A stretch of 64,000 bases of DNA from Francisella sp. SYW-9. Lineage in GTDB: Bacteria; Pseudomonadota; Gammaproteobacteria; Francisellales; Francisellaceae. Both the position numbers and the translations under genes were made by a program. The DNA lies in contig NZ_VXKQ01000007.1 of NCBI RefSeq assembly GCF_008711465.1, forward strand, positions 62,001 to 126,000, in the 5' to 3' direction. Under the pieces are notes generated by a model. That model was not told the origin of the DNA, did not search any database, and worked only from the letters and a program-made list of their open reading frames with translations. Below, piece after piece: positions 1 to 64,000 of the stretch; the first letter of the stretch is position 1; each line of letters starts with the position of its first letter.

Positions 1-629
1 TTCCATATAGAAGGAACCGCAAAAGCTACACTACTTTTTAGATCACTATCATCAAACTTTTTATTACCAATAAAGTTTATAGCACTGATCTTAGCTGGCT
101 CACCTTCTTTAATATCTAAACTTATATCAATTCTATTATTTGGAAGTTTTCTTATATGCTCTTCAATCTTAGCACCATATAATCCCATTGATGAATATTG
201 ATTCAATAAAGACTGCTTTAGCAGGAACATTGTATTTGGATTATAAACGTTACCAACATAAATACCTGCATCAGTGAAAACTTTCTGCAAATCTTCTTTT
301 TTAAGCTTCTTATTACCACTAAAAGTAAAGCCTGAAATAATTGGCCGCTCTTTTACATTAATAAAGAGATTACTTCCTTTACGATAGAGGTTTACACTAT
401 TAAAAAATCCTGTCCCATAAAGATTGTTAATAATCTGGTTTGTATCTTCAGGTGTGATATAGCTACCTTTCTTATAACCTATGCGGCTTTTAACTACCTG
501 ACTTTGTAAGCCTTGCAAACCTTCTATAGACACATTATTTAAGACAAAGCTACTATCATCTGCTAAGCCATTTAATGCAATCCCCATAAGAAGAGAGGCT
601 AATACAAACTTCTTTCTAAAAAAAACCAC
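1..629 (-). CDS. bamA: BamA outer-membrane assembly factor, N-terminal part (cut by left window edge)
   Basis: This is the N-terminal part (about 209 codons) of BamA, the outer-membrane beta-barrel insertase; the rest lies left of the window. The start is GTG at 629, in the same frame as ispC and three codons after its TAA, with a GGGG stretch about 8 bases upstream. A signal peptide (MVFFRKKFVLASLLMG..., ending near LADD) is followed by POTRA-type repeats: VSIEGLQG opens the first, SGFTFSGNKKL the second and ISAINFIGNKKF the third. The gap to ispC is 6 bases, so the two are probably cotranscribed. Known from the family: POTRA domains bind BamD and incoming barrels in the periplasm. Only the barrel is unseen; the identification is firm from the repeat order and the ispC neighbourhood. 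Confidence 0.9.
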   Translation of the reverse strand, partial: MVFFRKKFVLASLLMGIALNGLADDSSFVLNNVSIEGLQGLQSQVVKSRIGYKKGSYITPEDTNQIINNLYGTGFFNSVNLYRKGSNLFINVKERPIISGFTFSGNKKLKKEDLQKVFTDAGIYVGNVYNPNTMFLLKQSLLNQYSSMGLYGAKIEEHIRKLPNNRIDISLDIKEGEPAKISAINFIGNKKFDDSDLKSSVAFAVPSIW

Positions 630-635
630 TCTAAT

Positions 636-1793
636 TTACCCCAAAATAGAATCCACATATTCACGAGTTTTTTTATCAATTTCAAAAACTTCTTCTATAC
701 TACATGGATTCTTAAAACTCAATTTCTCTGTTACTTCTTTATTTAATCTAATAATTTCTAAATATTTAATTTTACCACTTAGAAAAGCATCTACTAATTT
801 TTCATTCGCAGCATTAAAAACTATATTGGCCGCATATTTTTTAGCTTGAAGATTATCAAAAACGATCTTTAAAGCTTCAAATCTTTTAAAACATGCTTTT
901 TTAAAAGTTAATTCTTGTTTTGTAAAGTCAAGCTCCTCGACATTTACAAAGCCTCTAGTTGGATAATATAAAGCATTTGCAATTGGAGTCCTCATATCCG
1001 GAACGCCTAATTGAGCTAAATAACTACCATCAACATATTTCACCATCGAGTGAATTACACTTTGAGGATGAATCAAAACGCTTATTCTATCAATTTCAAC
1101 ATCAAAAAGCCAATATGCTTCGATCACTTCTAAAGCTTTATTTACCATTGTTGATGAATCAACGGAAATTTTCCTTCCCATATCCCAGTTTGGATGTGCA
1201 CAAGCTTGTTCTGGTGTCACATCAACAAGCTCATCTAGATTCTTATCTCTAAAAGGTCCACCAGATGCTGTCACAACTATATGACTAATATCTGAAGTAT
1301 ATTTTTTTGTATTATTATCAATGCATTGAAAAATTGCATTATGTTCACTATCAACAGGTATTAGTTGAGCATTATTCTTCTTTACCTCATTAACAAGCAA
1401 ATGACCAGCTGTCACCAAAGACTCTTTATTTGCCAAGAGTATTTTCTTGCCTGCTTTAGCTGCTGCAAAAGTAGGTTTAAGACCTGCTATCCCAACTATA
1501 GCAGACATAACAATATCAACATCGCAAGAGCTAGAAACTTTTTCAAGTCCTTCATCGCCAACTAAAATATCAACATTAGAAACTATTTTTGCTAACTGTT
1601 GTTTTTTACCTAAGCTTGGAACTACTGCATATTTAGGCTTAAATTCCTGACAAAGTTTTGCTAACTTCTCAATATTACTAAAAGCAGTTAATGCAAAAAC
1701 CTCGAATTCTCGACTATCTCTAATGACAGCAAGAGTACTATCACCTATAGACCCAGTTGCTCCTAATACAGTAACCCTACTAACTTCAGACAT
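636..1793 (-). CDS. ispC: 1-deoxy-D-xylulose 5-phosphate reductoisomerase (IspC/Dxr)
   Basis: IspC converts 1-deoxy-D-xylulose 5-phosphate to 2-C-methyl-D-erythritol 4-phosphate with NADPH, the committed step of MEP isoprenoid synthesis in the cytosol. The N-terminus carries the NADPH loop [19 protein letters not shown], the metal-binding region [11 protein letters not shown] and the flexible-loop motif HPNWDMG follow in the usual order. A length of 385 residues is normal. I use ATG at 1793. A GTG at 1802 would add three residues and overlap gyrA by 8 bases, and neither start has a strong Shine-Dalgarno match. The gene sits directly behind gyrA and 6 bases before bamA, so at least partial operon expression is likely. 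Confidence 0.95.
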
Positions 1794-1794
1794 A

Positions 1795-4395
1795 TTATTC
1801 ACTTTCTAATAGGTTATCTTGTGAAGATTCTTCTTCTGCTATTTCTTCATCTTCAAGACTCTCATCATCTTGCTTAACCACTTTTAAACTAATAAGTCTT
1901 TCATTATTTCTTAGGTTTATTAATCTAACACCCTGAGCAGAACGACCACATTCTCTAACCTGATCAGAAGATGTTCTAACTAAAGTACCATTATCTGTGA
2001 TTAAAACGATATCTTCATCATTGCCAACAAGTACTGCAACCACAACTTTACCATTACGTTCTGAAGTTGATATTGCGATGACACCTTGACTCGCTCTTTT
2101 AGTTTTTCTGTACTCAGAAACAGCAGTTCTCTTACCATAACCATTTTCTGTAGCTGCCAATACAACTCCTTCATCAGGATTTGTAACAATCATAGATACT
2201 ATTTTTTGCTTAGGCTGTAAACGCATACCAGTCACGCCCGCAGCAGAACGTCCCATAGCTCTAACATCTGACTCATCAAAACGAATAGCTTTACCTGCAT
2301 CTGAGAATAGCATAACTTGCTTATTTCCATCAGTAAGAGCAACGTATGATAACTCATCACCATCGTTTAAACCGATTGCTATCTTACCTGTTGATCTTGG
2401 TCTAGCAAATTGAGATAAATCAACCTTTTTAACCCTACCTAACTTAGTAGTCATAAATACAAACCAACCTTCTTCAAATTGTGAGATAGGCATCAAGGCT
2501 GTAATTTTTTCATTTTTCTCTAACGGTAAAATATTATTAATTGGTCTACCTTTAGAAATTCTACTTGCAACAGGAAAATCATAAACTTTCGACCAGTAAA
2601 CTCTACCTAAGCTAGAAAAACATAGCATAGTATCATGAGTAGAAGCTAGCATTAACTTAAAGATACTATCTTCTTCTTTAGTCTTAGTTGCTGATTTTCC
2701 TACTCCACCACGTTTCTGTGCATTATACATACTAAGAGGTTGTGTTTTAACATAACCATCCATAGAAAGTGTTACAACCATATCTTCTTCAGCGATTAAG
2801 TCTTCTCTTGTTAAGTCAAGCCTAGAGGTAATTATTTCTGACTTTCTTTCATCTCCATAATTATCTCTAATCTCAACAAGCTCTTCTTTAACCACTCGAA
2901 TCAACTCATTAGTATCACTTAAGATACCAATCAAATATTTAATTCTTTCAATAAGTTCTTTAAACTCATTTGTAATTTTATCTTGCTCAAGTCCAGTTAA
3001 TCTATGCAGTCTTAAAGCTAATATAGCCTCAGCTTGCTCTTGAGTTAAGTTATATGAGGTATCTACTTGAATACCATAATGTGACGCTAAAGTTTCTTTA
3101 CGATACATTTTCACATCAACACCTTCAAGCATACTTTTTACTAAAGTACCATTCCATGATCTTGCCAGCATTGATTCTTTAGCATCTGCTGGAGATGGTG
3201 ATGCTTTAATAAGCTCGATCATCTCATCAATATTTGCTAATGAAAGTAATAGTCCTTCTAATATATGAGCTCTTTCTTTTGATTTTCTTAGCTCAAAAAT
3301 TGTTCTTCTAGTAACAACTTCTTTTCTATGCTTAATAAACTGTTCTAAAATCTCTTTAAGATTTAAAAGCTTAGGTCTATTGTCACTAAGAGCAACCATA
3401 TTAATACCAAAACTACACTGAAGTTGAGTCTGAGAATATAGGGTATTTAAAACAACATCAGGAGACTCGTCTCTTTTAAGATCTACAACAACCCTAATAC
3501 CGTCTTTATCCGACTCATCTCTTAGCTCTGAAATTCCCGTTACTTTCTTATCCTTAACTAACTCAGCTATTTTTTCAACAAGCTTAGCCTTGTTTACCTG
3601 GTATGGAATCTCTGTTATAACTATTTGTGACTTACCTGAGGCTTCATCTTCATGGATATCCGCTTTTGCACGCATAATCACACGACCACGCCCTGTCTTA
3701 TAAGCTTCTAAAATACCATCTGTACCATTTATATATGATCCAGTAGGAAAATCTGGAGCTGGTATATATTGTATAAGATCTTCTATTGTAAGCTGTGCGT
3801 TATCAATAAGTGCGATAGTACCATTTATAACCTCAGTCATATTATGAGGTGGTATATTTGTCGCCATACCAACAGCGATACCTGAAGAACCATTAACCAA
3901 AAGATTTGGTACTCTAGTTGGTAATACATCAGGAACTAACTCTGTATTATCATAGTTAGGAGAAAAATCGACTGTTTCTTTATCTATGTCTATCAAAAGC
4001 TCATGGGTCAGCTTTTGCATCCTAATCTCTGTATAACGCATTGCTGCTGGAGAATCTCCATCAACAGATCCAAAGTTACCTTGTCCATCAACAAGTGTAT
4101 AGCGTAATGAAAAAGGTTGCGCCATTCTAACGATAGTATCATAAACTGCTGTATCACCGTGTGGATGATATTTACCTATAACATCACCGACAACCCTAGC
4201 AGACTTTTTATATGGTCTATTGTAATAGTTTGATAGCTCATTCATTGCAAAAAGTACACGACGATGCACTGGCTTCAAACCATCTCTAACATCTGGCAGA
4301 GCTCTACCGACAATTACACTCATTGCATAATCAAGATATGACTGTCTTAATTCTTTTTCTATATTTATAGATGATTCTTTAGTAGCTATAGACAT
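1795..4395 (-). CDS. gyrA: DNA gyrase subunit A
   Basis: GyrA is the breakage-reunion subunit of the A2B2 gyrase that introduces negative supercoils. At 866 residues it has family length. The winged-helix part holds the catalytic tyrosine at residue 121 (AAMRYTEIR; Tyr122 in E. coli). The quinolone pocket reads HGDTAVYD, so the E. coli Ser83 position is Thr and Asp87 is kept; Thr is what I recall as wild type in Francisella. The C-terminal wrapping domain carries the GyrA box (QKRGGVGK) followed by beta-pinwheel repeats, and ends in an acidic tail ([16 protein letters not shown]), as in other gammaproteobacteria. ispC begins one base after its stop codon. No frameshift or missing motif was seen. 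Confidence 0.97.
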
Positions 4396-4454
4396 TACTT
4401 ACCGCTTTTAATAAAGATAAAACATATAGTCGATATTCTATCACATCAAGAAGC

Positions 4455-4490
4455 AAAAAAGTATCCCTTAACAATGAACAAGAAATACTT
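4455..4490 (-). terminator. Intrinsic terminator downstream of ung
   Basis: Immediately after the ung stop codon the minus strand can form an 11-bp stem: AAGTATTTCTT pairs with AAGGGATACTT, including two G-U pairs. It is followed by six T. The stem is AT-rich but the T tract is correctly placed, and it separates ung from the gyrA promoter region. Confidence 0.6.
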
Positions 4491-4491
4491 C

Positions 4492-5151
4492 CTAATCCAG
4501 TTTCCAATCAATCTGTTCTAAGTTATTTTCAGACAAATAGTTATTACATTTATTAAAATGGTCACAGCCTAAAAACCCTCTATGGGCAGATAATGGAGAT
4601 GGATGTGTTGACTCTAAGATTAAATGCCTTGAACTATCAATAAGATTTTTTTTCTTGCGAGCATGAGATCCCCACAGCATAAAGACAACATGCTCTTTAT
4701 GTTGTGAAATTTTTTCAATAACAGTATCAGTAAATATTTGCCAGCCAATATCCTTATGAGAGTTTGCTTTATGGGCTTCTACAGTAAGAGTTGTATTTAA
4801 AAGAAAAACGCCTTGTTCCGCCCATTTTGTCAGGCATCCATGATTAGGGATTTCAAACCCTTTTACACTATTTGATAGCTCTTTATACATATTGCGTAAA
4901 GATGGTGGCACATCGACACCTTTTTGCACAGAAAAAGCCAAACCATGCGCTTGATTATAGTTATGGTAGGGATCTTGGCCAAGGATAACAACTTTTAGAT
5001 TATCTAAATTAGTATATTTAAAAGCATTAAATATATCTTCTTTTTTAGGGAAAAGAACCTTACCACTATTCGTCTCATTAGCCAAAAAATCCAGTATCTG
5101 TTTGAAATAAGGTTTTTGTTTTTCTTCTACTAAAATATCTGACCAACTCAT
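4492..5151 (-). CDS. ung: Uracil-DNA glycosylase (family 1)
   Basis: Ung removes uracil from DNA by cleaving the N-glycosidic bond, the first step of base excision repair after cytosine deamination or dUTP misincorporation. The water-activating motif GQDPYH is present with its catalytic Asp, followed by HGLAFSV. The leucine-loop motif HPSPLSAHRGF lies near residue 187. At 219 residues the protein matches the family. ATG at 5151 has AGGA eight bases upstream. The small secreted-protein gene ends 24 bases upstream, so the two may share a transcript, and a terminator follows ung directly. Confidence 0.96.
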   Translation of the reverse strand: MSWSDILVEEKQKPYFKQILDFLANETNSGKVLFPKKEDIFNAFKYTNLDNLKVVILGQDPYHNYNQAHGLAFSVQKGVDVPPSLRNMYKELSNSVKGFEIPNHGCLTKWAEQGVFLLNTTLTVEAHKANSHKDIGWQIFTDTVIEKISQHKEHVVFMLWGSHARKKKNLIDSSRHLILESTHPSPLSAHRGFLGCDHFNKCNNYLSENNLEQIDWKLD

Positions 5152-5175
5152 TACTGGTTCCTCATAAGATCTATA

Positions 5176-5610
5176 CTAACCCCACATACTTAATAGCTTT
5201 TTAGCCTTAGTACTGCCCATCTCACTAGCAGTTTCTAACATTTGCTTGCCCTTTTCTTTATTTGAATCAGACACTAGGCCTTGGACATTCTCCTGACCGT
5301 ACTGAGTAAATAACTGTTCTGCTATTTTTTTAACATTATCACTATGAGGTGCCTTAGGATCGTAGTGATCCGTAAACATTTTGGCATATTTAGAGCCTTC
5401 GCCTAAGTTGCCTATTTTCATATTTGATAGAGCTGTAACACCAACAGCATAAAGATCAGTAGGATTTGCCAAGGGCTTACAGTAAGTTATAGCATCCATA
5501 TACTGCTTATTCTGCCACGCATTCATACAGCTTTTCATTGCCGTTTCTGTAGTTGCAAATGCACTTAATGAGGTCGTTACTAAAATAGTTGATAATAATA
5601 TTTTTTTCAT
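5176..5610 (-). CDS. Small secreted Sel1/TPR-like protein, unknown function
   Basis: I do not recognise a named gene. The 144-residue product starts with a clear Sec signal peptide (MKKILLSTILVTTSLSAFA) and is predicted periplasmic. The mature part is helical and reads like one or two TPR or Sel1 units: an alternating-helix segment AMKSCMNAWQNKQYMDAITYC and a last helix pair ending AKKLLSMWG. Two cysteines (near residues 28 and 44) could form a disulfide. It lies 24 bases upstream of ung on the same strand. The role is unknown; TPR-like periplasmic proteins usually mediate protein contacts, which is only an inference here. Confidence 0.75.
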   Translation of the reverse strand: MKKILLSTILVTTSLSAFATTETAMKSCMNAWQNKQYMDAITYCKPLANPTDLYAVGVTALSNMKIGNLGEGSKYAKMFTDHYDPKAPHSDNVKKIAEQLFTQYGQENVQGLVSDSNKEKGKQMLETASEMGSTKAKKLLSMWG

Positions 5611-5703
5611 GATTTAATATGATATAAAAGTTGAACACAAAGTTTAGTATATCAAATCATTTATGATTTTTAAGACTTGCATTTTGAAAAAACTCATTGT
5701 GAA

Positions 5704-5731
5704 TCAAAAATCTACCATTTTGAAAAATGGT
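5704..5731 (-). terminator. Intrinsic terminator of the tRNA-Val unit, overlapping the tRNA 3' end
   Basis: On the minus strand ACCATTTT and AAAATGGT form a perfect 8-bp inverted repeat (5714-5731) separated by two bases, followed by AGATTTTTG. The first four bases of the hairpin (ACCA) are the discriminator base and CCA tail of tRNA-Val. Confidence 0.65.
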
Positions 5732-5803
5732 GGGTGCAGAGGGGTTCGAACCCCCGACCCTCGCCTTGTAAGGGCGATGCTCTCCCAGCTGAGCTATGCA
5801 CCC
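5728..5803 (-). tRNA. tRNA-Val (anticodon TAC)
   Basis: A 76-base cloverleaf on the minus strand. The acceptor stem GGGTGCA pairs with TGCACCC, the D arm is AGCTCAGCTGGGAGAGC, the anticodon loop CTTACAA gives TAC (reads GUA and related valine codons), the T arm is GGGGGTTCGAACCCC, and the 3' CCA is encoded. It lies 28 bases downstream of tRNA-Ser on the same strand and is presumably cotranscribed with it. Confidence 0.97.
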
Positions 5804-5831
5804 GATTTTGAAAAAAGATCGAAAACTTTAA

Positions 5832-5923
5832 TGGCGGAGAGGAAGAGATTCGAACTCTCGATAGGGTTTAACGCCTATACTCCCTTAGCAGGGGAGCGCC
5901 TTCAGCCACTCGGCCACCTCTCC
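5832..5923 (-). tRNA. tRNA-Ser (anticodon GCT)
   Basis: A 92-base class II tRNA on the minus strand. The acceptor GGAGAGG pairs with CCTCTCC, the anticodon loop CTGCTAA gives GCT (reads AGC and AGU), a long variable arm (TATAGGCGTTAAACCCTA) is typical of serine tRNAs, the T loop is TTCGAAT, and CCA is encoded. It is the first gene of the two-tRNA unit. Confidence 0.97.
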
Positions 5924-5941
5924 TAAACCATGTGAGAAACT

Positions 5942-5969
5942 ATTATATCTAGATAAAACATAGTGTCAA
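5942..5969 (-). promoter_or_regulatory. Sigma-70 promoter of the tRNA-Ser/tRNA-Val unit
   Basis: On the minus strand a perfect -35 box TTGACA (5964-5969) and a perfect -10 box TATAAT (5942-5947) are separated by 16 bases. The predicted transcription start falls about 10 bases before the mature tRNA-Ser 5' end. It is the best consensus promoter I found in the window, as expected for stable RNA. Confidence 0.85.
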
Positions 5970-6099
5970 GAGCAATATAGTATTTTTCAAGGCAATTATT
6001 TAATATAGGAGACTAGGTGAATTTTCTGAGCAAAATAGTTTGAAAATCATTATAATATTTAAATCAACGTAAAATTTTCTAATTAAATATATAATTAAG

Positions 6100-8124
6100 A
6101 TGCGAAAAATTCTAGTTACTAACGCCCTTCCTTATGCAAATGGAGACCTACACTTAGGTCATATGCTTGGCTATATACAATCAGATATTTGGGTTAGATT
6201 CCAAAAGCTACAAGGAAACAAATGTATATTCGTCTGTGGTAGCGATACTCACGGTACACCAATTATGCTAAAAGCAAAAAACCTCGGCATAACTCCTGAT
6301 GAATTAGTAGAAAAATACTCAAACAATCACCAAAAAGATTTTGCTGATTTTGAAGTTGCTTTTGATAACTATCACTCTACACATAACTCTTTAAACAAAG
6401 AAATTGTAGAAGATATATACGATAAATTAAATAGCCAAAACCTCATATCAAAAAAAGAAATAGCTCAGGCATACGACCCTGAGGCTAAAATGTTTTTGCC
6501 GGATAGATTTGTAAAAGGTACATGTCCAAAATGTAAAGCCGAAGATCAATACGGGGATAGCTGCGAAGTTTGTGGTACCACTTATGATCCAACCGAATTA
6601 ATAAATCCAAAATCTGTTGTATCTGGTAAAGCTCCTATACAAAAAAATTCAGAACACTTCTTCTTTGACTTACCAGCATTAGCAACCGATATAGAGGACT
6701 GGATAAAATCTAATAAAAACTTACAGCCTGAGGTTGCAAATAAGTTAGCTGAGTGGTTTGACCAAGGCCTACAAAGCTGGGATATCTCACGTGATGCACC
6801 ATATTTTGGTTTTGCAATACCTGGAACTAATGAGCAGAAATTCTTCTATGTTTGGCTAGATGCTCCTATGGGTTATATTGCAAGCTTTAAAGATTTTTGT
6901 AGCAAAAATGATGTTGATTTTGATGAATATTGGGGAGATAACTCTAGCCAAAGTGAGCTTTATCACTTTATTGGTAAAGATATTATTTATTTCCATGCAT
7001 TATTTTGGCCAGCGATTCTAGCTTCTACAGGTTATAAGACTCCAACAAGTGTATTTGCTAACGGTTTTTTAACTGTAAATGGTAAGAAAATGTCTAAGTC
7101 TCGCGGAACTTTTATCCAAGCGAGAACATATTTAGATAGCCTTGAACCTAGTTATCTAAGATATTACTTCGCATCTAGACTAACATCCCGTATAGATGAT
7201 ATAGACTTAAATCTAGAAGAGTTTGTTACCAAATCAAATTCTGATATTGTTGGGAAGGTAGTAAATATTGCTAGCCGTTGTGCTGGATTTGTTTATAAAA
7301 AGTTCAATGCCACTTTAGCTGATGAGGTTTTTGATAGGGAACTAGAAAAAGAATTTGCTGAGAGCCACAATACTATAACTCAAGCTTTTGAAAAAAGAGA
7401 ATTTGCAAATGCTGTACGTTTGATAATGGCTCTAGCTGATAAAGCTAATCAGTTCATTGACCATCATAAACCTTGGCAACTAGCTAAAGAAGAAGGTCAA
7501 GAGCAAAAGGTTCATCAAGTTTGCTCGCAAGGTATAAATATGTTTAAGGTTTTAGTTTCATACCTTAAGCCAATTATCCCCAGCATTGTCGCAAAAGCTG
7601 AGAACTTCTTAAATGTAGAGCTTTCTAACTGGAATGATGCTCCAATATTTTTAAGAAACCACAAGGTAAATAAATTTAAACCTCTTGCTACTCGTATAGA
7701 AAAAGAGAAAGTTGACAAAATCATAGAGGACACTAAAAGTATGTTAGCAAAAGAACAAACTACACAACCAAAGAAAGAAGAGCCTAAAATTGATATAGCT
7801 GATGAATGTAGCTTTGATGATTTTATGAAAGTTGATCTTCGTGTAGCCAAAATTGCTGAAGCTTCACATGTTGAAGGCGCTGACAAATTACTCAAGCTAA
7901 TACTCGATTTAGGTGGTATTAGAAAACAAGTTTTTGCTGGTATAAAATCCGCTTATAATCCTGAAGATTTGGTTGGAAAGCATACCGTAATGGTTGCAAA
8001 CCTTGCTCCTAGGAAAATGAAATTCGGAGTTTCTGAAGGTATGGTACTGGCAGCTGGAGATGGTGAAGGAATATATATATTAGAGCCGCACGAAGGTGCT
8101 CAACCAGGCATGCGTGTCAAATAA
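6100..8124 (+). CDS. metG: Methionyl-tRNA synthetase
   Basis: MetG charges tRNA-Met with methionine. At 674 residues it is the long form that dimerises through a C-terminal tRNA-binding domain. The class I signatures are present: HLGHM (HIGH) near residue 21 and KMSKSRG (KMSKS) near residue 329. A zinc knuckle (CPKC...CEVC) sits in the connective peptide near residues 143-158. After a KEEPK linker the C-terminal OB-fold ([12 protein letters not shown]...) resembles Arc1p/EMAP-II domains. The ATG has little Shine-Dalgarno signal, but [15 protein letters not shown] is the expected N-terminus. An MFS transporter begins 11 bases after its stop codon. Confidence 0.97.
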
Positions 8125-8135
8125 ATATTATAGTT

Positions 8136-9341
8136 ATGAAAAAATCTTTCTATATAGTAATAGTTCTTTTAATGTTTTTTTTAGCATTATTAAACTATCT
8201 TGATCGTTCGACTTTAAGTATTGCAAATACAGAAATTGCAAATGCTTTTAACCTAAAGCCTACTGAAATGGGTATTCTACTGTCAGCATTTATGTGGCCA
8301 TATGCTCTAGCAAGCCTACCAGCAGGATATTTAGTCGATCGCCTTGGCATAAATAAAGTGATGCTAACAAGTATGATTGCATGGTCTGTTGCTTGTTTAC
8401 TTGGTGGTTTAGTGATTGGCTTTTACTCAATATTATTTACCAGACTCTTATTAGGAGTTGCTGAAGCACCTTTTTTCATAGTTGCGACAAAGATAATTCA
8501 ACAAAACTTCCCTACCTCACAACGTGGACTTATATCCTCAATTGTCTCACTAGGTCCAAGACTTGCTAATATCCTAGCTCCATTAGTTCTAGTTGCACTT
8601 ATGTTATTGATAAGTTGGCGTGGAATGTTTATCCTACTTGGAGTTGTTGGGTTAGCTGCTGCTCTATTATGGCAACGCTTACAAAAGAAAGGGGTATTAA
8701 AAGAGCCGCAACATTTTAGCAGAACTCAAAAAGTATCGTTTAAGCAAGCTTTAAAAAATAGAAATGTTATTTTCTTATGTATAGGAAACCTTTGTTCATC
8801 CTATGCATACTGGCTATTTTTAACATGGCTACCTTATTATTTTATAAAGGTAAAAGGCTTAAGCTTATCGCAAATGAGTATTGCCACATCCGCCTCATTT
8901 ATTTCTGGTGTCGCATCAGTTATGCTTGGTGGGATAATCTCAGACTTTATGATAAAACGCAACTTTTCTGCAGTCCATTCACGTTTAACCCCAATAATTA
9001 TTGGTTGCTTAATTGCCTCTATAGCTATCCTTACTCTACCATATATACAAAACATCTTTTTAATTGTTATTGTCATTGGTATAACAATATTTTGTTTGGG
9101 CCTTAGAGTTTCACCAACTTGGGCTCTTGTGGCGGATATTTCACCGAGACATTTAGTAGGTACTATTGGTGGTGCACAAAATTTTGCCAACTTTATTGGT
9201 GGTGGACTAGCTCCATTAATAACTGGCATAATTCTACAAGCCACAAACAATAACTTCCTTATCGTCTTCATCTTCAGTGGAATAGTTTGCCTATTTGGAT
9301 CAGCTATATATATGCTAATTAGAAATCGTAGAGTTATTTAA
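8136..9341 (+). CDS. MFS transporter, anion:cation symporter (ACS) type
   Basis: A 401-residue inner-membrane protein with about 12 predicted transmembrane helices. Helix 1 contains LNYLDRSTLSIA, the helix-1 signature of the ACS group (hexuronate, glucarate and related organic anions). The MFS motif between helices 2 and 3 reads PAGYLVDRLGINKV, and helix 5 has GPRLANILAP. The substrate cannot be read from sequence; ACS relatives carry sugar acids or other organic anions by proton symport. It follows metG by 11 bases and faces the YigZ gene tail to tail. Confidence 0.85.
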   Translation: MKKSFYIVIVLLMFFLALLNYLDRSTLSIANTEIANAFNLKPTEMGILLSAFMWPYALASLPAGYLVDRLGINKVMLTSMIAWSVACLLGGLVIGFYSILFTRLLLGVAEAPFFIVATKIIQQNFPTSQRGLISSIVSLGPRLANILAPLVLVALMLLISWRGMFILLGVVGLAAALLWQRLQKKGVLKEPQHFSRTQKVSFKQALKNRNVIFLCIGNLCSSYAYWLFLTWLPYYFIKVKGLSLSQMSIATSASFISGVASVMLGGIISDFMIKRNFSAVHSRLTPIIIGCLIASIAILTLPYIQNIFLIVIVIGITIFCLGLRVSPTWALVADISPRHLVGTIGGAQNFANFIGGGLAPLITGIILQATNNNFLIVFIFSGIVCLFGSAIYMLIRNRRVI

Positions 9342-9348
9342 CTATACT

Positions 9349-9954
9349 CTAATCAATAATCTCTACTTTAATCTTACCTTTAGTAACACTATTTAACTCT
9401 TCTAAAAAACTCTCTTTATCTATCCTACTGATTTGAACCATTAAAATGACAATATCTGAATATTGCTGACTCAGCACCTCTACATTATGATGCCTTATAG
9501 CTACATCCACATTAGCTGTTTCACTATATCTATGCTTTATCTGAACATAACAGCTAGGCTCTACATCTATAATATCTACTATATCTAAAGCCTCTTTAGC
9601 TGCTTGGCCATAAGCTCTTATTAATCCACCAACACCAAGTTTAGTTCCACCAAAATAACGTACAACTATTACTAAAACATTTACTAGCCCACTACCCTGT
9701 ATATGAGCGAATATCGGTTTACCGGCTGAACCACTAGGCTCTCCATCATCACTAAACCTAAACTTATTATTTTCAATAAGTGCATAAGCCCAGCAGTGAT
9801 GATTTGCATCATTATATTTTTCCTTAATAGTCGTGATACTCTCTAAGGCTTCCTTCTCGTTTTCAATACGAAAGACATAAGTAATAAAGCGAGATTTCTT
9901 TATAGGTTCGATCTCAAGCTGTATATTTTCAGATATAGTTTTATAAGAATTCAT
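9349..9954 (-). CDS. yigZ: YigZ/IMPACT family protein
   Basis: A 201-residue member of the YigZ (UPF0029, IMPACT) family. The N-terminal domain holds the family signature FSDDGEPSGSAGKPIF followed by VVRYFGGTKLGVGGLIRAYG near residues 80-115. The C-terminal part matches the second UPF0029 ferredoxin-like domain. The family fold resembles elongation-factor domain IV and a ribosome or RNA role is assumed, but no reaction is established. It is convergent with the MFS gene and lies about 30 bases downstream of the YciO-type gene, likely in one transcript. Confidence 0.9.
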   Translation of the reverse strand: MNSYKTISENIQLEIEPIKKSRFITYVFRIENEKEALESITTIKEKYNDANHHCWAYALIENNKFRFSDDGEPSGSAGKPIFAHIQGSGLVNVLVIVVRYFGGTKLGVGGLIRAYGQAAKEALDIVDIIDVEPSCYVQIKHRYSETANVDVAIRHHNVEVLSQQYSDIVILMVQISRIDKESFLEELNSVTKGKIKVEIID

Positions 9955-9982
9955 TTATTAATATTTTATTTTTCTAAATAAA

Positions 9983-10597
9983 TTATAAATCTATACTACC
10001 GGCACCTTGCCTTAATATTTGATAAGGTAACTCTAGCATCTCTACAACAGTTGTTGACTCATAACCACAATAATCAGATTCTATAACCGCATCAATATTA
10101 TGCATAACTTGATCATCAAGCTCAGAGCAGTCTGTAACTACATAGTCCTGCCCAGGCAAAATAAAAGTACTAATGACTAAAGGCTCTCCAATCTCAGCAG
10201 ATATAGCCTTAGGAACATAATGTTCACTAACTCTGATTCCCACTGTATTTTTAGACTTAGTAACAAGTAATGATGATACTTTTTTTGTAGCATTTAAAAT
10301 AAACGTATATGGACCAGGAGTATATCTTTTTAATAGCCTATACGCATTATTATCAACCTTTGCATACTCCGATATTTCAGACAAATCTTTACATGATAAT
10401 GTAAAGTTATGACTATTATCTAGATCTCTTATTTTTATAATTTTATTAATTCCTTTTTTTGACTTCATCTTACAAGCTAGGGCATAGCCCGAATCAGTAG
10501 GAATAGCAATAACCCCATCATTTTCTAAAATATTATCAATATCTTTTAGCTCTAAATCATTATTACCATAACTATATAATTCAATTAATCTCTTCAT
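9983..10597 (-). CDS. YciO-type Sua5/TsaC-fold protein
   Basis: A 204-residue protein with the YrdC/Sua5 fold: IAIPTDSGYALAC near residue 31 matches the PTxTxYGL nucleotide-binding segment, RYTPGPYTFIL matches the PGPxT motif, and VGIRVSEH matches the basic phosphate-binding strand. The Gly-Tyr-Ala after PTDS and the overall length fit the YciO branch better than TsaC, which makes threonylcarbamoyl-AMP for tRNA t6A. The family is sure; whether this copy makes threonylcarbamoyl-AMP is not. It is divergent from yciB. Confidence 0.85.
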   Translation of the reverse strand: MKRLIELYSYGNNDLELKDIDNILENDGVIAIPTDSGYALACKMKSKKGINKIIKIRDLDNSHNFTLSCKDLSEISEYAKVDNNAYRLLKRYTPGPYTFILNATKKVSSLLVTKSKNTVGIRVSEHYVPKAISAEIGEPLVISTFILPGQDYVVTDCSELDDQVMHNIDAVIESDYCGYESTTVVEMLELPYQILRQGAGSIDL

Positions 10598-10656
10598 AAT
10601 CTCTACAACAACCGTTATACTTCTAGGACATTATACAATACTTATTATTAATAAAA

Positions 10657-11187
10657 ATGAATAAAATGATTAATGATTTGCTTCCAGCAATCGTATTTTT
10701 CACAGTTTACAAATTTTATGATATCTTTTTTGCCACTGCTGCTTTAATTATCGTAACCCTAGCTCAAGTTGCTTGGGAGTATATTGCTCATCGCAAAGTT
10801 GCTAAAACACAAATCATTATTGCTATACTTGTTGTAATATTCGGTGGTGCAACATTGTATTTCCACAATGAAGAATTTATTAAATGGAAAGTCAGTATTA
10901 TCAACTGGTTAATGGGTGTTGGTTTAATAATAAGCACATATACGATGAAAGAGACTCCTATGCAAAAGATTCTCAAAGAAAATATTGAACTTAAAGAACA
11001 TAAGTGGAAAGAACTTAATAATATGTGGGGAGCTTACTTTACAGTTCTTGGTACATTAAACTTATTTGTAGCATATTTTTTTTCAACAAATGTTTGGATG
11101 AACTTTAAGCTTTTTGGTTTATTAGGTATAACCTTTATCTTTTTGATAATCCAATCTATTTATTTATCCAAACATATTAAAAAATAA
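10657..11187 (+). CDS. yciB: YciB/IspZ inner-membrane septation protein A
   Basis: A 176-residue inner-membrane protein with five predicted helices. The N-terminus (DLLPAIVFFTVYKFYDIFFAT) and the segments NEEFIKWKVSIINWLMG, NMWGAYFTVLGTLNLFVA and WMNFKLFGLLG follow the YciB pattern. The family is linked to cell division and envelope integrity (IspA/IspZ in Shigella). ATG at codon 4 (10666) would also give the usual N-terminus; no Shine-Dalgarno site decides between them. Confidence 0.9.
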   Translation: MNKMINDLLPAIVFFTVYKFYDIFFATAALIIVTLAQVAWEYIAHRKVAKTQIIIAILVVIFGGATLYFHNEEFIKWKVSIINWLMGVGLIISTYTMKETPMQKILKENIELKEHKWKELNNMWGAYFTVLGTLNLFVAYFFSTNVWMNFKLFGLLGITFIFLIIQSIYLSKHIKK

Positions 11188-11253
11188 TTTTTAGTTTGCA
11201 AAGAATTCTTTTACAAATGTATAATAATAGCACAATAAGAAATTTTTAGAAAA

Positions 11254-11517
11254 ATGAGCGAAAATAACCCTGAGATTAATACAAATGTTATCTCTAAAAA
11301 ATCCACATGTACATATAAAAGCTTTTTAGGTTGTGCCTGCCTAGTATTTATATTGGCTGTTTTTAGCTTAACAGAACTAACTATACTAGTTGGAATATTT
11401 ATGTTATTTATATTTTTCTACGTAGCTATTGTAGTACTTGGTGGCATATATTTATTATTTCTTACGATCATGAAACTATCGGAATATTTAAAAGAAAAAA
11501 AGAAAAGTAAAAAATAG
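11254..11517 (+). CDS. Small two-helix membrane protein, unknown
   Basis: An 87-residue protein with a polar, Cys-containing N-terminus (about 25 residues), two closely spaced hydrophobic segments near residues 28-75, and a lysine-rich tail (KEKKKSKK) that should stay in the cytoplasm. I recognise no family. It follows yciB by 66 bases on the same strand and may share its transcript. The strong hydrophobic pattern and basic C-terminus support a real membrane protein. Confidence 0.55.
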   Translation: MSENNPEINTNVISKKSTCTYKSFLGCACLVFILAVFSLTELTILVGIFMLFIFFYVAIVVLGGIYLLFLTIMKLSEYLKEKKKSKK

Positions 11518-11555
11518 AATAAGATACCGATTTTAAACCTTCACTCAAAGCTAGC

Positions 11556-11591
11556 TTAGATGCTTAACTACAAAAAGTATTAAACATCTAA
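11556..11591. terminator. Inverted repeat between convergent genes, possible weak bidirectional terminator
   Basis: TTAGATGCTTAA (11556-11567) and TTAAACATCTAA (11580-11591) form a 12-bp stem with one mismatch and a 12-base loop. It lies between the small membrane protein gene (+) and the DUF1543 gene (-). No clear T tract follows on either strand, so terminator function is uncertain. Confidence 0.35.
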
Positions 11592-11651
11592 ATCAAATTA
11601 AGTAACGCTAATTATTTGAATATTGTTTCTATAATAACTTAAAAATAATAA

Positions 11652-12152
11652 TTAAATCATCCTACACCCAAACCAGTCAGGCTTTAAATCATATTTTTTA
11701 TCATCTTTATGTAAATGTATATGTTTCCCATTAATACTATTAAGCTCTAAAAGATCATCAATATTCATAAGGTCATCTTTGTGTTGACGGATAGTATTTT
11801 TTAAAAGAACTTTTTGAGCTTTTTTTCTAGCCTCTGTTTGATTAGTGGCAACAAATAATCCAAATTCATGCAGTTCATTTAATCTATTCTCATCATAACC
11901 ACCAAGATTAACAAAATATAATTTTTCATCATAATTCTGAGGGATATCTTCAATAGATACTCTATAACCGTCGACTCCTTTAACAGACTTATAACTATCT
12001 AGATGCAACCTATTAGTTGTACCAAACCAGTTCTTTTTAAGTTGCTCATATGTATCTTCGATACTATCACCAACTACAAACTGTACATCATGTAATTCAA
12101 TATTTGCTTTTGGAGCTCTACCTCCTAAGTATACTATAAATAATTGATTCAT
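11652..12152 (-). CDS. DUF1543 domain protein
   Basis: A 166-residue protein of the DUF1543 type: the first strand reads LFIVYLGGRAPKANIELHD, then HDVQFVVGDSIEDTYEQLKKNWFG and LHLDSYKSVKGVDGY. The second half repeats the pattern (LYFVNLGGYDENRLNELHEFGLFVA), as expected for a duplicated alpha/beta unit. The start is ATG at 12152 because AAGGAG lies nine bases upstream; the GTG at 12161 overlaps that ribosome site. It is the last gene of the minus-strand accessory cassette, 54 bases after the amidohydrolase. No biochemical role is known for the family. Confidence 0.8.
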   Translation of the reverse strand: MNQLFIVYLGGRAPKANIELHDVQFVVGDSIEDTYEQLKKNWFGTTNRLHLDSYKSVKGVDGYRVSIEDIPQNYDEKLYFVNLGGYDENRLNELHEFGLFVATNQTEARKKAQKVLLKNTIRQHKDDLMNIDDLLELNSINGKHIHLHKDDKKYDLKPDWFGCRMI

Positions 12153-12206
12153 TATAAACACTCCTTACTTTAACAATTTTCCTATAAATAATATAGATTT
12201 AAGTAT

Positions 12207-13457
12207 TTATATTCTTTTAAAAAGATCGCCTTCTTTTATAACAACTACCACGTTATCTTGATTTTCAAAACATTTCGCTATTCCATCTAAAGGATTCGAC
12301 TTAACAGCAATAATATCTGCATAATAGTTCTCTTTAATTTTACCTATTTTATCTCCCATATTTAAAAGCTCTGCATTTACTGATGTAGTAGAGCATAGAA
12401 GCTCATATGGAGTCTGTGCCGACTCATGCAATGCTAAACCTTCTAATTGTCTAGCTTGCTGCACCTCTCCAAGTAAGTCAGTTCCAAACCCTATTTTAAT
12501 ATTATGCTTCTTAGCTAATTTAATCGATCCTAGTCCATATTTTTGAACTTCCTCAAGTTTTTTTATAACATTTGCATTTAAATATTTCTCCTTACTCAGC
12601 AACTCCTTCATTGCTTTAAAGATCATTAACGTAGGCACTAAAAAAGCTTCTTTTTCTTTCATTAATATAGCAGTTTCTTCATCAAGCATATTGCCATGTT
12701 CAATTGATCTAACACCTGCCTCTAAACATCTCTTTATTGCCACAGGATGATATGCATGAGCCATAACATAAGTACCATGGTCTCTAGCAACATCAACAAT
12801 CGCTTTCATTTCCTCAAATGAGTACTGACAACCATCAATCCGATCTGTTGGAGAGTTCACTCCTCCAGATGCCATAATTTTTATTTGACTAGCACCTTTT
12901 CTTAACTGCTCTCTTGCTGTTTTTTGAACAGCTGCTACTCCATCACATATCGTACTAATATTACTTCCCGATTGATGACAAAAACATGGCTCAAAATTTT
13001 CAGATTGATCCCTAAAATCCCCATGACCTCCTGTTTGACTTAGAGCTTTACCAGAATATAAAAGCCTAGGTCCTTTAACTAACCCTTGGTTTAGCACAAA
13101 TGCTAGACCCTCTCCAGCACCACCTGCATCTCGAACTGTAGTAAATCCTCTAGAAATCATATTTTCCATAAATTGCTTAGCTCTAATTGATACTTCTTCA
13201 TCAGGGATATTTATATTAGCTACTTGAGGCCGAGCTGCAGTAACATGAACATGAGCATCTATAAGCCCAGGCATTACATAATACTTACTCATATCAATTG
13301 ATTTTATGTTTTCAATAAATATATTTTTCCCTATTTTTGCTATTTTTTTATCTTTAATAAGAATATCGACAAGTTCACTTGGCGATTTATGATCAGCATC
13401 TATTATCTTACAATTTTTGAGTATTAGCGTGTTAGATTTATTAATTAGTTTTTCCAT
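12207..13457 (-). CDS. Metal-dependent amidohydrolase (imidazolonepropionase / Xaa-Pro-dipeptidase-like branch)
   Basis: A 416-residue TIM-barrel amidohydrolase. The metal ligands can all be placed: HVH in MPGLIDAHVHV, the candidate carboxylated Lys in SQIKIMASGG, His in YVMAHAYHP, His in RSIEHGN, and Asp in GFGTDLLG. This set is that of the binuclear branch that includes imidazolonepropionase and the aryl-dialkyl or prolyl amidohydrolases. No signal peptide is present, so it acts in the cytoplasm on an imported or internal amide. It lies 25 bases behind a racemase-family gene in the same operon, suggesting an amide or N-acyl amino acid route. The substrate is unknown. Confidence 0.85.
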   Translation of the reverse strand: MEKLINKSNTLILKNCKIIDADHKSPSELVDILIKDKKIAKIGKNIFIENIKSIDMSKYYVMPGLIDAHVHVTAARPQVANINIPDEEVSIRAKQFMENMISRGFTTVRDAGGAGEGLAFVLNQGLVKGPRLLYSGKALSQTGGHGDFRDQSENFEPCFCHQSGSNISTICDGVAAVQKTAREQLRKGASQIKIMASGGVNSPTDRIDGCQYSFEEMKAIVDVARDHGTYVMAHAYHPVAIKRCLEAGVRSIEHGNMLDEETAILMKEKEAFLVPTLMIFKAMKELLSKEKYLNANVIKKLEEVQKYGLGSIKLAKKHNIKIGFGTDLLGEVQQARQLEGLALHESAQTPYELLCSTTSVNAELLNMGDKIGKIKENYYADIIAVKSNPLDGIAKCFENQDNVVVVIKEGDLFKRI

Positions 13458-13482
13458 TTTCTTGCTCTTATCTTTTTTTATA

Positions 13483-14163
13483 TTATGTAATAGTTTTATC
13501 AGCCATATATGCTCCTAATAACTTAGTTGTATCAATTATAGGTAAAGGACTGTTTTCTTCTTTTATAACCAATGGCAACTCTGTACAAGCTAAAGCTATA
13601 GCATCACAAGAGTCTTTATATTTCTCAACAATCATAAGTAATTTATTTTCTACTTCTTCTAAATTATCAAAATATACAAGCTCATTTTCAATAAACTTAT
13701 TTATAATATTAATATCCTCAGATGATGGATATGTTATTCTATATCCATAAGATTTTGCTAACTTATCATATAGTCCACCTTCTAGAGTCCATTTAGTTCC
13801 TAAAAACAAAACATTTTCATAATTATTTTTAATTATAAATTCAGATGTTACATCTAAAATACTATATATAGGTGTTGATATACTTTCTTTAACGTTATCT
13901 ATCACATAGTGCATAGTGTTAGATGGAATAACAATATGATCAACATTATTTGATTCTAACTTACGTAAATCTTGTATAAGCAAATCAGTTAATAAATCAG
14001 TATTTTGATTTATCCAAGCTTTTTTAAATGGAGTTAAGTTTGCTTGAAAAATAACTATTTCAGGATTATCCAATAACTCAGAACTATTAACATGCTCTAT
14101 AATTGCTTGATAACACATTATAGCTCCTGGAGCTGTAATTGCGCAAATACCAATTCTTTTCAT
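13483..14163 (-). CDS. Aspartate/glutamate racemase family protein with atypical active site
   Basis: A 226-residue protein of the Asp/Glu/hydantoin racemase superfamily. The second catalytic Cys is in place (ALACTELPL, Cys193). The first motif reads IPSNTMH, so the usual Cys of PCNT is Ser81. In the family the two cysteines remove and add the alpha proton from opposite faces; in E. coli YgeA, as I recall, the first is also replaced (Thr) and the enzyme is specific for L-Asp/L-Glu. The gene overlaps the upstream VOC-CMD gene by one base (TAATG), indicating translational coupling. It could equally be a one-cysteine decarboxylase-like or isomerase relative. Confidence 0.8.
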   Translation of the reverse strand: MKRIGICAITAPGAIMCYQAIIEHVNSSELLDNPEIVIFQANLTPFKKAWINQNTDLLTDLLIQDLRKLESNNVDHIVIPSNTMHYVIDNVKESISTPIYSILDVTSEFIIKNNYENVLFLGTKWTLEGGLYDKLAKSYGYRITYPSSEDINIINKFIENELVYFDNLEEVENKLLMIVEKYKDSCDAIALACTELPLVIKEENSPLPIIDTTKLLGAYMADKTIT

Positions 14164-15206
14164 TATAGTTCTCCAATAGGTTTTTTAATATTTATTAATG
14201 GAGATATATCCTCTATCTGTATATTAAGAGAGTTCGCAATCCTTCCTACACAACAGTAAAAGCTTATTGATATGATTAACTCAAAAACTTCTTGCTTAGT
14301 AAAGTAGTTATGTAGTTTTTTAAGAGTAACTTCACTTAAGTTAGCATTTTCTTCAATCTCATCTGCAGCATTAACTACCAACAGCTCTTTTTCCTGTAAT
14401 TTAGCATTAGGCTTATCAGATAAAATAGCATCTATAATTGATTGTGGCACTTGATTTTCTTTTGCCAAAGAAATATGGTGATGCTTCTCATATATGCAAT
14501 TACCCTTATACGCCTGTCTTAATATAGCTATTTCCCGAAAATAAGGAGATATTTGTGATTTATATATAGTTGAGATTAGATCTGTGAATGGAATTACCAT
14601 ATCCGGCTTATATCCTAGTACTCGAAAAATATTAAGAGCAGGAATATCTAACAATCTCTTTTTTGCACCTTCTGGTAAATTACTGATATCAGGTATTGAA
14701 TACTCACTATCACTATGATGCTCTTTATTGTATAAGTGAGTATTCGTATGACTCCATTCACCTATTAAGTCAAAGCCATATTTATCAATACTGTTAGCCT
14801 TAATTTCAAAGATTATTCCATTACAATCTTTAAAAAAAGTCATGTATTCTTCCACACCATTACTTTGATCATAGATATTTGGTCCAAATACTATTTCTAC
14901 ATTATTTTTATCAAACTTATCCAACATATCAAAATATTCTTGATTTGTTATAAATGCACCAAAATGAGCTGATGGTAAAGTACCATTTTGATTAGTTTTT
15001 GGTATTTGAACTTTAATATCAGATGATTTAACCATAGCAGAAGAGCCTACTTCATGAAATGCGATATGCTGATCAAAGAAGTCAACAAACAACTCTGATG
15101 GCGAAAAGTCTAGCGATCTAAATCCTAGACTCGTATAGAATTTTTGCGTTTCTTTTTTATTTTTCATTGGAAGTGCTATATGTACTTTATGTTCAAAAGC
15201 TTTCAT
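14163..15206 (-). CDS. VOC-fold / carboxymuconolactone-decarboxylase-like fusion protein
   Basis: A 347-residue two-domain protein. Residues 1 to about 125 form a vicinal-oxygen-chelate (glyoxalase/dioxygenase-like) domain: HKVHIALPMKNKKETQKFYTSLGFR opens the fold and GIIFEIKA closes it. Residues about 145-335 match the carboxymuconolactone decarboxylase/AhpD-like fold, with REIAILRQAYKGNCIYEKHHH, a single Cys followed by YE and His. Start ATG at 15206 has AAAGGAG seven bases upstream; earlier in-frame codons lack one. It is the first gene of the cassette. Such fusions are known but uncommon, and the substrate is unknown. Lactone or ring-cleavage chemistry is only suggested by the folds. Confidence 0.8.
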   Translation of the reverse strand: MKAFEHKVHIALPMKNKKETQKFYTSLGFRSLDFSPSELFVDFFDQHIAFHEVGSSAMVKSSDIKVQIPKTNQNGTLPSAHFGAFITNQEYFDMLDKFDKNNVEIVFGPNIYDQSNGVEEYMTFFKDCNGIIFEIKANSIDKYGFDLIGEWSHTNTHLYNKEHHSDSEYSIPDISNLPEGAKKRLLDIPALNIFRVLGYKPDMVIPFTDLISTIYKSQISPYFREIAILRQAYKGNCIYEKHHHISLAKENQVPQSIIDAILSDKPNAKLQEKELLVVNAADEIEENANLSEVTLKKLHNYFTKQEVFELIISISFYCCVGRIANSLNIQIEDISPLINIKKPIGEL

Positions 15207-15302
15207 AGTATTTCTCCTTTGTTTTTTGCACAATCTTAAATTAAATTGTGTCTACACTAGTGATTATATAACTAGATATTTTCAAAAATAAGACTTCATA
15301 CC

Positions 15303-15353
15303 TTTAACTTCTGTTAAAAAAAATTTGACTTACTATAATTAAACAATTGTTTA
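15303..15353. promoter_or_regulatory. Divergent promoter region with two inverted repeats (possible operators)
   Basis: The gap between the VOC-CMD gene (-) and the NTF2-like gene (+) contains TTTAAC-TTCT-GTTAAA (15303-15318), with perfect 6-bp arms, and a perfect 14-bp palindrome TAAACAATTGTTTA (15340-15353). A TTGACT (15325-15330) between them could be a rightward -35 box. Their symmetry and position suggest binding of a dimeric regulator; no regulator gene is adjacent. Confidence 0.4.
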
Positions 15354-15439
15354 GAAATATTTTACAGAATGAGACTTGGAAATGTTAAAACAGTACTGTA
15401 ACATTGAATTACAAGAAAACGAGCTTTAAGGAGTTCAAA

Positions 15440-15850
15440 ATGAATAAAATTAGCACAAAAGAATCAATGTATAAATTCTACAATGCCTTTTCTGATCCTA
15501 ATTATTCTTCTGAAAAAATAATTGAAGAGTGTGTTGCTGATAACTTCATGATGTATACAAATAACAAGACTCTAAATCAACAGGATTTCTATCAGCACAT
15601 GAAATTTATACGCTCTAATATACGTGTTGCTATCTCTATTGAGCACCTTATTGTTGAGGATAACTATACATACGACATACACTCAGCTTTTGGATTCACA
15701 AAGGATGATACACCAGTACATCTAAAATATATTGCCAAAACGTTCTTTAACGAAGATGGTAAAATGGAAAGAATTGAGTCTATGTCTTATCCTATTACTG
15801 GAGATATGTCTCATATCAATATATCAACAAACTTAGTAAAAACTAAATAA
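15440..15850 (+). CDS. NTF2/SnoaL-like protein
   Basis: A 136-residue protein with the cone-shaped NTF2/SnoaL pattern: an N-terminal helix (KESMYKFYNAFSDPNYS), a segment VADNFMMYTNNKTLNQQDFYQHMKFIR, and long strands ending GKMERIESMSYPI. Family members are small hydrolases, isomerases or binding proteins with a hydrophobic pocket. The start is ATG at 15440, with AAGGAG six bases upstream; an upstream TTG start at 15404 has none. It is divergent from the VOC-CMD gene and probably works in the same pathway. Confidence 0.75.
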   Translation: MNKISTKESMYKFYNAFSDPNYSSEKIIEECVADNFMMYTNNKTLNQQDFYQHMKFIRSNIRVAISIEHLIVEDNYTYDIHSAFGFTKDDTPVHLKYIAKTFFNEDGKMERIESMSYPITGDMSHINISTNLVKTK

Positions 15851-15917
15851 TAATAACATTTAAAAGAATATATAGTTGATAAGTCGTTTAAAATAGAATT
15901 CAAAAGTCTCAGAAGAT

Positions 15918-16934
15918 TTACTTAACTAAACCTGCCGCATAAGTACGGGCACCTATTAAGCCAACATCAGTATTAGTTATTATGTGAATTGGAAAGTCTT
16001 TCATCATATTAGACATTCTTCCCTTATCTCTAAACTTCTCGAGAAACTTACTTTCTTTTATTTGTTTAATAAGTCTAGGAGCTATGCCACCAGCAATATA
16101 TAACCCCCTAAATGGCAAGCTTGTAAGCGCCAAATTTCCTGCCACAGAACCATAAATACTTAAAAAGATATCTATAGTTCTCAAAGCAGAGGGTTCTCTG
16201 TGCTCAATTGCATATTTAACAATAACCGCTGCCTTATCTGAGTCTGAAACACTAAATAACTCTCTTCTTAATCGCATACATTCAGGCTGATCATATAATG
16301 GATTACGCACAACATACTTATAAATATTGTAGATACCATAACCACTACAGAATCTCTCTGGTGAGATTCTATGAAAAGTTTTACGCATAAATTTAAATAA
16401 CTCTACTTGCTCATCATCAACTGGAGAAAAATCAACATGACCACCTTCAGTCTTATAAACTCTAGGAGTATGATCCTTATCATAGCTAACTAAACACATT
16501 CCTAGACCTGTACCAGCTCCAATAACAGCACAAAGAGTATCTTCATCTTTTTGACCATCTTGGATAGTTATAATATCCTTATCTTTATCAAGCGATTCTA
16601 TCCCATACCCTATTGCTTCAAAATCATTTATCACTTTGACCATGCTTTTATCAACACCTAGACTCTCTGATATATATTGCTCAGAAACCATCCATGGCAA
16701 ATTAGTAACCTCTACTTCACCATTTGATACAAAGCCCGCAACAGCTAAACATGCAGAGTCAATTTTCCCAACCAAGTCAACCTCAGAGAGAAACTTTTCT
16801 ATAATAGCTGATAAACAGTTATAGTTAGCTCCTTTATATTTTCTAATAGCTATACTTTCTGTTACACCATTTTCTAAAAAAGAAACCTCTAATCTAGTAT
16901 TAGTTCCACCAATATCTCCAGATAATATATACAT
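15918..16934 (-). CDS. glk: Glucokinase (ROK-unrelated Glk family)
   Basis: Glk phosphorylates glucose to glucose 6-phosphate with ATP in the cytosol. At 338 residues it fits the bacterial Glk family. The phosphate-1 loop is SGDIGGTNTRLEV at the N-terminus, the catalytic region reads KVINDFEAIGYG (Asp as general base), the phosphate-2 loop is AVIGAGTGLGMC, the glucose-binding segment is EGGHVDFSPVD, and IAGGIAPR lies near the C-terminus. It is divergent from ubiE with its own start region. All catalytic segments are intact. Confidence 0.92.
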   Translation of the reverse strand: MYILSGDIGGTNTRLEVSFLENGVTESIAIRKYKGANYNCLSAIIEKFLSEVDLVGKIDSACLAVAGFVSNGEVEVTNLPWMVSEQYISESLGVDKSMVKVINDFEAIGYGIESLDKDKDIITIQDGQKDEDTLCAVIGAGTGLGMCLVSYDKDHTPRVYKTEGGHVDFSPVDDEQVELFKFMRKTFHRISPERFCSGYGIYNIYKYVVRNPLYDQPECMRLRRELFSVSDSDKAAVIVKYAIEHREPSALRTIDIFLSIYGSVAGNLALTSLPFRGLYIAGGIAPRLIKQIKESKFLEKFRDKGRMSNMMKDFPIHIITNTDVGLIGARTYAAGLVK

Positions 16935-16986
16935 TTTTTTATACTCCCATTTAGTAGTATCTTGTCAATACAAATAAATCATATTC

Positions 16987-16995
16987 TGCTATAAT
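16987..16995 (+). promoter_or_regulatory. Extended -10 promoter upstream of ubiE
   Basis: TGCTATAAT is an extended -10 element (TGn plus a perfect TATAAT) 35 bases before the ubiE start codon. I see no good -35 box at 16-18 bases, which extended -10 promoters tolerate. It probably drives ubiE-ubiJ-ubiB-HIT. Confidence 0.55.
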
Positions 16996-17030
16996 GAAGC
17001 AATAACTTAATATCATAATTTTTAGTTTAA

Positions 17031-17783
17031 ATGTCTAAAGAGAATAAAACAACTGATTTTGGCTTTGCAGAAGTGCCTTGGGAAGAGAAACAAAAGAAAG
17101 TCGCTGGAGTATTTCATTCAGTAGCAGCTAAGTATGACTTAATGAATGACCTAATGTCTTTTGGCATACATCGGATCTGGAAAAAACAAACTCTTGCAAA
17201 GACAGGGGTTCGTAAAGGAGATAAAGTCCTTGACCTTGCTGGTGGAACAGGTGATTTAGCATATAAATTTTGCCAAATGGTCGGCGCACAAGGTAAAGTT
17301 GTTTTAAGCGATATTAACTCTTCTATGTTGGAAGTGGGTAAAGAAAAGCTTACTAACAAGGGATGTGTTGGTAATATCGAATATGTCCAAGCCAATGCCG
17401 AATGTTTGCCTTTTCCTGATAACTATTTTGATTGTATAACGATCTCTTTTGGACTTCGAAATGTCACAGATAAAGCAAAAGCGCTAGCATCTATGTGTCG
17501 AGTGTTAAAACCAGGTGGCCGTCTTTTAGTTTTAGAGTTCTCTAAACCTATAGTACCTTTACTATCGAAAGTTTATGATGAATACTCCTTCAAAGCATTA
17601 CCATTTTTAGGCAAGATTATTACTCAAGATGCTGAAAGCTATAAATATCTTGCTGAGTCAATCCGTAAACATCCAGATCAAGAAACCCTAAAACAAATGA
17701 TGTTTGATGCTGGTTTTGATAATGTTGAATATCAAAATATGACCGGTGGAATTGTAGCATTACATATTGGATATAAGTATTAA
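17031..17783 (+). CDS. ubiE: Ubiquinone/menaquinone biosynthesis C-methyltransferase UbiE
   Basis: UbiE is a SAM-dependent C-methyltransferase of quinone synthesis. At 250 residues it has the family length of E. coli UbiE. SAM motif I is [15 protein letters not shown], motif II is near [13 protein letters not shown], and the UbiE signatures [21 protein letters not shown] and SFGLRNVTD are present, as is the C-terminal [12 protein letters not shown]. The stop codon is one base before the ubiJ ATG, so the genes are tightly coupled. The ubiE-ubiJ-ubiB order is the standard gammaproteobacterial arrangement. Confidence 0.97.
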
Positions 17784-17784
17784 A

Positions 17785-18363
17785 ATGATACAAACAATAA
17801 ATAAAGCTCTTAGTTTTTTGCCGAAGCTCGATCCTCAAGCAAGTGCTTTGTTATCGCCACTAAAAGATAAAGCTTTAAGTGTAGTTATTAGTGACCTTGA
17901 TTATACTATTTCGCTAAAAGTAGAAAATAATAACCTACATGCTACAAATGAGCTTACAGATAATATTTTAAAAGGGAAACTAGCATATATTCTCGAGCTT
18001 GTCTTCAATAAAAACTTACAGGAACTAATAATTGCTGAAAAGCTTGATTTCCAAGGTAGCCTAAAAGATCTAAATGAATTTAATACATTTTTAAATGCTA
18101 TTGATATAGATGTGGTTTATAAAATTTCTAGCCTGACTAGCCCAGAGTTCGCTAGTGTTATAACTAAGCCTTTTGATAAAGTTAAAGAATACCTAAAAAC
18201 CTCTCGTCAAGAAACGATTATAGACATTAAAGATTATCTAACTGAAGAAAAAAGAACTCTAATTTCTCAAAATGAAATCAATATCTTCTATAAGCATGTA
18301 CAAGAGTTAAAGCAAGCTACAGATAGAGTAGAAGCTAAGCTAAAACTATTACAAGGCTCATAA
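17785..18363 (+). CDS. ubiJ: Ubiquinone biosynthesis accessory factor UbiJ (SCP2 domain)
   Basis: A 192-residue protein between ubiE and ubiB, the usual place of ubiJ (yigP). It contains an N-terminal SCP2-like lipid-binding region (residues about 15-110: ALSVVISDLDYTISLKVENN..., DNILKGKLAYILELV) and a helical C-terminal part with coiled-coil character (HVQELKQATDRVEAKLKLL). UbiJ and UbiK help bind ubiquinone intermediates in a soluble assembly. The start is ATG at 17785; a TTG at 17767 inside ubiE adds six residues without a better ribosome site. Sequence identity in this family is low, so the call rests on domain plus position. Confidence 0.88.
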   Translation: MIQTINKALSFLPKLDPQASALLSPLKDKALSVVISDLDYTISLKVENNNLHATNELTDNILKGKLAYILELVFNKNLQELIIAEKLDFQGSLKDLNEFNTFLNAIDIDVVYKISSLTSPEFASVITKPFDKVKEYLKTSRQETIIDIKDYLTEEKRTLISQNEINIFYKHVQELKQATDRVEAKLKLLQGS

Positions 18364-18364
18364 C

Positions 18365-20020
18365 ATGATTAGAAAGTTTTTAAGAGTTATATATATTTTT
18401 TATATTATAAATAGATACTGCTTACTTAATGAGCCTATCCATGCTACAAATATAAAACTCTTACAAGCTCTGCTATTACTAAATCCTTTTTATTATTCAA
18501 GAAGAATTCGTAAGTTAGAACATGGAGTGCGTATCAGAGAGGCTTTAGAGAAGTTAGGTCCAATATTTATAAAATTTGGTCAAGCTCTATCAGTTAGAGC
18601 AGACTTACTTCCTCCAGAAGTTATAAAAGAAGTTGCTAAACTCCAAGATAACGTCCCTCCTTTTGACAGTAATATAGCTACTACCCAAATTGAAAAAGCT
18701 ACTAAGCAATCTATTAGCGATATATTTAAAAATTTTGATAGTTCTCCTCTAGCATCAGCTTCGGTTGCACAAGTTCATAAAGCTACGCTTAAAAATGATG
18801 AAGAGGTAGTTGTTAAAGTATTACGCCCAGGAATTGAAAAAATATTAAAGCTTGACACCTCTTTAATGTTAATATTTGCCAAAGCTTTAAATCAATTAAA
18901 AGAGATTCGCCGCTTTAAACCAGTAGAAATTGTCAAAGAGATTAATCAAAGTTTTTTTGATGAGTTAGATCTTGTTCGTGAAGCATCAAATGCCTCTCAA
19001 ATCCGTAGAAATTTTGAGAATTCTTCTATCCATTACGTGCCTAAAATATACTGGGAATATACAAGTTCAACTGTAATGGTAATGGAAAAAGTTGGTGGTG
19101 TAAGAGTATCAGATATAGAAACCCTAGATGCTTTAGGTGTTGATCGTCGCCTACTAGCTCAACGTGGTGTTGAAATTTTTTACTCTCAAGTATTCGATGA
19201 TTGTTTTTTCCATGCTGATATGCACCCTGGCAACATGTTTATTGATGTGTCAAACCCAGCAGATCCGAAGTATATTTCTATTGATTTTGGAATTGTGGGA
19301 ACTCTAAATCGTGATGACCAACGCTATTTAGCAGGTAACTTCTTAGCATTTTTCAAACGTGATTATAGAAAGGTAGCTGAGCTTCATATTGAATCTGGCT
19401 GGGTACCAAGTGATACTAGAGTTGATGTACTTGAGTCTGCTATTAGGACTGTATGTGAACCAATATTTGAAAAGCCTATGCGTGAAATATCATTAGGATA
19501 TACCTTAATGCAGCTTTTCTCAGTTGCAAGACGTTTTAACATGAATATCCAACCTCAATTAACTTTGTTACAAAAGACTCTTTTTCATGTTGAGGGATTA
19601 GGCCAAAGACTTTGTCCTGAACTAAATATATGGGAAACATCTCGCCCTATCTTAGAAAAATGGATGAAAGAGCAAATGGGATTAAGAGGTTTTTATCATC
19701 GTTCTATCGAAAATATGCCTAGAGTTAGTGACAAACTTCCTGAATTACCACGTATGGTTTTTGACATATTACAACAAACACAAACAAACCTAAAGCAAGT
19801 AACATCTAGCCAATATAATACCTCTTCAAAACCAAAGAAAAAGTACACATTTGCATTAGCAACAGGTATTATCCTAACAGGCTTAGGTGTTATATATACT
19901 TTACATAATGATTTGTCGCCTCTAGTTAAGCTACAAGGATTTATAGAAAATCATAGCACTGGATTTATTGTAGCAGGTATAGCATGTTTAATTTATTATG
20001 GCTTTAAAAAGGAGAAATAA
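18365..20020 (+). CDS. ubiB: Ubiquinone biosynthesis protein UbiB (ABC1/ADCK atypical kinase family)
   Basis: A 551-residue UbiB-family protein. The signature KFGQALSVRADLLPPE carries the KxGQ motif, followed by the alanine-rich loop SPLASASVAQVHKA, the nucleotide-binding lysine in EVVVKVLRPG, the catalytic-loop FHADMHPGNMF and the DFG-type metal site ISIDFGIVG. Two transmembrane helices near residues 497-550 anchor it to the inner membrane. The family is needed for ubiquinone synthesis, with ATPase rather than protein-kinase activity proposed. The start codon is one base after ubiJ and the stop directly abuts the HIT gene. Confidence 0.96.
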   Translation: MIRKFLRVIYIFYIINRYCLLNEPIHATNIKLLQALLLLNPFYYSRRIRKLEHGVRIREALEKLGPIFIKFGQALSVRADLLPPEVIKEVAKLQDNVPPFDSNIATTQIEKATKQSISDIFKNFDSSPLASASVAQVHKATLKNDEEVVVKVLRPGIEKILKLDTSLMLIFAKALNQLKEIRRFKPVEIVKEINQSFFDELDLVREASNASQIRRNFENSSIHYVPKIYWEYTSSTVMVMEKVGGVRVSDIETLDALGVDRRLLAQRGVEIFYSQVFDDCFFHADMHPGNMFIDVSNPADPKYISIDFGIVGTLNRDDQRYLAGNFLAFFKRDYRKVAELHIESGWVPSDTRVDVLESAIRTVCEPIFEKPMREISLGYTLMQLFSVARRFNMNIQPQLTLLQKTLFHVEGLGQRLCPELNIWETSRPILEKWMKEQMGLRGFYHRSIENMPRVSDKLPELPRMVFDILQQTQTNLKQVTSSQYNTSSKPKKKYTFALATGIILTGLGVIYTLHNDLSPLVKLQGFIENHSTGFIVAGIACLIYYGFKKEK

Positions 20021-20356
20021 ATGTCTAACTGTATTTTTTGTAGAATTATTGCTGGTGAGATACCGTGTAAAAAGGTTTATGAAGATGAGAACGTATTAGC
20101 TTTCCATGATATTAATCCAGTAGCAGATGTTCATGTTTTAGTTATTCCTAAGAAACATATTACCAGCTTAAATGAACTATCTACTTCTGATGAGGGGCTT
20201 ATAGGAAAATTTATGCTAAGTATTCCTAAAGTTGCTAAACAACTAGGACTAAAAGGTTTTAAAACAGTTTTTAATACCGGGAAAGAAGGCGGACAAACTG
20301 TTTTTCATATTCATGCTCATATTCTTGGTGGCACTATTCATTCTATGCCTCAATAA
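20021..20356 (+). CDS. HIT family protein (HinT-like purine nucleoside phosphoramidase)
   Basis: A 111-residue histidine-triad protein. CIFCRIIAGEIPCKKVYEDE is the classical HinT N-terminus, HVLVIPKKHI follows, and the triad GGQTVFHIHAHILGG gives HxHxH. Known HinT proteins hydrolyse AMP-lysine and other purine nucleoside phosphoramidates in the cytosol. ATG follows the ubiB TAA with no gap, and AAAAGGAG lies within the ubiB end, so it is translated as the last gene of the ubiquinone operon. All three histidines are present. Confidence 0.93.
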   Translation: MSNCIFCRIIAGEIPCKKVYEDENVLAFHDINPVADVHVLVIPKKHITSLNELSTSDEGLIGKFMLSIPKVAKQLGLKGFKTVFNTGKEGGQTVFHIHAHILGGTIHSMPQ

Positions 20357-20374
20357 TACTCTTTATTCTTATTC

Positions 20375-20503
20375 TTAAGCAAAATTCATAACCGGTGGAG
20401 GAAAAGAAGCATTAGCAACTCCTCCAACCTGATGCAATTCAGATCCAAAACTTACTGTTATTATACTTATCATCAATCCTGTCATAATAGTTATTTTTTT
20501 CAT
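20375..20503 (-). CDS. Small secreted peptide (42 residues), unknown
   Basis: A short reading frame in the gap between the HIT gene and comF. It encodes MKKITIMTGLMISIITVSFG followed by a 22-residue tail beginning SELHQVGGV and ending with a PPPVMNFA segment. The N-terminus is a strong Sec signal peptide (two lysines and a hydrophobic core of about 15 residues) with possible cleavage after FGS. AAAGG stands about 10 bases before the ATG. An inverted repeat AATACTC/GAGTATT (20521-20527 and 20544-20550) lies just upstream. A mature chain near 20 residues suggests a small envelope or exported peptide; I know no family. Confidence 0.45.
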   Translation of the reverse strand: MKKITIMTGLMISIITVSFGSELHQVGGVANASFPPPVMNFA

Positions 20504-20649
20504 AATCTTTAACCTTTTACAATACTCTTTTCTAATCTTATGTGAGTATTATGGCAGGCATCTACTATAAATAAAAATATATAGTATTTATTTAATCAAT
20601 AAGTTTTTCTTATGCTGAATGGAATTTTCTGAATCCTTGAATATATTCA

Positions 20650-21294
20650 CTATTCAGGACGCACTAATGTCATTATAGATATTTTTTCTATTTGGCTATT
20701 CTTCTTGATAGTTTGAATAAACTCCTGCATTGTTGAGCCAGTAGTCAAAACATCATCAAATACTAACAGATGCTTAGCAACTACTGGCTTCTTTAAAACA
20801 AATACACCCTTAATTTGCTCAAGCCTTTTTTGCCTTGTAGATCTAGACTGTGATCTTGTATATCTAGCTCTTGAGTAGTTCTCAAAAGTCTCAGGAATAT
20901 TCGTATATTGAGACAACTGCGTAATTAAGACTTCAGCTTGATTAAATCCTCTATATAAATATCTAAGACGATGTATAGGAATAACTGCTAAGGCATCAAC
21001 ATCTTGTAAATGCTTTTTTGTAATATTGTCCCACCAATATTTAATAACTGTTGAAAAAACATTTGCTGATAATAAATCTTTTTGAAACTTAAACTTTTGT
21101 AGAAGATGCTTAACTTCTGCAGAATACTTAAGCAAATGATAATAATCATACTCCTGACCCAAATCAACTTGTTGTTTTTGAAAGTTTAAATGACTTAATA
21201 AACTTTCAAAACAATAACTACAAACAATATCATCTGAACTTTGTTTACACAAAAGACAATTTTGCTTAAAAAGCAATTTATATCTTGGAAGCAT
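20650..21294 (-). CDS. ComF family phosphoribosyltransferase-like protein
   Basis: A 214-residue ComF/GntX-family protein. A zinc-finger-like N-terminus (CLLCKQSSDDIVCSYC) precedes the PRTase fold, with PIHRLRYLYRGFNQAE, ARYTRSQSRSTRQKRLEQIKGVF, and the PRPP loop LLVFDDVLTTGSTM. In naturally competent bacteria ComF supports uptake or handling of transforming DNA; its enzymatic activity is not settled. ATG at 21294 overlaps the end of the GGDEF-EAL gene by 17 bases, so it is the last gene of that minus-strand run. A TTG at 21303 is also in frame. Confidence 0.88.
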   Translation of the reverse strand: MLPRYKLLFKQNCLLCKQSSDDIVCSYCFESLLSHLNFQKQQVDLGQEYDYYHLLKYSAEVKHLLQKFKFQKDLLSANVFSTVIKYWWDNITKKHLQDVDALAVIPIHRLRYLYRGFNQAEVLITQLSQYTNIPETFENYSRARYTRSQSRSTRQKRLEQIKGVFVLKKPVVAKHLLVFDDVLTTGSTMQEFIQTIKKNSQIEKISIMTLVRPE

Positions 21295-23497
21295 ACTTGG
21301 CAATAAAACTTTTTAATTGATCTATTTCAAGACCTTTAGAGTATAGATATCCTTGACCAATATCACAACCGTATTGGGTAACTAATTTCTCTAATGACTC
21401 GTCCTCAACTCCTTCAGCAACAACTCGAATACCTAATTTTCGTGCTACTTCAATAATAGCCTCTACAATAATATTATTCTTATTACTATTCTTTTCAGCT
21501 AACCCAAAGATAAATGATTTATCAATCTTTAATGTATCAATATCATGCTCAACTAATCTTTTAATTGAGGAGTGATCAACACCAAAATCATCAATTGCTA
21601 ATCTTATACCATTCGGTTTGAGAAGCTTAGAAATTATCTTTATATCTGAGCTTTCAATATTTTCAATAAATGAACTTTCAGTTAGCTCAAATTCCATTAC
21701 ATTATTTTTAATATATGAGCTTGATGCTACAATATTTACAAGTTCTTGAATATGTTCTTTAAAATTTCTAACTCTAGGGGATATATTAACTGAAATACTA
21801 ACACTCTCAAGCTCAAGACTATCTAAATCTTTTATAATCTTATTAAACACATACATGTTTAATTCTTCTGATAAAGAAAGTAACTCTATTCTTTCAACAA
21901 TCTCTGCTGTTGTAAAATCATTATCTGAATACCTTAATAACGCCTCAAACCCTTTTAGTTTTTTAGTTTTTAAGTCAAACTGAGGTTGATATACAAAATA
22001 AAACAACTCTTCTTTAAAACCACTATGAATAGTATTTACTAAATTATCTAGCCTATCACTCTCTTGTTTTAGATCCTGGTCAAATAACACATAGTCAAGC
22101 TTTTGCGTCTTACTTTTATATAGCGCTAAGTCTGCATATTTTAATAGCTTAGTTATACCTATACCACTATTATATCTACAAACTCCAATACTCATTGAAG
22201 TAAGTAGTCTTTCATTATCACGAGAATATGGTATGTCTTTTAGATCACTTACTCTTTGAGCAATTTTTTTAATCTCACTATCATCTTTTATATTATTACA
22301 AACTATTACAAATTCATCTCCACCTAGTCTTGCTACCACATCCGTTTTTTTAACTATAGATTTCAGCCTTGCAGCAAGCTCTCTAATAACATAATCACCA
22401 AAATCATGACCATATTTATCATTTATCCCTTTAAAATCATTACAATCTATCATAATGATGTAAAAATCTTTTTTAACTATATTATTTTCACTATCATATA
22501 GGCTTATTTTTTTCTCTAAAAATTGAGTTACATAAAAACGATTATAAATTCCTGATAGAAAATCTTTATTAGCCATATCTTTTATATATGCCATATCTCG
22601 ATTAGATTCTATCAACATTGAAATCACATATATCATTTTAGACAATTCTTTGATTATATTTTCATCATAGCCACTATCCCTATTAGCAATGCCAACCATA
22701 CCTATACATTTGTTATTTTTACCAATAATAGGAATTCCAGCATATGATCTTAAAGGCGGATGCCCCGTAGGAATACCAGTAGATTCAGGATGATTTGCAG
22801 GATCATTTGTAACAAGAGTTTTACCTGTTTTTATTGTATATCCAAATAATGTATCTAAATTTGTAAACTCTAATCCTTCCTGCCTTTTACTTTTATAAAG
22901 ATCTTTGGTCTCTTTATTCCAAGATATATCTGTTATAGCGTATGTTCTTAAGTATTTATTATCACCAGAGTCTTTAAATATCCCACCAATAAAACCATAT
23001 TCACTAGATGTATAATCAAGTAAAAAATGTAATATATATGAGAAAATTTTTGAGCTTTTCGTTTGCTTAATATGTAGTTCTTGTATTTTTGAGATAACTC
23101 TTACATATTGCTTTGACTTATACTCTTCTGTAAGATCCTTTATTGTACCTACAAAGACTTTTTCGCCATTATTTATCATTTCAGAAACTGCTAGCTCTAT
23201 GGGAAAAATTGTGCCATCTTTTTTCATCCCTTGAACAGTTCGAGATGAGTTAATAATATTTTTTTTGTTAGTTTTAAGGTATTTTTCAAGATACTTATCA
23301 TGCTTTGTCGAATATCTCTGAGGCATTAAGACTTTAACATTTTTATCTATAATCTCCTCAGAATCATATCCAAATAAAGTCTCTACAGCAGGGTTTACAT
23401 AAGCTACATTACCCTCTTGATCTATAATAATAACACCATCAAAAAGAGTTGATAATAGCTTTTTTAACAGAGGATTTGTTTCAATATCTATTCGCAC
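21278..23497 (-). CDS. PAS-GAF-GGDEF-EAL protein (c-di-GMP synthesis and/or breakdown)
   Basis: A 739-residue cytosolic signalling protein: PAS domain (residues about 10-125), GAF-like domain (about 145-300), GGDEF (about 305-475) and EAL (about 490-735). The cyclase signature is intact (GGDEF at 392-396), but the inhibitory site five residues before it reads KKTD instead of RxxD, so product inhibition is probably weak. The EAL domain has EALLR (518-520), VNIS, ELTES, DDFG, LKIDKSF and AEGVE, the metal and catalytic set of an active phosphodiesterase. Both activities are therefore possible. It lies 77 bases behind the adaptor gene in the exopolysaccharide run. Confidence 0.92.
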   Translation of the reverse strand: MRIDIETNPLLKKLLSTLFDGVIIIDQEGNVAYVNPAVETLFGYDSEEIIDKNVKVLMPQRYSTKHDKYLEKYLKTNKKNIINSSRTVQGMKKDGTIFPIELAVSEMINNGEKVFVGTIKDLTEEYKSKQYVRVISKIQELHIKQTKSSKIFSYILHFLLDYTSSEYGFIGGIFKDSGDNKYLRTYAITDISWNKETKDLYKSKRQEGLEFTNLDTLFGYTIKTGKTLVTNDPANHPESTGIPTGHPPLRSYAGIPIIGKNNKCIGMVGIANRDSGYDENIIKELSKMIYVISMLIESNRDMAYIKDMANKDFLSGIYNRFYVTQFLEKKISLYDSENNIVKKDFYIIMIDCNDFKGINDKYGHDFGDYVIRELAARLKSIVKKTDVVARLGGDEFVIVCNNIKDDSEIKKIAQRVSDLKDIPYSRDNERLLTSMSIGVCRYNSGIGITKLLKYADLALYKSKTQKLDYVLFDQDLKQESDRLDNLVNTIHSGFKEELFYFVYQPQFDLKTKKLKGFEALLRYSDNDFTTAEIVERIELLSLSEELNMYVFNKIIKDLDSLELESVSISVNISPRVRNFKEHIQELVNIVASSSYIKNNVMEFELTESSFIENIESSDIKIISKLLKPNGIRLAIDDFGVDHSSIKRLVEHDIDTLKIDKSFIFGLAEKNSNKNNIIVEAIIEVARKLGIRVVAEGVEDESLEKLVTQYGCDIGQGYLYSKGLEIDQLKSFIAKYASKI

Positions 23498-23574
23498 ACA
23501 GAACCTTCCTTTAAAACTCTAACCAAAGCTAACTATCTAACATAATAAGCTTACTCATATAATAAATAATATCT

Positions 23575-24588
23575 TCATATACGATTTACATCAATCTCCA
23601 CAGGTACATTATTAATATTATATTCCTCTGGGATTTCTTGCGTTGGCTTTACAATAATAACAACTTTTGATTCTTTTGAATCAAACATACTTGTATCATT
23701 ATTCATCTCAGCAAATACAGGTCTGGAATCAACAACTCCCTTAAATTTTGCTCCATCTTGGAAACGTATAGTAACCTTAGTCCCTTTTGAAACATATGAG
23801 ACAAACTCAGAATCTAAATATGCCCGAATAAAAGGCTTATCAAATAGTGAGAGTAAAGCCAATTCTTGACCTTTTTGCACAAACTCACCTTTATAAACAT
23901 AGACTCTATTAACTACAGCATCAACATCTATTTTTATATCAAGACTTTTTATTTTTTCTTCTAAAATACTCTTCTGTAAATTAAGTTGCCTTAATATTTC
24001 GGCATAATTGTTATCTTTTTCCAAAGAATACTTTTGTTTCTCTACTAGAACATTACCAAAATCCATCTCAGCATTATGTAACACCTGTGATGATTGCTGA
24101 AGCTCGATAATATTAATAATATTTTTCTTTCTTAGCTGAACCATAGCATTATAAAACTTCTCATTAATATCAACATATTTTTTAGCTATAGCATACTTAT
24201 GCTCTAGAGCTTTTAGATCCTTTTTATATAACTTATCTTGTAAGCTTTTTACATCTTTTATCTGACTTTTAATCTCATTAAGTTCAGTATTTAGAAGAGG
24301 CGATGACATTATAAAAACTTCTTCACCATTTTTAACAAGCTTTCCAGGATGAATATTATTTTGCTTGATAAAACCATCTTCATGAGCTCGAATTAGATAC
24401 TTCTCAGTAACGACTGTACCATCTGCAACTATAAACCAGTTGCTACTAAAAATCATCCAACCTATATATATCAAAGGCGAGATAACTATGACGACAACCA
24501 TATACCATTGTAACTTTGAAATGTTTTTCTTCACAGGAGATGCTTGGGTCTGCATTATCTGTTTATTTTTTGGTGGTTTGAACTTCAT
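23575..24588 (-). CDS. HlyD-like periplasmic adaptor of the exopolysaccharide locus
   Basis: A 337-residue membrane-fusion-type protein: a short basic cytosolic tail, one transmembrane helix (about residues 27-50), then a periplasmic part with a lipoyl-like half (AHEDGFIKQNNIHPGKLVKNGEEVFIM), a long coiled-coil hairpin (about 105-205), the second lipoyl half (IDVDAVVNRVYVYKGEFVQKGQELALL) and a beta-barrel (SKGTKVTIRFQDGAKFKGVV). Its placement 10 bases after a processive glycosyltransferase, without an ABC or RND partner, resembles Alg44 next to Alg8, though no PilZ domain is present. I infer that it guides nascent polysaccharide across the periplasm. Confidence 0.85.
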   Translation of the reverse strand: MKFKPPKNKQIMQTQASPVKKNISKLQWYMVVVIVISPLIYIGWMIFSSNWFIVADGTVVTEKYLIRAHEDGFIKQNNIHPGKLVKNGEEVFIMSSPLLNTELNEIKSQIKDVKSLQDKLYKKDLKALEHKYAIAKKYVDINEKFYNAMVQLRKKNIINIIELQQSSQVLHNAEMDFGNVLVEKQKYSLEKDNNYAEILRQLNLQKSILEEKIKSLDIKIDVDAVVNRVYVYKGEFVQKGQELALLSLFDKPFIRAYLDSEFVSYVSKGTKVTIRFQDGAKFKGVVDSRPVFAEMNNDTSMFDSKESKVVIIVKPTQEIPEEYNINNVPVEIDVNRI

Positions 24589-24598
24589 ATTTACACTC

Positions 24599-25915
24599 TT
24601 ACTTAACCTTTTTATTAATCCAAGTTGGAGCCATGGTACTATCTCTATGTGTTTTTATAAAAAGTTCACTTAATACAGCAACCGTTGCAACAAATTTTAA
24701 AAATATCGAATAAAAAGGCATCAAAGGAATCATGTACCACATTGCCAAATCCTGCTTTTTTCTTTCTGAAACCAAAACTATAAATGTCATAAATAAGAAA
24801 GCAGTAATTACTAGATAATAAAAATATACCGCAATATAGATCGGAATAATAATATAAAAGGGAAAAATAATCATGCTATATATTAAGCTAATAACTATTG
24901 CAATTGGTTGTACCGCATGAAAAAACAAACCAGAGAAAACTGTAATTAAGAAAGTTTTCCAGCCCAAGTATCTAGGTAATAATCTCTTAAGATGCCTTCT
25001 TATATATATAAAATAAGTATCTCCATCCCAACGCATTCTCTGCTTAATTAATTCCCAAATTTTCTCAGGAACTTCAGTATGAGCAATACTATCTTGAGAA
25101 TGTGCTATCCTAAAATTAGGATGTCTTTTGAAAAAAAACTGTAATCTAAGTGTCAAATCAAGATCTTCAGCAGAACCATTTCTCCATAGTGTAGTCTTTT
25201 TTAACAATGATTTTCTAAAACAACCATAAGCACCAGATATATTATTTACACTATTGGCATTAGATAAAGCAATGCGCGACATATGTATCCCAAGCATATA
25301 CTCTATGCCTTGCATGCGTGTAAGGATATTCTTTTTTATATTTCGTGCTCTGAGAGTTCCTGAGCATGCTATCACATTTGGATCTGCAAATTGTTGTACC
25401 ATATTACTAATCATATCATTATCACATGAGGTATCGGCATCAAGAGTTATAACTAACTCACCCGTACTTATCTTAAAACCGAGATTTGATGATGAGGCAT
25501 AGCCACCTCTTTGCCATTTTGGAATAACTTTTAGTGATCTCATAGGTATAGCTGTAAAATCCTTTTTATAGCTCATTGCCACATCAAGAGTTTCTTTATT
25601 AACACTAGCTCCATCTATTATAATTAAAACTTCAATATGTCCTTTATATAGCTGCTCCTCAAGACTTCTTAGCGTTATTAAAATATCTTTGCCTTCATTA
25701 TATGCTGTGATGATACAACTAACCTTAGGATAATATGGTGCTCTATGGTCCGGACTAACAATCTGTCTAAAATAACTAGCCACTATGCTTAAAAATATGA
25801 ATATATTAAAAGGTATTTCCAAGAATAAAACAAAACCAAAACCAAAAATAAAAAGCTCCCCTGGATTTGAAAATATCAATAAAGTTTGTTGATAAAATAC
25901 ATATAATATATCCAA
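24599..25915 (-). CDS. Processive family 2 glycosyltransferase (polysaccharide synthase)
   Basis: A 438-residue integral-membrane GT2 enzyme. One N-terminal helix (about 17-48) precedes the GT-A domain with CIITAYNEG (67-75), D101, the DxD motif in LDADT (159-161), the acceptor-site SAEDLDLT (249-256) and QRMRW (292-296), the QxxRW motif of processive synthases such as cellulose, hyaluronan and PNAG synthases. Four or more helices follow (about 315-430). It should polymerise a sugar from UDP- or GDP-sugar and extrude it through the inner membrane. The sugar is unknown. No PilZ domain is fused, which fits a separate c-di-GMP receptor, here the gene four bases upstream. Confidence 0.92.
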   Translation of the reverse strand: MDILYVFYQQTLLIFSNPGELFIFGFGFVLFLEIPFNIFIFLSIVASYFRQIVSPDHRAPYYPKVSCIITAYNEGKDILITLRSLEEQLYKGHIEVLIIIDGASVNKETLDVAMSYKKDFTAIPMRSLKVIPKWQRGGYASSSNLGFKISTGELVITLDADTSCDNDMISNMVQQFADPNVIACSGTLRARNIKKNILTRMQGIEYMLGIHMSRIALSNANSVNNISGAYGCFRKSLLKKTTLWRNGSAEDLDLTLRLQFFFKRHPNFRIAHSQDSIAHTEVPEKIWELIKQRMRWDGDTYFIYIRRHLKRLLPRYLGWKTFLITVFSGLFFHAVQPIAIVISLIYSMIIFPFYIIIPIYIAVYFYYLVITAFLFMTFIVLVSERKKQDLAMWYMIPLMPFYSIFLKFVATVAVLSELFIKTHRDSTMAPTWINKKVK

Positions 25916-25919
25916 AAAT

Positions 25920-27287
25920 TCACCTTTTGTTTGCTAAATCCTTCAATAAAGTCTGTGCTTTTTTAGCCGTATCAATAGCTGTTGAGTGAAAAGTCTCAAC
26001 CCGTATTGATTTTTCAGCTATCATATCTTCTGATACATTTATTTTCCTTAGTTTTTGGGCAACTATCTCAGCTCCTGATATATTTGTACCTGGAAGCCAA
26101 ACCCATATGTTCTGACTATCTACTCTAGTTAACATATCTGTTTTTCTAAGGATATCTCTTAGTTTCTTTGATATATTAGATATCCCTATCATGGTAATAT
26201 AGTCAAAGATATTTATATGTAGCAAAGAAAATTCATATGCTGAATTTCGCTTCTGCATCGAGCAAGCCCATTCAATCAAACTATAAAAAAACTCTGTTGC
26301 AATATAGTTAACATCATCAAATATCGACATCGAATACTCAAGCAAATTCATTTTTATAAAATGATGGGCTTTTTTTGTCAGATCATAGTTACTAACCCTT
26401 TGCTTTATCATTTTTTCAGTTAATGTTTTAAAACCACAATCCAAGCATTCTGTTATAACCTCAGGCTCCACAAAGATACTTCCACAGTCATTACATGAGT
26501 AACTTTCTAATGGCCTATCATAGTCATGTCCAATATGCTTAAGTTTTGTTTTACACTGAGAGCAAACCAGCTCATCATCTAACATAAACTCCCTCTCTGG
26601 CGCAATATTACCACAAGTATAACAATGTAAAAAATCTGCTAGAAGTATATTTTCACTTTTACAATCTGGACACCTTTCTGAAAATAGCGCTCTGGCAGAG
26701 TGACAACTACTACAACAAAAAAATGATTTAACAAAATTCTTAGATTTAATAATCTGTCTTTCTGCAAGCTCTTTTATCCAACCAAAGTAGTCAAAATCTT
26801 TTGTTTGACAAAAAACATCAATAATAGGGTAACTAAAAAACGACTTCCTTGATAAGTCACTTCGAACATCAAGTGTTAACACACTCCTTCTTGTATATAG
26901 ATATATCAAAAACCTAGCTTGCCAATCTTGCTTTATGTTGTCTTTTTTTTGAGAGATCTCTTCTATAGTACTAATCTCAGCATTAACCATTTCAATAAAT
27001 TCTGCTAATGCTGCACAAGTTGTAAATACAGTTGCTGTATAATCAACAAAACTAGCATCAACACAAAAAACTGGCTTTAGGTATGTATAAATACTGGCTC
27101 TAATTCTCTTTATAATATGCAAGAATTCTTCTAGATTATTTGTATTTAAAACAAAAGCATCAATATCTTCAAAAGACTCATCAATTTCATCATCTAAAGA
27201 AACTGCCAGCACCTCGCAGCTAGATAACTCTTGGCTAAGTTTTTCGCTTATTTTATCTAGTGTAACAACCTTAATTATATTCTCCAT
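25920..27287 (-). CDS. Zinc-ribbon protein with degenerate GGDEF domain (candidate c-di-GMP receptor)
   Basis: A 455-residue cytosolic protein. Residues 1-110 look like a receiver-type alpha/beta domain without a clear phosphoacceptor. Residues about 190-290 hold clustered CxxC pairs (CSSC...CPDC, CYTC...CSQC, CNDC...CLDC), the pattern of tandem zinc ribbons such as TackOD1. Residues about 300-450 match a GGDEF fold, but the active-site loop is DSQNI (390-394) in place of GGDEF, so no cyclase activity is expected. The inhibitory-site motif RxxD is kept as RKTD (381-384), exactly five residues before that loop. It is the first gene of the run, four bases before the glycosyltransferase. Confidence 0.8.
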   Translation of the reverse strand: MENIIKVVTLDKISEKLSQELSSCEVLAVSLDDEIDESFEDIDAFVLNTNNLEEFLHIIKRIRASIYTYLKPVFCVDASFVDYTATVFTTCAALAEFIEMVNAEISTIEEISQKKDNIKQDWQARFLIYLYTRRSVLTLDVRSDLSRKSFFSYPIIDVFCQTKDFDYFGWIKELAERQIIKSKNFVKSFFCCSSCHSARALFSERCPDCKSENILLADFLHCYTCGNIAPEREFMLDDELVCSQCKTKLKHIGHDYDRPLESYSCNDCGSIFVEPEVITECLDCGFKTLTEKMIKQRVSNYDLTKKAHHFIKMNLLEYSMSIFDDVNYIATEFFYSLIEWACSMQKRNSAYEFSLLHINIFDYITMIGISNISKKLRDILRKTDMLTRVDSQNIWVWLPGTNISGAEIVAQKLRKINVSEDMIAEKSIRVETFHSTAIDTAKKAQTLLKDLANKR

Positions 27288-27420
27288 ATATAGAAAAAAA
27301 GTCTCTTGTTATATTAATAAACAGTATATTTTTTGCCAAATAATGTAAATGCTTTTTATATTTTTAAACAAAATAACATATAATGTAGTTAAGTAATACA
27401 TATTCTTAGGATAGTCTATA

Positions 27421-29313
27421 ATGTATTTACCCCAAAGAAGAGCGCAAACAATTGTTAGCCTAGTTGTTCTTGTTATAGCTAGTGTTGTTATATTTGGTTG
27501 GCTAACTGGTAATGTAAGTATTGTTAAATTAAACAAAAGCTTTCCCCCAATGCAATTTAACACAGCTCTATGCTTTGCTATCCTGGCAATCGTTAACTTT
27601 ATTCCTAAGACATCAAAATTTAGTTATAGCCGTTGTATACTCTCACTTATCGTATTAATAATTTCTCTGCTAACGCTATTAGAATATTTATTTGGATTAA
27701 ACTTTGGTATCGATCATATAATAAGCGCAAAGACCCTTGATCATTCACTATATCCCGGTAGAATGTCACCCAATACTGCAGTCTGTTTTCTACTTCTGGC
27801 CATTGCTAATATACTACCTCGCTTTAAGAAAAATGTTCTTCTTTTAAGAGGATTATTTTTTGGAGCAAACCTAATAGTGCTCACATTAGCATATATCTCT
27901 CTATTTGGATACTTCTTTAATATTTCATTTTATTTTAGCTGGGGTCATATTACAGGTATGGCGTTACATACTTCTGTATGTTTGCTTATGCTGACACTCT
28001 TTAGAACTTCTTTTAAAGGAGTAAAATCTAAAGCTCATATTATAGGAATTATATTAAGTTCTGCTTCTTTTGTTATATTTTTCTTAGTTTGGCCATATAC
28101 ATTTGACCAAGATTCTAAAGCTATTAAAAACAATGTACATAAAGAAATCTCTCTAGTAAATATAAACTTAGAGAAAAAACTAGATTTAGAGGCAACAGCT
28201 ATAGACAGGCTCTACAAACGCCTAAGCACATCATCATACTCAAGTAAAAAAGCTATAATTGCAGATATGCAAGCTTATGAAGATGATTATCCAAATATAT
28301 ACTTTATATACTACATACAGGATAAACAGCAAAAGCCTATTTTCTTATCTAACTATGACATAACACAAACTCAAGCTTTAGATGTCTTAAAAGAATGTAG
28401 CTCAAGCAAAACATTATCTAAAACAAAGACAATTTGTATTAAAGAAGAAAATAATAAGTTTAATGTTGTATTTAAACCCAACTTTTCAGAAAAAGTTATG
28501 TCTGAAATAAATCGCAACCACTATCCTATAGAGATTTATCTTGAAGGCCATAAGATATACTCAAACCTAGATCCTAAAAAATATTATGGTATGTCATACT
28601 CTTTCGAGTTCACTGGAGAAAAGCACTGGCACATCAAGGTTTTCTTTACAGATAAACAATATGAACAGTTACAAAAATTCTTCCCGACAATATTTTTCTT
28701 ACTAGGTATAATTATATCACTAATGATACAAGGGCTATTTTACTTCATTGGTATTAACTTTAGAAAAAATAAAATACTAATACAAAAGCAAATAAAACTC
28801 AAAAAACTTAGCTCTATTGATTCTTTAACAGGATGCTTAAATAGACATAGTTTTGAGAAAAAACTAAATGCAATATTAAGTAGTGGACGAAATTCTGATA
28901 ATGATAATATTGCTATACTATTTATTGATTTAGATAATTTTAAATATATCAATGATAAATATGGTCATGAAGTAGGAGATTTGATACTAAAAGAAGTAGC
29001 CTCTAGATTGATAAATAATCTTAGAGAGAATGATTTAATCTCAAGAATCGGTGGTGATGAATTCATCGCTGTTCTAAGAAATATAGATAATGAGGATATG
29101 GCTACAGATATTATTAAAAGAATAATTACTTCATTCAAAGAAAAAATAATTATTTCTAGTGAAGTTCAAATCACTCAAACGATTAGTATAGGTGCTACTC
29201 TAATTGATGCAAAGAATAATGATATAAATAGTGATAAGTTAATCACTAAAGCTGATATGGCTATGTATAAAGCCAAGAAATCAGGTAAAAACCAATTTAA
29301 TTTTTCTGACTAA
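27421..29313 (+). CDS. Membrane-bound diguanylate cyclase with triplicated two-helix sensor
   Basis: A 630-residue inner-membrane protein. The N-terminus has three related two-helix units, each ending in an NTA/HTS-CF...LAI.N motif (near residues 47, 118 and 183), then a helix near 205-225, a periplasmic domain (about 228-415, CHASE-like by position), a last helix (about 421-446) and a GGDEF domain (about 460-628). The cyclase signature is intact (RIGGDEF, 544-548) and the inhibitory site RxxD is present as REND (535-538), so an active, feedback-inhibited diguanylate cyclase is expected. It is divergent from the receptor gene; a TATAAT lies at 27379-27384. Confidence 0.9.
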   Translation: MYLPQRRAQTIVSLVVLVIASVVIFGWLTGNVSIVKLNKSFPPMQFNTALCFAILAIVNFIPKTSKFSYSRCILSLIVLIISLLTLLEYLFGLNFGIDHIISAKTLDHSLYPGRMSPNTAVCFLLLAIANILPRFKKNVLLLRGLFFGANLIVLTLAYISLFGYFFNISFYFSWGHITGMALHTSVCLLMLTLFRTSFKGVKSKAHIIGIILSSASFVIFFLVWPYTFDQDSKAIKNNVHKEISLVNINLEKKLDLEATAIDRLYKRLSTSSYSSKKAIIADMQAYEDDYPNIYFIYYIQDKQQKPIFLSNYDITQTQALDVLKECSSSKTLSKTKTICIKEENNKFNVVFKPNFSEKVMSEINRNHYPIEIYLEGHKIYSNLDPKKYYGMSYSFEFTGEKHWHIKVFFTDKQYEQLQKFFPTIFFLLGIIISLMIQGLFYFIGINFRKNKILIQKQIKLKKLSSIDSLTGCLNRHSFEKKLNAILSSGRNSDNDNIAILFIDLDNFKYINDKYGHEVGDLILKEVASRLINNLRENDLISRIGGDEFIAVLRNIDNEDMATDIIKRIITSFKEKIIISSEVQITQTISIGATLIDAKNNDINSDKLITKADMAMYKAKKSGKNQFNFSD

Positions 29314-29401
29314 TTTCTCTATACTTCTCTCTAAAAATTGTTACAACTGACTTTATAGTTTATAATTTTTAGATATACATTGACTGGTTTTTTATAGCAT
29401 T

Positions 29402-31522
29402 ATGAGTCATTATCTTAAAAAAGAGCTCTATGATCTAATAAGTGAAAATCATAAAATTTTTGACTCTTTACAAAAGTCTAGCCTAGACGGTCTATGGTAT
29501 TGGGATTTAGAAAATCCCGAAAATGAATGGATGAATGATAGATTTTGGGAAATACTCGGCTATGATCCTAAAGAGAAAAAGCCACTTACATCAGAATGGC
29601 AGCATCTAATTTTCCCAGAAGATCTTCAAACAGCTACACAAAACCTAGAAAAACACCTTAAAGACCCAAATCATGAATACTCTCAAATAGTTAGATATAA
29701 ACATAAAAATGGCTCAACAGTATGGGTTAGGTGTCGTGGAATGGCAATCCGTGATAAAAATGGTAACCCCATTAGAATGTTTGGTGCACATAATGATCTT
29801 ACCGCACTAAAAAATATACAACAAGATTTAAAAGAATCAAAAGAATTCTCTGAATTAATGTTTGATGCTAGTGAAGATATTATGTTTGTTAAAGATAAAA
29901 ATTATCGTCTTATCAAAGCAAATAAAGCCATGCTTAATCTATACCCTAAAGATATACAAGAATCTGTTATAGGGACAACAACAGTTGAGAAATTCTCTGC
30001 TGAAGATGCTAAACTTTTCCTCAAATATGACAAGATTGCCTTTAAAAAAGGCTCATCTAGAACAATTGAATATATAACCACCCCTACTGGTGAAAAAATA
30101 GTCATCGATACTTATAAGGTTAGATTCTGCAATAAAGCAGGAGAACCTTTTATCTTGGGTATAGCTAGAGATGTCACAGAAAGAGAGGCTTTACTTCAAA
30201 GCATAAAGGAAAAAAATACCAAACTTAATTATATTGCATATAACGATGAACTAACCAAGCTTTTAAATCGTAAGGGGTTTATCAAAGCTGCGGAAAGATC
30301 TCTCAAAAAAGCCAATAAAAATCTCCTAACTGCCCTAATTATGATAGATCTAGATAATTTTAAGTTTATAAATGGCTCTTTTGGGTATTCTGTAGGTGAC
30401 AAGCTTATAGTTACTATAGCTAAGATCTTAAGATCTTGTTTACCTGAAAATAGTATTATTGGTAGATCAGGTGGCGACGACTTTTTAGTTCTAATTGAAA
30501 ACCAAAATAACTTTCAAAAAATAGAAGATATTACTAAAAGTATAATAAAAAAAATATCTACTCCAATTGATATAAGTAAAAACAGCATAACTCAATCTGT
30601 TAGTATAGGAATCGCAACATATCCTGACATTGCACCAAATATAGAAAAGCTACTCCAAAATGCTGATACAGCTATGCACAATGCTAAATCTATGGGTAAA
30701 AATATATACTCAAACTATAGCTTTGATTATGATGAAGCTACAAGACGTCGTAACAGCATAGAACGCGAACTATTAAATATTGATATGCGTGAGTTTAATA
30801 TTGTTTATCATCCTCAATTTGATGCTGATATGAACATTTACGGCGTAGAGGCTTTAATACGCTGGAACTCACCTAATCTAGGTAATGTTACACCAGATGA
30901 ATTTATACCTATAGCAGAAAAAAACCAAACTATTGAAAAAATAGGTCAGTGGATATTTAAAAAAACCATATCTGATTGGCAGAAATTATTAAAAGCTAAT
31001 TTAATAGATAACATTAAACTATCCATAAATATATCTAGCATACAACTCATCAACAATAAATTTTCTGATAAAATAATTAAATTCTTTGATAAGATTGATA
31101 AAAAATTAATCACTTTTGAAATTACAGAAACATACTTATTAAGTGATATAAATCATACAAGATCCATTATTAACAAATTAAATAATAAAGGCTTTAGTTT
31201 TGCCTTAGATGATTTTGGTACAGGCTACTCCTCATTGAAGTATCTTGCTAATTTACCTATTAAATACCTAAAAATTGATAAATCATTTGTTAGTGACTTT
31301 GATAGAGAAAATAATAAAGCTATTATAAAAGCTATAGTACAATTAGCAAATAACTTAAATAAAAAATGTGTAGCTGAAGGAGTCGAAACAGCCGAACAGC
31401 TTGAATTTTTAAAATCAATAGGTTGTGATTTTTATCAAGGATTCTATTTTAGTAGACCTATACCTTTTATAGAGCTTAAAAAACTATTACAATCTCTCCA
31501 ACAAACTAAACCTAAGAAATAA
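29402..31522 (+). CDS. PAS-PAS-GGDEF-EAL protein, probable c-di-GMP phosphodiesterase
   Basis: A 706-residue cytosolic protein: PAS-PAC (residues about 20-137), a second PAS (about 145-262), GGDEF (about 275-435) and EAL (about 450-700). The cyclase loop reads GGDDF (357-361), with Asp for the catalytic-region Glu, and there is no RxxD before it (PENS). The EAL domain is complete: EALIRW (483-488), INIS, EITET, DDFGTG, LKIDKSF, AEGVE and QGFYFSRP. I expect a phosphodiesterase whose GGDEF part is regulatory, for example GTP-sensing. It follows the diguanylate cyclase by 88 bases, giving a synthesis/breakdown pair. Confidence 0.92.
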   Translation: MSHYLKKELYDLISENHKIFDSLQKSSLDGLWYWDLENPENEWMNDRFWEILGYDPKEKKPLTSEWQHLIFPEDLQTATQNLEKHLKDPNHEYSQIVRYKHKNGSTVWVRCRGMAIRDKNGNPIRMFGAHNDLTALKNIQQDLKESKEFSELMFDASEDIMFVKDKNYRLIKANKAMLNLYPKDIQESVIGTTTVEKFSAEDAKLFLKYDKIAFKKGSSRTIEYITTPTGEKIVIDTYKVRFCNKAGEPFILGIARDVTEREALLQSIKEKNTKLNYIAYNDELTKLLNRKGFIKAAERSLKKANKNLLTALIMIDLDNFKFINGSFGYSVGDKLIVTIAKILRSCLPENSIIGRSGGDDFLVLIENQNNFQKIEDITKSIIKKISTPIDISKNSITQSVSIGIATYPDIAPNIEKLLQNADTAMHNAKSMGKNIYSNYSFDYDEATRRRNSIERELLNIDMREFNIVYHPQFDADMNIYGVEALIRWNSPNLGNVTPDEFIPIAEKNQTIEKIGQWIFKKTISDWQKLLKANLIDNIKLSINISSIQLINNKFSDKIIKFFDKIDKKLITFEITETYLLSDINHTRSIINKLNNKGFSFALDDFGTGYSSLKYLANLPIKYLKIDKSFVSDFDRENNKAIIKAIVQLANNLNKKCVAEGVETAEQLEFLKSIGCDFYQGFYFSRPIPFIELKKLLQSLQQTKPKK

Positions 31523-31524
31523 AA

Positions 31525-32295
31525 ATGTTTAACTATAATCTTTTTCTACAACAATTATCACATAAGAAACTTTATCAAACATCATTTATAAAAAATGAAC
31601 TCGCTCAAAGACTTCTAAAAAGATTAGATTTTATAAACCTTGATCCAACAGATATTTTAGTTGATGGATATCAAGATACTAACTATTTAGATATTTTGAA
31701 AAGTCGTTTTCCTAATGCTAGAATCCATAATAACCAAGATACTAAACAACAGTTTGATATTATAATATCAAACTCTATTATCCACCTTACAGATAATTTA
31801 GTCCAAGAATTAGATAATTATTATGAACTTCTAAACAATGATGGAATCTTACTTTTTTCAACATTTGGTGATAAATCGTTTAGCACGATGAAACAAGATT
31901 TTGCAACTGTTAGTAATAAAAAACATACAAATGATATGATCGATCTATTAACATGGGGAAACACTCTACAATCAAGTAGATATAAAACCCCTGCTATAGA
32001 GTCAGACTTAATTGTTTTTACTTATCAAAGTACAAACACTCTTTTTGAAGATATTAGAGCATTAAATGAGCCACTAGCAGATACTACCATGCATACAGGT
32101 TTAACTGGCAGAAGCTTATGGAGCAATTTCATAAAACAGTTTAAGCAAAATCTACAGCTAGAAATAGAAGCTCTATATGGTTATGCAGTTCGTAAAGATG
32201 ATGAAAATATTAGAATTCGTAGTAACCCTAACAGAATAAGTTTGGATGAATTAAAAGAACAAATTGCTAATTTCAAAAAATCTAACAATACATAA
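31525..32295 (+). CDS. BioC-like methyltransferase-fold protein with eroded SAM motif
   Basis: A 256-residue protein whose middle and C-terminal parts resemble malonyl-ACP O-methyltransferase BioC: DIIISNSIIH, LLNNDGILLFSTFGDKSF, and a TGLTGRSLW segment like the BioC C-terminus. Where motif I should give a glycine-rich SAM loop (VLDLGCGxG), the sequence is ILVDGYQDTNYLDIL, and the stretch between motif I and the DIIISNS strand is much shorter than usual. It may have lost methyl transfer or be a divergent paralogue; no other biotin gene is near. It starts three bases after the phosphodiesterase stop and its 3' end overlaps the convergent neighbour by 14 bases. Confidence 0.6.
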   Translation: MFNYNLFLQQLSHKKLYQTSFIKNELAQRLLKRLDFINLDPTDILVDGYQDTNYLDILKSRFPNARIHNNQDTKQQFDIIISNSIIHLTDNLVQELDNYYELLNNDGILLFSTFGDKSFSTMKQDFATVSNKKHTNDMIDLLTWGNTLQSSRYKTPAIESDLIVFTYQSTNTLFEDIRALNEPLADTTMHTGLTGRSLWSNFIKQFKQNLQLEIEALYGYAVRKDDENIRIRSNPNRISLDELKEQIANFKKSNNT

Positions 32296-33202
32296 TTGCC
32301 ATTGTTGATAATTGATTCCAGTCATAATCTGGACATTGAGTTGGTTTCTTAAGTGGCTGGCAATATGTACGCCACGTACCACCTCCATAAGTTTTCATAA
32401 TCAAACATTTCTTCAAACGTTTATCCTGCCCAGTCAATGAGCCTACAGTTGTAACATCCTCAATAGAATAACCATCAGATAACTTATACTTTGATTTAGC
32501 TTTACTGTTATCAATCTCATCAAATGACTCACCGATCTCTTTTGGAGTCTCTAATTTCACGCCACCCAAAAGATTTTTATAGTTTTTCATCTGATAAGCC
32601 TCAGCATCATTATAACCTTGAGATTCTTTAGTTATATAATCTTTCGTTGACTTATTACCCTGATATGCACCATAAGAATCTTTGAACTCTTCATTAATTT
32701 CATCATGACGTTTTAAAATATTTCCAGCCGCTTTAACATCTTGTTTCATAGATTCTTGTTGTAATTGTTTTTTCTCAACCACAACCTTATTACCAACATG
32801 TTTATTAATATGAGCTATCCTTTGCGCTATTTCTTGGTCTGACGGTTTCTTAATTTGAGCTATTTTTTTTGCTACTTCTTGATCTGCTGGCTTTTTAGTA
32901 TTATCACGATCTGCCAGTATCTTCTCAGCATCCGCCAAGAGTGCATCATAACTAGCATTACTTGTATCAACCATAATACTTAGATCATCACCTTTATGAG
33001 TATCTTGTGATTTTGGAGTATTAGATTTATCCTGTGACTTACTAATCTGTTTGACTGCTGTTGAAGCTTTTTCTTTGCTACTTATATTTGTGGCTACCTG
33101 ATCAGCTTGAGTAACGCTAGCATTAACATTAGTAGTATCTGCTAAGACAACACTATAGCTTAATGACATAGTAGATAAAAAAAATATAACTTTATTTCTC
33201 AT
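32282..33202 (-). CDS. Secreted helical repeat protein, unknown function
   Basis: A 306-residue exported protein with a signal peptide (MRNKVIFFLSTMSLSYSVVLA). The mature part begins with a Ser/Thr/Lys-rich low-complexity stretch (about 22-80), then two nearly identical 15-residue repeats starting KPADQE and KPSDQE (104-133), charged helical sequence, and a C-terminal domain (about 245-306) with four cysteines (CLIM, TYC, QCPDY and the last residue) and the segment YGGGTWRTYC. The terminal Cys could pair in a disulfide. I recognise no family. It is convergent with the BioC-like gene and overlaps it by 14 bases. Confidence 0.7.
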   Translation of the reverse strand: MRNKVIFFLSTMSLSYSVVLADTTNVNASVTQADQVATNISSKEKASTAVKQISKSQDKSNTPKSQDTHKGDDLSIMVDTSNASYDALLADAEKILADRDNTKKPADQEVAKKIAQIKKPSDQEIAQRIAHINKHVGNKVVVEKKQLQQESMKQDVKAAGNILKRHDEINEEFKDSYGAYQGNKSTKDYITKESQGYNDAEAYQMKNYKNLLGGVKLETPKEIGESFDEIDNSKAKSKYKLSDGYSIEDVTTVGSLTGQDKRLKKCLIMKTYGGGTWRTYCQPLKKPTQCPDYDWNQLSTMAIMYC

Positions 33203-33278
33203 AACTCTATAAAAAAAATTTTCCTAAGCAAAGTATATTAGATATTGAGCATATAAAAAAGTATTTTGTACAAACACT

Positions 33279-34130
33279 TTAAATAACTATCTGCTCCTCA
33301 TGGAGTTTTATATTATAGTTTTCCAAAACCGTGGTTTTGATAAATTCAATAAGCTGTATTATGTCACTCCCAGTAGCATTGCCATTATTAACAATAATGC
33401 CACCATGTTTAGGTGAAATCTGTGCATCCCCAATTATTTTACCCTTAAGTCCAAGCTCTTCAACCATTACTCCTACAGGCATATTTGCTTGAGGTCTTTT
33501 AAATACGCTTCCTGCTGTGGGCTTTTGTGGTAAATTAGCTAAACGACGCGAATAAATATCATCTAACTTAGCTTTAATCTCTTGCTTTGTTTTTTTCTCA
33601 AATTCAAATTTTGCAGATAATATACAAATATTACTATCATTTTTAAACATAGAAAATCGATAGCCATACTCTATATCTTCTTTTCTATACTCGATTATCT
33701 GTTTCTTATTAAGATCTAAAACTCTAACACTTTTTACATAAGTATAAATATCATCACCATAAGCTCCAGCATTCATTATTAAAGCTCCTCCTAAACTAGC
33801 TGGGACATCATAAAATGTCTCAATACCACTTAAGCCTGCATGGTATGTTTCTAATGCAAGATCCTGCAATAAAGCCCCTGCTTGAACATCTACCTCACAA
33901 TCAGAAACACAAAAAGAGTTAAAATTTTTACAAAAAATAACGAAGGCTATTTCATCATCATAATATTCTTTAGAAAAGATTACATTACTACCATTACCAA
34001 GAAAAAATAATTTTTCATGCCTATCTACAATTTCTAGAAGCTCATTTTCATTACTAGGAAAATAAACATGTTTTGCAAATGATTTAATTCTATAAGTGTT
34101 ATATTTTTCTAAAGATATATATTGTGACAT
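33279..34130 (-). CDS. murB: UDP-N-acetylenolpyruvoylglucosamine reductase
   Basis: MurB reduces UDP-GlcNAc-enolpyruvate to UDP-MurNAc with NADPH and FAD, the second committed step of peptidoglycan synthesis. The FAD-binding segments LGNGSNVIF and ETFYDVPASLGGALIMNAGAYG are present, followed by GYRFSMF, PTAGSVFKRP (catalytic Ser region) and SPKHGGIIVN. At 283 residues it is of the shorter kind. It lies 7 bases behind murA, so the first two muropeptide-precursor enzymes are coupled. Confidence 0.95.
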   Translation of the reverse strand: MSQYISLEKYNTYRIKSFAKHVYFPSNENELLEIVDRHEKLFFLGNGSNVIFSKEYYDDEIAFVIFCKNFNSFCVSDCEVDVQAGALLQDLALETYHAGLSGIETFYDVPASLGGALIMNAGAYGDDIYTYVKSVRVLDLNKKQIIEYRKEDIEYGYRFSMFKNDSNICILSAKFEFEKKTKQEIKAKLDDIYSRRLANLPQKPTAGSVFKRPQANMPVGVMVEELGLKGKIIGDAQISPKHGGIIVNNGNATGSDIIQLIEFIKTTVLENYNIKLHEEQIVI

Positions 34131-34137
34131 TATTTAC

Positions 34138-35442
34138 CTAAACATTATTATCTAAAATCTCTATTTGCATAAAATGAGACATATTCTGTATAAGGTTATT
34201 ATACCCTCTAAATATCTGATGAGCATTATTTATAGTTGAGAACTCATCAAGTAATGAACCTGCCATCAGACATGCCATTCCAGCACGCAGATCTTTTACA
34301 CTCATTATAGCTGGACGAATATCTTTAAGGCTTGTTACAGGTCTTATCTCAATCAAGTTATTATCTATGGAAATATCAAAGCCCATCTTACGAATTTGAT
34401 ATACATAATTTATTCTTTCTGGATAAACAGTATCTTGAATAGTGCTAGAACTATTTGCCATAAATAACATTACCGCATATATAGGCTGTAAATCTGTTGG
34501 AAAATGAGGAAATGGTGCCGCTATAATATCAACACCTTTAATATTGCTATCTTTACCGAAAAACTTTAGAGATTTATTTTTTTGATCATATTCCCATTTA
34601 GCAGTTGCATTAGTCAGTTTTTCTAACGGTTTTGCAATACTATATGTGTCTTTAGTATTTATATTTGTAATAGTTACATTTGTTTTGTATAAATATGCCA
34701 TTGCAGCATAAGTCATTGCTTGAATCCGGTCAAAGATTATTTCAAACTCACAGCCTAATAGTCTTGCAACTCCTAATATTCTAATCTTTCTACTCTCAAT
34801 ATCAAATTTAATATTAGCGCCACACTTATTTAGATAATCGATTAATGTGACAACTTCAGGTTCAAGAGCAACATTCTCAAGAATAACTTCAGAATTACCG
34901 ATAACAGCATACATAACTAAGTTCATCGTTGCCCCAACAGAAGGAAAAGGCATCTTAAACTCAGCATCTTTTTCTTCTTTATAAACAACTTCAATATGCT
35001 CTTCTGCTAGTGTAACCTTTGCACCTAAAGCTTCTAGCCCTTCAAGATGAATGTCAAAGGGTCTTTTCTCACTAAAGCTACAACCACCAGGAAATCCAAT
35101 TTTTACACGCCCTTTTTTCTTTAGCATTGAACCTAAAAGCATTAAAGAACAGCGTGTTTTTGAAGTCATTTGACCGCATAATTCTAATGTTTCTGTTGAT
35201 ATTACTTTTGTATTAATCGTTACATCTTCACCTTTTTCTGTAACAACAGCTCCAACATTTTCGAGTATTTCCTTTGCACCTTTATAATCTAATAAAGTTG
35301 TTGGAACATTACTAAATGTAGTTTTTGTATCTGGAATTAAGCTTGCGAATATTAAATGCAATAAAGCATTCTTTGCACCACTAATATTTATTGTTATTTC
35401 ATCAGCAATATTATTTAACTTTTTTACTCTTACTGCCTTCAT
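34138..35442 (-). CDS. murA: UDP-N-acetylglucosamine 1-carboxyvinyltransferase (MurA)
   Basis: MurA transfers enolpyruvate from PEP to UDP-GlcNAc, the first committed peptidoglycan step and the fosfomycin target. From ATG at 35442 the protein has 434 residues and the family N-terminus (MKAVRVKKLNN...ISGAKNALL, with the Lys-Asn pair). The flexible loop FPGGCSFSEKRPFD keeps the catalytic Cys (fosfomycin-sensitive type). FPTDLQP and the C-terminal DLRAGMACLMAG match the UDP-sugar and catalytic Arg regions. The longer frame from 35499 adds 19 basic residues inside der and is unlikely. The start overlaps the der 3' end by 32 bases. Confidence 0.93.
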   Translation of the reverse strand: MKAVRVKKLNNIADEITINISGAKNALLHLIFASLIPDTKTTFSNVPTTLLDYKGAKEILENVGAVVTEKGEDVTINTKVISTETLELCGQMTSKTRCSLMLLGSMLKKKGRVKIGFPGGCSFSEKRPFDIHLEGLEALGAKVTLAEEHIEVVYKEEKDAEFKMPFPSVGATMNLVMYAVIGNSEVILENVALEPEVVTLIDYLNKCGANIKFDIESRKIRILGVARLLGCEFEIIFDRIQAMTYAAMAYLYKTNVTITNINTKDTYSIAKPLEKLTNATAKWEYDQKNKSLKFFGKDSNIKGVDIIAAPFPHFPTDLQPIYAVMLFMANSSSTIQDTVYPERINYVYQIRKMGFDISIDNNLIEIRPVTSLKDIRPAIMSVKDLRAGMACLMAGSLLDEFSTINNAHQIFRGYNNLIQNMSHFMQIEILDNNV

Positions 35443-36808
35443 CTTTTGATCTCTTATTTTTCTTAGTCGCAAATGGATTTTCTGATTGCTTAAACTCAAA
35501 TACTATAGGAGTTCCTCTAAATTCTAAAGCTTCTCTAAAGAAATTTTCTAAATATCTTTTATATGAATGTGGTAGTTTACTTACTTGATTGCCATGTATA
35601 ACAATTACAGGAGGGTTATGACCACCCACATGAGCATATTTTAATTTGATTCTAAATTTACCTACCATTGGAGGTGAATGAGCATCTATAGCAAGTTGTA
35701 ATAGCTTTGTGGCATCTGCTGTAGTTATTTTCTTGTTTGCACACTCATAAGCAGTTTGTATAGACTCAAAAACATGACCAACATTTGTACCATGAAGAGC
35801 TGATATAAAGTGAATATCTACATAATCCTGCAAGAAATATAGTCTTCTTTTGATATCCTCTTTTACTTTATTACGATCCTCCTCTGTCATGCCATCCCAC
35901 TTATTGACAGCTAAGACAAGAGCGCGGCCATTTTTAATTGCAAAATGTATCAAACTTAGATCTTGATCTGAGATACTTTGTCTAGCATCAACCACAGCCA
36001 CAACAACATTTGAATCTTGTATAGCTTGAAGAGTCTTAACCACTGAGAATTTCTCTAGTGTTTGTTTTACCTTACCTCTTTTACGCACTCCAGCGGTATC
36101 AACTATGGTGTATTTTTGCCCATGTCTTTCAAATGGAATACTAACACTATCAATGGTTGTTCCAGGCATATCAAACACTACTACTCTGTCTTCTCCAAGC
36201 ATCCTATTTGTAAGAGTAGATTTACCTACATTAGGTCTACCTATCAATGAAAAATGGATCCCATGACGAAGCTGTTCTTTATGTTCGCCTGTTTGAGTAT
36301 AATCTTGATAATATTCATTCAATGGTTTTTTCAAAAACTTGTCTATTAGTTTTTGAGTATTTCTACGATGTGCAGCAGATATTGCAAAGACTTTTTCAAA
36401 GCCAAAGCTATAGAATTCAGCCATAGCAGCCTCTTCATCTACTCCATCAACCTTATTAACTACAACTATTACTTTTTTATCTCTTTGACGTAATAAATTA
36501 GCTACATACTCATCACCTGCTGTTAGTCCAGATCTACCATCGACAACAAAAAATACTAGATTAGCCTCATCTATAGCCATCTCAGACTGCTTAGCCATAA
36601 ACTCATCAAACCCTGCATCTTGATCTGAGATACCTCCTGTATCGACTACTAAATAATCAAGATCATCATACTTTGCTTGGCCATATTGACGATCACGCGT
36701 CACACCTTCAAAATCGAAAACTAAAGCATCTCTAGAATTAGTAAGCACATTAAATAATGTTGATTTACCAACATTTGCTCTACCTACTATAGCAACTAAA
36801 AAAGACAT
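35411..36808 (-). CDS. der: Ribosome-associated GTPase Der (EngA)
   Basis: Der is an essential GTPase with two tandem G domains that matures the 50S subunit. G domain 1 has GRANVGKSTLFN, DTGG and NKVD; G domain 2 has GRPNVGKSTLTN, DTAGVRKRGKV and NKWD. The C-terminal KH-like domain includes PPVIVIHGNQVSKLPHSYKRYLEN and FRGTPIVFEFK. The tail is unusually basic (KKNKRSKDEGSKSKK), as in many Der proteins. At 465 residues it has normal length. It heads the der-murA-murB run on the minus strand. Confidence 0.97.
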   Translation of the reverse strand: MSFLVAIVGRANVGKSTLFNVLTNSRDALVFDFEGVTRDRQYGQAKYDDLDYLVVDTGGISDQDAGFDEFMAKQSEMAIDEANLVFFVVDGRSGLTAGDEYVANLLRQRDKKVIVVVNKVDGVDEEAAMAEFYSFGFEKVFAISAAHRRNTQKLIDKFLKKPLNEYYQDYTQTGEHKEQLRHGIHFSLIGRPNVGKSTLTNRMLGEDRVVVFDMPGTTIDSVSIPFERHGQKYTIVDTAGVRKRGKVKQTLEKFSVVKTLQAIQDSNVVVAVVDARQSISDQDLSLIHFAIKNGRALVLAVNKWDGMTEEDRNKVKEDIKRRLYFLQDYVDIHFISALHGTNVGHVFESIQTAYECANKKITTADATKLLQLAIDAHSPPMVGKFRIKLKYAHVGGHNPPVIVIHGNQVSKLPHSYKRYLENFFREALEFRGTPIVFEFKQSENPFATKKNKRSKDEGSKSKKVK

Positions 36809-36954
36809 ATTTGTCCTTATATTTTATAACTTATATATTTACGCTAATGTTACTCTATTTATATTAGTTTATAAAGCTATATCTCTTTTTATTAAAAAGT
36901 TAAAGATATTTCTTTTAGTTATTTTCAATAGGTAAAATTCTTTTAGAACAATAA

Positions 36955-38643
36955 TTATATATATACTGACATATCCAGTGTAATAGTATTCATATACTGA
37001 CCACTGTATAATTTTTGATATGAATATTCTGGGCCAAATAAAACATTATTATCAAAGTACGCTCTGTTACCACTGATAATAAGCTGTTCTTTTATTCCTG
37101 AGGTTGTACTATTACCATTTATTGGAGATGCTGATAAGCTCATTGGTAAGGTTGCAGCATTATAAGATTGACCATAAGAGACACCAAAACTGGTATTTCT
37201 ACCACCTAACAACATTGAGTAGTTAGCAGCACCATACCATGCACCTGCTAGCACATTACCGCCATCTCCATTAAAATCTTGTGAATTTGTAGTTGTTGAC
37301 CAACCAGCACCTAAGTTTAAGAAGCCACCCCATAAACCATAAGTTAAGTTTCCATCAAAGTTAAATGCACCTATTGGTGTTGCTGCTGAGAGACCTTGAT
37401 TTTTAAGGAAAGTACTCAATGAAGTATTACCGGCACCCGCCATATTATAAACATAACCAACGTTAAAAGCACCAATTAAGTTATCTGTCCAGCTATCAAC
37501 ATAGAATAGACCAGTTGAAAAGTCTGCAGTCTGGTCATCTGAGCCAAAAACAGTAATATTGGCGTTCCATACTTGATCTTTATAGTTTACAGAGACATTA
37601 GTGACCTTATCTGGAGATAAGAAGTCGGTGATACCTGACGTCCAAGGACCACCACCGCCATATGTACCTACAGATAGCTTATTCCTACCTGCTGTTACAA
37701 AGAATGGTGAAGTATCTAAATTACCAAAGATTACAAAAGCGTTACCTAAGCCAAAGGTACCAGATTCAGATGTATCAAAATCAAATTGTGCTGTTACATA
37801 GTGTCCAAGATTCGATAGGAAATATAGTTTAGCATTTGTTAAATAAATATTTTGGCCATTACCTGATATATTAGTAGATGCATTACTACTACCCCACCAG
37901 GATTGTGCATCTGCTTCAATAAAGCCACCAAAGAAAACTGAGTAATCATCAAACTTTTCTCTTTGACTTAATAAGGTTGAAGCAAAAAGGTTTGATGAAA
38001 TCTGTCCAATTGGAATACTGTTGTTACCAGAATATGAACCTAGGAAAGTAACTTGACCTTGAGTTGTAATTGCTGGAGCTCCTCCGACATCAATACCACC
38101 GTTTTGGTTAAACACACCTCCTAAGGACTTATTTCCTAAGTCAACTATCGAGTTACTATCATTAACATTCTCCATAATATCTGAAGCACTTTGACCATCA
38201 ACTAATGTCTGACTTAAATCATCTCCAGTTATTGCCTGTGGAGTGTTAGGCTGATTATCATATACTTTGGTACTATATGTGGCAAACTGGGAGTTTCCAC
38301 CTGACATATTTTTAATTTCACCATTTTGGTTTTGACTTTGTTGCTTAATCTGCTGTAGTTGACCTTGTAACTTTTCAACTTGCTTTTGCAACTTTAATAA
38401 AAGTTCTTTCTCATTGACACTCTGATCATTTGATCCTTTACTTGAAGGTTGTGATGATTCAGAATCTTTAGCTTGTGAAGTCTTTTTAGCTAAGGAATTA
38501 TTAAGGTCCTGTTGACCAATGCTCGTTGCACCTAAAGGCCCTCCTTGAGAAACGACATCTGGAGAACCATCCTCTGAATAACCCAATGTAAAACATATAA
38601 ACATACCACTGATTAAAATAAAGGTTTTTTTAAACTTTTGCAC
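36955..38643 (-). CDS. FupA/FupB-family outer-membrane protein (DUF3573), copy next to der
   Basis: A 562-residue Francisella-type DUF3573 protein. A signal peptide (VQKFKKTFILISG...LGYSE) is followed by VVSQGGPLGA, a coiled-coil stretch (KELLLKLQKQVEKLQGQLQQIKQQ), the family core GGIDVGGAPAITTQGQVTFLG and a C-terminal beta-barrel-like half ending in an aromatic-rich strand. I use GTG at 38643: GGGGAGG lies ten bases upstream, whereas the earlier GTG (38652) abuts it. The family is known for iron handling (FupA for ferrous uptake, FslE for siderophore). By position relative to maeA this copy would correspond to fupB. It is highly similar to its neighbour. Confidence 0.88.
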   Translation of the reverse strand: MQKFKKTFILISGMFICFTLGYSEDGSPDVVSQGGPLGATSIGQQDLNNSLAKKTSQAKDSESSQPSSKGSNDQSVNEKELLLKLQKQVEKLQGQLQQIKQQSQNQNGEIKNMSGGNSQFATYSTKVYDNQPNTPQAITGDDLSQTLVDGQSASDIMENVNDSNSIVDLGNKSLGGVFNQNGGIDVGGAPAITTQGQVTFLGSYSGNNSIPIGQISSNLFASTLLSQREKFDDYSVFFGGFIEADAQSWWGSSNASTNISGNGQNIYLTNAKLYFLSNLGHYVTAQFDFDTSESGTFGLGNAFVIFGNLDTSPFFVTAGRNKLSVGTYGGGGPWTSGITDFLSPDKVTNVSVNYKDQVWNANITVFGSDDQTADFSTGLFYVDSWTDNLIGAFNVGYVYNMAGAGNTSLSTFLKNQGLSAATPIGAFNFDGNLTYGLWGGFLNLGAGWSTTTNSQDFNGDGGNVLAGAWYGAANYSMLLGGRNTSFGVSYGQSYNAATLPMSLSASPINGNSTTSGIKEQLIISGNRAYFDNNVLFGPEYSYQKLYSGQYMNTITLDMSVYI

Positions 38644-39115
38644 TAAAACCACGCCTCCCCAAACATAAAAAATAAAGCCCTATGAAAAGTTAATCATAAA
38701 GCCATCATCTTGGCCTATTTAGACCTAGAGCATTATCAAATATACTATCTGCATTTTGCTGTATCATATTGACAACTATGTGTTATAAATTTAAAATTTA
38801 ATTGCCAAACTATGACTTCATGGAACTATATAATAGACAAGATTAATTTACTAACCCCAATCTACAAAATAATGTCGAGAAAGTCACATCCGCTTAAATT
38901 TTACAATTTCTAATAATACAAAAATGCTAGTTTCGCTTAAACATATTAAGCTCAAATTTACATGATCTTATAAACATTTCAAAAGCTTACTTAATCACTA
39001 AAAACACTAACACTTCGACTTTTATTTTACTGACTAGATATTATAAATCAATAGAAAAGATAAATATTTTGAATAGCTATCAAAGACGAGACAGCCAATA
39101 ATGAAATGGCAAATA
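38644..39115. other. Intergenic gap between the two fup paralogues
   Basis: Apart from the GGGGAGG ribosome site of the downstream gene I see no gene, RNA or strong terminator here. It should hold the promoter of the second paralogue: a minus-strand TTGGCA with TATAAC 15 bases on is a weak candidate. I searched by eye for a Fur-box match (GATAATGATAATCATTATC-like) and found only a short TTGATAATG fragment, not convincing. Confidence 0.4.
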
Positions 39116-40789
39116 TTATACAAATATAGACAGATCTAGAGTAATAGTGTTCATATGTTTGCCACCATATAACTGTTGATATGAATATTCTGGACCAAAT
39201 AAGACATTATTGTCAAAATAAGCACGCTGACCTGAAACAAGAAGCTGTCTACGTATCCCGATAGGTGATTTAGCACCATTTATAGCAGAAGCTGATAATG
39301 TCATAGGTATATCTTTTGCATTATATGATTGACCATAAGAAACACCGAAGTTAGTATTTCTACCTCCTAACACCATTGAGTAGTTGGCCGCACCATACCA
39401 CCCTCCAGCAAGCACACTTGAACCATCCCCATTAAAATCTTGGGTATTTGTTGTTGTTGACCAGCCAGCACCTAAGTTTAAGAGTCCTCCAAATAAGCCA
39501 TATGTCAAGTTTCCATCAACGTTAAAAGCACCCACTTTCGCAGAGGTGTTATTTCCATACTGCTCCTTCAAAAAGCTAACCACATCACCATTTCCAGAAC
39601 CATTTAGATTATAAACATAACCAACGTTAAAGGCTCCTACTAAGTTCTCAGTCCAATTATCCGCATAAAATAAACCAGTTGAAAAATCAGCTGAATTATC
39701 ATTTGTACCAAAAACAGATACATTGGCATTCCAAACCTGACTTTTATAGTTTACTGATATATTACTAGCTCGACTAGGTTTCAAAAAGATAGTCATACCA
39801 TCTGTCCAGGTACCACCACCACCATATGATCCAACAGATAGCTTGTTTCTACCTACTGTTACAAAGAAAGGAGAAGTATCTAAGTTACCAAAAATTGCAA
39901 GGGCATTACCAACACTAAAATTACCTGTTTCATCTGTATCAAAGTCAAATTGCATAGTCACATAATGACCAACATTTGCTAAGAAATATAATCTAGCTGC
40001 TGTTAGGTAGATATTTTCTCCAGTTGGAGATAATTCAGTATTTGAAGGTCCATATTTCGCAATACCACTATTACCAAACCATGTTTGAGCATCTGCTTCC
40101 AAGTATGCACCGAAGAAAATTGAATAATCATCGAACTTTTCCCTTTGACCTAATAATGTTGATGCAAAAAGGCTCGAGCTAATCTGTCCAATAGGAATAC
40201 TGTTGTTACCTGAGAATGAACCTAGGAATGTAACCTGACCTCGAGTAGTAATTGCAGGAGCTCCCCCTACGTCAATACCACCACTTGAATTAAATACCCC
40301 ACCCAAGGCCTTATTATTTAGATCAACAATCGAACCTTTTGTATCAACATTTTCCATAATATCGGCAGGATTTTGGCCGCTAGCCAAATCAGATAAATCC
40401 TGACCGCTAAGAGAGTTAGGCTTATTATCATAAACTTTTCTACCATATGTAGAAAACTGTGTATTCTCATTAGATGTATTTTGGATACTAGTTTTTTGTG
40501 CCTTAATTTGTAATAACTGACCTTGCAACTGCTTAACTTGCTTTTGCAACTCTAGTAACATCTCTTTTTCATTTACATTTTGAGCATTTGACTGCTGTGA
40601 TGCATTTGATCCAGCGTTTTTTGAAGTACCTGAGCTAGCAGTAGCGTTATTTACATTTTGAGCACCAATACTAACTGCTCCTAAAGGACCTCCTTGAGAA
40701 ACAACCGCTGGAGAGTTCTCAGAATAACCAAGCCCACAACATAATAATAAACTACTTAAAATAAAGCTTCTCTTAAACTTTCCTGTCAC
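39116..40789 (-). CDS. FupA/FupB-family outer-membrane protein (DUF3573), copy next to maeA
   Basis: A 557-residue paralogue of the preceding protein: signal peptide (TGKFKRSFILSSLLLCCGLGYSE), VVSQGGPLGAVSIG, coiled coil (KEMLLELQKQVKQLQGQLLQI), family core GGIDVGGAPAITTRGQ and a barrel-like C-terminal half. The start is GTG at 40789 with GAGG eight bases upstream; the longer frame adds an acidic segment before the signal peptide. Position next to maeA matches fupA of F. tularensis, needed for high-affinity ferrous iron uptake. Substrate assignment to this copy is inferred from position only. Confidence 0.88.
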   Translation of the reverse strand: MTGKFKRSFILSSLLLCCGLGYSENSPAVVSQGGPLGAVSIGAQNVNNATASSGTSKNAGSNASQQSNAQNVNEKEMLLELQKQVKQLQGQLLQIKAQKTSIQNTSNENTQFSTYGRKVYDNKPNSLSGQDLSDLASGQNPADIMENVDTKGSIVDLNNKALGGVFNSSGGIDVGGAPAITTRGQVTFLGSFSGNNSIPIGQISSSLFASTLLGQREKFDDYSIFFGAYLEADAQTWFGNSGIAKYGPSNTELSPTGENIYLTAARLYFLANVGHYVTMQFDFDTDETGNFSVGNALAIFGNLDTSPFFVTVGRNKLSVGSYGGGGTWTDGMTIFLKPSRASNISVNYKSQVWNANVSVFGTNDNSADFSTGLFYADNWTENLVGAFNVGYVYNLNGSGNGDVVSFLKEQYGNNTSAKVGAFNVDGNLTYGLFGGLLNLGAGWSTTTNTQDFNGDGSSVLAGGWYGAANYSMVLGGRNTNFGVSYGQSYNAKDIPMTLSASAINGAKSPIGIRRQLLVSGQRAYFDNNVLFGPEYSYQQLYGGKHMNTITLDLSIFV

Positions 40790-41094
40790 AATTACATCCT
40801 CAAAATTAAACAAAAGTTAAACTAATCTTAAAGAGATTGCATGACGAAAAATTCACTTTCAATATTTTTTACAGCAAATATTCAATTATAGATTTACTCT
40901 CAAGACTCTTAGAGTTAAATAGAGTAAAGTCTTATATGGAAGCCTTTCCAGGCACTTTCATATTAGATATGAACAAACCATTCTCACACTACAAACAATT
41001 TTTTTCAATAGCTTTATAGTAGGAAAAATTAATATAAACTTAATGACTAAAAGCATGAGGAATCTAAAAAAAGAGAAGATAATTTAAGAAAATA
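40790..41094. other. Gap between maeA and the first fup paralogue
   Basis: The region holds the GAGG ribosome site (40798-40801) and presumably the promoter of the fup-type gene; a minus-strand TTGAAA is the only partial -35 box seen. A 60-codon plus-strand frame has no ribosome site and no recognisable product. I see no clear terminator for maeA. Confidence 0.4.
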
Positions 41095-42909
41095 TTAAAT
41101 TGGCATATATGGCGCATATGTTGGTGTCCATGAAGATAGATTAATCAATCTAGTAATCTCATCATCAAGCTCTTCAGGCGTAAGATCTTCCAAATCCACA
41201 TCAACACCATGAACATCTTCTAATATAGCTTGTTTTGCTACTGCCTTTGTAATCTCTTTACTCACACCAACCAGATCAGATATATTTGCTAATAATGGTT
41301 GTGTTATATCTTCATTAATTACCATTGGTGATAATTCACTTAATCGATAACACGCAGCCCTAATCATACCATTAGTCAAGACTTTAGCATGGACTGCTAC
41401 AGAGCCAAGGCCTAAACCAGGAAATATAAAGGCATTATTACCTTGAGAAATCCTATACTCTCGACCATTATATTCAACATCAGCAAAAGGACTTCCTGCT
41501 GCTATAAGAGCCTTTCCATCAGTCCATCTGATAATATCCTCAGGTAAAGCTTCACATAATGATGTTGGATTTGATAACGGCATTATAATAGGGTAATTGT
41601 TGCACTCAGCCATTGTTTTAACAATCTCTTCTGTAAATGATCCTGGCTGACCAGATGTACCGATTAGAATGTCTGGTTTTGCATTCTTCACAGTCTCTTC
41701 TAGAGTGATATAGTCAAAATCCTCAACTTTCCACTTATCTATCTCAGCACTTGTCTTAACAAAAGGCTTCTGTTCCGGAGTGATTCGCTTAGCTCTTAAC
41801 TTATCACAAACTAAGCCATATCTATCAACAAGATAAATACTCTTTCTGGCCTTCTCAATTGTAATCCCTGCTCTATCTGCGATTACATCAGCAAGCTGTC
41901 TTGCAATACCACAACCAGCACTACCAGCTCCATAGATAACTATCTTAAGATCACAAATACTTCCTATAGCTTCCTCTTCGGTCAACTCACCCGAGTTAAC
42001 TCTAATTGTCATCGCTGTCTTAATTGCCGCAATACAATTAGCCGCAGCTACAATACCTGTACCTTCGATATCATCATTAAAGGTACATAGTTTTTCTTTA
42101 TATTTTTCTAATATACGAGTAGCGTTATCTCTACCTAAATCCTCCCAGTGTAAAAATACATTAGGAAATCTAGCTTTAACCTGAGTAACAAACTCTTCGA
42201 TGAACTCATCATATGTCTCACCAGAAACTCTTGGTAAACGCACCCCTAAATATCCCGGAGCAGAAAGTAGATCATCATTATTAGTTCCCATATCAAGCTG
42301 TACTGGCAAAACTCTTGCAGGATCTATACCACTAGCCGCAACATAAACCATAATCTTACCGATACTGATATTCATTCCACCAATACCTTGATCGCCTATA
42401 CCCAGAACTGCCTCACCATCTGTTACAAGAACAAGGTCAATACTATTATATTCATATCTCTCTAAAATCCTAGAGATATGCCTTTTATGGTTAATTGATA
42501 TAAACAAACCACTTTGTTTTCTAAATGAGCTACTATATTTTTGTACTGCTTCACCAACAGTAGGAGTATATATAATAGGCATAATCTCCTCTAAGTTCTC
42601 ACGCACAAAGTGATAAAATAAAGTAGTATTTAGATCATGTAGCCTATTTAAGAAAACATACTTTTCTAATGCTGTTGGTTTTATTTCAAGCTGTTTTTTA
42701 ACTCTTACAGCTTGCTCTTCTAAGCTTTCAACCTTTTCAGGAAGATAACCAAGCAAATCAAATGCTATTCTTTCTTCTTGGCTAAAAGCAACATCTTTGT
42801 TCAAAACTCTATTATTGAGTAGTTGCCTACCCGTAAGGTTTGTTTCAATCGCAAAAACCTTACCGCTTTTATTTCGTAATTTTCTTATTCTCTTTACACG
42901 TCTTTCCAT
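41095..42909 (-). CDS. maeA: NAD-dependent malic enzyme
   Basis: MaeA decarboxylates malate to pyruvate with NAD, linking the TCA cycle to gluconeogenic and amino acid supply. From ATG at 42909 the protein has 604 residues. It carries IIYTPTVGEAVQKY (Tyr of the active site), VTDGEAVLGIGDQGIGGMNISIGK, the metal site FPNVFLHWEDLGRDNA and CTFNDDIEGTG, the NAD loop IVIYGAGSAGCGIA and PLSNPTSLCEA. The earlier TTG frame (42939) adds ten residues of no family match. It is divergent from ribF. Confidence 0.94.
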   Translation of the reverse strand: MERRVKRIRKLRNKSGKVFAIETNLTGRQLLNNRVLNKDVAFSQEERIAFDLLGYLPEKVESLEEQAVRVKKQLEIKPTALEKYVFLNRLHDLNTTLFYHFVRENLEEIMPIIYTPTVGEAVQKYSSSFRKQSGLFISINHKRHISRILERYEYNSIDLVLVTDGEAVLGIGDQGIGGMNISIGKIMVYVAASGIDPARVLPVQLDMGTNNDDLLSAPGYLGVRLPRVSGETYDEFIEEFVTQVKARFPNVFLHWEDLGRDNATRILEKYKEKLCTFNDDIEGTGIVAAANCIAAIKTAMTIRVNSGELTEEEAIGSICDLKIVIYGAGSAGCGIARQLADVIADRAGITIEKARKSIYLVDRYGLVCDKLRAKRITPEQKPFVKTSAEIDKWKVEDFDYITLEETVKNAKPDILIGTSGQPGSFTEEIVKTMAECNNYPIIMPLSNPTSLCEALPEDIIRWTDGKALIAAGSPFADVEYNGREYRISQGNNAFIFPGLGLGSVAVHAKVLTNGMIRAACYRLSELSPMVINEDITQPLLANISDLVGVSKEITKAVAKQAILEDVHGVDVDLEDLTPEELDDEITRLINLSSWTPTYAPYMPI

Positions 42910-43057
42910 GACAAAACCACTTAAAAATATTTTACACAAGTATATTAAAAAACTTCTAACTAATAAGTATCTAACAGTAGTTGCTTTTTTTCAACAAAAA
43001 ATGAATACTATTAGGTTATTATATCCCTTTAAAAAACTGCTTTAAACTATCTTTATA

Positions 43058-43981
43058 ATGAAAATCATCACTAACTTTAAAAAAATCAAAAAATCTAACC
43101 CCTCTGCAGTTGCGATAGGATCTTTTGACGGTGTCCATTTAGGTCATCAAACAATCATAGAAAAATTAAAATCTATTGCTAAAGAAAACCAACTAGAAAC
43201 TTATATTTTATTTTTTGAACCCTTACCAAAAGAGTTCTTCCTAAAAGAAAACGCACCTACAAGAATTTATGACTTCAGAAACAAAGCTATTAACCTATAC
43301 GAACTTGGATTAGAAAATATAATCTGCCAGAAATTTAATTCCAATTTTGCAAACATTGAGGCTGGAACATTTATTAAAGAATATTTAGTAGATAGATTAA
43401 ACATAAAGCATATAATCGTTGGCGATGATTTTAAATTTGGTAAAAAGCGCAAAGGCGATTATGAACTTTTAAAAAAATTCTCTAACGAATATGACTTTAA
43501 GGTTGATAAGGTATCAACACTAAACCTTGATAATCATCGTATTAGTAGTAGTCAAATACGCCAAGCAATTGCAGATCATGATCTAGAGCAAACTCGTAAA
43601 CTACTAGGCAAAACTTTAAAAATTAACTCACGTGTTATTCATGGACAAAAAAATGGCAGAAAAATTGGCTTTCATACAGCTAATCAAAAACTACCAAAAA
43701 ATTCAGCTTTAAAAGGAGTATTCCTAACTAAAGTTTATTTTGAAAGCAAAGAAAGCTACTACGGTATTTCTAATGCAGGAACCAGACCTACTGTAGATGG
43801 TAAGAATAATCTTTTAGAAACACATATCTTTAATTTTGACAAAGATATTTATGGTAAACATATTACTACAGAAATTATAGACTTTATTAGGGAAGAAAAA
43901 AAATTTAAATCTTTTGAAGAGTTAAAATCTCAAATATCTCAAGACATAAAAAAAGCAAAAAATTTAATTACTACATTGTAG
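43058..43981 (+). CDS. ribF: Bifunctional riboflavin kinase / FAD synthetase
   Basis: RibF phosphorylates riboflavin to FMN and adenylates FMN to FAD. The N-terminal nucleotidyltransferase domain carries AIGSFDGVHLGHQTII (HxGH) and VGDDFKFGKKRKGD; the C-terminal kinase domain has GRKIGFHTANQKL and the GTRPT motif in ISNAGTRPTVDG. At 307 residues it has normal length. It precedes ileS and lspA, the common ribF-ileS-lspA order, with 95 bases before ileS. I see no FMN riboswitch in the 115-base upstream gap. Confidence 0.95.
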   Translation: MKIITNFKKIKKSNPSAVAIGSFDGVHLGHQTIIEKLKSIAKENQLETYILFFEPLPKEFFLKENAPTRIYDFRNKAINLYELGLENIICQKFNSNFANIEAGTFIKEYLVDRLNIKHIIVGDDFKFGKKRKGDYELLKKFSNEYDFKVDKVSTLNLDNHRISSSQIRQAIADHDLEQTRKLLGKTLKINSRVIHGQKNGRKIGFHTANQKLPKNSALKGVFLTKVYFESKESYYGISNAGTRPTVDGKNNLLETHIFNFDKDIYGKHITTEIIDFIREEKKFKSFEELKSQISQDIKKAKNLITTL

Positions 43982-44076
43982 ACTATTAACATAGCCTTCT
44001 TTGTACATTATAATTTGTGCTTAAGTAATTTTTTTAAATCTCAATATTAACTATTTTAAATACCTAAGGAATTCAA

Positions 44077-46884
44077 ATGAGTGACTATAAAGACACACTA
44101 AATCTCCCAAAAACATCCTTCTCGATGAAGGGTAACTTAGCCAACAAAGAACCAATGATTCTTAACAAGTGGGAAAAACAAGGTATTTATAAAAAAATTA
44201 GAGAGCATTTTGCAGGGCGTGACAAATTTGTTCTGCATGATGGACCTCCGTATGCAAACGGTAGTATCCATGTTGGCCACGCTGTAAACAAAATCTTAAA
44301 AGATATAATTGTAAAATCTAAAACTCTAAGTGGCTATGATGCTCCATATATCCCAACATGGGACTGTCATGGCTTACCAATAGAGCTTCAAGTTGAGAAA
44401 AAACATGGAAAAGCCGGTCAGAAAATCTCTGAAGACTCTTTTAGAAAAGAGTGTCGTAAATATGCAAAAAAACAAGTTGAAATACAAAAGAAAGATTTCA
44501 AAAGACTTGGTGTTTTAGGCGAGTGGGATCAACCATATCTAACAATGGATTTCAGCTATGAAGCCAATATGATTAGAACATTAGCAAAAATTATAGAAAA
44601 TGGTCATTTAAGTAAAGGTTTTAAGCCTGTGCACTGGTGTACTGACTGTGGATCAGCTCTAGCAGAAGCTGAGGTTGAATACGCCGATAAAGTCTCTCCA
44701 GCTATCGATGTAAAATTTAAAATCAAAGATCAGTCTAAATTAGCTGAGGCTTTTGGCATAGATTCTTTAAATCACGAAGCTTTTGCTATTATCTGGACAA
44801 CTACTCCTTGGACACTACCTGCTAACCAAGCTATAGCTGTTCGTAACGACCTAAGCTATAGTCTAATCAAGATTGATGATTCATATATAATACTTGCAGA
44901 AAACTTAGTAGAACAAACATTAAAAAGATACGCCATAGAAGATGCTAATGTAGTTGCTTGTACTTCTGGTGAGAGGTTAGTAGGAATTATTGCTGAGCAT
45001 CCTTTCTATAGTCGCCACGTGCCAATACTACATGGAGATCATGTAACTGACGACTCTGGTACAGGTATGGTACATACAGCGCCTACACATGGTGTCGAAG
45101 ATTTCGCTTTAGGCAAAGAACATGACTTATCTATGGAGATTTATGTCAAAGGAAATGGTTGTTACAGTGAAAATACCAAACTATTTGCCGGTGAATTCAT
45201 TTTCAAAGCCAATGATAGAATCGTAGAACTTTTAGGTGAGAAAAAACGCCTAATGAACTCTGATAAAATAAAGCACAGCTATCCTCACTGCTGGCGTCAT
45301 AAATCACCTCTTATGTTTAGAGCTACACCTCAATGGTTTGTTAGCATGGAAAAAGAAGGCTTACGTAACAAAGCTTTAGAGGCTATCAAAGAAACAAACT
45401 GGGCTCCAAGCTGGGGACAAGCTCGTATAGAAGGAATGGTCAAAGATAGACCTGACTGGTGTATATCTCGTCAAAGAACTTGGGGAGTACCTCTACCTTT
45501 ATTTATTCATAAAGAAACTGAAGAGCTACATCCAAATACTATTGAGATCTTACATAAAGTAGCAGAAAAAATAGACAAAGGCGGTGTTGAAGCATGGTTT
45601 AACGCTGATGACAGTGATTTCATATCTGAAACAGATGATTATAGATCTGTAAAAGATACTCTAGATGTTTGGTTTGACTCTGGTGCATCTAGTATGTGTA
45701 TATTAGATTTAGATAAACGCCTTAGCTACCCTGCTGATTTATATCTAGAAGGTTCAGATCAACATCGTGGTTGGTTCCAAACATCATTATTAGTTGGAAT
45801 GTCTGCTAAAGGTAGCCAACCATATAAAGAAGTTTTCACACATGGTTTTGTGGTTGATGAGCATGGCCGTAAAATGTCAAAATCTTTAGGAAATGTAACG
45901 TCTCCTCAAGATATTTATAATACTCTTGGCGCTGATATCTTGCGTCTTTGGACAGCTTCTACTGACTATAAGAGTGAAATGGCTGTCTCTGACCAGATTT
46001 TAAAAAGAACAGCCGATACTTATCGTAGACTGCGTAATACAGCTAGATTTTTACTATCTAATCTAAATGGTTTCAACCCAGAAACAGATATTATAGAGTT
46101 TGATAAGTTAGTAAAATTAGATCAATGGGCGATTGCAAAGACTAAAGAGTTCCAAGATAAAATCATAGATGCTTATGAGAAATACCAAACCCATACAGTT
46201 GCTCAATTGATACACCACTTCTGTTCAGTTGAAATGGGAAGTTTCTACTTAGACATTATTAAAGATAGACAGTACACTGCAAAAACAGATGGGCATCCAC
46301 GTAAGTCTGCTCAAACAGCTATCTACCATATTGTTCATGCTTTAGTTAGATGGATGGCTCCGATACTATCGTATACAGCTGATGAGATTTGGGAAGCTAC
46401 TCCAAAGACAACTGACTTACCTATACAGCTTTGTGAATGGTACACAGGGCTTGAATCATTTAGCCCAGATGATGAGCTGAACTTAGATTTTTGGACAAAA
46501 ATACAAGAAATTCGTTCTGAGGTAAATAGAGTACTAGAAATAAAAAGAAATGAAGATCTAGTTAAAGCTTCTTTAGAAGCTGAGATAACTCTATATGCTG
46601 ACCAAGAAAAATATAATCTTCTTAAGAAGCTAGAAAGTGAGCTTAGATTCTTATTAATATCTTCTAAAGCAAACTTAAGACCTATAGAAGAAAAATCTAC
46701 AGACTCAACTGAAGCGCAAATCTCAGGTTTATTTATTGACATTAATAAAGTAGAAGAGCCAAAATGTGAAAGATGTTGGCATCGTAGCTCTACAGTTGGT
46801 CAAAATGAAGAATATCATGATATATGTAGTCGTTGTGTTGAAAACATCACAACAGAAACTGGAGAATCTCGTGAGTTCGCTTAA
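44077..46884 (+). CDS. ileS: Isoleucyl-tRNA synthetase
   Basis: IleS charges tRNA-Ile and edits misactivated valine. At 935 residues it is the standard bacterial form. HVGHAVNK (HIGH) near residue 67, the editing domain ([14 protein letters not shown]...[14 protein letters not shown]), KMSKSLGN (KMSKS) near residue 603, and the C-terminal zinc finger CERCW...CSRC are all present. The ATG has AAGGAA eight bases upstream. The last 14 bases overlap lspA, so the pair is translationally coupled. Confidence 0.97.
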
Positions 46885-47356
46885 ACCTAAAATAAAGTAT
46901 TTTGTTTTAGCAATTGTTATTATAGCTGCTGATTTATATACAAAACATCTTGCTAATACTTCTTTAGAGTTTGCACAACCAGTTAAAATAACTAGTTTTT
47001 TCAATTTCACACTTCTATATAATCATGGTGCTGCATTTAGCCTCTTAAGCAATAGTCATACATCATGGCAAATGGTCATGTTTTCAATAATATCATTGAT
47101 AGCTGCGATAGTTCTTACCTATTTGATCATTAAACAACCCATTGAAGCAAAGCTAAATCTATTTTCTTTTTCTCTTATATTAGGTGGTGCTTTAGGTAAT
47201 TTTTATGATCGTGCCTTTAGAGGATATGTTATTGATTTCCTAGATTTTCATATTGGGAATTATCATTGGCCATCATTCAATATAGCCGATTCTGCTATTA
47301 CATGTGGTGTTATATTACTGATCCTTGCTTCGCTATTCAGCAAGAAAAAATCATAA
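46871..47356 (+). CDS. lspA: Lipoprotein signal peptidase (SPase II)
   Basis: LspA cleaves signal peptides of diacylglyceryl-prolipoproteins in the inner membrane. The 161-residue product has four transmembrane helices and the two catalytic-Asp boxes: [22 protein letters not shown] and FNIADSAIT. The helix-1 motif ADLYTKHLA and the segment NHGAAFSLL are typical. The start is GTG at 46871, inside ileS, with TGGAG seven bases upstream. The longer frame from 46766 only translates ileS sequence in another frame and adds a spurious 35-residue N-terminus. Confidence 0.94.
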
Positions 47357-47824
47357 AGTCTTTTTGTAATTATTATAAAATTGGCGCGCTTTAAATTTAT
47401 TGCCTCCATAGGAGATATTATAAACAGTTTGTTGTAAACGAGTGCTCTGTTGCATTATAACGCCTATATACTTAAGGTCTGGCATTGGCTTATTAACCTC
47501 AGCAATCACCGTTGCTGTAAGAGGAAGCTTCTCATTAGACATAATTGTATAACCATTATTTTTTAGATAACTAATTAGCTTGTTGTATCTTTTATTAAAA
47601 TCATCATTCCCATCAAGCTTAATTATCTGATCTGGATAGTTTGCGACTAGAAAATCAACCCCAGCAACATTGTTTGTATGTGTTGAATACTCAACTGGTT
47701 TTATCTCGCTATATCTAGTTAACTTTTTATAATGGGTCACATTATCATCCCAACCTTCTTGTACAGTCGTGCAAGAACTTATAACCAGTGAAACTAAGCA
47801 CATTGTCAAAATTTTCTTATTCAT
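47351..47824 (-). CDS. Small lipoprotein, unknown function
   Basis: A 157-residue product with a lipoprotein signal peptide: MNKKILTMCLVSLVISSC, Cys18 following ISS as a lipobox. The mature part (TTVQEGWDDNVTHYKK..., YTIMSNEKLPLTATVIAEVNKPMPDLKYIG) looks like a small alpha/beta periplasmic domain. Thr-Thr at +2/+3 does not suggest inner-membrane retention, so an outer-membrane location is likely. No family recognised. It is convergent with lspA, the enzyme that would process it, with a 6-base overlap of stop regions. Confidence 0.75.
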   Translation of the reverse strand: MNKKILTMCLVSLVISSCTTVQEGWDDNVTHYKKLTRYSEIKPVEYSTHTNNVAGVDFLVANYPDQIIKLDGNDDFNKRYNKLISYLKNNGYTIMSNEKLPLTATVIAEVNKPMPDLKYIGVIMQQSTRLQQTVYNISYGGNKFKARQFYNNYKKTL

Positions 47825-47982
47825 ATTATTAAAAACAATATATTTGATACAGTAAATTATATCGTCAAAGCCATTTTTTTAATATAGCTATCAACACAAA
47901 TCAATTATAAAAACTTTTAATTTAAAGCTTAAATTATTTATAATATAAGATCTAAAACAAAGATCATGAACTATACCAACAA

Positions 47983-48603
47983 ATGTCAAAAGCCTCAAAC
48001 ACTAAACGCTGGATGCAAGATCACACTTCTGATTTTTATGTTAAACAAGCAACTAAACTAGGCTATCGTAGTAGAGCAAGTTTTAAAATCCTTGAAATTC
48101 AAGATAAATACAAAATTTTCAAGCCAAATGCTTTTGTAGTAGATCTTGGCGCAGCTCCAGGAGGATGGTCTGAACAAATCGTAAAATACATTGGTAATAA
48201 TGGCAAACTTATTGCTCTTGATCTACTAGATATGGCTCCTATAGCTGGTGTTGATTTTATCCAAGGTGATTTTTCAAGTGATGAGATCTATGAGAAATTA
48301 AATGATCTCGTTAATGGACAAAAAATTGATTGTATCGTCTCAGATATGGCACCTAACCTTAGCGGCAATAAGACTTCAGATCAAGCAAAATCAATATATC
48401 TTTTGGAGCTAGCTTTAGATTTTGCTAACAATAATCTTAAAAATAATGGAATATTTGTGGCAAAAGTTTTCCAAGGTCAAGGAAGTGATGAATACCTAAA
48501 ACTAGTCAAAGAATCTTTTGTTAAAGTAATTCAATTTAAACCTAAATCTTCTAGACCTAAATCAAGAGAGTTTTATATAATAGCAAGTGGCTTCAAAGGT
48601 TAA
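47983..48603 (+). CDS. rlmE: 23S rRNA (uridine-2'-O)-methyltransferase RlmE
   Basis: RlmE (FtsJ/RrmJ) methylates the 2'-O of U2552 in the A loop of 23S rRNA late in 50S assembly. At 206 residues it matches the family. The N-terminus [27 protein letters not shown] carries the first catalytic Lys; SAM motif I is [14 protein letters not shown]; the catalytic Asp is in [12 protein letters not shown]; the second Lys is in FVAKVFQG; and a Glu is in KSREFYI. All KDKE residues can be placed. ftsH, its common neighbour, is not seen here. Confidence 0.96.
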
Positions 48604-48872
48604 TGTTTATTATACTTTTGCTATAGTAGGTTAAGAAACACTTCACAAAACTAAGGAAAAAACTAACTATTTAAATAGATTAAAGAAAACCCTTAAGATT
48701 AAAAATTATCATTTTTTTTACAATCGAGTAAAGAAACAAAGCATAAAATACGTACTTTATACTATAAATGTTAACTATTAAAGAAGTTATACTTCGGTCA
48801 TACTAGTTTTTCCAGAGGTTAAAGAAGCTTAAATATGTCTAATTTTATGATTTATAGTATGGAGTATGTATT

Positions 48873-50147
48873 ATGTTAAATGATGATAGATATAATTTTT
48901 TTTTAGAAAAAAACAACTACATACTAAATACCATACAAAACCTAGGTTTTCTTAATATTAATAATGTTTTAAAAGAATATAAGAATTTAGATTTTAACAG
49001 ATATCTAGACGCCCAAAAAGCTTTTAAAAAACATAACAACGCAAAAAAAGTTGTAGAAAAATATGAGAATTTAGATTTTAAAAAATATCTATACTCGAGA
49101 GAATTTTTAGAGAAATATTCTCACGCCGAAGAAGTTTTAAATGAATATAGTAGTGAGTATAAGACTATTATGTCTAAAATGGCATCTATATACCCTATTT
49201 TAAAAGCTGCAGTTGATTATTCCAATAAAACAGAGATTTTTTTTAGAAATGGAACATTCACCGCTTTTAGACATACTGTCAGTGATTCAAAATTTAAAGA
49301 AAAACTTCGTCACGTATTATCATATGCAAATAATAAATTACAAATATCTGATCGCCTTAATTGGGAAGAGTTTTTTAATATGGATAAGAAATATATGAAA
49401 GGATTAAATAACCACTCATTTTTAAACTTATGCAGTATTCATTGTGGTTATGGGGATCAACTACTTATACCTAAAGATGATGATATATACTTCTATTATT
49501 CTGATATAAGAATTAGTAAATTAACAAGAGCTAATGTTATGTCTATAATTAGAAGGTTAAAAAGATTAGCTAACAAATACACTAGTATTATCAATTTATA
49601 CACAGGCAAAGAAGCCGCTCAAACAACTAATAATTCTTGGCTTATAGATTCAAATTCTGGAGACATGGAGTATCCATGTTTCCTAATAAAAGCTTCAAGC
49701 AATCCAGAAAATATTAGAGAGATAGATAATATTGCTAATAAAGCTTGGAAGAGTTTGGGTTTCCACAGCATGAAAGGTGAATCTATAGAACAATTTATGA
49801 AACCCAGCATAGATAATAGAAATACTCTTATAGAAAAAGAACACGCATATATATTACAATATTTTTGTACAGGTATAGTTACATCTTTGCTAGACCCCTT
49901 AATGCAGTATCTTAATGATGAGATAGATATTAAGGAACTCAAGGAGAGTCTTAAAGCATATAACATGACCTATATCATAAATCTTAATATACTTTCTACT
50001 ATATATACAAGTCATTGGGCAAATAAAGCTGTAGAGTGTATAGATAAAAGAAAACCTACCACACGTGGACGTCTTTATCAAAGAGGATATTTTCCAGAAG
50101 TACTTAATCAAGCTATAACTAATTGCCAAACAATTAATAACTTATAA
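48873..50147 (+). CDS. Orphan protein with two 28-residue repeats, unknown
   Basis: A 424-residue protein I cannot assign. It has no signal peptide and no transmembrane segment. Residues 38-65 and 66-93 form two 28-residue repeats, each beginning NLDF and continuing with a YL and a charged helix ending in K(Y) or NEY. The rest is helical and rich in Lys, Asn and Tyr, with isolated motifs such as NHSFLNLCSIHCGYGDQ (near 179). The ATG has GGAG nine bases upstream. A 14-codon frame (48835-48879) overlaps the start and could couple translation. It stands alone next to a decayed acetyltransferase gene, a sign of an unstable accessory spot. Confidence 0.6.
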   Translation: MLNDDRYNFFLEKNNYILNTIQNLGFLNINNVLKEYKNLDFNRYLDAQKAFKKHNNAKKVVEKYENLDFKKYLYSREFLEKYSHAEEVLNEYSSEYKTIMSKMASIYPILKAAVDYSNKTEIFFRNGTFTAFRHTVSDSKFKEKLRHVLSYANNKLQISDRLNWEEFFNMDKKYMKGLNNHSFLNLCSIHCGYGDQLLIPKDDDIYFYYSDIRISKLTRANVMSIIRRLKRLANKYTSIINLYTGKEAAQTTNNSWLIDSNSGDMEYPCFLIKASSNPENIREIDNIANKAWKSLGFHSMKGESIEQFMKPSIDNRNTLIEKEHAYILQYFCTGIVTSLLDPLMQYLNDEIDIKELKESLKAYNMTYIINLNILSTIYTSHWANKAVECIDKRKPTTRGRLYQRGYFPEVLNQAITNCQTINNL

Positions 50148-50181
50148 CGACATTGCTCCTTTACTATCATAGCAGCAAAAT

Positions 50182-50578
50182 ATAAATATACGCAAACCTA
50201 TAGCTCCTGAAAAGTCAGTAGTTCTAAACTGGATAAAAAATAATTTCGCACAGTCATGGGCAGATGAAGCAGAAGCGGCCTTCATGAATACTCCAAAGTC
50301 TATATTTATAGCTACTCAAAACAATAAAACTATCGGTTTTGCTTGTTATGATGCAATAGCACTTAGCTTCTTTGGTCCAACTGGGGTGTGAAACTACAGA
50401 AGGCCTTAGTATCGGTAAAGCCTTATTAAAACCCTGTCTCGTCGATATGAAACTAAAAGGCTATGCTTATACAATTATTGGAACTGTGGGTCCTGCTGAT
50501 TTCTATGAAAAAGCTGTGGTGCAACTAAAATGAAAAAACTCATAGTCAGGTATTTATAATGATCTCCTAAAAAACTAA
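50182..50578 (+). pseudogene. Decayed GNAT-family acetyltransferase
   Basis: Three reading frames in succession give one recognisable GNAT protein: NIRKPIAPEKSVV...ALSFFGPTGV in frame one up to a TGA at 50389, then TEGLSIGKALLKPCLVDMK...TVGPADFYEKAV in a second, then a C-terminal GIYNDLLKN ending with TAA at 50578. The G-rich SIGKALL segment is the acetyl-CoA loop, and GPADFYEK is typical of this subfamily. The expected start ATG reads ATA at 50182. At least two, probably three, frameshifts plus the lost start make it non-functional. Confidence 0.8.
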
Positions 50579-50676
50579 TATCAGACACTTCTTAAATAAA
50601 AAATGTCCTCTAAACCAAATAAACAGTCTCTTCTAAAAAAAAGTAAACATCATAATATACAAATACAGCAAAACTT

Positions 50677-51888
50677 ATGAATAATCAGATGAAAAATACT
50701 AAACATATATTTATTTGCCTTATTGGAATTATTCTAGTAGCATCTATTTTAAGAGCTCCTATTACATCAATATCACCACTACTTACAAATATTGTTGATA
50801 TTATTAATATTTCTCCCGTAACAGCCGGACTGTTAGTTAGCCTTCCATTATTAATTTTTGCAACATTATCACTATTTATATTTTCTTTTGCAAAAAAACG
50901 TTCTATAGAAGTAAGCCTAATGATATCTATAGTATTAATAACTCTTGGCATATTAGTACGCTCATATATTAATATATATACAATGTTTTTAGGTACTATT
51001 ATTATTGGTATTGGTATCACGGTATCTAACGTTCTTATGCCAGTATTTATAAAACAAAAATTTCCAAATAACATTCCTGCTATGATTTCAATATATGGAT
51101 TAATGATGGGGTTAGGATCTTGGCTAACGATTAGCTTAATGATACCAATTATGCATCTAGCACAAAAATTCTCTTACTCAGGAAATTCTAGCTTAACACT
51201 AGCACTATCAAGTATTGCTATACTTAGCATAATAACTTTAGTTATATGGCTACCCCAGCTCAAAAATAAAACATTATTACCAAAAAATAACAATTCCACA
51301 AATCTTCATAGCCACATCTGGAAATCTAAGATTGCATGGCAAATAAGTATATTCCTATCATGCAGTGGTATACTTATGTATACTTTTTCCACATGGATTC
51401 CTTCTATTCTAGAAAACCAAGGATACTCTATTCAAGATGCTGGTTATTTAGCAGGGTTATTTCAAATGTCATCAAGCCTACCCGTATTAATAATAACTCC
51501 ACTCATGAAAATACTAAAAAACAAGAATATTATTACTTTACTATTTGCATTATGCAATTTTTTAGGAATTTTATTTCTTTTACTTAATATATTTACCTTT
51601 ATTGCAATTGTAGTCTTAGGAATAGGTGTTGGTGGTGCATTCATGGTTAGCTTAATATTAATAGGCGTCAGAACTAGCAATACACAACTAGCAGCTGTCC
51701 TTTCTGGAAAGTCTCAGTCAATAGCCTACATATTGGCTGCTTTAGGTCCAGTTGTAACAGGTCTATTCCATCAAATAACTTCAAGCTGGGAGATACCTCT
51801 TATTATCTGTATTTGTGTATCAATAGTTATGATTATTTTCTCACTTTTTGTTGCAAACCCAGAAAAAATAACATTAGATAATGTTTAA
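50677..51888 (+). CDS. MFS transporter, CynX/NimT family
   Basis: A 403-residue, 12-helix inner-membrane transporter. The N-terminus ASILRAPITSISPLL matches the CynX/NimT signature R.P.TS..PLL. Other family features are LVSLPLLIFATLS and ISIYGLMMGLGSWL. Members export or import cyanate, nitroimidazoles and other small compounds; the substrate here is unknown. It is convergent with the AraC-type regulator, 12 bases between the stops, and lies in a cluster with an RND pump, suggesting a shared detoxification role. Confidence 0.85.
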   Translation: MNNQMKNTKHIFICLIGIILVASILRAPITSISPLLTNIVDIINISPVTAGLLVSLPLLIFATLSLFIFSFAKKRSIEVSLMISIVLITLGILVRSYINIYTMFLGTIIIGIGITVSNVLMPVFIKQKFPNNIPAMISIYGLMMGLGSWLTISLMIPIMHLAQKFSYSGNSSLTLALSSIAILSIITLVIWLPQLKNKTLLPKNNNSTNLHSHIWKSKIAWQISIFLSCSGILMYTFSTWIPSILENQGYSIQDAGYLAGLFQMSSSLPVLIITPLMKILKNKNIITLLFALCNFLGILFLLLNIFTFIAIVVLGIGVGGAFMVSLILIGVRTSNTQLAAVLSGKSQSIAYILAALGPVVTGLFHQITSSWEIPLIICICVSIVMIIFSLFVANPEKITLDNV

Positions 51889-51900
51889 AAAAACATATAC

Positions 51901-52692
51901 TTAACAATAACTTTTAATATACTTTTTAGGTGAACATTTAAAAACTCTTTTAAAAAAAGTAACAAAAGTACTTGTTGATTCATAACCCAAATATTCTGAC
52001 ACCCAATCTACTGAATAACCCTCATATAATTTTTGTAGAGCTACAACAATATGCAACTGTTTTTTCCAATCACTAAAATTCATTCCTATGTTTTTTTTAA
52101 TTTTCCTTGCTAAAGTCTTACTACTAACTGAACATTCATAAGCCATATCAGATATATATTTATACTTTGTTGGTTTACTAAGCCATTTAAGAGCCACTTC
52201 TTGTAAAATCTTCTCTGAAGGTAAAGAAAAGTTATAAAATGTTGGCAACATTTTTGATAATTGATTAATCAGAACACTCGCTATTTTTTGATTTTCATAA
52301 TTCAATTGGTCTAAAACTCTCTGTTGTGATAAATATAAAATCAACTCTCTTATTAAAGGGGATATGTACAGTACACAAGCTTTCTTCGGCATATTGACAA
52401 GCATTGACTTATCGACAAAAGTCATACACATTTCACCACCTTTCGTTATTAGATTACTATGATAAACATAGCTGGGAATCCATAATGCACTACCTAAAGG
52501 TACTGCCCAAACCTTAGATTCAACATTTGATTGAATAAGTCCTTTAGTTGGCAATATTAACTGTGCTTTAGAATGACTATGATATTCAGACTCTTCATTA
52601 TAGTCTTTAATTTGAGATTTTAATACAATTAAAGCATTTGGATAACTTTCCGGATCAAAATCTATAGTTAAAATATCTTTTTGCATAAACAA
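51901..52692 (-). CDS. AraC-family transcriptional regulator
   Basis: A 263-residue regulator. The N-terminal half is a cupin-like sensor (HSHSKAQLILPTKGLIQSNV, LGSALWIPSYVYHSN), the arrangement of the AraC branch regulating MFS and efflux genes. The C-terminal half holds two helix-turn-helix units: KYISDMAYECSVSSKTLARKIKKNIG and VDWVSEYLGYESTSTFVTFFKRVFKCSPKKY. Likely targets are the RND pump (downstream gene order on the same strand, 70 bases away) or the adjacent MFS gene. Effector and binding sites are not known. Confidence 0.9.
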   Translation of the reverse strand: MFMQKDILTIDFDPESYPNALIVLKSQIKDYNEESEYHSHSKAQLILPTKGLIQSNVESKVWAVPLGSALWIPSYVYHSNLITKGGEMCMTFVDKSMLVNMPKKACVLYISPLIRELILYLSQQRVLDQLNYENQKIASVLINQLSKMLPTFYNFSLPSEKILQEVALKWLSKPTKYKYISDMAYECSVSSKTLARKIKKNIGMNFSDWKKQLHIVVALQKLYEGYSVDWVSEYLGYESTSTFVTFFKRVFKCSPKKYIKSYC

Positions 52693-52761
52693 TTAAAATA
52701 CTTAAAAAAACTTATAGAATTTTTATATTATACTTCTCTTTATATAAATTATATTAGAAAT

Positions 52762-55700
52762 TTATACTTCCTTATTATTAACTCTTTCTATTTTTTGTTT
52801 GTTTTTTAATTTCACTCTTATTGCTTCTTGCTTATCTGATGATATGTACATATACATAACTGGTAATATAAATAAAGAAAATACTGCCCCGACCATTAAA
52901 CCAGATGCTATAACAATACCAATACATTGACGGCTGACCGATCCAGCTCCTGAAGCTACAACTAAAGGTAAAACTCCTATGATCATTGCTAATACAGTCA
53001 TCAATATAGGTCTAAATCGCTGTGAAGAAGACTTAACTATTGCATCATATTTGCTTAGATTATCTTCTACTTGTAATTTATTAGCAAATTCAACAACCAT
53101 AATCCCTTGTTTAGATATAAGACCTATTAATGTGACTAGACCAAGTTGTGTATAGATATTTAAAGATGCCCAATCTTTATTAAAAAACTGTCCCAAATAT
53201 AATGGTATTAATGCTCCTGATATAGCCATAGGTACAGTAACAAGAATAACTAAAGAATCTCTAAAACTCTCAAATTGCGCTGCCAAAGCGAGGAAAATGA
53301 GAACAACTGCAAACCCAAATGCAATCATCATAGTATTACCATTTTGAAGGAACTGACGAGATGCACCAGAAAATGAATATGAAAAACCTGCGGGTAAACT
53401 GTTATTAGCTAACTTTTCAATATAGGCAATCCCTTGACCCACTGATACTCCAGAACTTAACATTACGTTTACTGTAGCAGAGTTTAGTTGGTTAAAAGTA
53501 TTTAAATTTAACGGTTGACCAACTGTTTTAAAATTAACTAATGCTGATAAAGGAACCTCCGAATTAAACATATTATCTATTTTGTCTGATTCAATATATA
53601 TACTTCCTAACTGTTCCTTTGTTAACATTTGATTTCTTGGAAGTTGAGGTATCAACTCAAAGCTATAACCTTGTAAGAAAAAGTGATTTATATATCCTCC
53701 TGCATATGAATTTTGTAATGTCTTAGAAATATCAGACATAGTGATACCCAAAGCGCCTGCTTTTGTTCTATCTATAGATAAATTAATGACAGGATTATCA
53801 AAAATAAGATCAGTATTCACAAATGAAAATAAGCCACTTTTATTCATTTTTTTGATAAGTTTATCTGTAACTTGTTTAATTGATATATAATCACTAGTAC
53901 TCTGTATTATTAATGAAATATCTGCACCATGATCCACTCCAGGAAGTGATGGATTTTGATAACTAAATGCAACTATTCCCGGAATTTTATTCAGTTTATT
54001 CTGAAGTATTTTTGCTGCGGTTTGTTGAGAAACTTTTCTATCACTGGAAGGTTTCATAACAATCCCTCCAATAATCGAGTTTGTCCCCATTACCCCATCT
54101 AAAACAAACGAATACTGTTTACCAGGAATCTTATCTTCAGCTTTGGCCATAGCTTTGCTAAAAACTTTTAGATAATTAAGGTTTGCTGCTGAAGGTGCTG
54201 CTGACATCACACCAACATAGTTTTGATCCTCTATTGGTGCTAGTTCAGACTTTATTCCTCGCCCCATTATAAAGCAACTTATTAAAACGACTATTGCAAC
54301 CATAATAAAAGTAGGCTTAACATCTAACACCATTATCAGTAGTTTCTTATATGTATTAGCCACATTATCAAGAGTATGGTTTATAAATTGTGCAAATTTG
54401 GACTCTGATGTATTTCCCTGAAGGATTTTTGAACATAACATTGGAGATAAAGTATATGCCACAAGCCCTGATATTAGAACTGTTCCAGCTAATGAATATG
54501 CAAACTCAGTAAATAACTGACCAGTCAGACCATTCATCATACCTATTGGAGCATAAACAATAATTAATGTAAAACACATTAATATAAGAGGAGTTGCAAC
54601 CTCTCTTGCTCCTTTAATTGTTGCAGTAAAAGGATCTAGACCATCTTCAATATGTCGATGTATATTCTCTAATACAACAATAGCATCATCAACTACTAGA
54701 CCGATTGACAATATCATTGCCAATAGCGTCAAAAGATTAATAGAAAATCCCATCATTTTCATTAAAAAGAAACTTCCTATTAAGCATAATGGTATTGATA
54801 TAACAGGGATAAGTACCGCCCTAAATGAACCTAAAAATAAGAAAATAACAAAAGCAACAATAATAACTGATTCAAACAATGTATGAACTACATCTTTAAT
54901 AGAATCTTTAATATATACCGTACTATTGTATGCTATCGTAAGTTTTAATCCATTTGGTAAGGTTTTCCTAAGTCCTGGAACACTTTTAACTAACCTATCT
55001 ACCACAGTAAGAATATTAGCATCCGGCGATACAACAGGACCAACTAATACAGTGGGTTTACCCTGGAATTGAACATAAGTCTTATAATCTTCAGGTCCTA
55101 GCTGAACTTTAGCAACATCTCTTAATCTTATAACTTGGTCACCAGATTTTTTGATAATTAAATCTTTATATTCTTGAGCATCAGATATACTCGTTTCAGG
55201 GTTTAATGTATAATTCAAATATGGCCCTTGAATTTGACCCCCTGCGGAAACTAAACTATTTGCTCCTATAGCGTTGTTTAAGTCACTTGGGGAAATTCCA
55301 TATTCAGCCATTTTATTTTTATTTGGGAAAACTCGCATTGCATATGGCTCATTACCCCATACTAAAACATTAGATAATCCTCCTTCAGAATGTAGCTTTG
55401 GAACTATTGCTGAATTTATATAAGCAGATATTTGAGGTATAGTCATGGAATTACTAGTAAATGCTAATAGCAAAGGAGGAAATGTTGCTGCTGGGTTTAG
55501 CTTTATTGTAGGAGAATATGCATCTTTCGGAAGCTTGTTCAAAACAGCATTTACATTTTGTACAACTTCTGATAACACTGTATTTGGATCATTTCCCAAC
55601 TTAACATATAACGTTATTGTACTTGTTCCTAATGCCGACTGAGAGGTCATATAATCAATCCCTCTAGTAGCTCCTACAGACTCTTCTATAGGTCTTGTAA

Positions 55701-55887
55701 CAAAAGCTTGTATATTCGATGGGCTTGCACCTGGATAAGTAGTGGTTACAGTTATATTTGCACTATTCAAATATGGATACTGTCTTACTTGCAAAGTAAA
55801 ATATGATCCAACACCGACAACGATTATCATCAAGCTTATAGCTATTGATAGTATCGGTCTATTTATAAAAATATCAATAAATCTCAT
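52762..55887 (-). CDS. RND efflux pump inner-membrane permease (AcrB-like)
   Basis: A 1041-residue hydrophobe/amphiphile-efflux RND transporter. The N-terminus MRFIDIFINRPILSIAISLMI, the TM4 proton-relay pair in GLVVDDAIVVLENIHR, and the TM10 segment LGLVTLIGLISKQGIMVVEFAN are family signatures; 12 helices and two large periplasmic loops are visible. Start ATG overlaps the adaptor stop by one base (TAATG). It would drive proton-coupled export of drugs or other amphiphiles with the adaptor and a TolC-type channel encoded elsewhere. Substrates are unknown. Confidence 0.93.
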   Translation of the reverse strand: MRFIDIFINRPILSIAISLMIIVVGVGSYFTLQVRQYPYLNSANITVTTTYPGASPSNIQAFVTRPIEESVGATRGIDYMTSQSALGTSTITLYVKLGNDPNTVLSEVVQNVNAVLNKLPKDAYSPTIKLNPAATFPPLLLAFTSNSMTIPQISAYINSAIVPKLHSEGGLSNVLVWGNEPYAMRVFPNKNKMAEYGISPSDLNNAIGANSLVSAGGQIQGPYLNYTLNPETSISDAQEYKDLIIKKSGDQVIRLRDVAKVQLGPEDYKTYVQFQGKPTVLVGPVVSPDANILTVVDRLVKSVPGLRKTLPNGLKLTIAYNSTVYIKDSIKDVVHTLFESVIIVAFVIFLFLGSFRAVLIPVISIPLCLIGSFFLMKMMGFSINLLTLLAMILSIGLVVDDAIVVLENIHRHIEDGLDPFTATIKGAREVATPLILMCFTLIIVYAPIGMMNGLTGQLFTEFAYSLAGTVLISGLVAYTLSPMLCSKILQGNTSESKFAQFINHTLDNVANTYKKLLIMVLDVKPTFIMVAIVVLISCFIMGRGIKSELAPIEDQNYVGVMSAAPSAANLNYLKVFSKAMAKAEDKIPGKQYSFVLDGVMGTNSIIGGIVMKPSSDRKVSQQTAAKILQNKLNKIPGIVAFSYQNPSLPGVDHGADISLIIQSTSDYISIKQVTDKLIKKMNKSGLFSFVNTDLIFDNPVINLSIDRTKAGALGITMSDISKTLQNSYAGGYINHFFLQGYSFELIPQLPRNQMLTKEQLGSIYIESDKIDNMFNSEVPLSALVNFKTVGQPLNLNTFNQLNSATVNVMLSSGVSVGQGIAYIEKLANNSLPAGFSYSFSGASRQFLQNGNTMMIAFGFAVVLIFLALAAQFESFRDSLVILVTVPMAISGALIPLYLGQFFNKDWASLNIYTQLGLVTLIGLISKQGIMVVEFANKLQVEDNLSKYDAIVKSSSQRFRPILMTVLAMIIGVLPLVVASGAGSVSRQCIGIVIASGLMVGAVFSLFILPVMYMYISSDKQEAIRVKLKNKQKIERVNNKEV

Positions 55888-57269
55888 TATATATCATCGC
55901 CTTGAGTATAAATATTATTATCCAACTTAATGGTATTATTTAGCATAACAACCATTCCTTTATGAACCTTATTTTGACCTGAGGTAACAATAAGTATCTT
56001 TGGTTTTAGACCTGAAACTAATGCCAAATTATTATAAGTTTCCAAAACCTTAATATTAATTTCTCCTACTTTGTATAAATCTTTATTTGTTTTAACTAGC
56101 TTCATTCCATCTGCCCCAGTAGATGTATAAATAGCTTTTTTAGGGTTTCCTGAAGAATCTAATTCTTTAGTAAGAGTTAATACAGATTGGCCATATAAAG
56201 AGTAATTTATTGCATTCCTAGGTATTACCACAGCCCCTTTTTCATTTTGTAAGTCAATATGTATATTCAGAAACATCCCAGGTAATATTTTATGCTTAGG
56301 ATTTTTATAAGTTGCCTGAACAATAATTGATCTATTTGAATTATTGATAAACGAATTAACAGCTGTTATTTTTGCAGCAAATTTTTGTCCTTTATACGAA
56401 TCAGAATAAAAGCTTATACTCTGACCAACATGAATTAAGCTTAATTTATTTTGCGGTACTGCAAAGTTAATAAATACTGGATTAATTTTTGCTAAAGTTG
56501 CCGCATTATCGCCATTATTAAAATATTGCCCTAAACTAATATTTCTAATTCCTATTTTGCCATCAAAAGGAGCTCGCACTTCTTTAAAATCAATCTGTGA
56601 CTCTATATTCTTTACCTTAGCTAATGCTGAAAGATAATCTGCAGCTGCCTTATCAGCACTTTCCTTAGATGTCGCTCGCTCTTTAGCTAAACTTTTATAG
56701 CGTTCATATGTTATCTTTGCAAGTTTCAAGTCTGATAGCTCTTCTTCAAGGTTTGCTTTTAGCTGACTAGTATCAAGCTCAAATAACAGATCACCTTTTT
56801 TTACTTCTTGGCCACTTACAAAGTTAATTTTACTAACAATACCTCCAGATTGAGTAGAGATCTGAGTCGTTTGAACAGCTTGAACTTCACCGATTGTATT
56901 TATACTTCGCTTCCAATCTGTTTCTCTTACTTTAGTAGAAGTAACACTAGCTGGCTCAGGCCTAAATCTTGCCATTTTATAATTAGTCAATGTCTGCATT
57001 AATTCAGCAGATCCAAAAATCAAACCAAATATAAGGAAAGTTATGATGATAATAAATATAGAAAACACTTTTCTATTTCTTAACTTAGGGACCTGCTTTT
57101 TAACAATTGGTAATCTTAAGATTAAATATATAATCCCTATAGTTAATCCAATATTACCCAGTATTAACCATACTAGTATTAATATAATAATCACAAAGAT
57201 ACTATATATTTTTCTATTAGTCTGGATTTTCTCATTAAAAATTTTGAGATATTTTTTATAGTCAATCAT
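55887..57269 (-). CDS. RND pump periplasmic adaptor with extra membrane segments
   Basis: A 460-residue membrane-fusion protein. Residues about 110-420 are a standard adaptor: lipoyl half GGIVSKINFVSGQEVKKGDLLFEL, hairpin helices (about 170-225), lipoyl half EVRAPFDGKIGIRNISLGQYFNNG, beta-barrel and membrane-proximal domain. The N-terminus is unusual: about 100 residues with three hydrophobic stretches (about 21-38, 39-52 and 68-87) instead of one anchor or lipid site. The gene is first in the pump operon. Its start has no strong Shine-Dalgarno match. Confidence 0.88.
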   Translation of the reverse strand: MIDYKKYLKIFNEKIQTNRKIYSIFVIIILILVWLILGNIGLTIGIIYLILRLPIVKKQVPKLRNRKVFSIFIIIITFLIFGLIFGSAELMQTLTNYKMARFRPEPASVTSTKVRETDWKRSINTIGEVQAVQTTQISTQSGGIVSKINFVSGQEVKKGDLLFELDTSQLKANLEEELSDLKLAKITYERYKSLAKERATSKESADKAAADYLSALAKVKNIESQIDFKEVRAPFDGKIGIRNISLGQYFNNGDNAATLAKINPVFINFAVPQNKLSLIHVGQSISFYSDSYKGQKFAAKITAVNSFINNSNRSIIVQATYKNPKHKILPGMFLNIHIDLQNEKGAVVIPRNAINYSLYGQSVLTLTKELDSSGNPKKAIYTSTGADGMKLVKTNKDLYKVGEINIKVLETYNNLALVSGLKPKILIVTSGQNKVHKGMVVMLNNTIKLDNNIYTQGDDI

Positions 57270-57644
57270 CTTATTTTTTGCTCTTTTTTAAAATTTAAAA
57301 TAATAAAAGTTTAATTAAAGTATATATTAAGAAATAAAATAATACATAAGCCTACATCTTAAGGTCTATATGTACTTTTTTGTGTTATTTGATAAGTCAT
57401 TTAAATATCAATGGCTTATATAATATATTTTTTTCATATAATATCCTTGATAGAAGGTTTAAATAATTAGATTATGGTATTCTAAAAGAAATATTTAACA
57501 CTTAATATAATTATTTAGACTTTTTATAACGAATTATGGACATCAAGACAGATTGTAATGGAAAGTAACCCTATTATGTTACTTGGGTATAAAATGAGTC
57601 TTTTAGCTAAAGAAAATTTATAGATCAGAGAAAATTAAAAGCGA
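57270..57644. other. Gap between the GDSL esterase gene and the RND adaptor gene
   Basis: No gene is convincing here. A 21-codon frame (plus strand, near 57559) lacks a ribosome site. One inverted repeat AAGTAAC/GTTACTT (57563-57569 and 57578-57584, 8-base loop) and a palindrome CTTTTAGCTAAAG-like element near 57600 could be operator or terminator remains. The minus-strand promoter of the RND operon must lie in the right-to-left reading of 57270-57400, but no good boxes stand out. Confidence 0.4.
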
Positions 57645-58523
57645 CTATACGTTAAATTTCCATAATTCAAACATCCTATTAGCCACAACTTTATTTGCCT
57701 TTGCTGTAGGATGACAATAATCCCAACACAAATATTTCTCAGGGTCTCCTAAGATCTCTATATCATACTGAATATTACCTAGTGAGTCAGCACCACCATA
57801 ACTATCTATACAAGCATCTGTAACATTCTCAAAACCATATTTCATAGGACTATCCATACAGTCATTTAATAATGTAAAGAAGTCAAAAAGCTTAAGATTC
57901 ACTTCAGGAAAAAGCATTTGTAAATCAGTGACTCTATTTCTTAACAAACCATTTTGTAAATTAATATTTAATTGCAAATATGATTTAAAGAATTTACCTA
58001 CCCAGTTAGATAAATATTCTTTATATCCAGGAGCTCGTGTCACATCAGGAATATTCCAAACTATTATATTTTTTGCTCCCATTAGAATAGCTTTTCTAAG
58101 AATCTTTTTAAGGTCTCTAGCAACCCTAAGCTTAGCCGTTAAATTTATATAAGGTATTTCATTATAAACAGTAAACATAAAGTTATTAGCACCGCCATTT
58201 ATAATAACCATATCATCACTAGCAAATCTACCCTCTTCATTTTCAAACCTTGCTAATTGTTGAGATACAGGAAATGCGTGGTGTTTAAGCAACGAGGATG
58301 GATTGGGACCATGTGTTAATGCTCCGCCTATTGCATAATTCTTATGTTTAACCTCTTTTGATTGTTGCTCTTTAGCTATCAACTCAGCTAAATACTCAGT
58401 AGAAACAAAACCATTAGAAAACCTTCCATCAAAATAAGGTTTACCAGGTATATCAAGAGTTTTCATAATATTACCATTATCTAAAAGACTATCACCAAAA
58501 ACTACAAGTCTATTTATATTCAT
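57645..58523 (-). CDS. SGNH/GDSL family esterase or lipase
   Basis: A 292-residue GDSL hydrolase. Block I is VVFGDSLLDNGN with the nucleophile Ser12, the oxyanion Gly is in YAIGGALTHG, block III is INGGANNF (Asn; GANNF instead of the commoner GANDF) and block V is WDYCHPT with Asp268 and His271. No signal peptide is visible, so it may act inside the cell, although some GDSL enzymes of this type (thermolabile-haemolysin branch) are exported. It lies 9 bases behind the glutamine amidotransferase, in the same operon. Substrate unknown. Confidence 0.88.
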   Translation of the reverse strand: MNINRLVVFGDSLLDNGNIMKTLDIPGKPYFDGRFSNGFVSTEYLAELIAKEQQSKEVKHKNYAIGGALTHGPNPSSLLKHHAFPVSQQLARFENEEGRFASDDMVIINGGANNFMFTVYNEIPYINLTAKLRVARDLKKILRKAILMGAKNIIVWNIPDVTRAPGYKEYLSNWVGKFFKSYLQLNINLQNGLLRNRVTDLQMLFPEVNLKLFDFFTLLNDCMDSPMKYGFENVTDACIDSYGGADSLGNIQYDIEILGDPEKYLCWDYCHPTAKANKVVANRMFELWKFNV

Positions 58524-58532
58524 ATTTTTCTA

Positions 58533-59240
58533 TTAATCCTTGTACTCAAAAAAATTGACCATCCAATGAGCTATTATCAAACTATTATCCCTTATTCTCA
58601 AACTCTCTAAAGCGTGCTGAAATTCATTTTTAATGTCATCTTGATACTCTTTTATTAAAGCATGGTTATGAACCTTCAGCATCTCCGGATGTGCCTGAAT
58701 TCCTAAGATATGATTGTTTATACAAAACATTTGTACTTTACAATAATCACTTGTACTTATAAGCTCCGAACCTTTAGGTAACTCTACAACCATATCCTGA
58801 TGGTAAAATAACAAACTTAGATAGTTATGAAATGGTTCCATCCAACTTTTCTTATTTAGAACCTTAACATTTCTTACACCTACGGCAAAACCTTCCGGCC
58901 CACGCTCAACCCTACCACCTAAAGCTTGAGCAAGTATCTGATGACCAAAACAAATTCCTATTATTTTTTTATTTGCATTATATAACTTAACTATTTCAGA
59001 TTTGAGTCTAGTTATCCATGCTAACTTATCAAACGCTGTAGCCTTACTACCAGTTATTATAAAACCATCATAAGCATCATAGTTTTTAGGATATTCTTGC
59101 TCAGTCACATCAAAAATATCCAAATCAACAACCACCGATAATTTAAAAAATAAATTAGCAAACATATCCGGATAATTTCCTCCTGAAACTACCCTTCGAT
59201 GCTCAGGTATATGATCTGTTTGTAAAATTGCTATTTTCAT
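58533..59240 (-). CDS. Class I glutamine amidotransferase-like protein
   Basis: A 235-residue stand-alone GATase of the GMP-synthase-like type. The catalytic Cys97 is in GICFGHQILAQALGG, His184 and Glu186 are in GIQAHPEM, and YHQDMV precedes them. Proteins of this kind transfer glutamine-derived ammonia or act as gamma-glutamyl hydrolases on unknown partners; no synthetase subunit is fused or adjacent. Its ATG follows the parB stop by 18 bases and its stop precedes the GDSL gene by 9, so all four genes read as one operon. Confidence 0.88.
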   Translation of the reverse strand: MKIAILQTDHIPEHRRVVSGGNYPDMFANLFFKLSVVVDLDIFDVTEQEYPKNYDAYDGFIITGSKATAFDKLAWITRLKSEIVKLYNANKKIIGICFGHQILAQALGGRVERGPEGFAVGVRNVKVLNKKSWMEPFHNYLSLLFYHQDMVVELPKGSELISTSDYCKVQMFCINNHILGIQAHPEMLKVHNHALIKEYQDDIKNEFQHALESLRIRDNSLIIAHWMVNFFEYKD

Positions 59241-59258
59241 TTTGTTATTTTTATAACT

Positions 59259-60173
59259 CTATTTTATTAGTGCTTCGAATAATATCTTCTTAAATTCTTC
59301 TGTGATTTCAAAAGTATATGTATGTGCTTTGCCACCTAAACGAGAACCTTTTATTTTCAACAGATTTTTATCTTTAGAAACATCTTTGATATTTATTACA
59401 TCAGCTGTTGAATCATCTAAGATTTCAGCTCTACGTTTCCAATTATCTCTATATCTTGTGATTGCCGCACGATAAGAGCCAGAGATTTTATTTTCTAAAG
59501 CTCTTTTGACAAACTCTTGTGCCCCTTGAGGAATTTCTTCAGCAAACTTTTTTAATTCATAAAGAGTTCTTACATCATCGATAATCCCTTTTTCAGATAA
59601 CTCGCGAATATTATTATCTGAATCAGAAATTTTAAGACGCATAGAAATCCAGCTATTATCTCTTCCTAAGATTTTAGCAATCTCAGATTTCTTCATTTGC
59701 TTATTATCTATTAAATCTTTTAAAGCATCTGCTTCTTCAAATGGTGAGACACTCTCACGCTGATCATTCTCTAAAAGTTGTAAAAGTACAATACTAGCGT
59801 CAGATTCTTCTTGTCTGACTATACAAGGAATTGTTGTAAGACCAGCCTCTTTACTTGCTAGATATCTTCTTTCACCAGCTATTATATAATGTAAACCATC
59901 TTCTTTCTTAGTTGTAACAATAATTGGTTGGATCACACCACTCTCTTTAATACTTTTAGCTAGTGAATCAATATTTTTGAAAGTCTTACGCGGCTGATTT
60001 TTATCTGGCTTAACAATGTTTAAAGGTAACTCAAAAAGCTGACCTACTTTACTTGCTTGTTCATTAAGCTCTTGTAGCTGCATCGCCCTAAGTATATCTT
60101 TTTTCTCTTGTCCTACAGTATCATGAACTTTTTGATTAACTTTACGATTCATTAATGATACTTTCTTAGCCAT
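59259..60173 (-). CDS. parB: ParB family chromosome-partitioning protein
   Basis: A 304-residue ParB/Spo0J-type protein. The N-terminal ParB domain has LPLNIVKPDKNQPRKTF and AGERRYLASKEAG, the CTP-binding GERR box, followed by the helix-turn-helix KKSEIAKILGRDNSWISMRLK. The C-terminal part (about 240-300) should dimerise. The start is ATG at 60173 with GGAG seven bases upstream; the TTG at 60185 overlaps that ribosome site. It overlaps parA by eight bases. Known: ParB binds parS and slides as a CTP clamp. No perfect parS site was found in the window. Confidence 0.9.
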   Translation of the reverse strand: MAKKVSLMNRKVNQKVHDTVGQEKKDILRAMQLQELNEQASKVGQLFELPLNIVKPDKNQPRKTFKNIDSLAKSIKESGVIQPIIVTTKKEDGLHYIIAGERRYLASKEAGLTTIPCIVRQEESDASIVLLQLLENDQRESVSPFEEADALKDLIDNKQMKKSEIAKILGRDNSWISMRLKISDSDNNIRELSEKGIIDDVRTLYELKKFAEEIPQGAQEFVKRALENKISGSYRAAITRYRDNWKRRAEILDDSTADVINIKDVSKDKNLLKIKGSRLGGKAHTYTFEITEEFKKILFEALIK

Positions 60174-60807
60174 TATTCTCTCCAAAGAATTCTGTTATTT
60201 CTCTCGCAAGTTTTTTAACCTGTACGTGAACTTTGCTCTGCTTTGCATAATCACCAATATACAAGCCTTCTGCTTCAGACTCGATAAACTTAACACTTTG
60301 AGAAACATAAGCTTCAAAAAAATTACCATCCTCTTCAAAAAAGTCCATCAAACTTTTTGACATATTTGACTGCATTTGTACTCGATTTGCAAAAAACTTG
60401 TATGGTTTATCTGCTGTTAAAGCTAGATCTTTCGCCTCAATAAGTCCAGATAGATCCATTCCACTTGGTGAGCATGGAATAACTACTAAATCAGATAATA
60501 AAGCCGATTTTAAGGCTGCTGTTTGAAAGTTCGGAGGTGTATCAATAACGATATAGTCCAAACCTGGTTTTAGCTCAGAGACTTTCTCTCTGACACTTTT
60601 TTCATCCAAATTATAAACAAACCCTTCCGACTCATCATTTTTTGTCATCCACATATAAGCGTCAGGCTTATCTTTGTCCATATCTATTATAACAACCTTA
60701 TAACCTAACTCTTTTAATCCACAAGCAATATTTATAGCAGTTGTAGTTTTGCCAGAGCCACCTTTTTGCTGTAGCAACGAAATTACTTTTGCATTTTTTT
60801 GATCCAT
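60166..60807 (-). CDS. parA: ParA family partitioning ATPase
   Basis: A 213-residue deviant Walker ATPase. The Walker A loop is QQKGGSGKTTTAIN, Walker A' is VIIDMDKDKPD, and Walker B is YIVIDTPPN. There is no N-terminal DNA-binding extension, so it is the short form (type Ib-like), shorter than the roughly 260-residue ParA typical of chromosomes. It starts the parA-parB-GATase-GDSL run and is divergent from topA. No plasmid replication gene is nearby, so a chromosomal role is likely. Confidence 0.9.
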   Translation of the reverse strand: MDQKNAKVISLLQQKGGSGKTTTAINIACGLKELGYKVVIIDMDKDKPDAYMWMTKNDESEGFVYNLDEKSVREKVSELKPGLDYIVIDTPPNFQTAALKSALLSDLVVIPCSPSGMDLSGLIEAKDLALTADKPYKFFANRVQMQSNMSKSLMDFFEEDGNFFEAYVSQSVKFIESEAEGLYIGDYAKQSKVHVQVKKLAREITEFFGENNG

Positions 60808-61004
60808 TTTTTTTAAACCTTAAAATGTATAGCTTATTTTATTTATATAAAATACTTATAGAATTATAGTCTATATTTGTCCGCTATAAAACTAACTTTT
60901 GTACATTAACTATTGATATGTGAGTTGTTTTCTTATATTTTATTAGTTCACTTATGAGTGTTTCAAATACTCTTATTACAAAAAATTCATTTCAAAGGTT
61001 TAAA

Positions 61005-63308
61005 ATGGCAAAAAATTTAGTAATCGTAGAGTCTCCTGCTAAGACAAAGACTATAAAAAAATATTTAGGAAATGACTTTGATATTCTTGCATCTTTTGGT
61101 CATGTACGTGAGATACCATCAAAAGACACTTCTATAGATGTAAATGATAATTTCAAAATTAAATTTACAACTAGTGATAGAAGTAAAAAACATTTAGATG
61201 CTATAAAAAAAGCTGCAAAAAATGCAGACAGTATTTATCTAGCTACCGATCCAGATAGAGAAGGTGAAGCAATATCTTGGCATGTTAAAGAAGTTTTAAA
61301 AAATGCACGCCTACTTAAAGATAAAAACGTCTACAGAGTCAGCTTTAACGAAATCACCAAATCAGCTGTTACAAATGCTATTGAAAATCCCAAAGAACTT
61401 TCTATGGATTTAGTAAATGCTCAAAAAGCACGCCAAGCTTTAGATTTTTTAGTGGGCTTTAATTTATCTCCACTACTATGGCGTAAAATCACAAGCGGAT
61501 TATCTGCCGGAAGAGTTCAAAGTCCTGCACTAAGAATGATTGTTGAACGTGAAATAGAGCGTGAAAGCTTTGTCAAAAAAGATTACTGGAGTCTAACTGC
61601 AGATACTTTTAAAAAGAAAAAGATTCTCGCTAATTTAATAGAGTTTGACAATACAAAAGTTGAGCAATTTACTTTTACAAAAGATAAAGATGCAGAAACT
61701 GCAAAATCTACTATCTTAAAAGATGCTAACGGCTTTTTAATTGTAGATGGAATTACTGAGAAGAAAACCAGAAGAAATCCTTACCCTCCATTTATAACTT
61801 CAACTTTGCAACAAGAAGCTTCTAAAAAACTTGGCTTTACGGCAAAAAGAACTATGTCTACAGCACAAAAGCTATATGAAGGTATAGATCTAGGAAATGG
61901 TGAATCTGTTGGTCTTATTTCATATATGAGAACGGACTCAACTAACCTTTCTAATGACGCTTTAAATGATATTAGAAGCTTTATTGAATCAAAATTTGAT
62001 AAAGATATGTTACCAGCTAAGCCTAGAGTTTTTGGTAAAAAATCACAAAACGCTCAAGAAGCTCACGAAGCTATTCGTGTAACTGCTGCAAATAGAACTC
62101 CTGAGTCAATAAAGCAACGTTTAACTGCTGATGAATTTAAACTTTATAGCTTGATCTATAACAGAACTATCGCATCTCAAATGAAGCATGCTACTTTAAA
62201 TAGCACATCTGTTGACTTAGTTACAGAAAACAATAAACATAAGTTTAGAGTTACAGGAACTGTTATCGTTGATGCTGGGTTCTTAAAAATCTATAACGTT
62301 GAAAAAGATGAGGACGATAAAGATTCTGATGATGAAATAACTTTACCTAAATTTGAAAAAGGCGAAAAGATAAAACTTAATGATGTAATTGTTAAAGCCC
62401 ACTCAACAGAACCTCCTCCTCGTTATACAGAAGCATCTTTAGTCAAAGCTTTAGAAAAATATGGTATTGGAAGACCATCAACATATGCAACAATTATCTC
62501 TACACTACAACAAAGAGAATATGTTGAAGTTGAAAAACGTCGCTTTATCCCTACAGATAAAGGCCGTATTGTAAATAAATTCTTAACAGAATATTTTAAG
62601 AAATACGTTGAGTATTCATATACTGCTGGTCTAGAAAAAGAGCTTGATGAAATTGCTCACCATAAAAATGACTATTTAAGTGTTTTAAATAGCTTCTGGC
62701 ATCCTTTTATTGAGAAGATAAACAAAATCTCCGAAGATGTTTCACGTAAAGATGTAGTCACAGAAGAGCTTGATGAAGATTGTCCTGAGTGTGGTAGTAA
62801 ACTATCTTCTCGTCTAGGTAAGAATGGTAGATTTATTGGTTGTACTAACTATCCAACTTGTAAATATACTCGCCGAGTTGACAGCGATGGTAAAGAAATC
62901 GAAAAAGAAGAACCTACTGTTGTTGAAGGTAGAAAATGTCCAGAATGCGAATCAGATTTACATATTAAGCAAGGCCGCTATGGTAAGTTTATAGGCTGTT
63001 CTAACTACCCAAAATGTAAGCATATGGAGCCTTTGGAAAAACCTAAAGATACTGGTGTTGTTTGTCCTAAATGTAATAAAAACCATATTGTTGAAAAGAA
63101 ATCTCGTAAAGGCAAAGTCTTTTATGCTTGTTCAGGATTCCCTAAATGTAAGAATGCTTACTGGTACCCACCAATAAAAGAGCCTTGCCCTAAGTGTAAC
63201 TCTCCAATTCTTTTACATAAAACAACTAAGAAAGATGGTGAACAAAAAGCATGTCCTAACACAGAATGTGATTATGCGGTGCCTTTTGAAGATAATAAAA
63301 ACACTTAA
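61005..63308 (+). CDS. topA: DNA topoisomerase I
   Basis: TopA relaxes negative supercoils as a type IA enzyme. From ATG at 61005 (AAAGG upstream) the protein has 767 residues and the family start MAKNLVIVESPAKTKTIKKYLG. The TOPRIM motif gives ATDPDREGEA; the active-site Tyr is in GLISYMRTDST; RPSTYAT follows. Four C-terminal zinc ribbons of the topo C4 type (CPECG...CTNYPTC, CPECE...CSNYPKC, CPKCN...CSGFPKC, CPKCN...CPNTEC) end the protein. The frame from 60954 adds 17 residues without family match. It is divergent from parA and convergent with the ligase gene. Confidence 0.96.
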   Translation: MAKNLVIVESPAKTKTIKKYLGNDFDILASFGHVREIPSKDTSIDVNDNFKIKFTTSDRSKKHLDAIKKAAKNADSIYLATDPDREGEAISWHVKEVLKNARLLKDKNVYRVSFNEITKSAVTNAIENPKELSMDLVNAQKARQALDFLVGFNLSPLLWRKITSGLSAGRVQSPALRMIVEREIERESFVKKDYWSLTADTFKKKKILANLIEFDNTKVEQFTFTKDKDAETAKSTILKDANGFLIVDGITEKKTRRNPYPPFITSTLQQEASKKLGFTAKRTMSTAQKLYEGIDLGNGESVGLISYMRTDSTNLSNDALNDIRSFIESKFDKDMLPAKPRVFGKKSQNAQEAHEAIRVTAANRTPESIKQRLTADEFKLYSLIYNRTIASQMKHATLNSTSVDLVTENNKHKFRVTGTVIVDAGFLKIYNVEKDEDDKDSDDEITLPKFEKGEKIKLNDVIVKAHSTEPPPRYTEASLVKALEKYGIGRPSTYATIISTLQQREYVEVEKRRFIPTDKGRIVNKFLTEYFKKYVEYSYTAGLEKELDEIAHHKNDYLSVLNSFWHPFIEKINKISEDVSRKDVVTEELDEDCPECGSKLSSRLGKNGRFIGCTNYPTCKYTRRVDSDGKEIEKEEPTVVEGRKCPECESDLHIKQGRYGKFIGCSNYPKCKHMEPLEKPKDTGVVCPKCNKNHIVEKKSRKGKVFYACSGFPKCKNAYWYPPIKEPCPKCNSPILLHKTTKKDGEQKACPNTECDYAVPFEDNKNT

Positions 63309-63445
63309 ATCATAATTAAAATCTATTTTATAATCCTTTAAACACATTCCTAAAACTTTAATCTTATACTGAATACAATACTGTTTAAATGAGTTTAAGA
63401 TGACTGAGTATAATAAATTTTTGATGCTATAGTATAATATTCGAA

Positions 63446-64000
63446 TTAAATCCACATCGGTGGGAAAATGATAGGTAAAATAACTATACAGAATAAACTA
63501 GCAATTATAGCTAGACTAATTATTAAATAGCTAATCTTTGATATACTTACGTTATCTACAACTTGTATTTTATTAGCAAATACCGATAAACAAAACCCAA
63601 ATACAAAGACACAGCCAAACAAGCCTAATGATGTCTTAAACATTGCATTTAACATACCATCTATCATGCCTGCTGTTAGCATCATTATAAATATAAGATG
63701 ATAAGGGTTTGAGCATATTTCCACTCTATTTTTAAATAAGTTCTTAACACTTGTAATAATCACTGTAGCTGCTGCTATAAATGCTGGGATACCCCATTGT
63801 GACCATATCTCGAGTAATAAGTTGTGTGGATAAGCATCAGGTCGCTTAGTAACGGCTATATAATTCCATTGACCTATTCCTGTTAATGGATGCTCAACGC
63901 CAACCCAAAAAGCTTCTTTCCACAAAAGAATTCTACCACTCATACCACTTCTTAAAAGATCAGCTGTTGAATATATCCCAGAATGGACATTTGCCATAAT
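63446..64000 (-). CDS. O-antigen ligase / PglL-type oligosaccharyltransferase, C-terminal part (cut by right edge)
   Basis: The C-terminal 185 codons of an inner-membrane Wzy_C family protein; the gene continues right of the window, so the internal ATG at 63997 is not its start. Visible are SGRILLWKEAFWVGVEHPLTGIGQWN and the periplasmic-loop motif PHNLLLEIWSQWGIPAF, with the conserved His-Asn found in WaaL, Wzy and PglL enzymes, then three to four helices (about 85-180). In F. tularensis the gene beside topA is, as I recall, pglA, which glycosylates the pilin PilA. The call as a glycan ligase is good; the pilin target is inferred from position. Confidence 0.8.
   Translation of the reverse strand: MMANVHSGIYSTADLLRSGMSGRILLWKEAFWVGVEHPLTGIGQWNYIAVTKRPDAYPHNLLLEIWSQWGIPAFIAAATVIITSVKNLFKNRVEICSNPYHLIFIMMLTAGMIDGMLNAMFKTSLGLFGCVFVFGFCLSVFANKIQVVDNVSISKISYLIISLAIIASLFCIVILPIIFPPMWI

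Follow-up and report, generated by a model that had tools for sequence, protein, structure and literature searches.

Gene organisation of the locus

The window analysed here, a 64,000 nucleotide stretch of a Francisella sp. SYW-9 contig, carries on its minus strand a gene for a 455 aa protein with a receiver-like (REC-like) region, a TackOD1 domain and a degenerate GGDEF domain, referred to below as MxdA-type (Table 1). Four bases separate the gene from the ORF of a GT2 synthase starting at 25915, as an earlier note on this DNA had stated and the minus strand ORF coordinates confirm, and the same note's description of this synthase as having no PilZ domain also holds, with Pfam at E 0.1 returning GT2-type models only. 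An HlyD-type adaptor gene follows and genes for likely c-di-GMP enzymes lie on both sides. Promoter and terminator scans gave no more than shuffled level. For the 455 aa protein no NCBIfam model scored over its cut-off, no phage homolog or PHROG match was found and the hydropathy profile had no transmembrane peak (top 19-residue value 1.25).

Elsewhere in the window two adjoining ORFs (36955-38652 and 39116-40813) encode similar 565 aa proteins with the look of outer-membrane porins. Outside the window the same genome contains one PilZ-domain match (contig C2, 153776-154021) and MxdA-type proteins are therefore not its only predicted c-di-GMP receptors.

Table 1 Features of the MxdA-type gene and its neighbours (positions in the window; residue numbers refer to the encoded protein)
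Feature	Position	Strand	Remarks
MxdA-type protein, 455 aa: REC-like, TackOD1, degenerate GGDEF	25920..27287	-	ATG start
Receiver-like fold, residues 1-113; N48 at the phospho-Asp position	26949..27287	-	
TackOD1 (PF18551), residues 115-303	26379..26945	-	Pfam E 4.8e-52
Degenerate GGDEF fold, residues 320-455	25923..26330	-	VIA-align and PDB profile matches
R381-K-T-D384, I-site RxxD (PleD R359/D362)	26136..26147	-	
D390-S-Q-N-I394 where GG(D/E)EF is expected	26106..26120	-	
K412 at the position of PleD R390	26052..26054	-	
R347, conserved Arg preceding strand 1	26247..26249	-	probable equivalent of PleD R313
GT2 synthase (MxdB-like), QRMRW at 292-296, membrane segments, no PilZ match	24599..25915	-	TTG start
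HlyD-type adaptor (MxdC-like)	23575..24588	-	
PAS-GAF-GGDEF-EAL protein, likely c-di-GMP turnover	21278..23497	-	Pfam
Divergent GGDEF protein, RxxD and GGDEF both intact, likely cyclase	27421..29313	+	
PAS-GGDEF-EAL protein, likely c-di-GMP turnover	29402..31522	+	Pfam

The N-terminal region and TackOD1

The receiver-like N-terminus proposed in the earlier note stands as a fold, in the AlphaFold2 model and in structural matches, but not as a phosphorylation site: N48 occupies the phospho-Asp position, where only 18 of 46 relatives have D. Since this residue is unconserved the N-terminus is at most a degenerate receiver, and the conserved receiver Asp of a phosphorylatable response regulator is missing.

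TackOD1 (PF18551) scored 176.7 bits against a curated cut-off of 32, and the tandem CxxC clusters seen by the earlier note resolve into six pairs at 192-284 (C192/C195, C206/C209, H221-C222/C225, C242/C245, C265/C268 and C281/C284). Modelled alone the domain reached pLDDT 90 with no significant fold match (top Foldseek E 0.03, VIA-align Z at most 3.8); the weak matches were largely winged helices, in two halves flanking the ribbons. As these matches are not significant, the reading of TackOD1 as possibly a winged helix with three predicted zinc ribbons inserted in its wing is suggestive only, and a ribbon-free paralog from a congener that keeps the rest of the domain fits such an insertion. 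TackOD1 with its CxxC pattern and REC partners was described in 2018, when its function was called obscure (PMC5847659), and the gene order here matches that of mxd, so that the earlier view of the CxxC and receiver-like parts as new partners for a c-di-GMP receptor is not supported.

Loss of the active site and retention of the inhibitory site

Pfam matched GGDEF at residues 370-416 only below threshold. The AlphaFold2 model of the whole protein (mean pLDDT 86.8) nevertheless comprises a REC-like domain at 5-113, TackOD1 and a GGDEF fold at 320-455, the last of which aligned best with 5llw_A (VIA-align Z 13.5, rmsd 3.3, 129 residues aligned), and PDB profile matches to this region reached E 1e-10. 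Read in the translated ORF, DSQNI (390-394) replaces GGDEF and RKTD (381-384) precedes it at a spacing of five residues (MLTRV), both as first reported. The earlier note had proposed a structural check on whether RKTD lies at the inhibitory site, and it is placed there both by the model, between helix 369-379 and strand 385-388, and by ungapped alignments of the family profile, which bring PleD R359/D362/R390 onto R381/D384/K412 and run likewise without gaps through the RxxD motif of several PDB GGDEF chains. The numbering of the PleD sequence used in this alignment is self-consistent.

The combination of a dead active site with an intact inhibitory site, already claimed in the earlier note, is borne out by the alignment of relatives, where RxxD was invariant in 89/89 sequences (about 37 effective sequences) and GG(D/E)EF occurred in 0/89. 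When related sequences were given less weight (about 37 effective), invariance in the C-terminal domain was confined to W340, R381 and D384. Across a 46-sequence set R347 was kept in 44 and both R381 and D384 in all 46, while position 412 held R in 39 sequences and K in another 6 (basic in 45/46); the K of our protein at this third I-site position counts against a receptor reading. By comparison, intact GGDEF domains in the fetched loci, mostly from the own genus, carried RxxD in 9/25 motif matches, a base rate that may truly approach one half since the pattern admits a few false matches, and in the own genome 4 of 7 GGDEF domains had the motif. In proteins of the own genus the stretch from strand 1 to the next helix is shortened, and model confidence falls to pLDDT 64 at 361-370, which we also counted against a receptor.

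Could the domain still have weak diguanylate cyclase activity from a non-canonical site? Homologs are labelled 'diguanylate cyclase' in plasmid records and some unusual motifs, AGDEF for one, are active (PMC3974145). The protein however has neither GG(D/E)EF nor the metal-binding acids of this class, both of which were lost throughout the 46-sequence set, where the metal-binding positions (357, 359) and the GGDEF loop were unconserved and mostly non-acidic. In the down-weighted alignment the columns of this loop ranked with the most variable ones in the domain. We consider cyclase activity very improbable.

Distribution and gene order in relatives

A single-protein query against genome contigs recovered no relatives. 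With an alignment as query, named genomes yielded 564, and the 80 best were retained. The scan patterns lie within TackOD1 and so did not select for RxxD. The relative from Fangia hongkongensis was the one obtained from a genome listed as the same family. To check for the bias that a set of 80 best matches may bring, the Pfam model was run on two evenly drawn sets of genomes. The draw at class level added 11 loci beyond the own genus (L141-L151), three of them resembling species already among the 80, and RxxD was present in all 9 that could be read through the motif; the phylum draw added 14 more (L165-L177 and L181), with RxxD in 13. Both draws combined thus gave RxxD in 22/23 readable loci, and a GT2 gene was adjacent in 10/11 and 14/14 loci respectively.

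Gene order was similarly constant among the fetched loci, with GT2 located up to about 1 kb downstream, and in most cases abutting, in 80/83 and HlyD nearby in 79/83. Two of the exceptions for GT2 (L046 and L098) terminate shortly past the gene, and some lineages have HlyD upstream or an outer-membrane efflux protein between GT2 and HlyD. Among congeners searched for both, full-length mxdA and a close GT2 occurred in the same five genomes. The architecture of REC-like, TackOD1 and degenerate GGDEF domains followed by GT2 and HlyD genes is widespread.

Two individual loci deserve mention. In a congener (G006; L128 10797-12108) the GT2 gene is fragmented, whereas the frames of the mxdA-type and HlyD genes are open. 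The third exception for GT2 is a full-length relative from a gammaproteobacterium (L047 5656-7047), which has RTSD and no adjoining GT2 and is followed by apparent genes of a two-component system and of phosphate transport.

Relatives lacking RxxD and shorter paralogs

RxxD was absent from seven alphaproteobacterial plasmid relatives, some of them close to one another, which still lie beside GT2 and HlyD. It follows that the fold does not force the motif and that c-di-GMP is dispensable to the module, a point against the receptor reading. Two of these, on Roseibium and Palleronia plasmids (L130 3146-5026 and L162 3125-4822), begin with a receiver domain over the Pfam cut-off and sit beside GT2, a gene at the HlyD position and genes for an Hpt protein or a sensor kinase; the sequences make a swap of input from c-di-GMP to a phosphorelay possible.

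These loci bear on the proposal that RxxD is a structural relic and the domain a dimerisation or docking module that works without nucleotide, regulation entering through the REC-like end, for instance by CheY docking. The retained gene order of the relatives without RxxD, two of them with a real REC, would suit such a module, as would the binding of CheY3 to MxdA in Shewanella (PMC7666153). Against it, the very existence of the alphaproteobacterial relatives means that the fold needs no RxxD, the third I-site position is basic in 45/46 and Shewanella MxdA is reported to bind c-di-GMP (PMC11395469), and we regard a relic as improbable.

In Alisedimentitalea (L131 3770-5055) TackOD1 and the GGDEF-like tail are separate ORFs preceding GT2, and in the related strain M382 (L164) they form a single ORF. 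Shorter paralogs from the own genus, one on contig C40 of the same genome (L004 9693-10973) and the others at L121-L124 and L126, are missing the middle zinc ribbon, and in one of them (G012) all ribbons are gone. All keep RKTD and adjoin GGDEF or GGDEF-EAL genes; the G012 copy is the only one near a GT2 cluster.

Shorter paralogs also occur in genomes without a close GT2, which together with their place beside cyclase genes speaks for an I-site receptor whose target is transcription or another complex, reached through a winged-helix-like TackOD1, and not the adjacent GT2. The weak likeness of the TackOD1 model to winged helices (Z up to 3.8) and the single gammaproteobacterial locus with no adjoining GT2 lean the same way. 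Nearly all full-length cases however adjoin GT2, and a Z below 8 carries no weight for DNA binding, leaving another target unlikely, if marginally less so than a relic.

Taking these variants together we tentatively suggest, at somewhat less than even odds, that TackOD1 is a dedicated GT2-switching connector with interchangeable inputs, mostly an I-site GGDEF domain and in some Alphaproteobacteria a true receiver with phosphorelay genes, and that the shorter own-genus copies, minus one or all ribbons, are free c-di-GMP receptors away from the synthase.

A predicted c-di-GMP switch for a polymer synthase

We conclude, with a probability of about 0.82, that the gene takes the mxdA place in an exopolysaccharide operon of mxdABC-like type and that its dead GGDEF domain would be the I-site receptor through which c-di-GMP switches the neighbouring GT2 synthase. 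The receptor role for this synthase, which the earlier note had proposed, is well supported in silico by the retention of the I-site, the loss of the A-site and the linkage to GT2, and the flanking c-di-GMP enzymes on both sides also count in its favour. Binding of c-di-GMP by the 455 aa protein, activation of GT2, export of the polymer and the part of TackOD1 as connector are what we infer from this.

In the proposed mechanism the C-terminal GGDEF domain would no longer make c-di-GMP but would bind it at the former product-inhibition site through R381, D384 and K412, to which a neighbouring domain probably adds its R347 in the manner of I-site dimers. The flanking GGDEF and GGDEF-EAL enzymes would supply and remove the nucleotide, whose binding may alter the shape or oligomeric state of the MxdA-type protein, and TackOD1 would relay the signal to the neighbouring GT2 synthase. 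The synthase would then polymerise a sugar chain, and the HlyD-type adaptor would assist in exporting it.

Many polymer synthases are governed by c-di-GMP, yet only a fused PilZ domain makes the receptor obvious. The MxdA-type relatives surveyed here, often annotated as 'diguanylate cyclase' or 'hypothetical', represent a predicted receptor for PilZ-less GT2 synthases in several phyla, and the lineages without RxxD or with a receiver offer a natural test of how the input to a synthase changes. The combination itself is not new, and our protein is probably a further member of a little-studied switch already described as Shewanella MxdA; the fresh part may be the census, with near-universal RxxD, universal loss of GGDEF and receiver-bearing relatives that lack RxxD.

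Comparison with known systems

The REC-GGDEF proteins PleD, DgcR and WspR share the REC-like and GGDEF folds and the I-site positions but are cyclases with intact active sites, and no TackOD1 separates their domains. Thaumarchaeota and some bacteria have TackOD1 proteins that share PF18551, the CxxC pattern and REC partners with ours, whereas the archaeal architectures listed are without a GGDEF-like domain (PMC5847659). PssE of Listeria monocytogenes likewise has a degenerate GGDEF (DKDDA) with RxxD five residues upstream, belongs to an exopolysaccharide operon and binds c-di-GMP (PMC4125290); its operon differs and TackOD1 is not described for it. BgsA of Sinorhizobium was considered as a parallel and set aside, as it has its own c-di-GMP-binding tail, unlike a separate receptor (PMC5567048).

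PelD of P. aeruginosa and B. cereus resembles our protein in its degenerate GGDEF domain with RxxD and a third basic residue, all present here. It binds c-di-GMP and controls polymer synthesis, and in B. cereus mutating the equivalent three residues abolishes both binding and biofilm (PMC7112168). PelD is however a membrane protein with GAF and GGDEF domains encoded in a pel operon, whereas the protein described here has a REC-like and TackOD1 front, no transmembrane peak, no GAF match and no pel neighbours, and the 'PelD-like' family label of the earlier note is dropped; the relation is one of analogy and not membership. The absence of PelD from the 50 structural matches listed carries no weight either way.

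Membership of the MxdA type, defined by the relatives surveyed here, is seen in TackOD1 followed by a degenerate GGDEF and in the GT2 and efflux/HlyD-type genes directly downstream, while the MxdA label and the putative orthology are drawn from gene order and published links (PMC2358893, PMC3691769). In a Francisella novicida strain without FTN_0451-0456 a heterologous cyclase reportedly still increased biofilm (Zogaj, 2012), so another receptor must exist in that species. The F. novicida FTN_0453 cluster was tied to the Shewanella cluster in 2008 (PMC2358893), and FTN_0451-0456 has been linked to c-di-GMP turnover and biofilm (PMC3952080, PMC9763628). In S. oneidensis aggregation is lost in mxdA and in mxdB mutants (PMC3691769), and for MxdA both c-di-GMP binding and contacts with CheY3 and PdgA are reported (PMC7666153, PMC11395469); in an earlier study (Rakshe 2011, cited in PMC3691769) MxdA reportedly altered c-di-GMP levels indirectly, which we counted against the receptor reading. 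Like MxdA of S. oneidensis MR-1 (SO_4180, mxdABCD) our protein is encoded by the first gene of an operon with a GT2 (MxdB) and an efflux-type protein (MxdC), and unlike the described MxdA it has a shortened GGDEF domain, K as third I-site residue and, at another place in the genome, a shorter paralog poor in ribbons.
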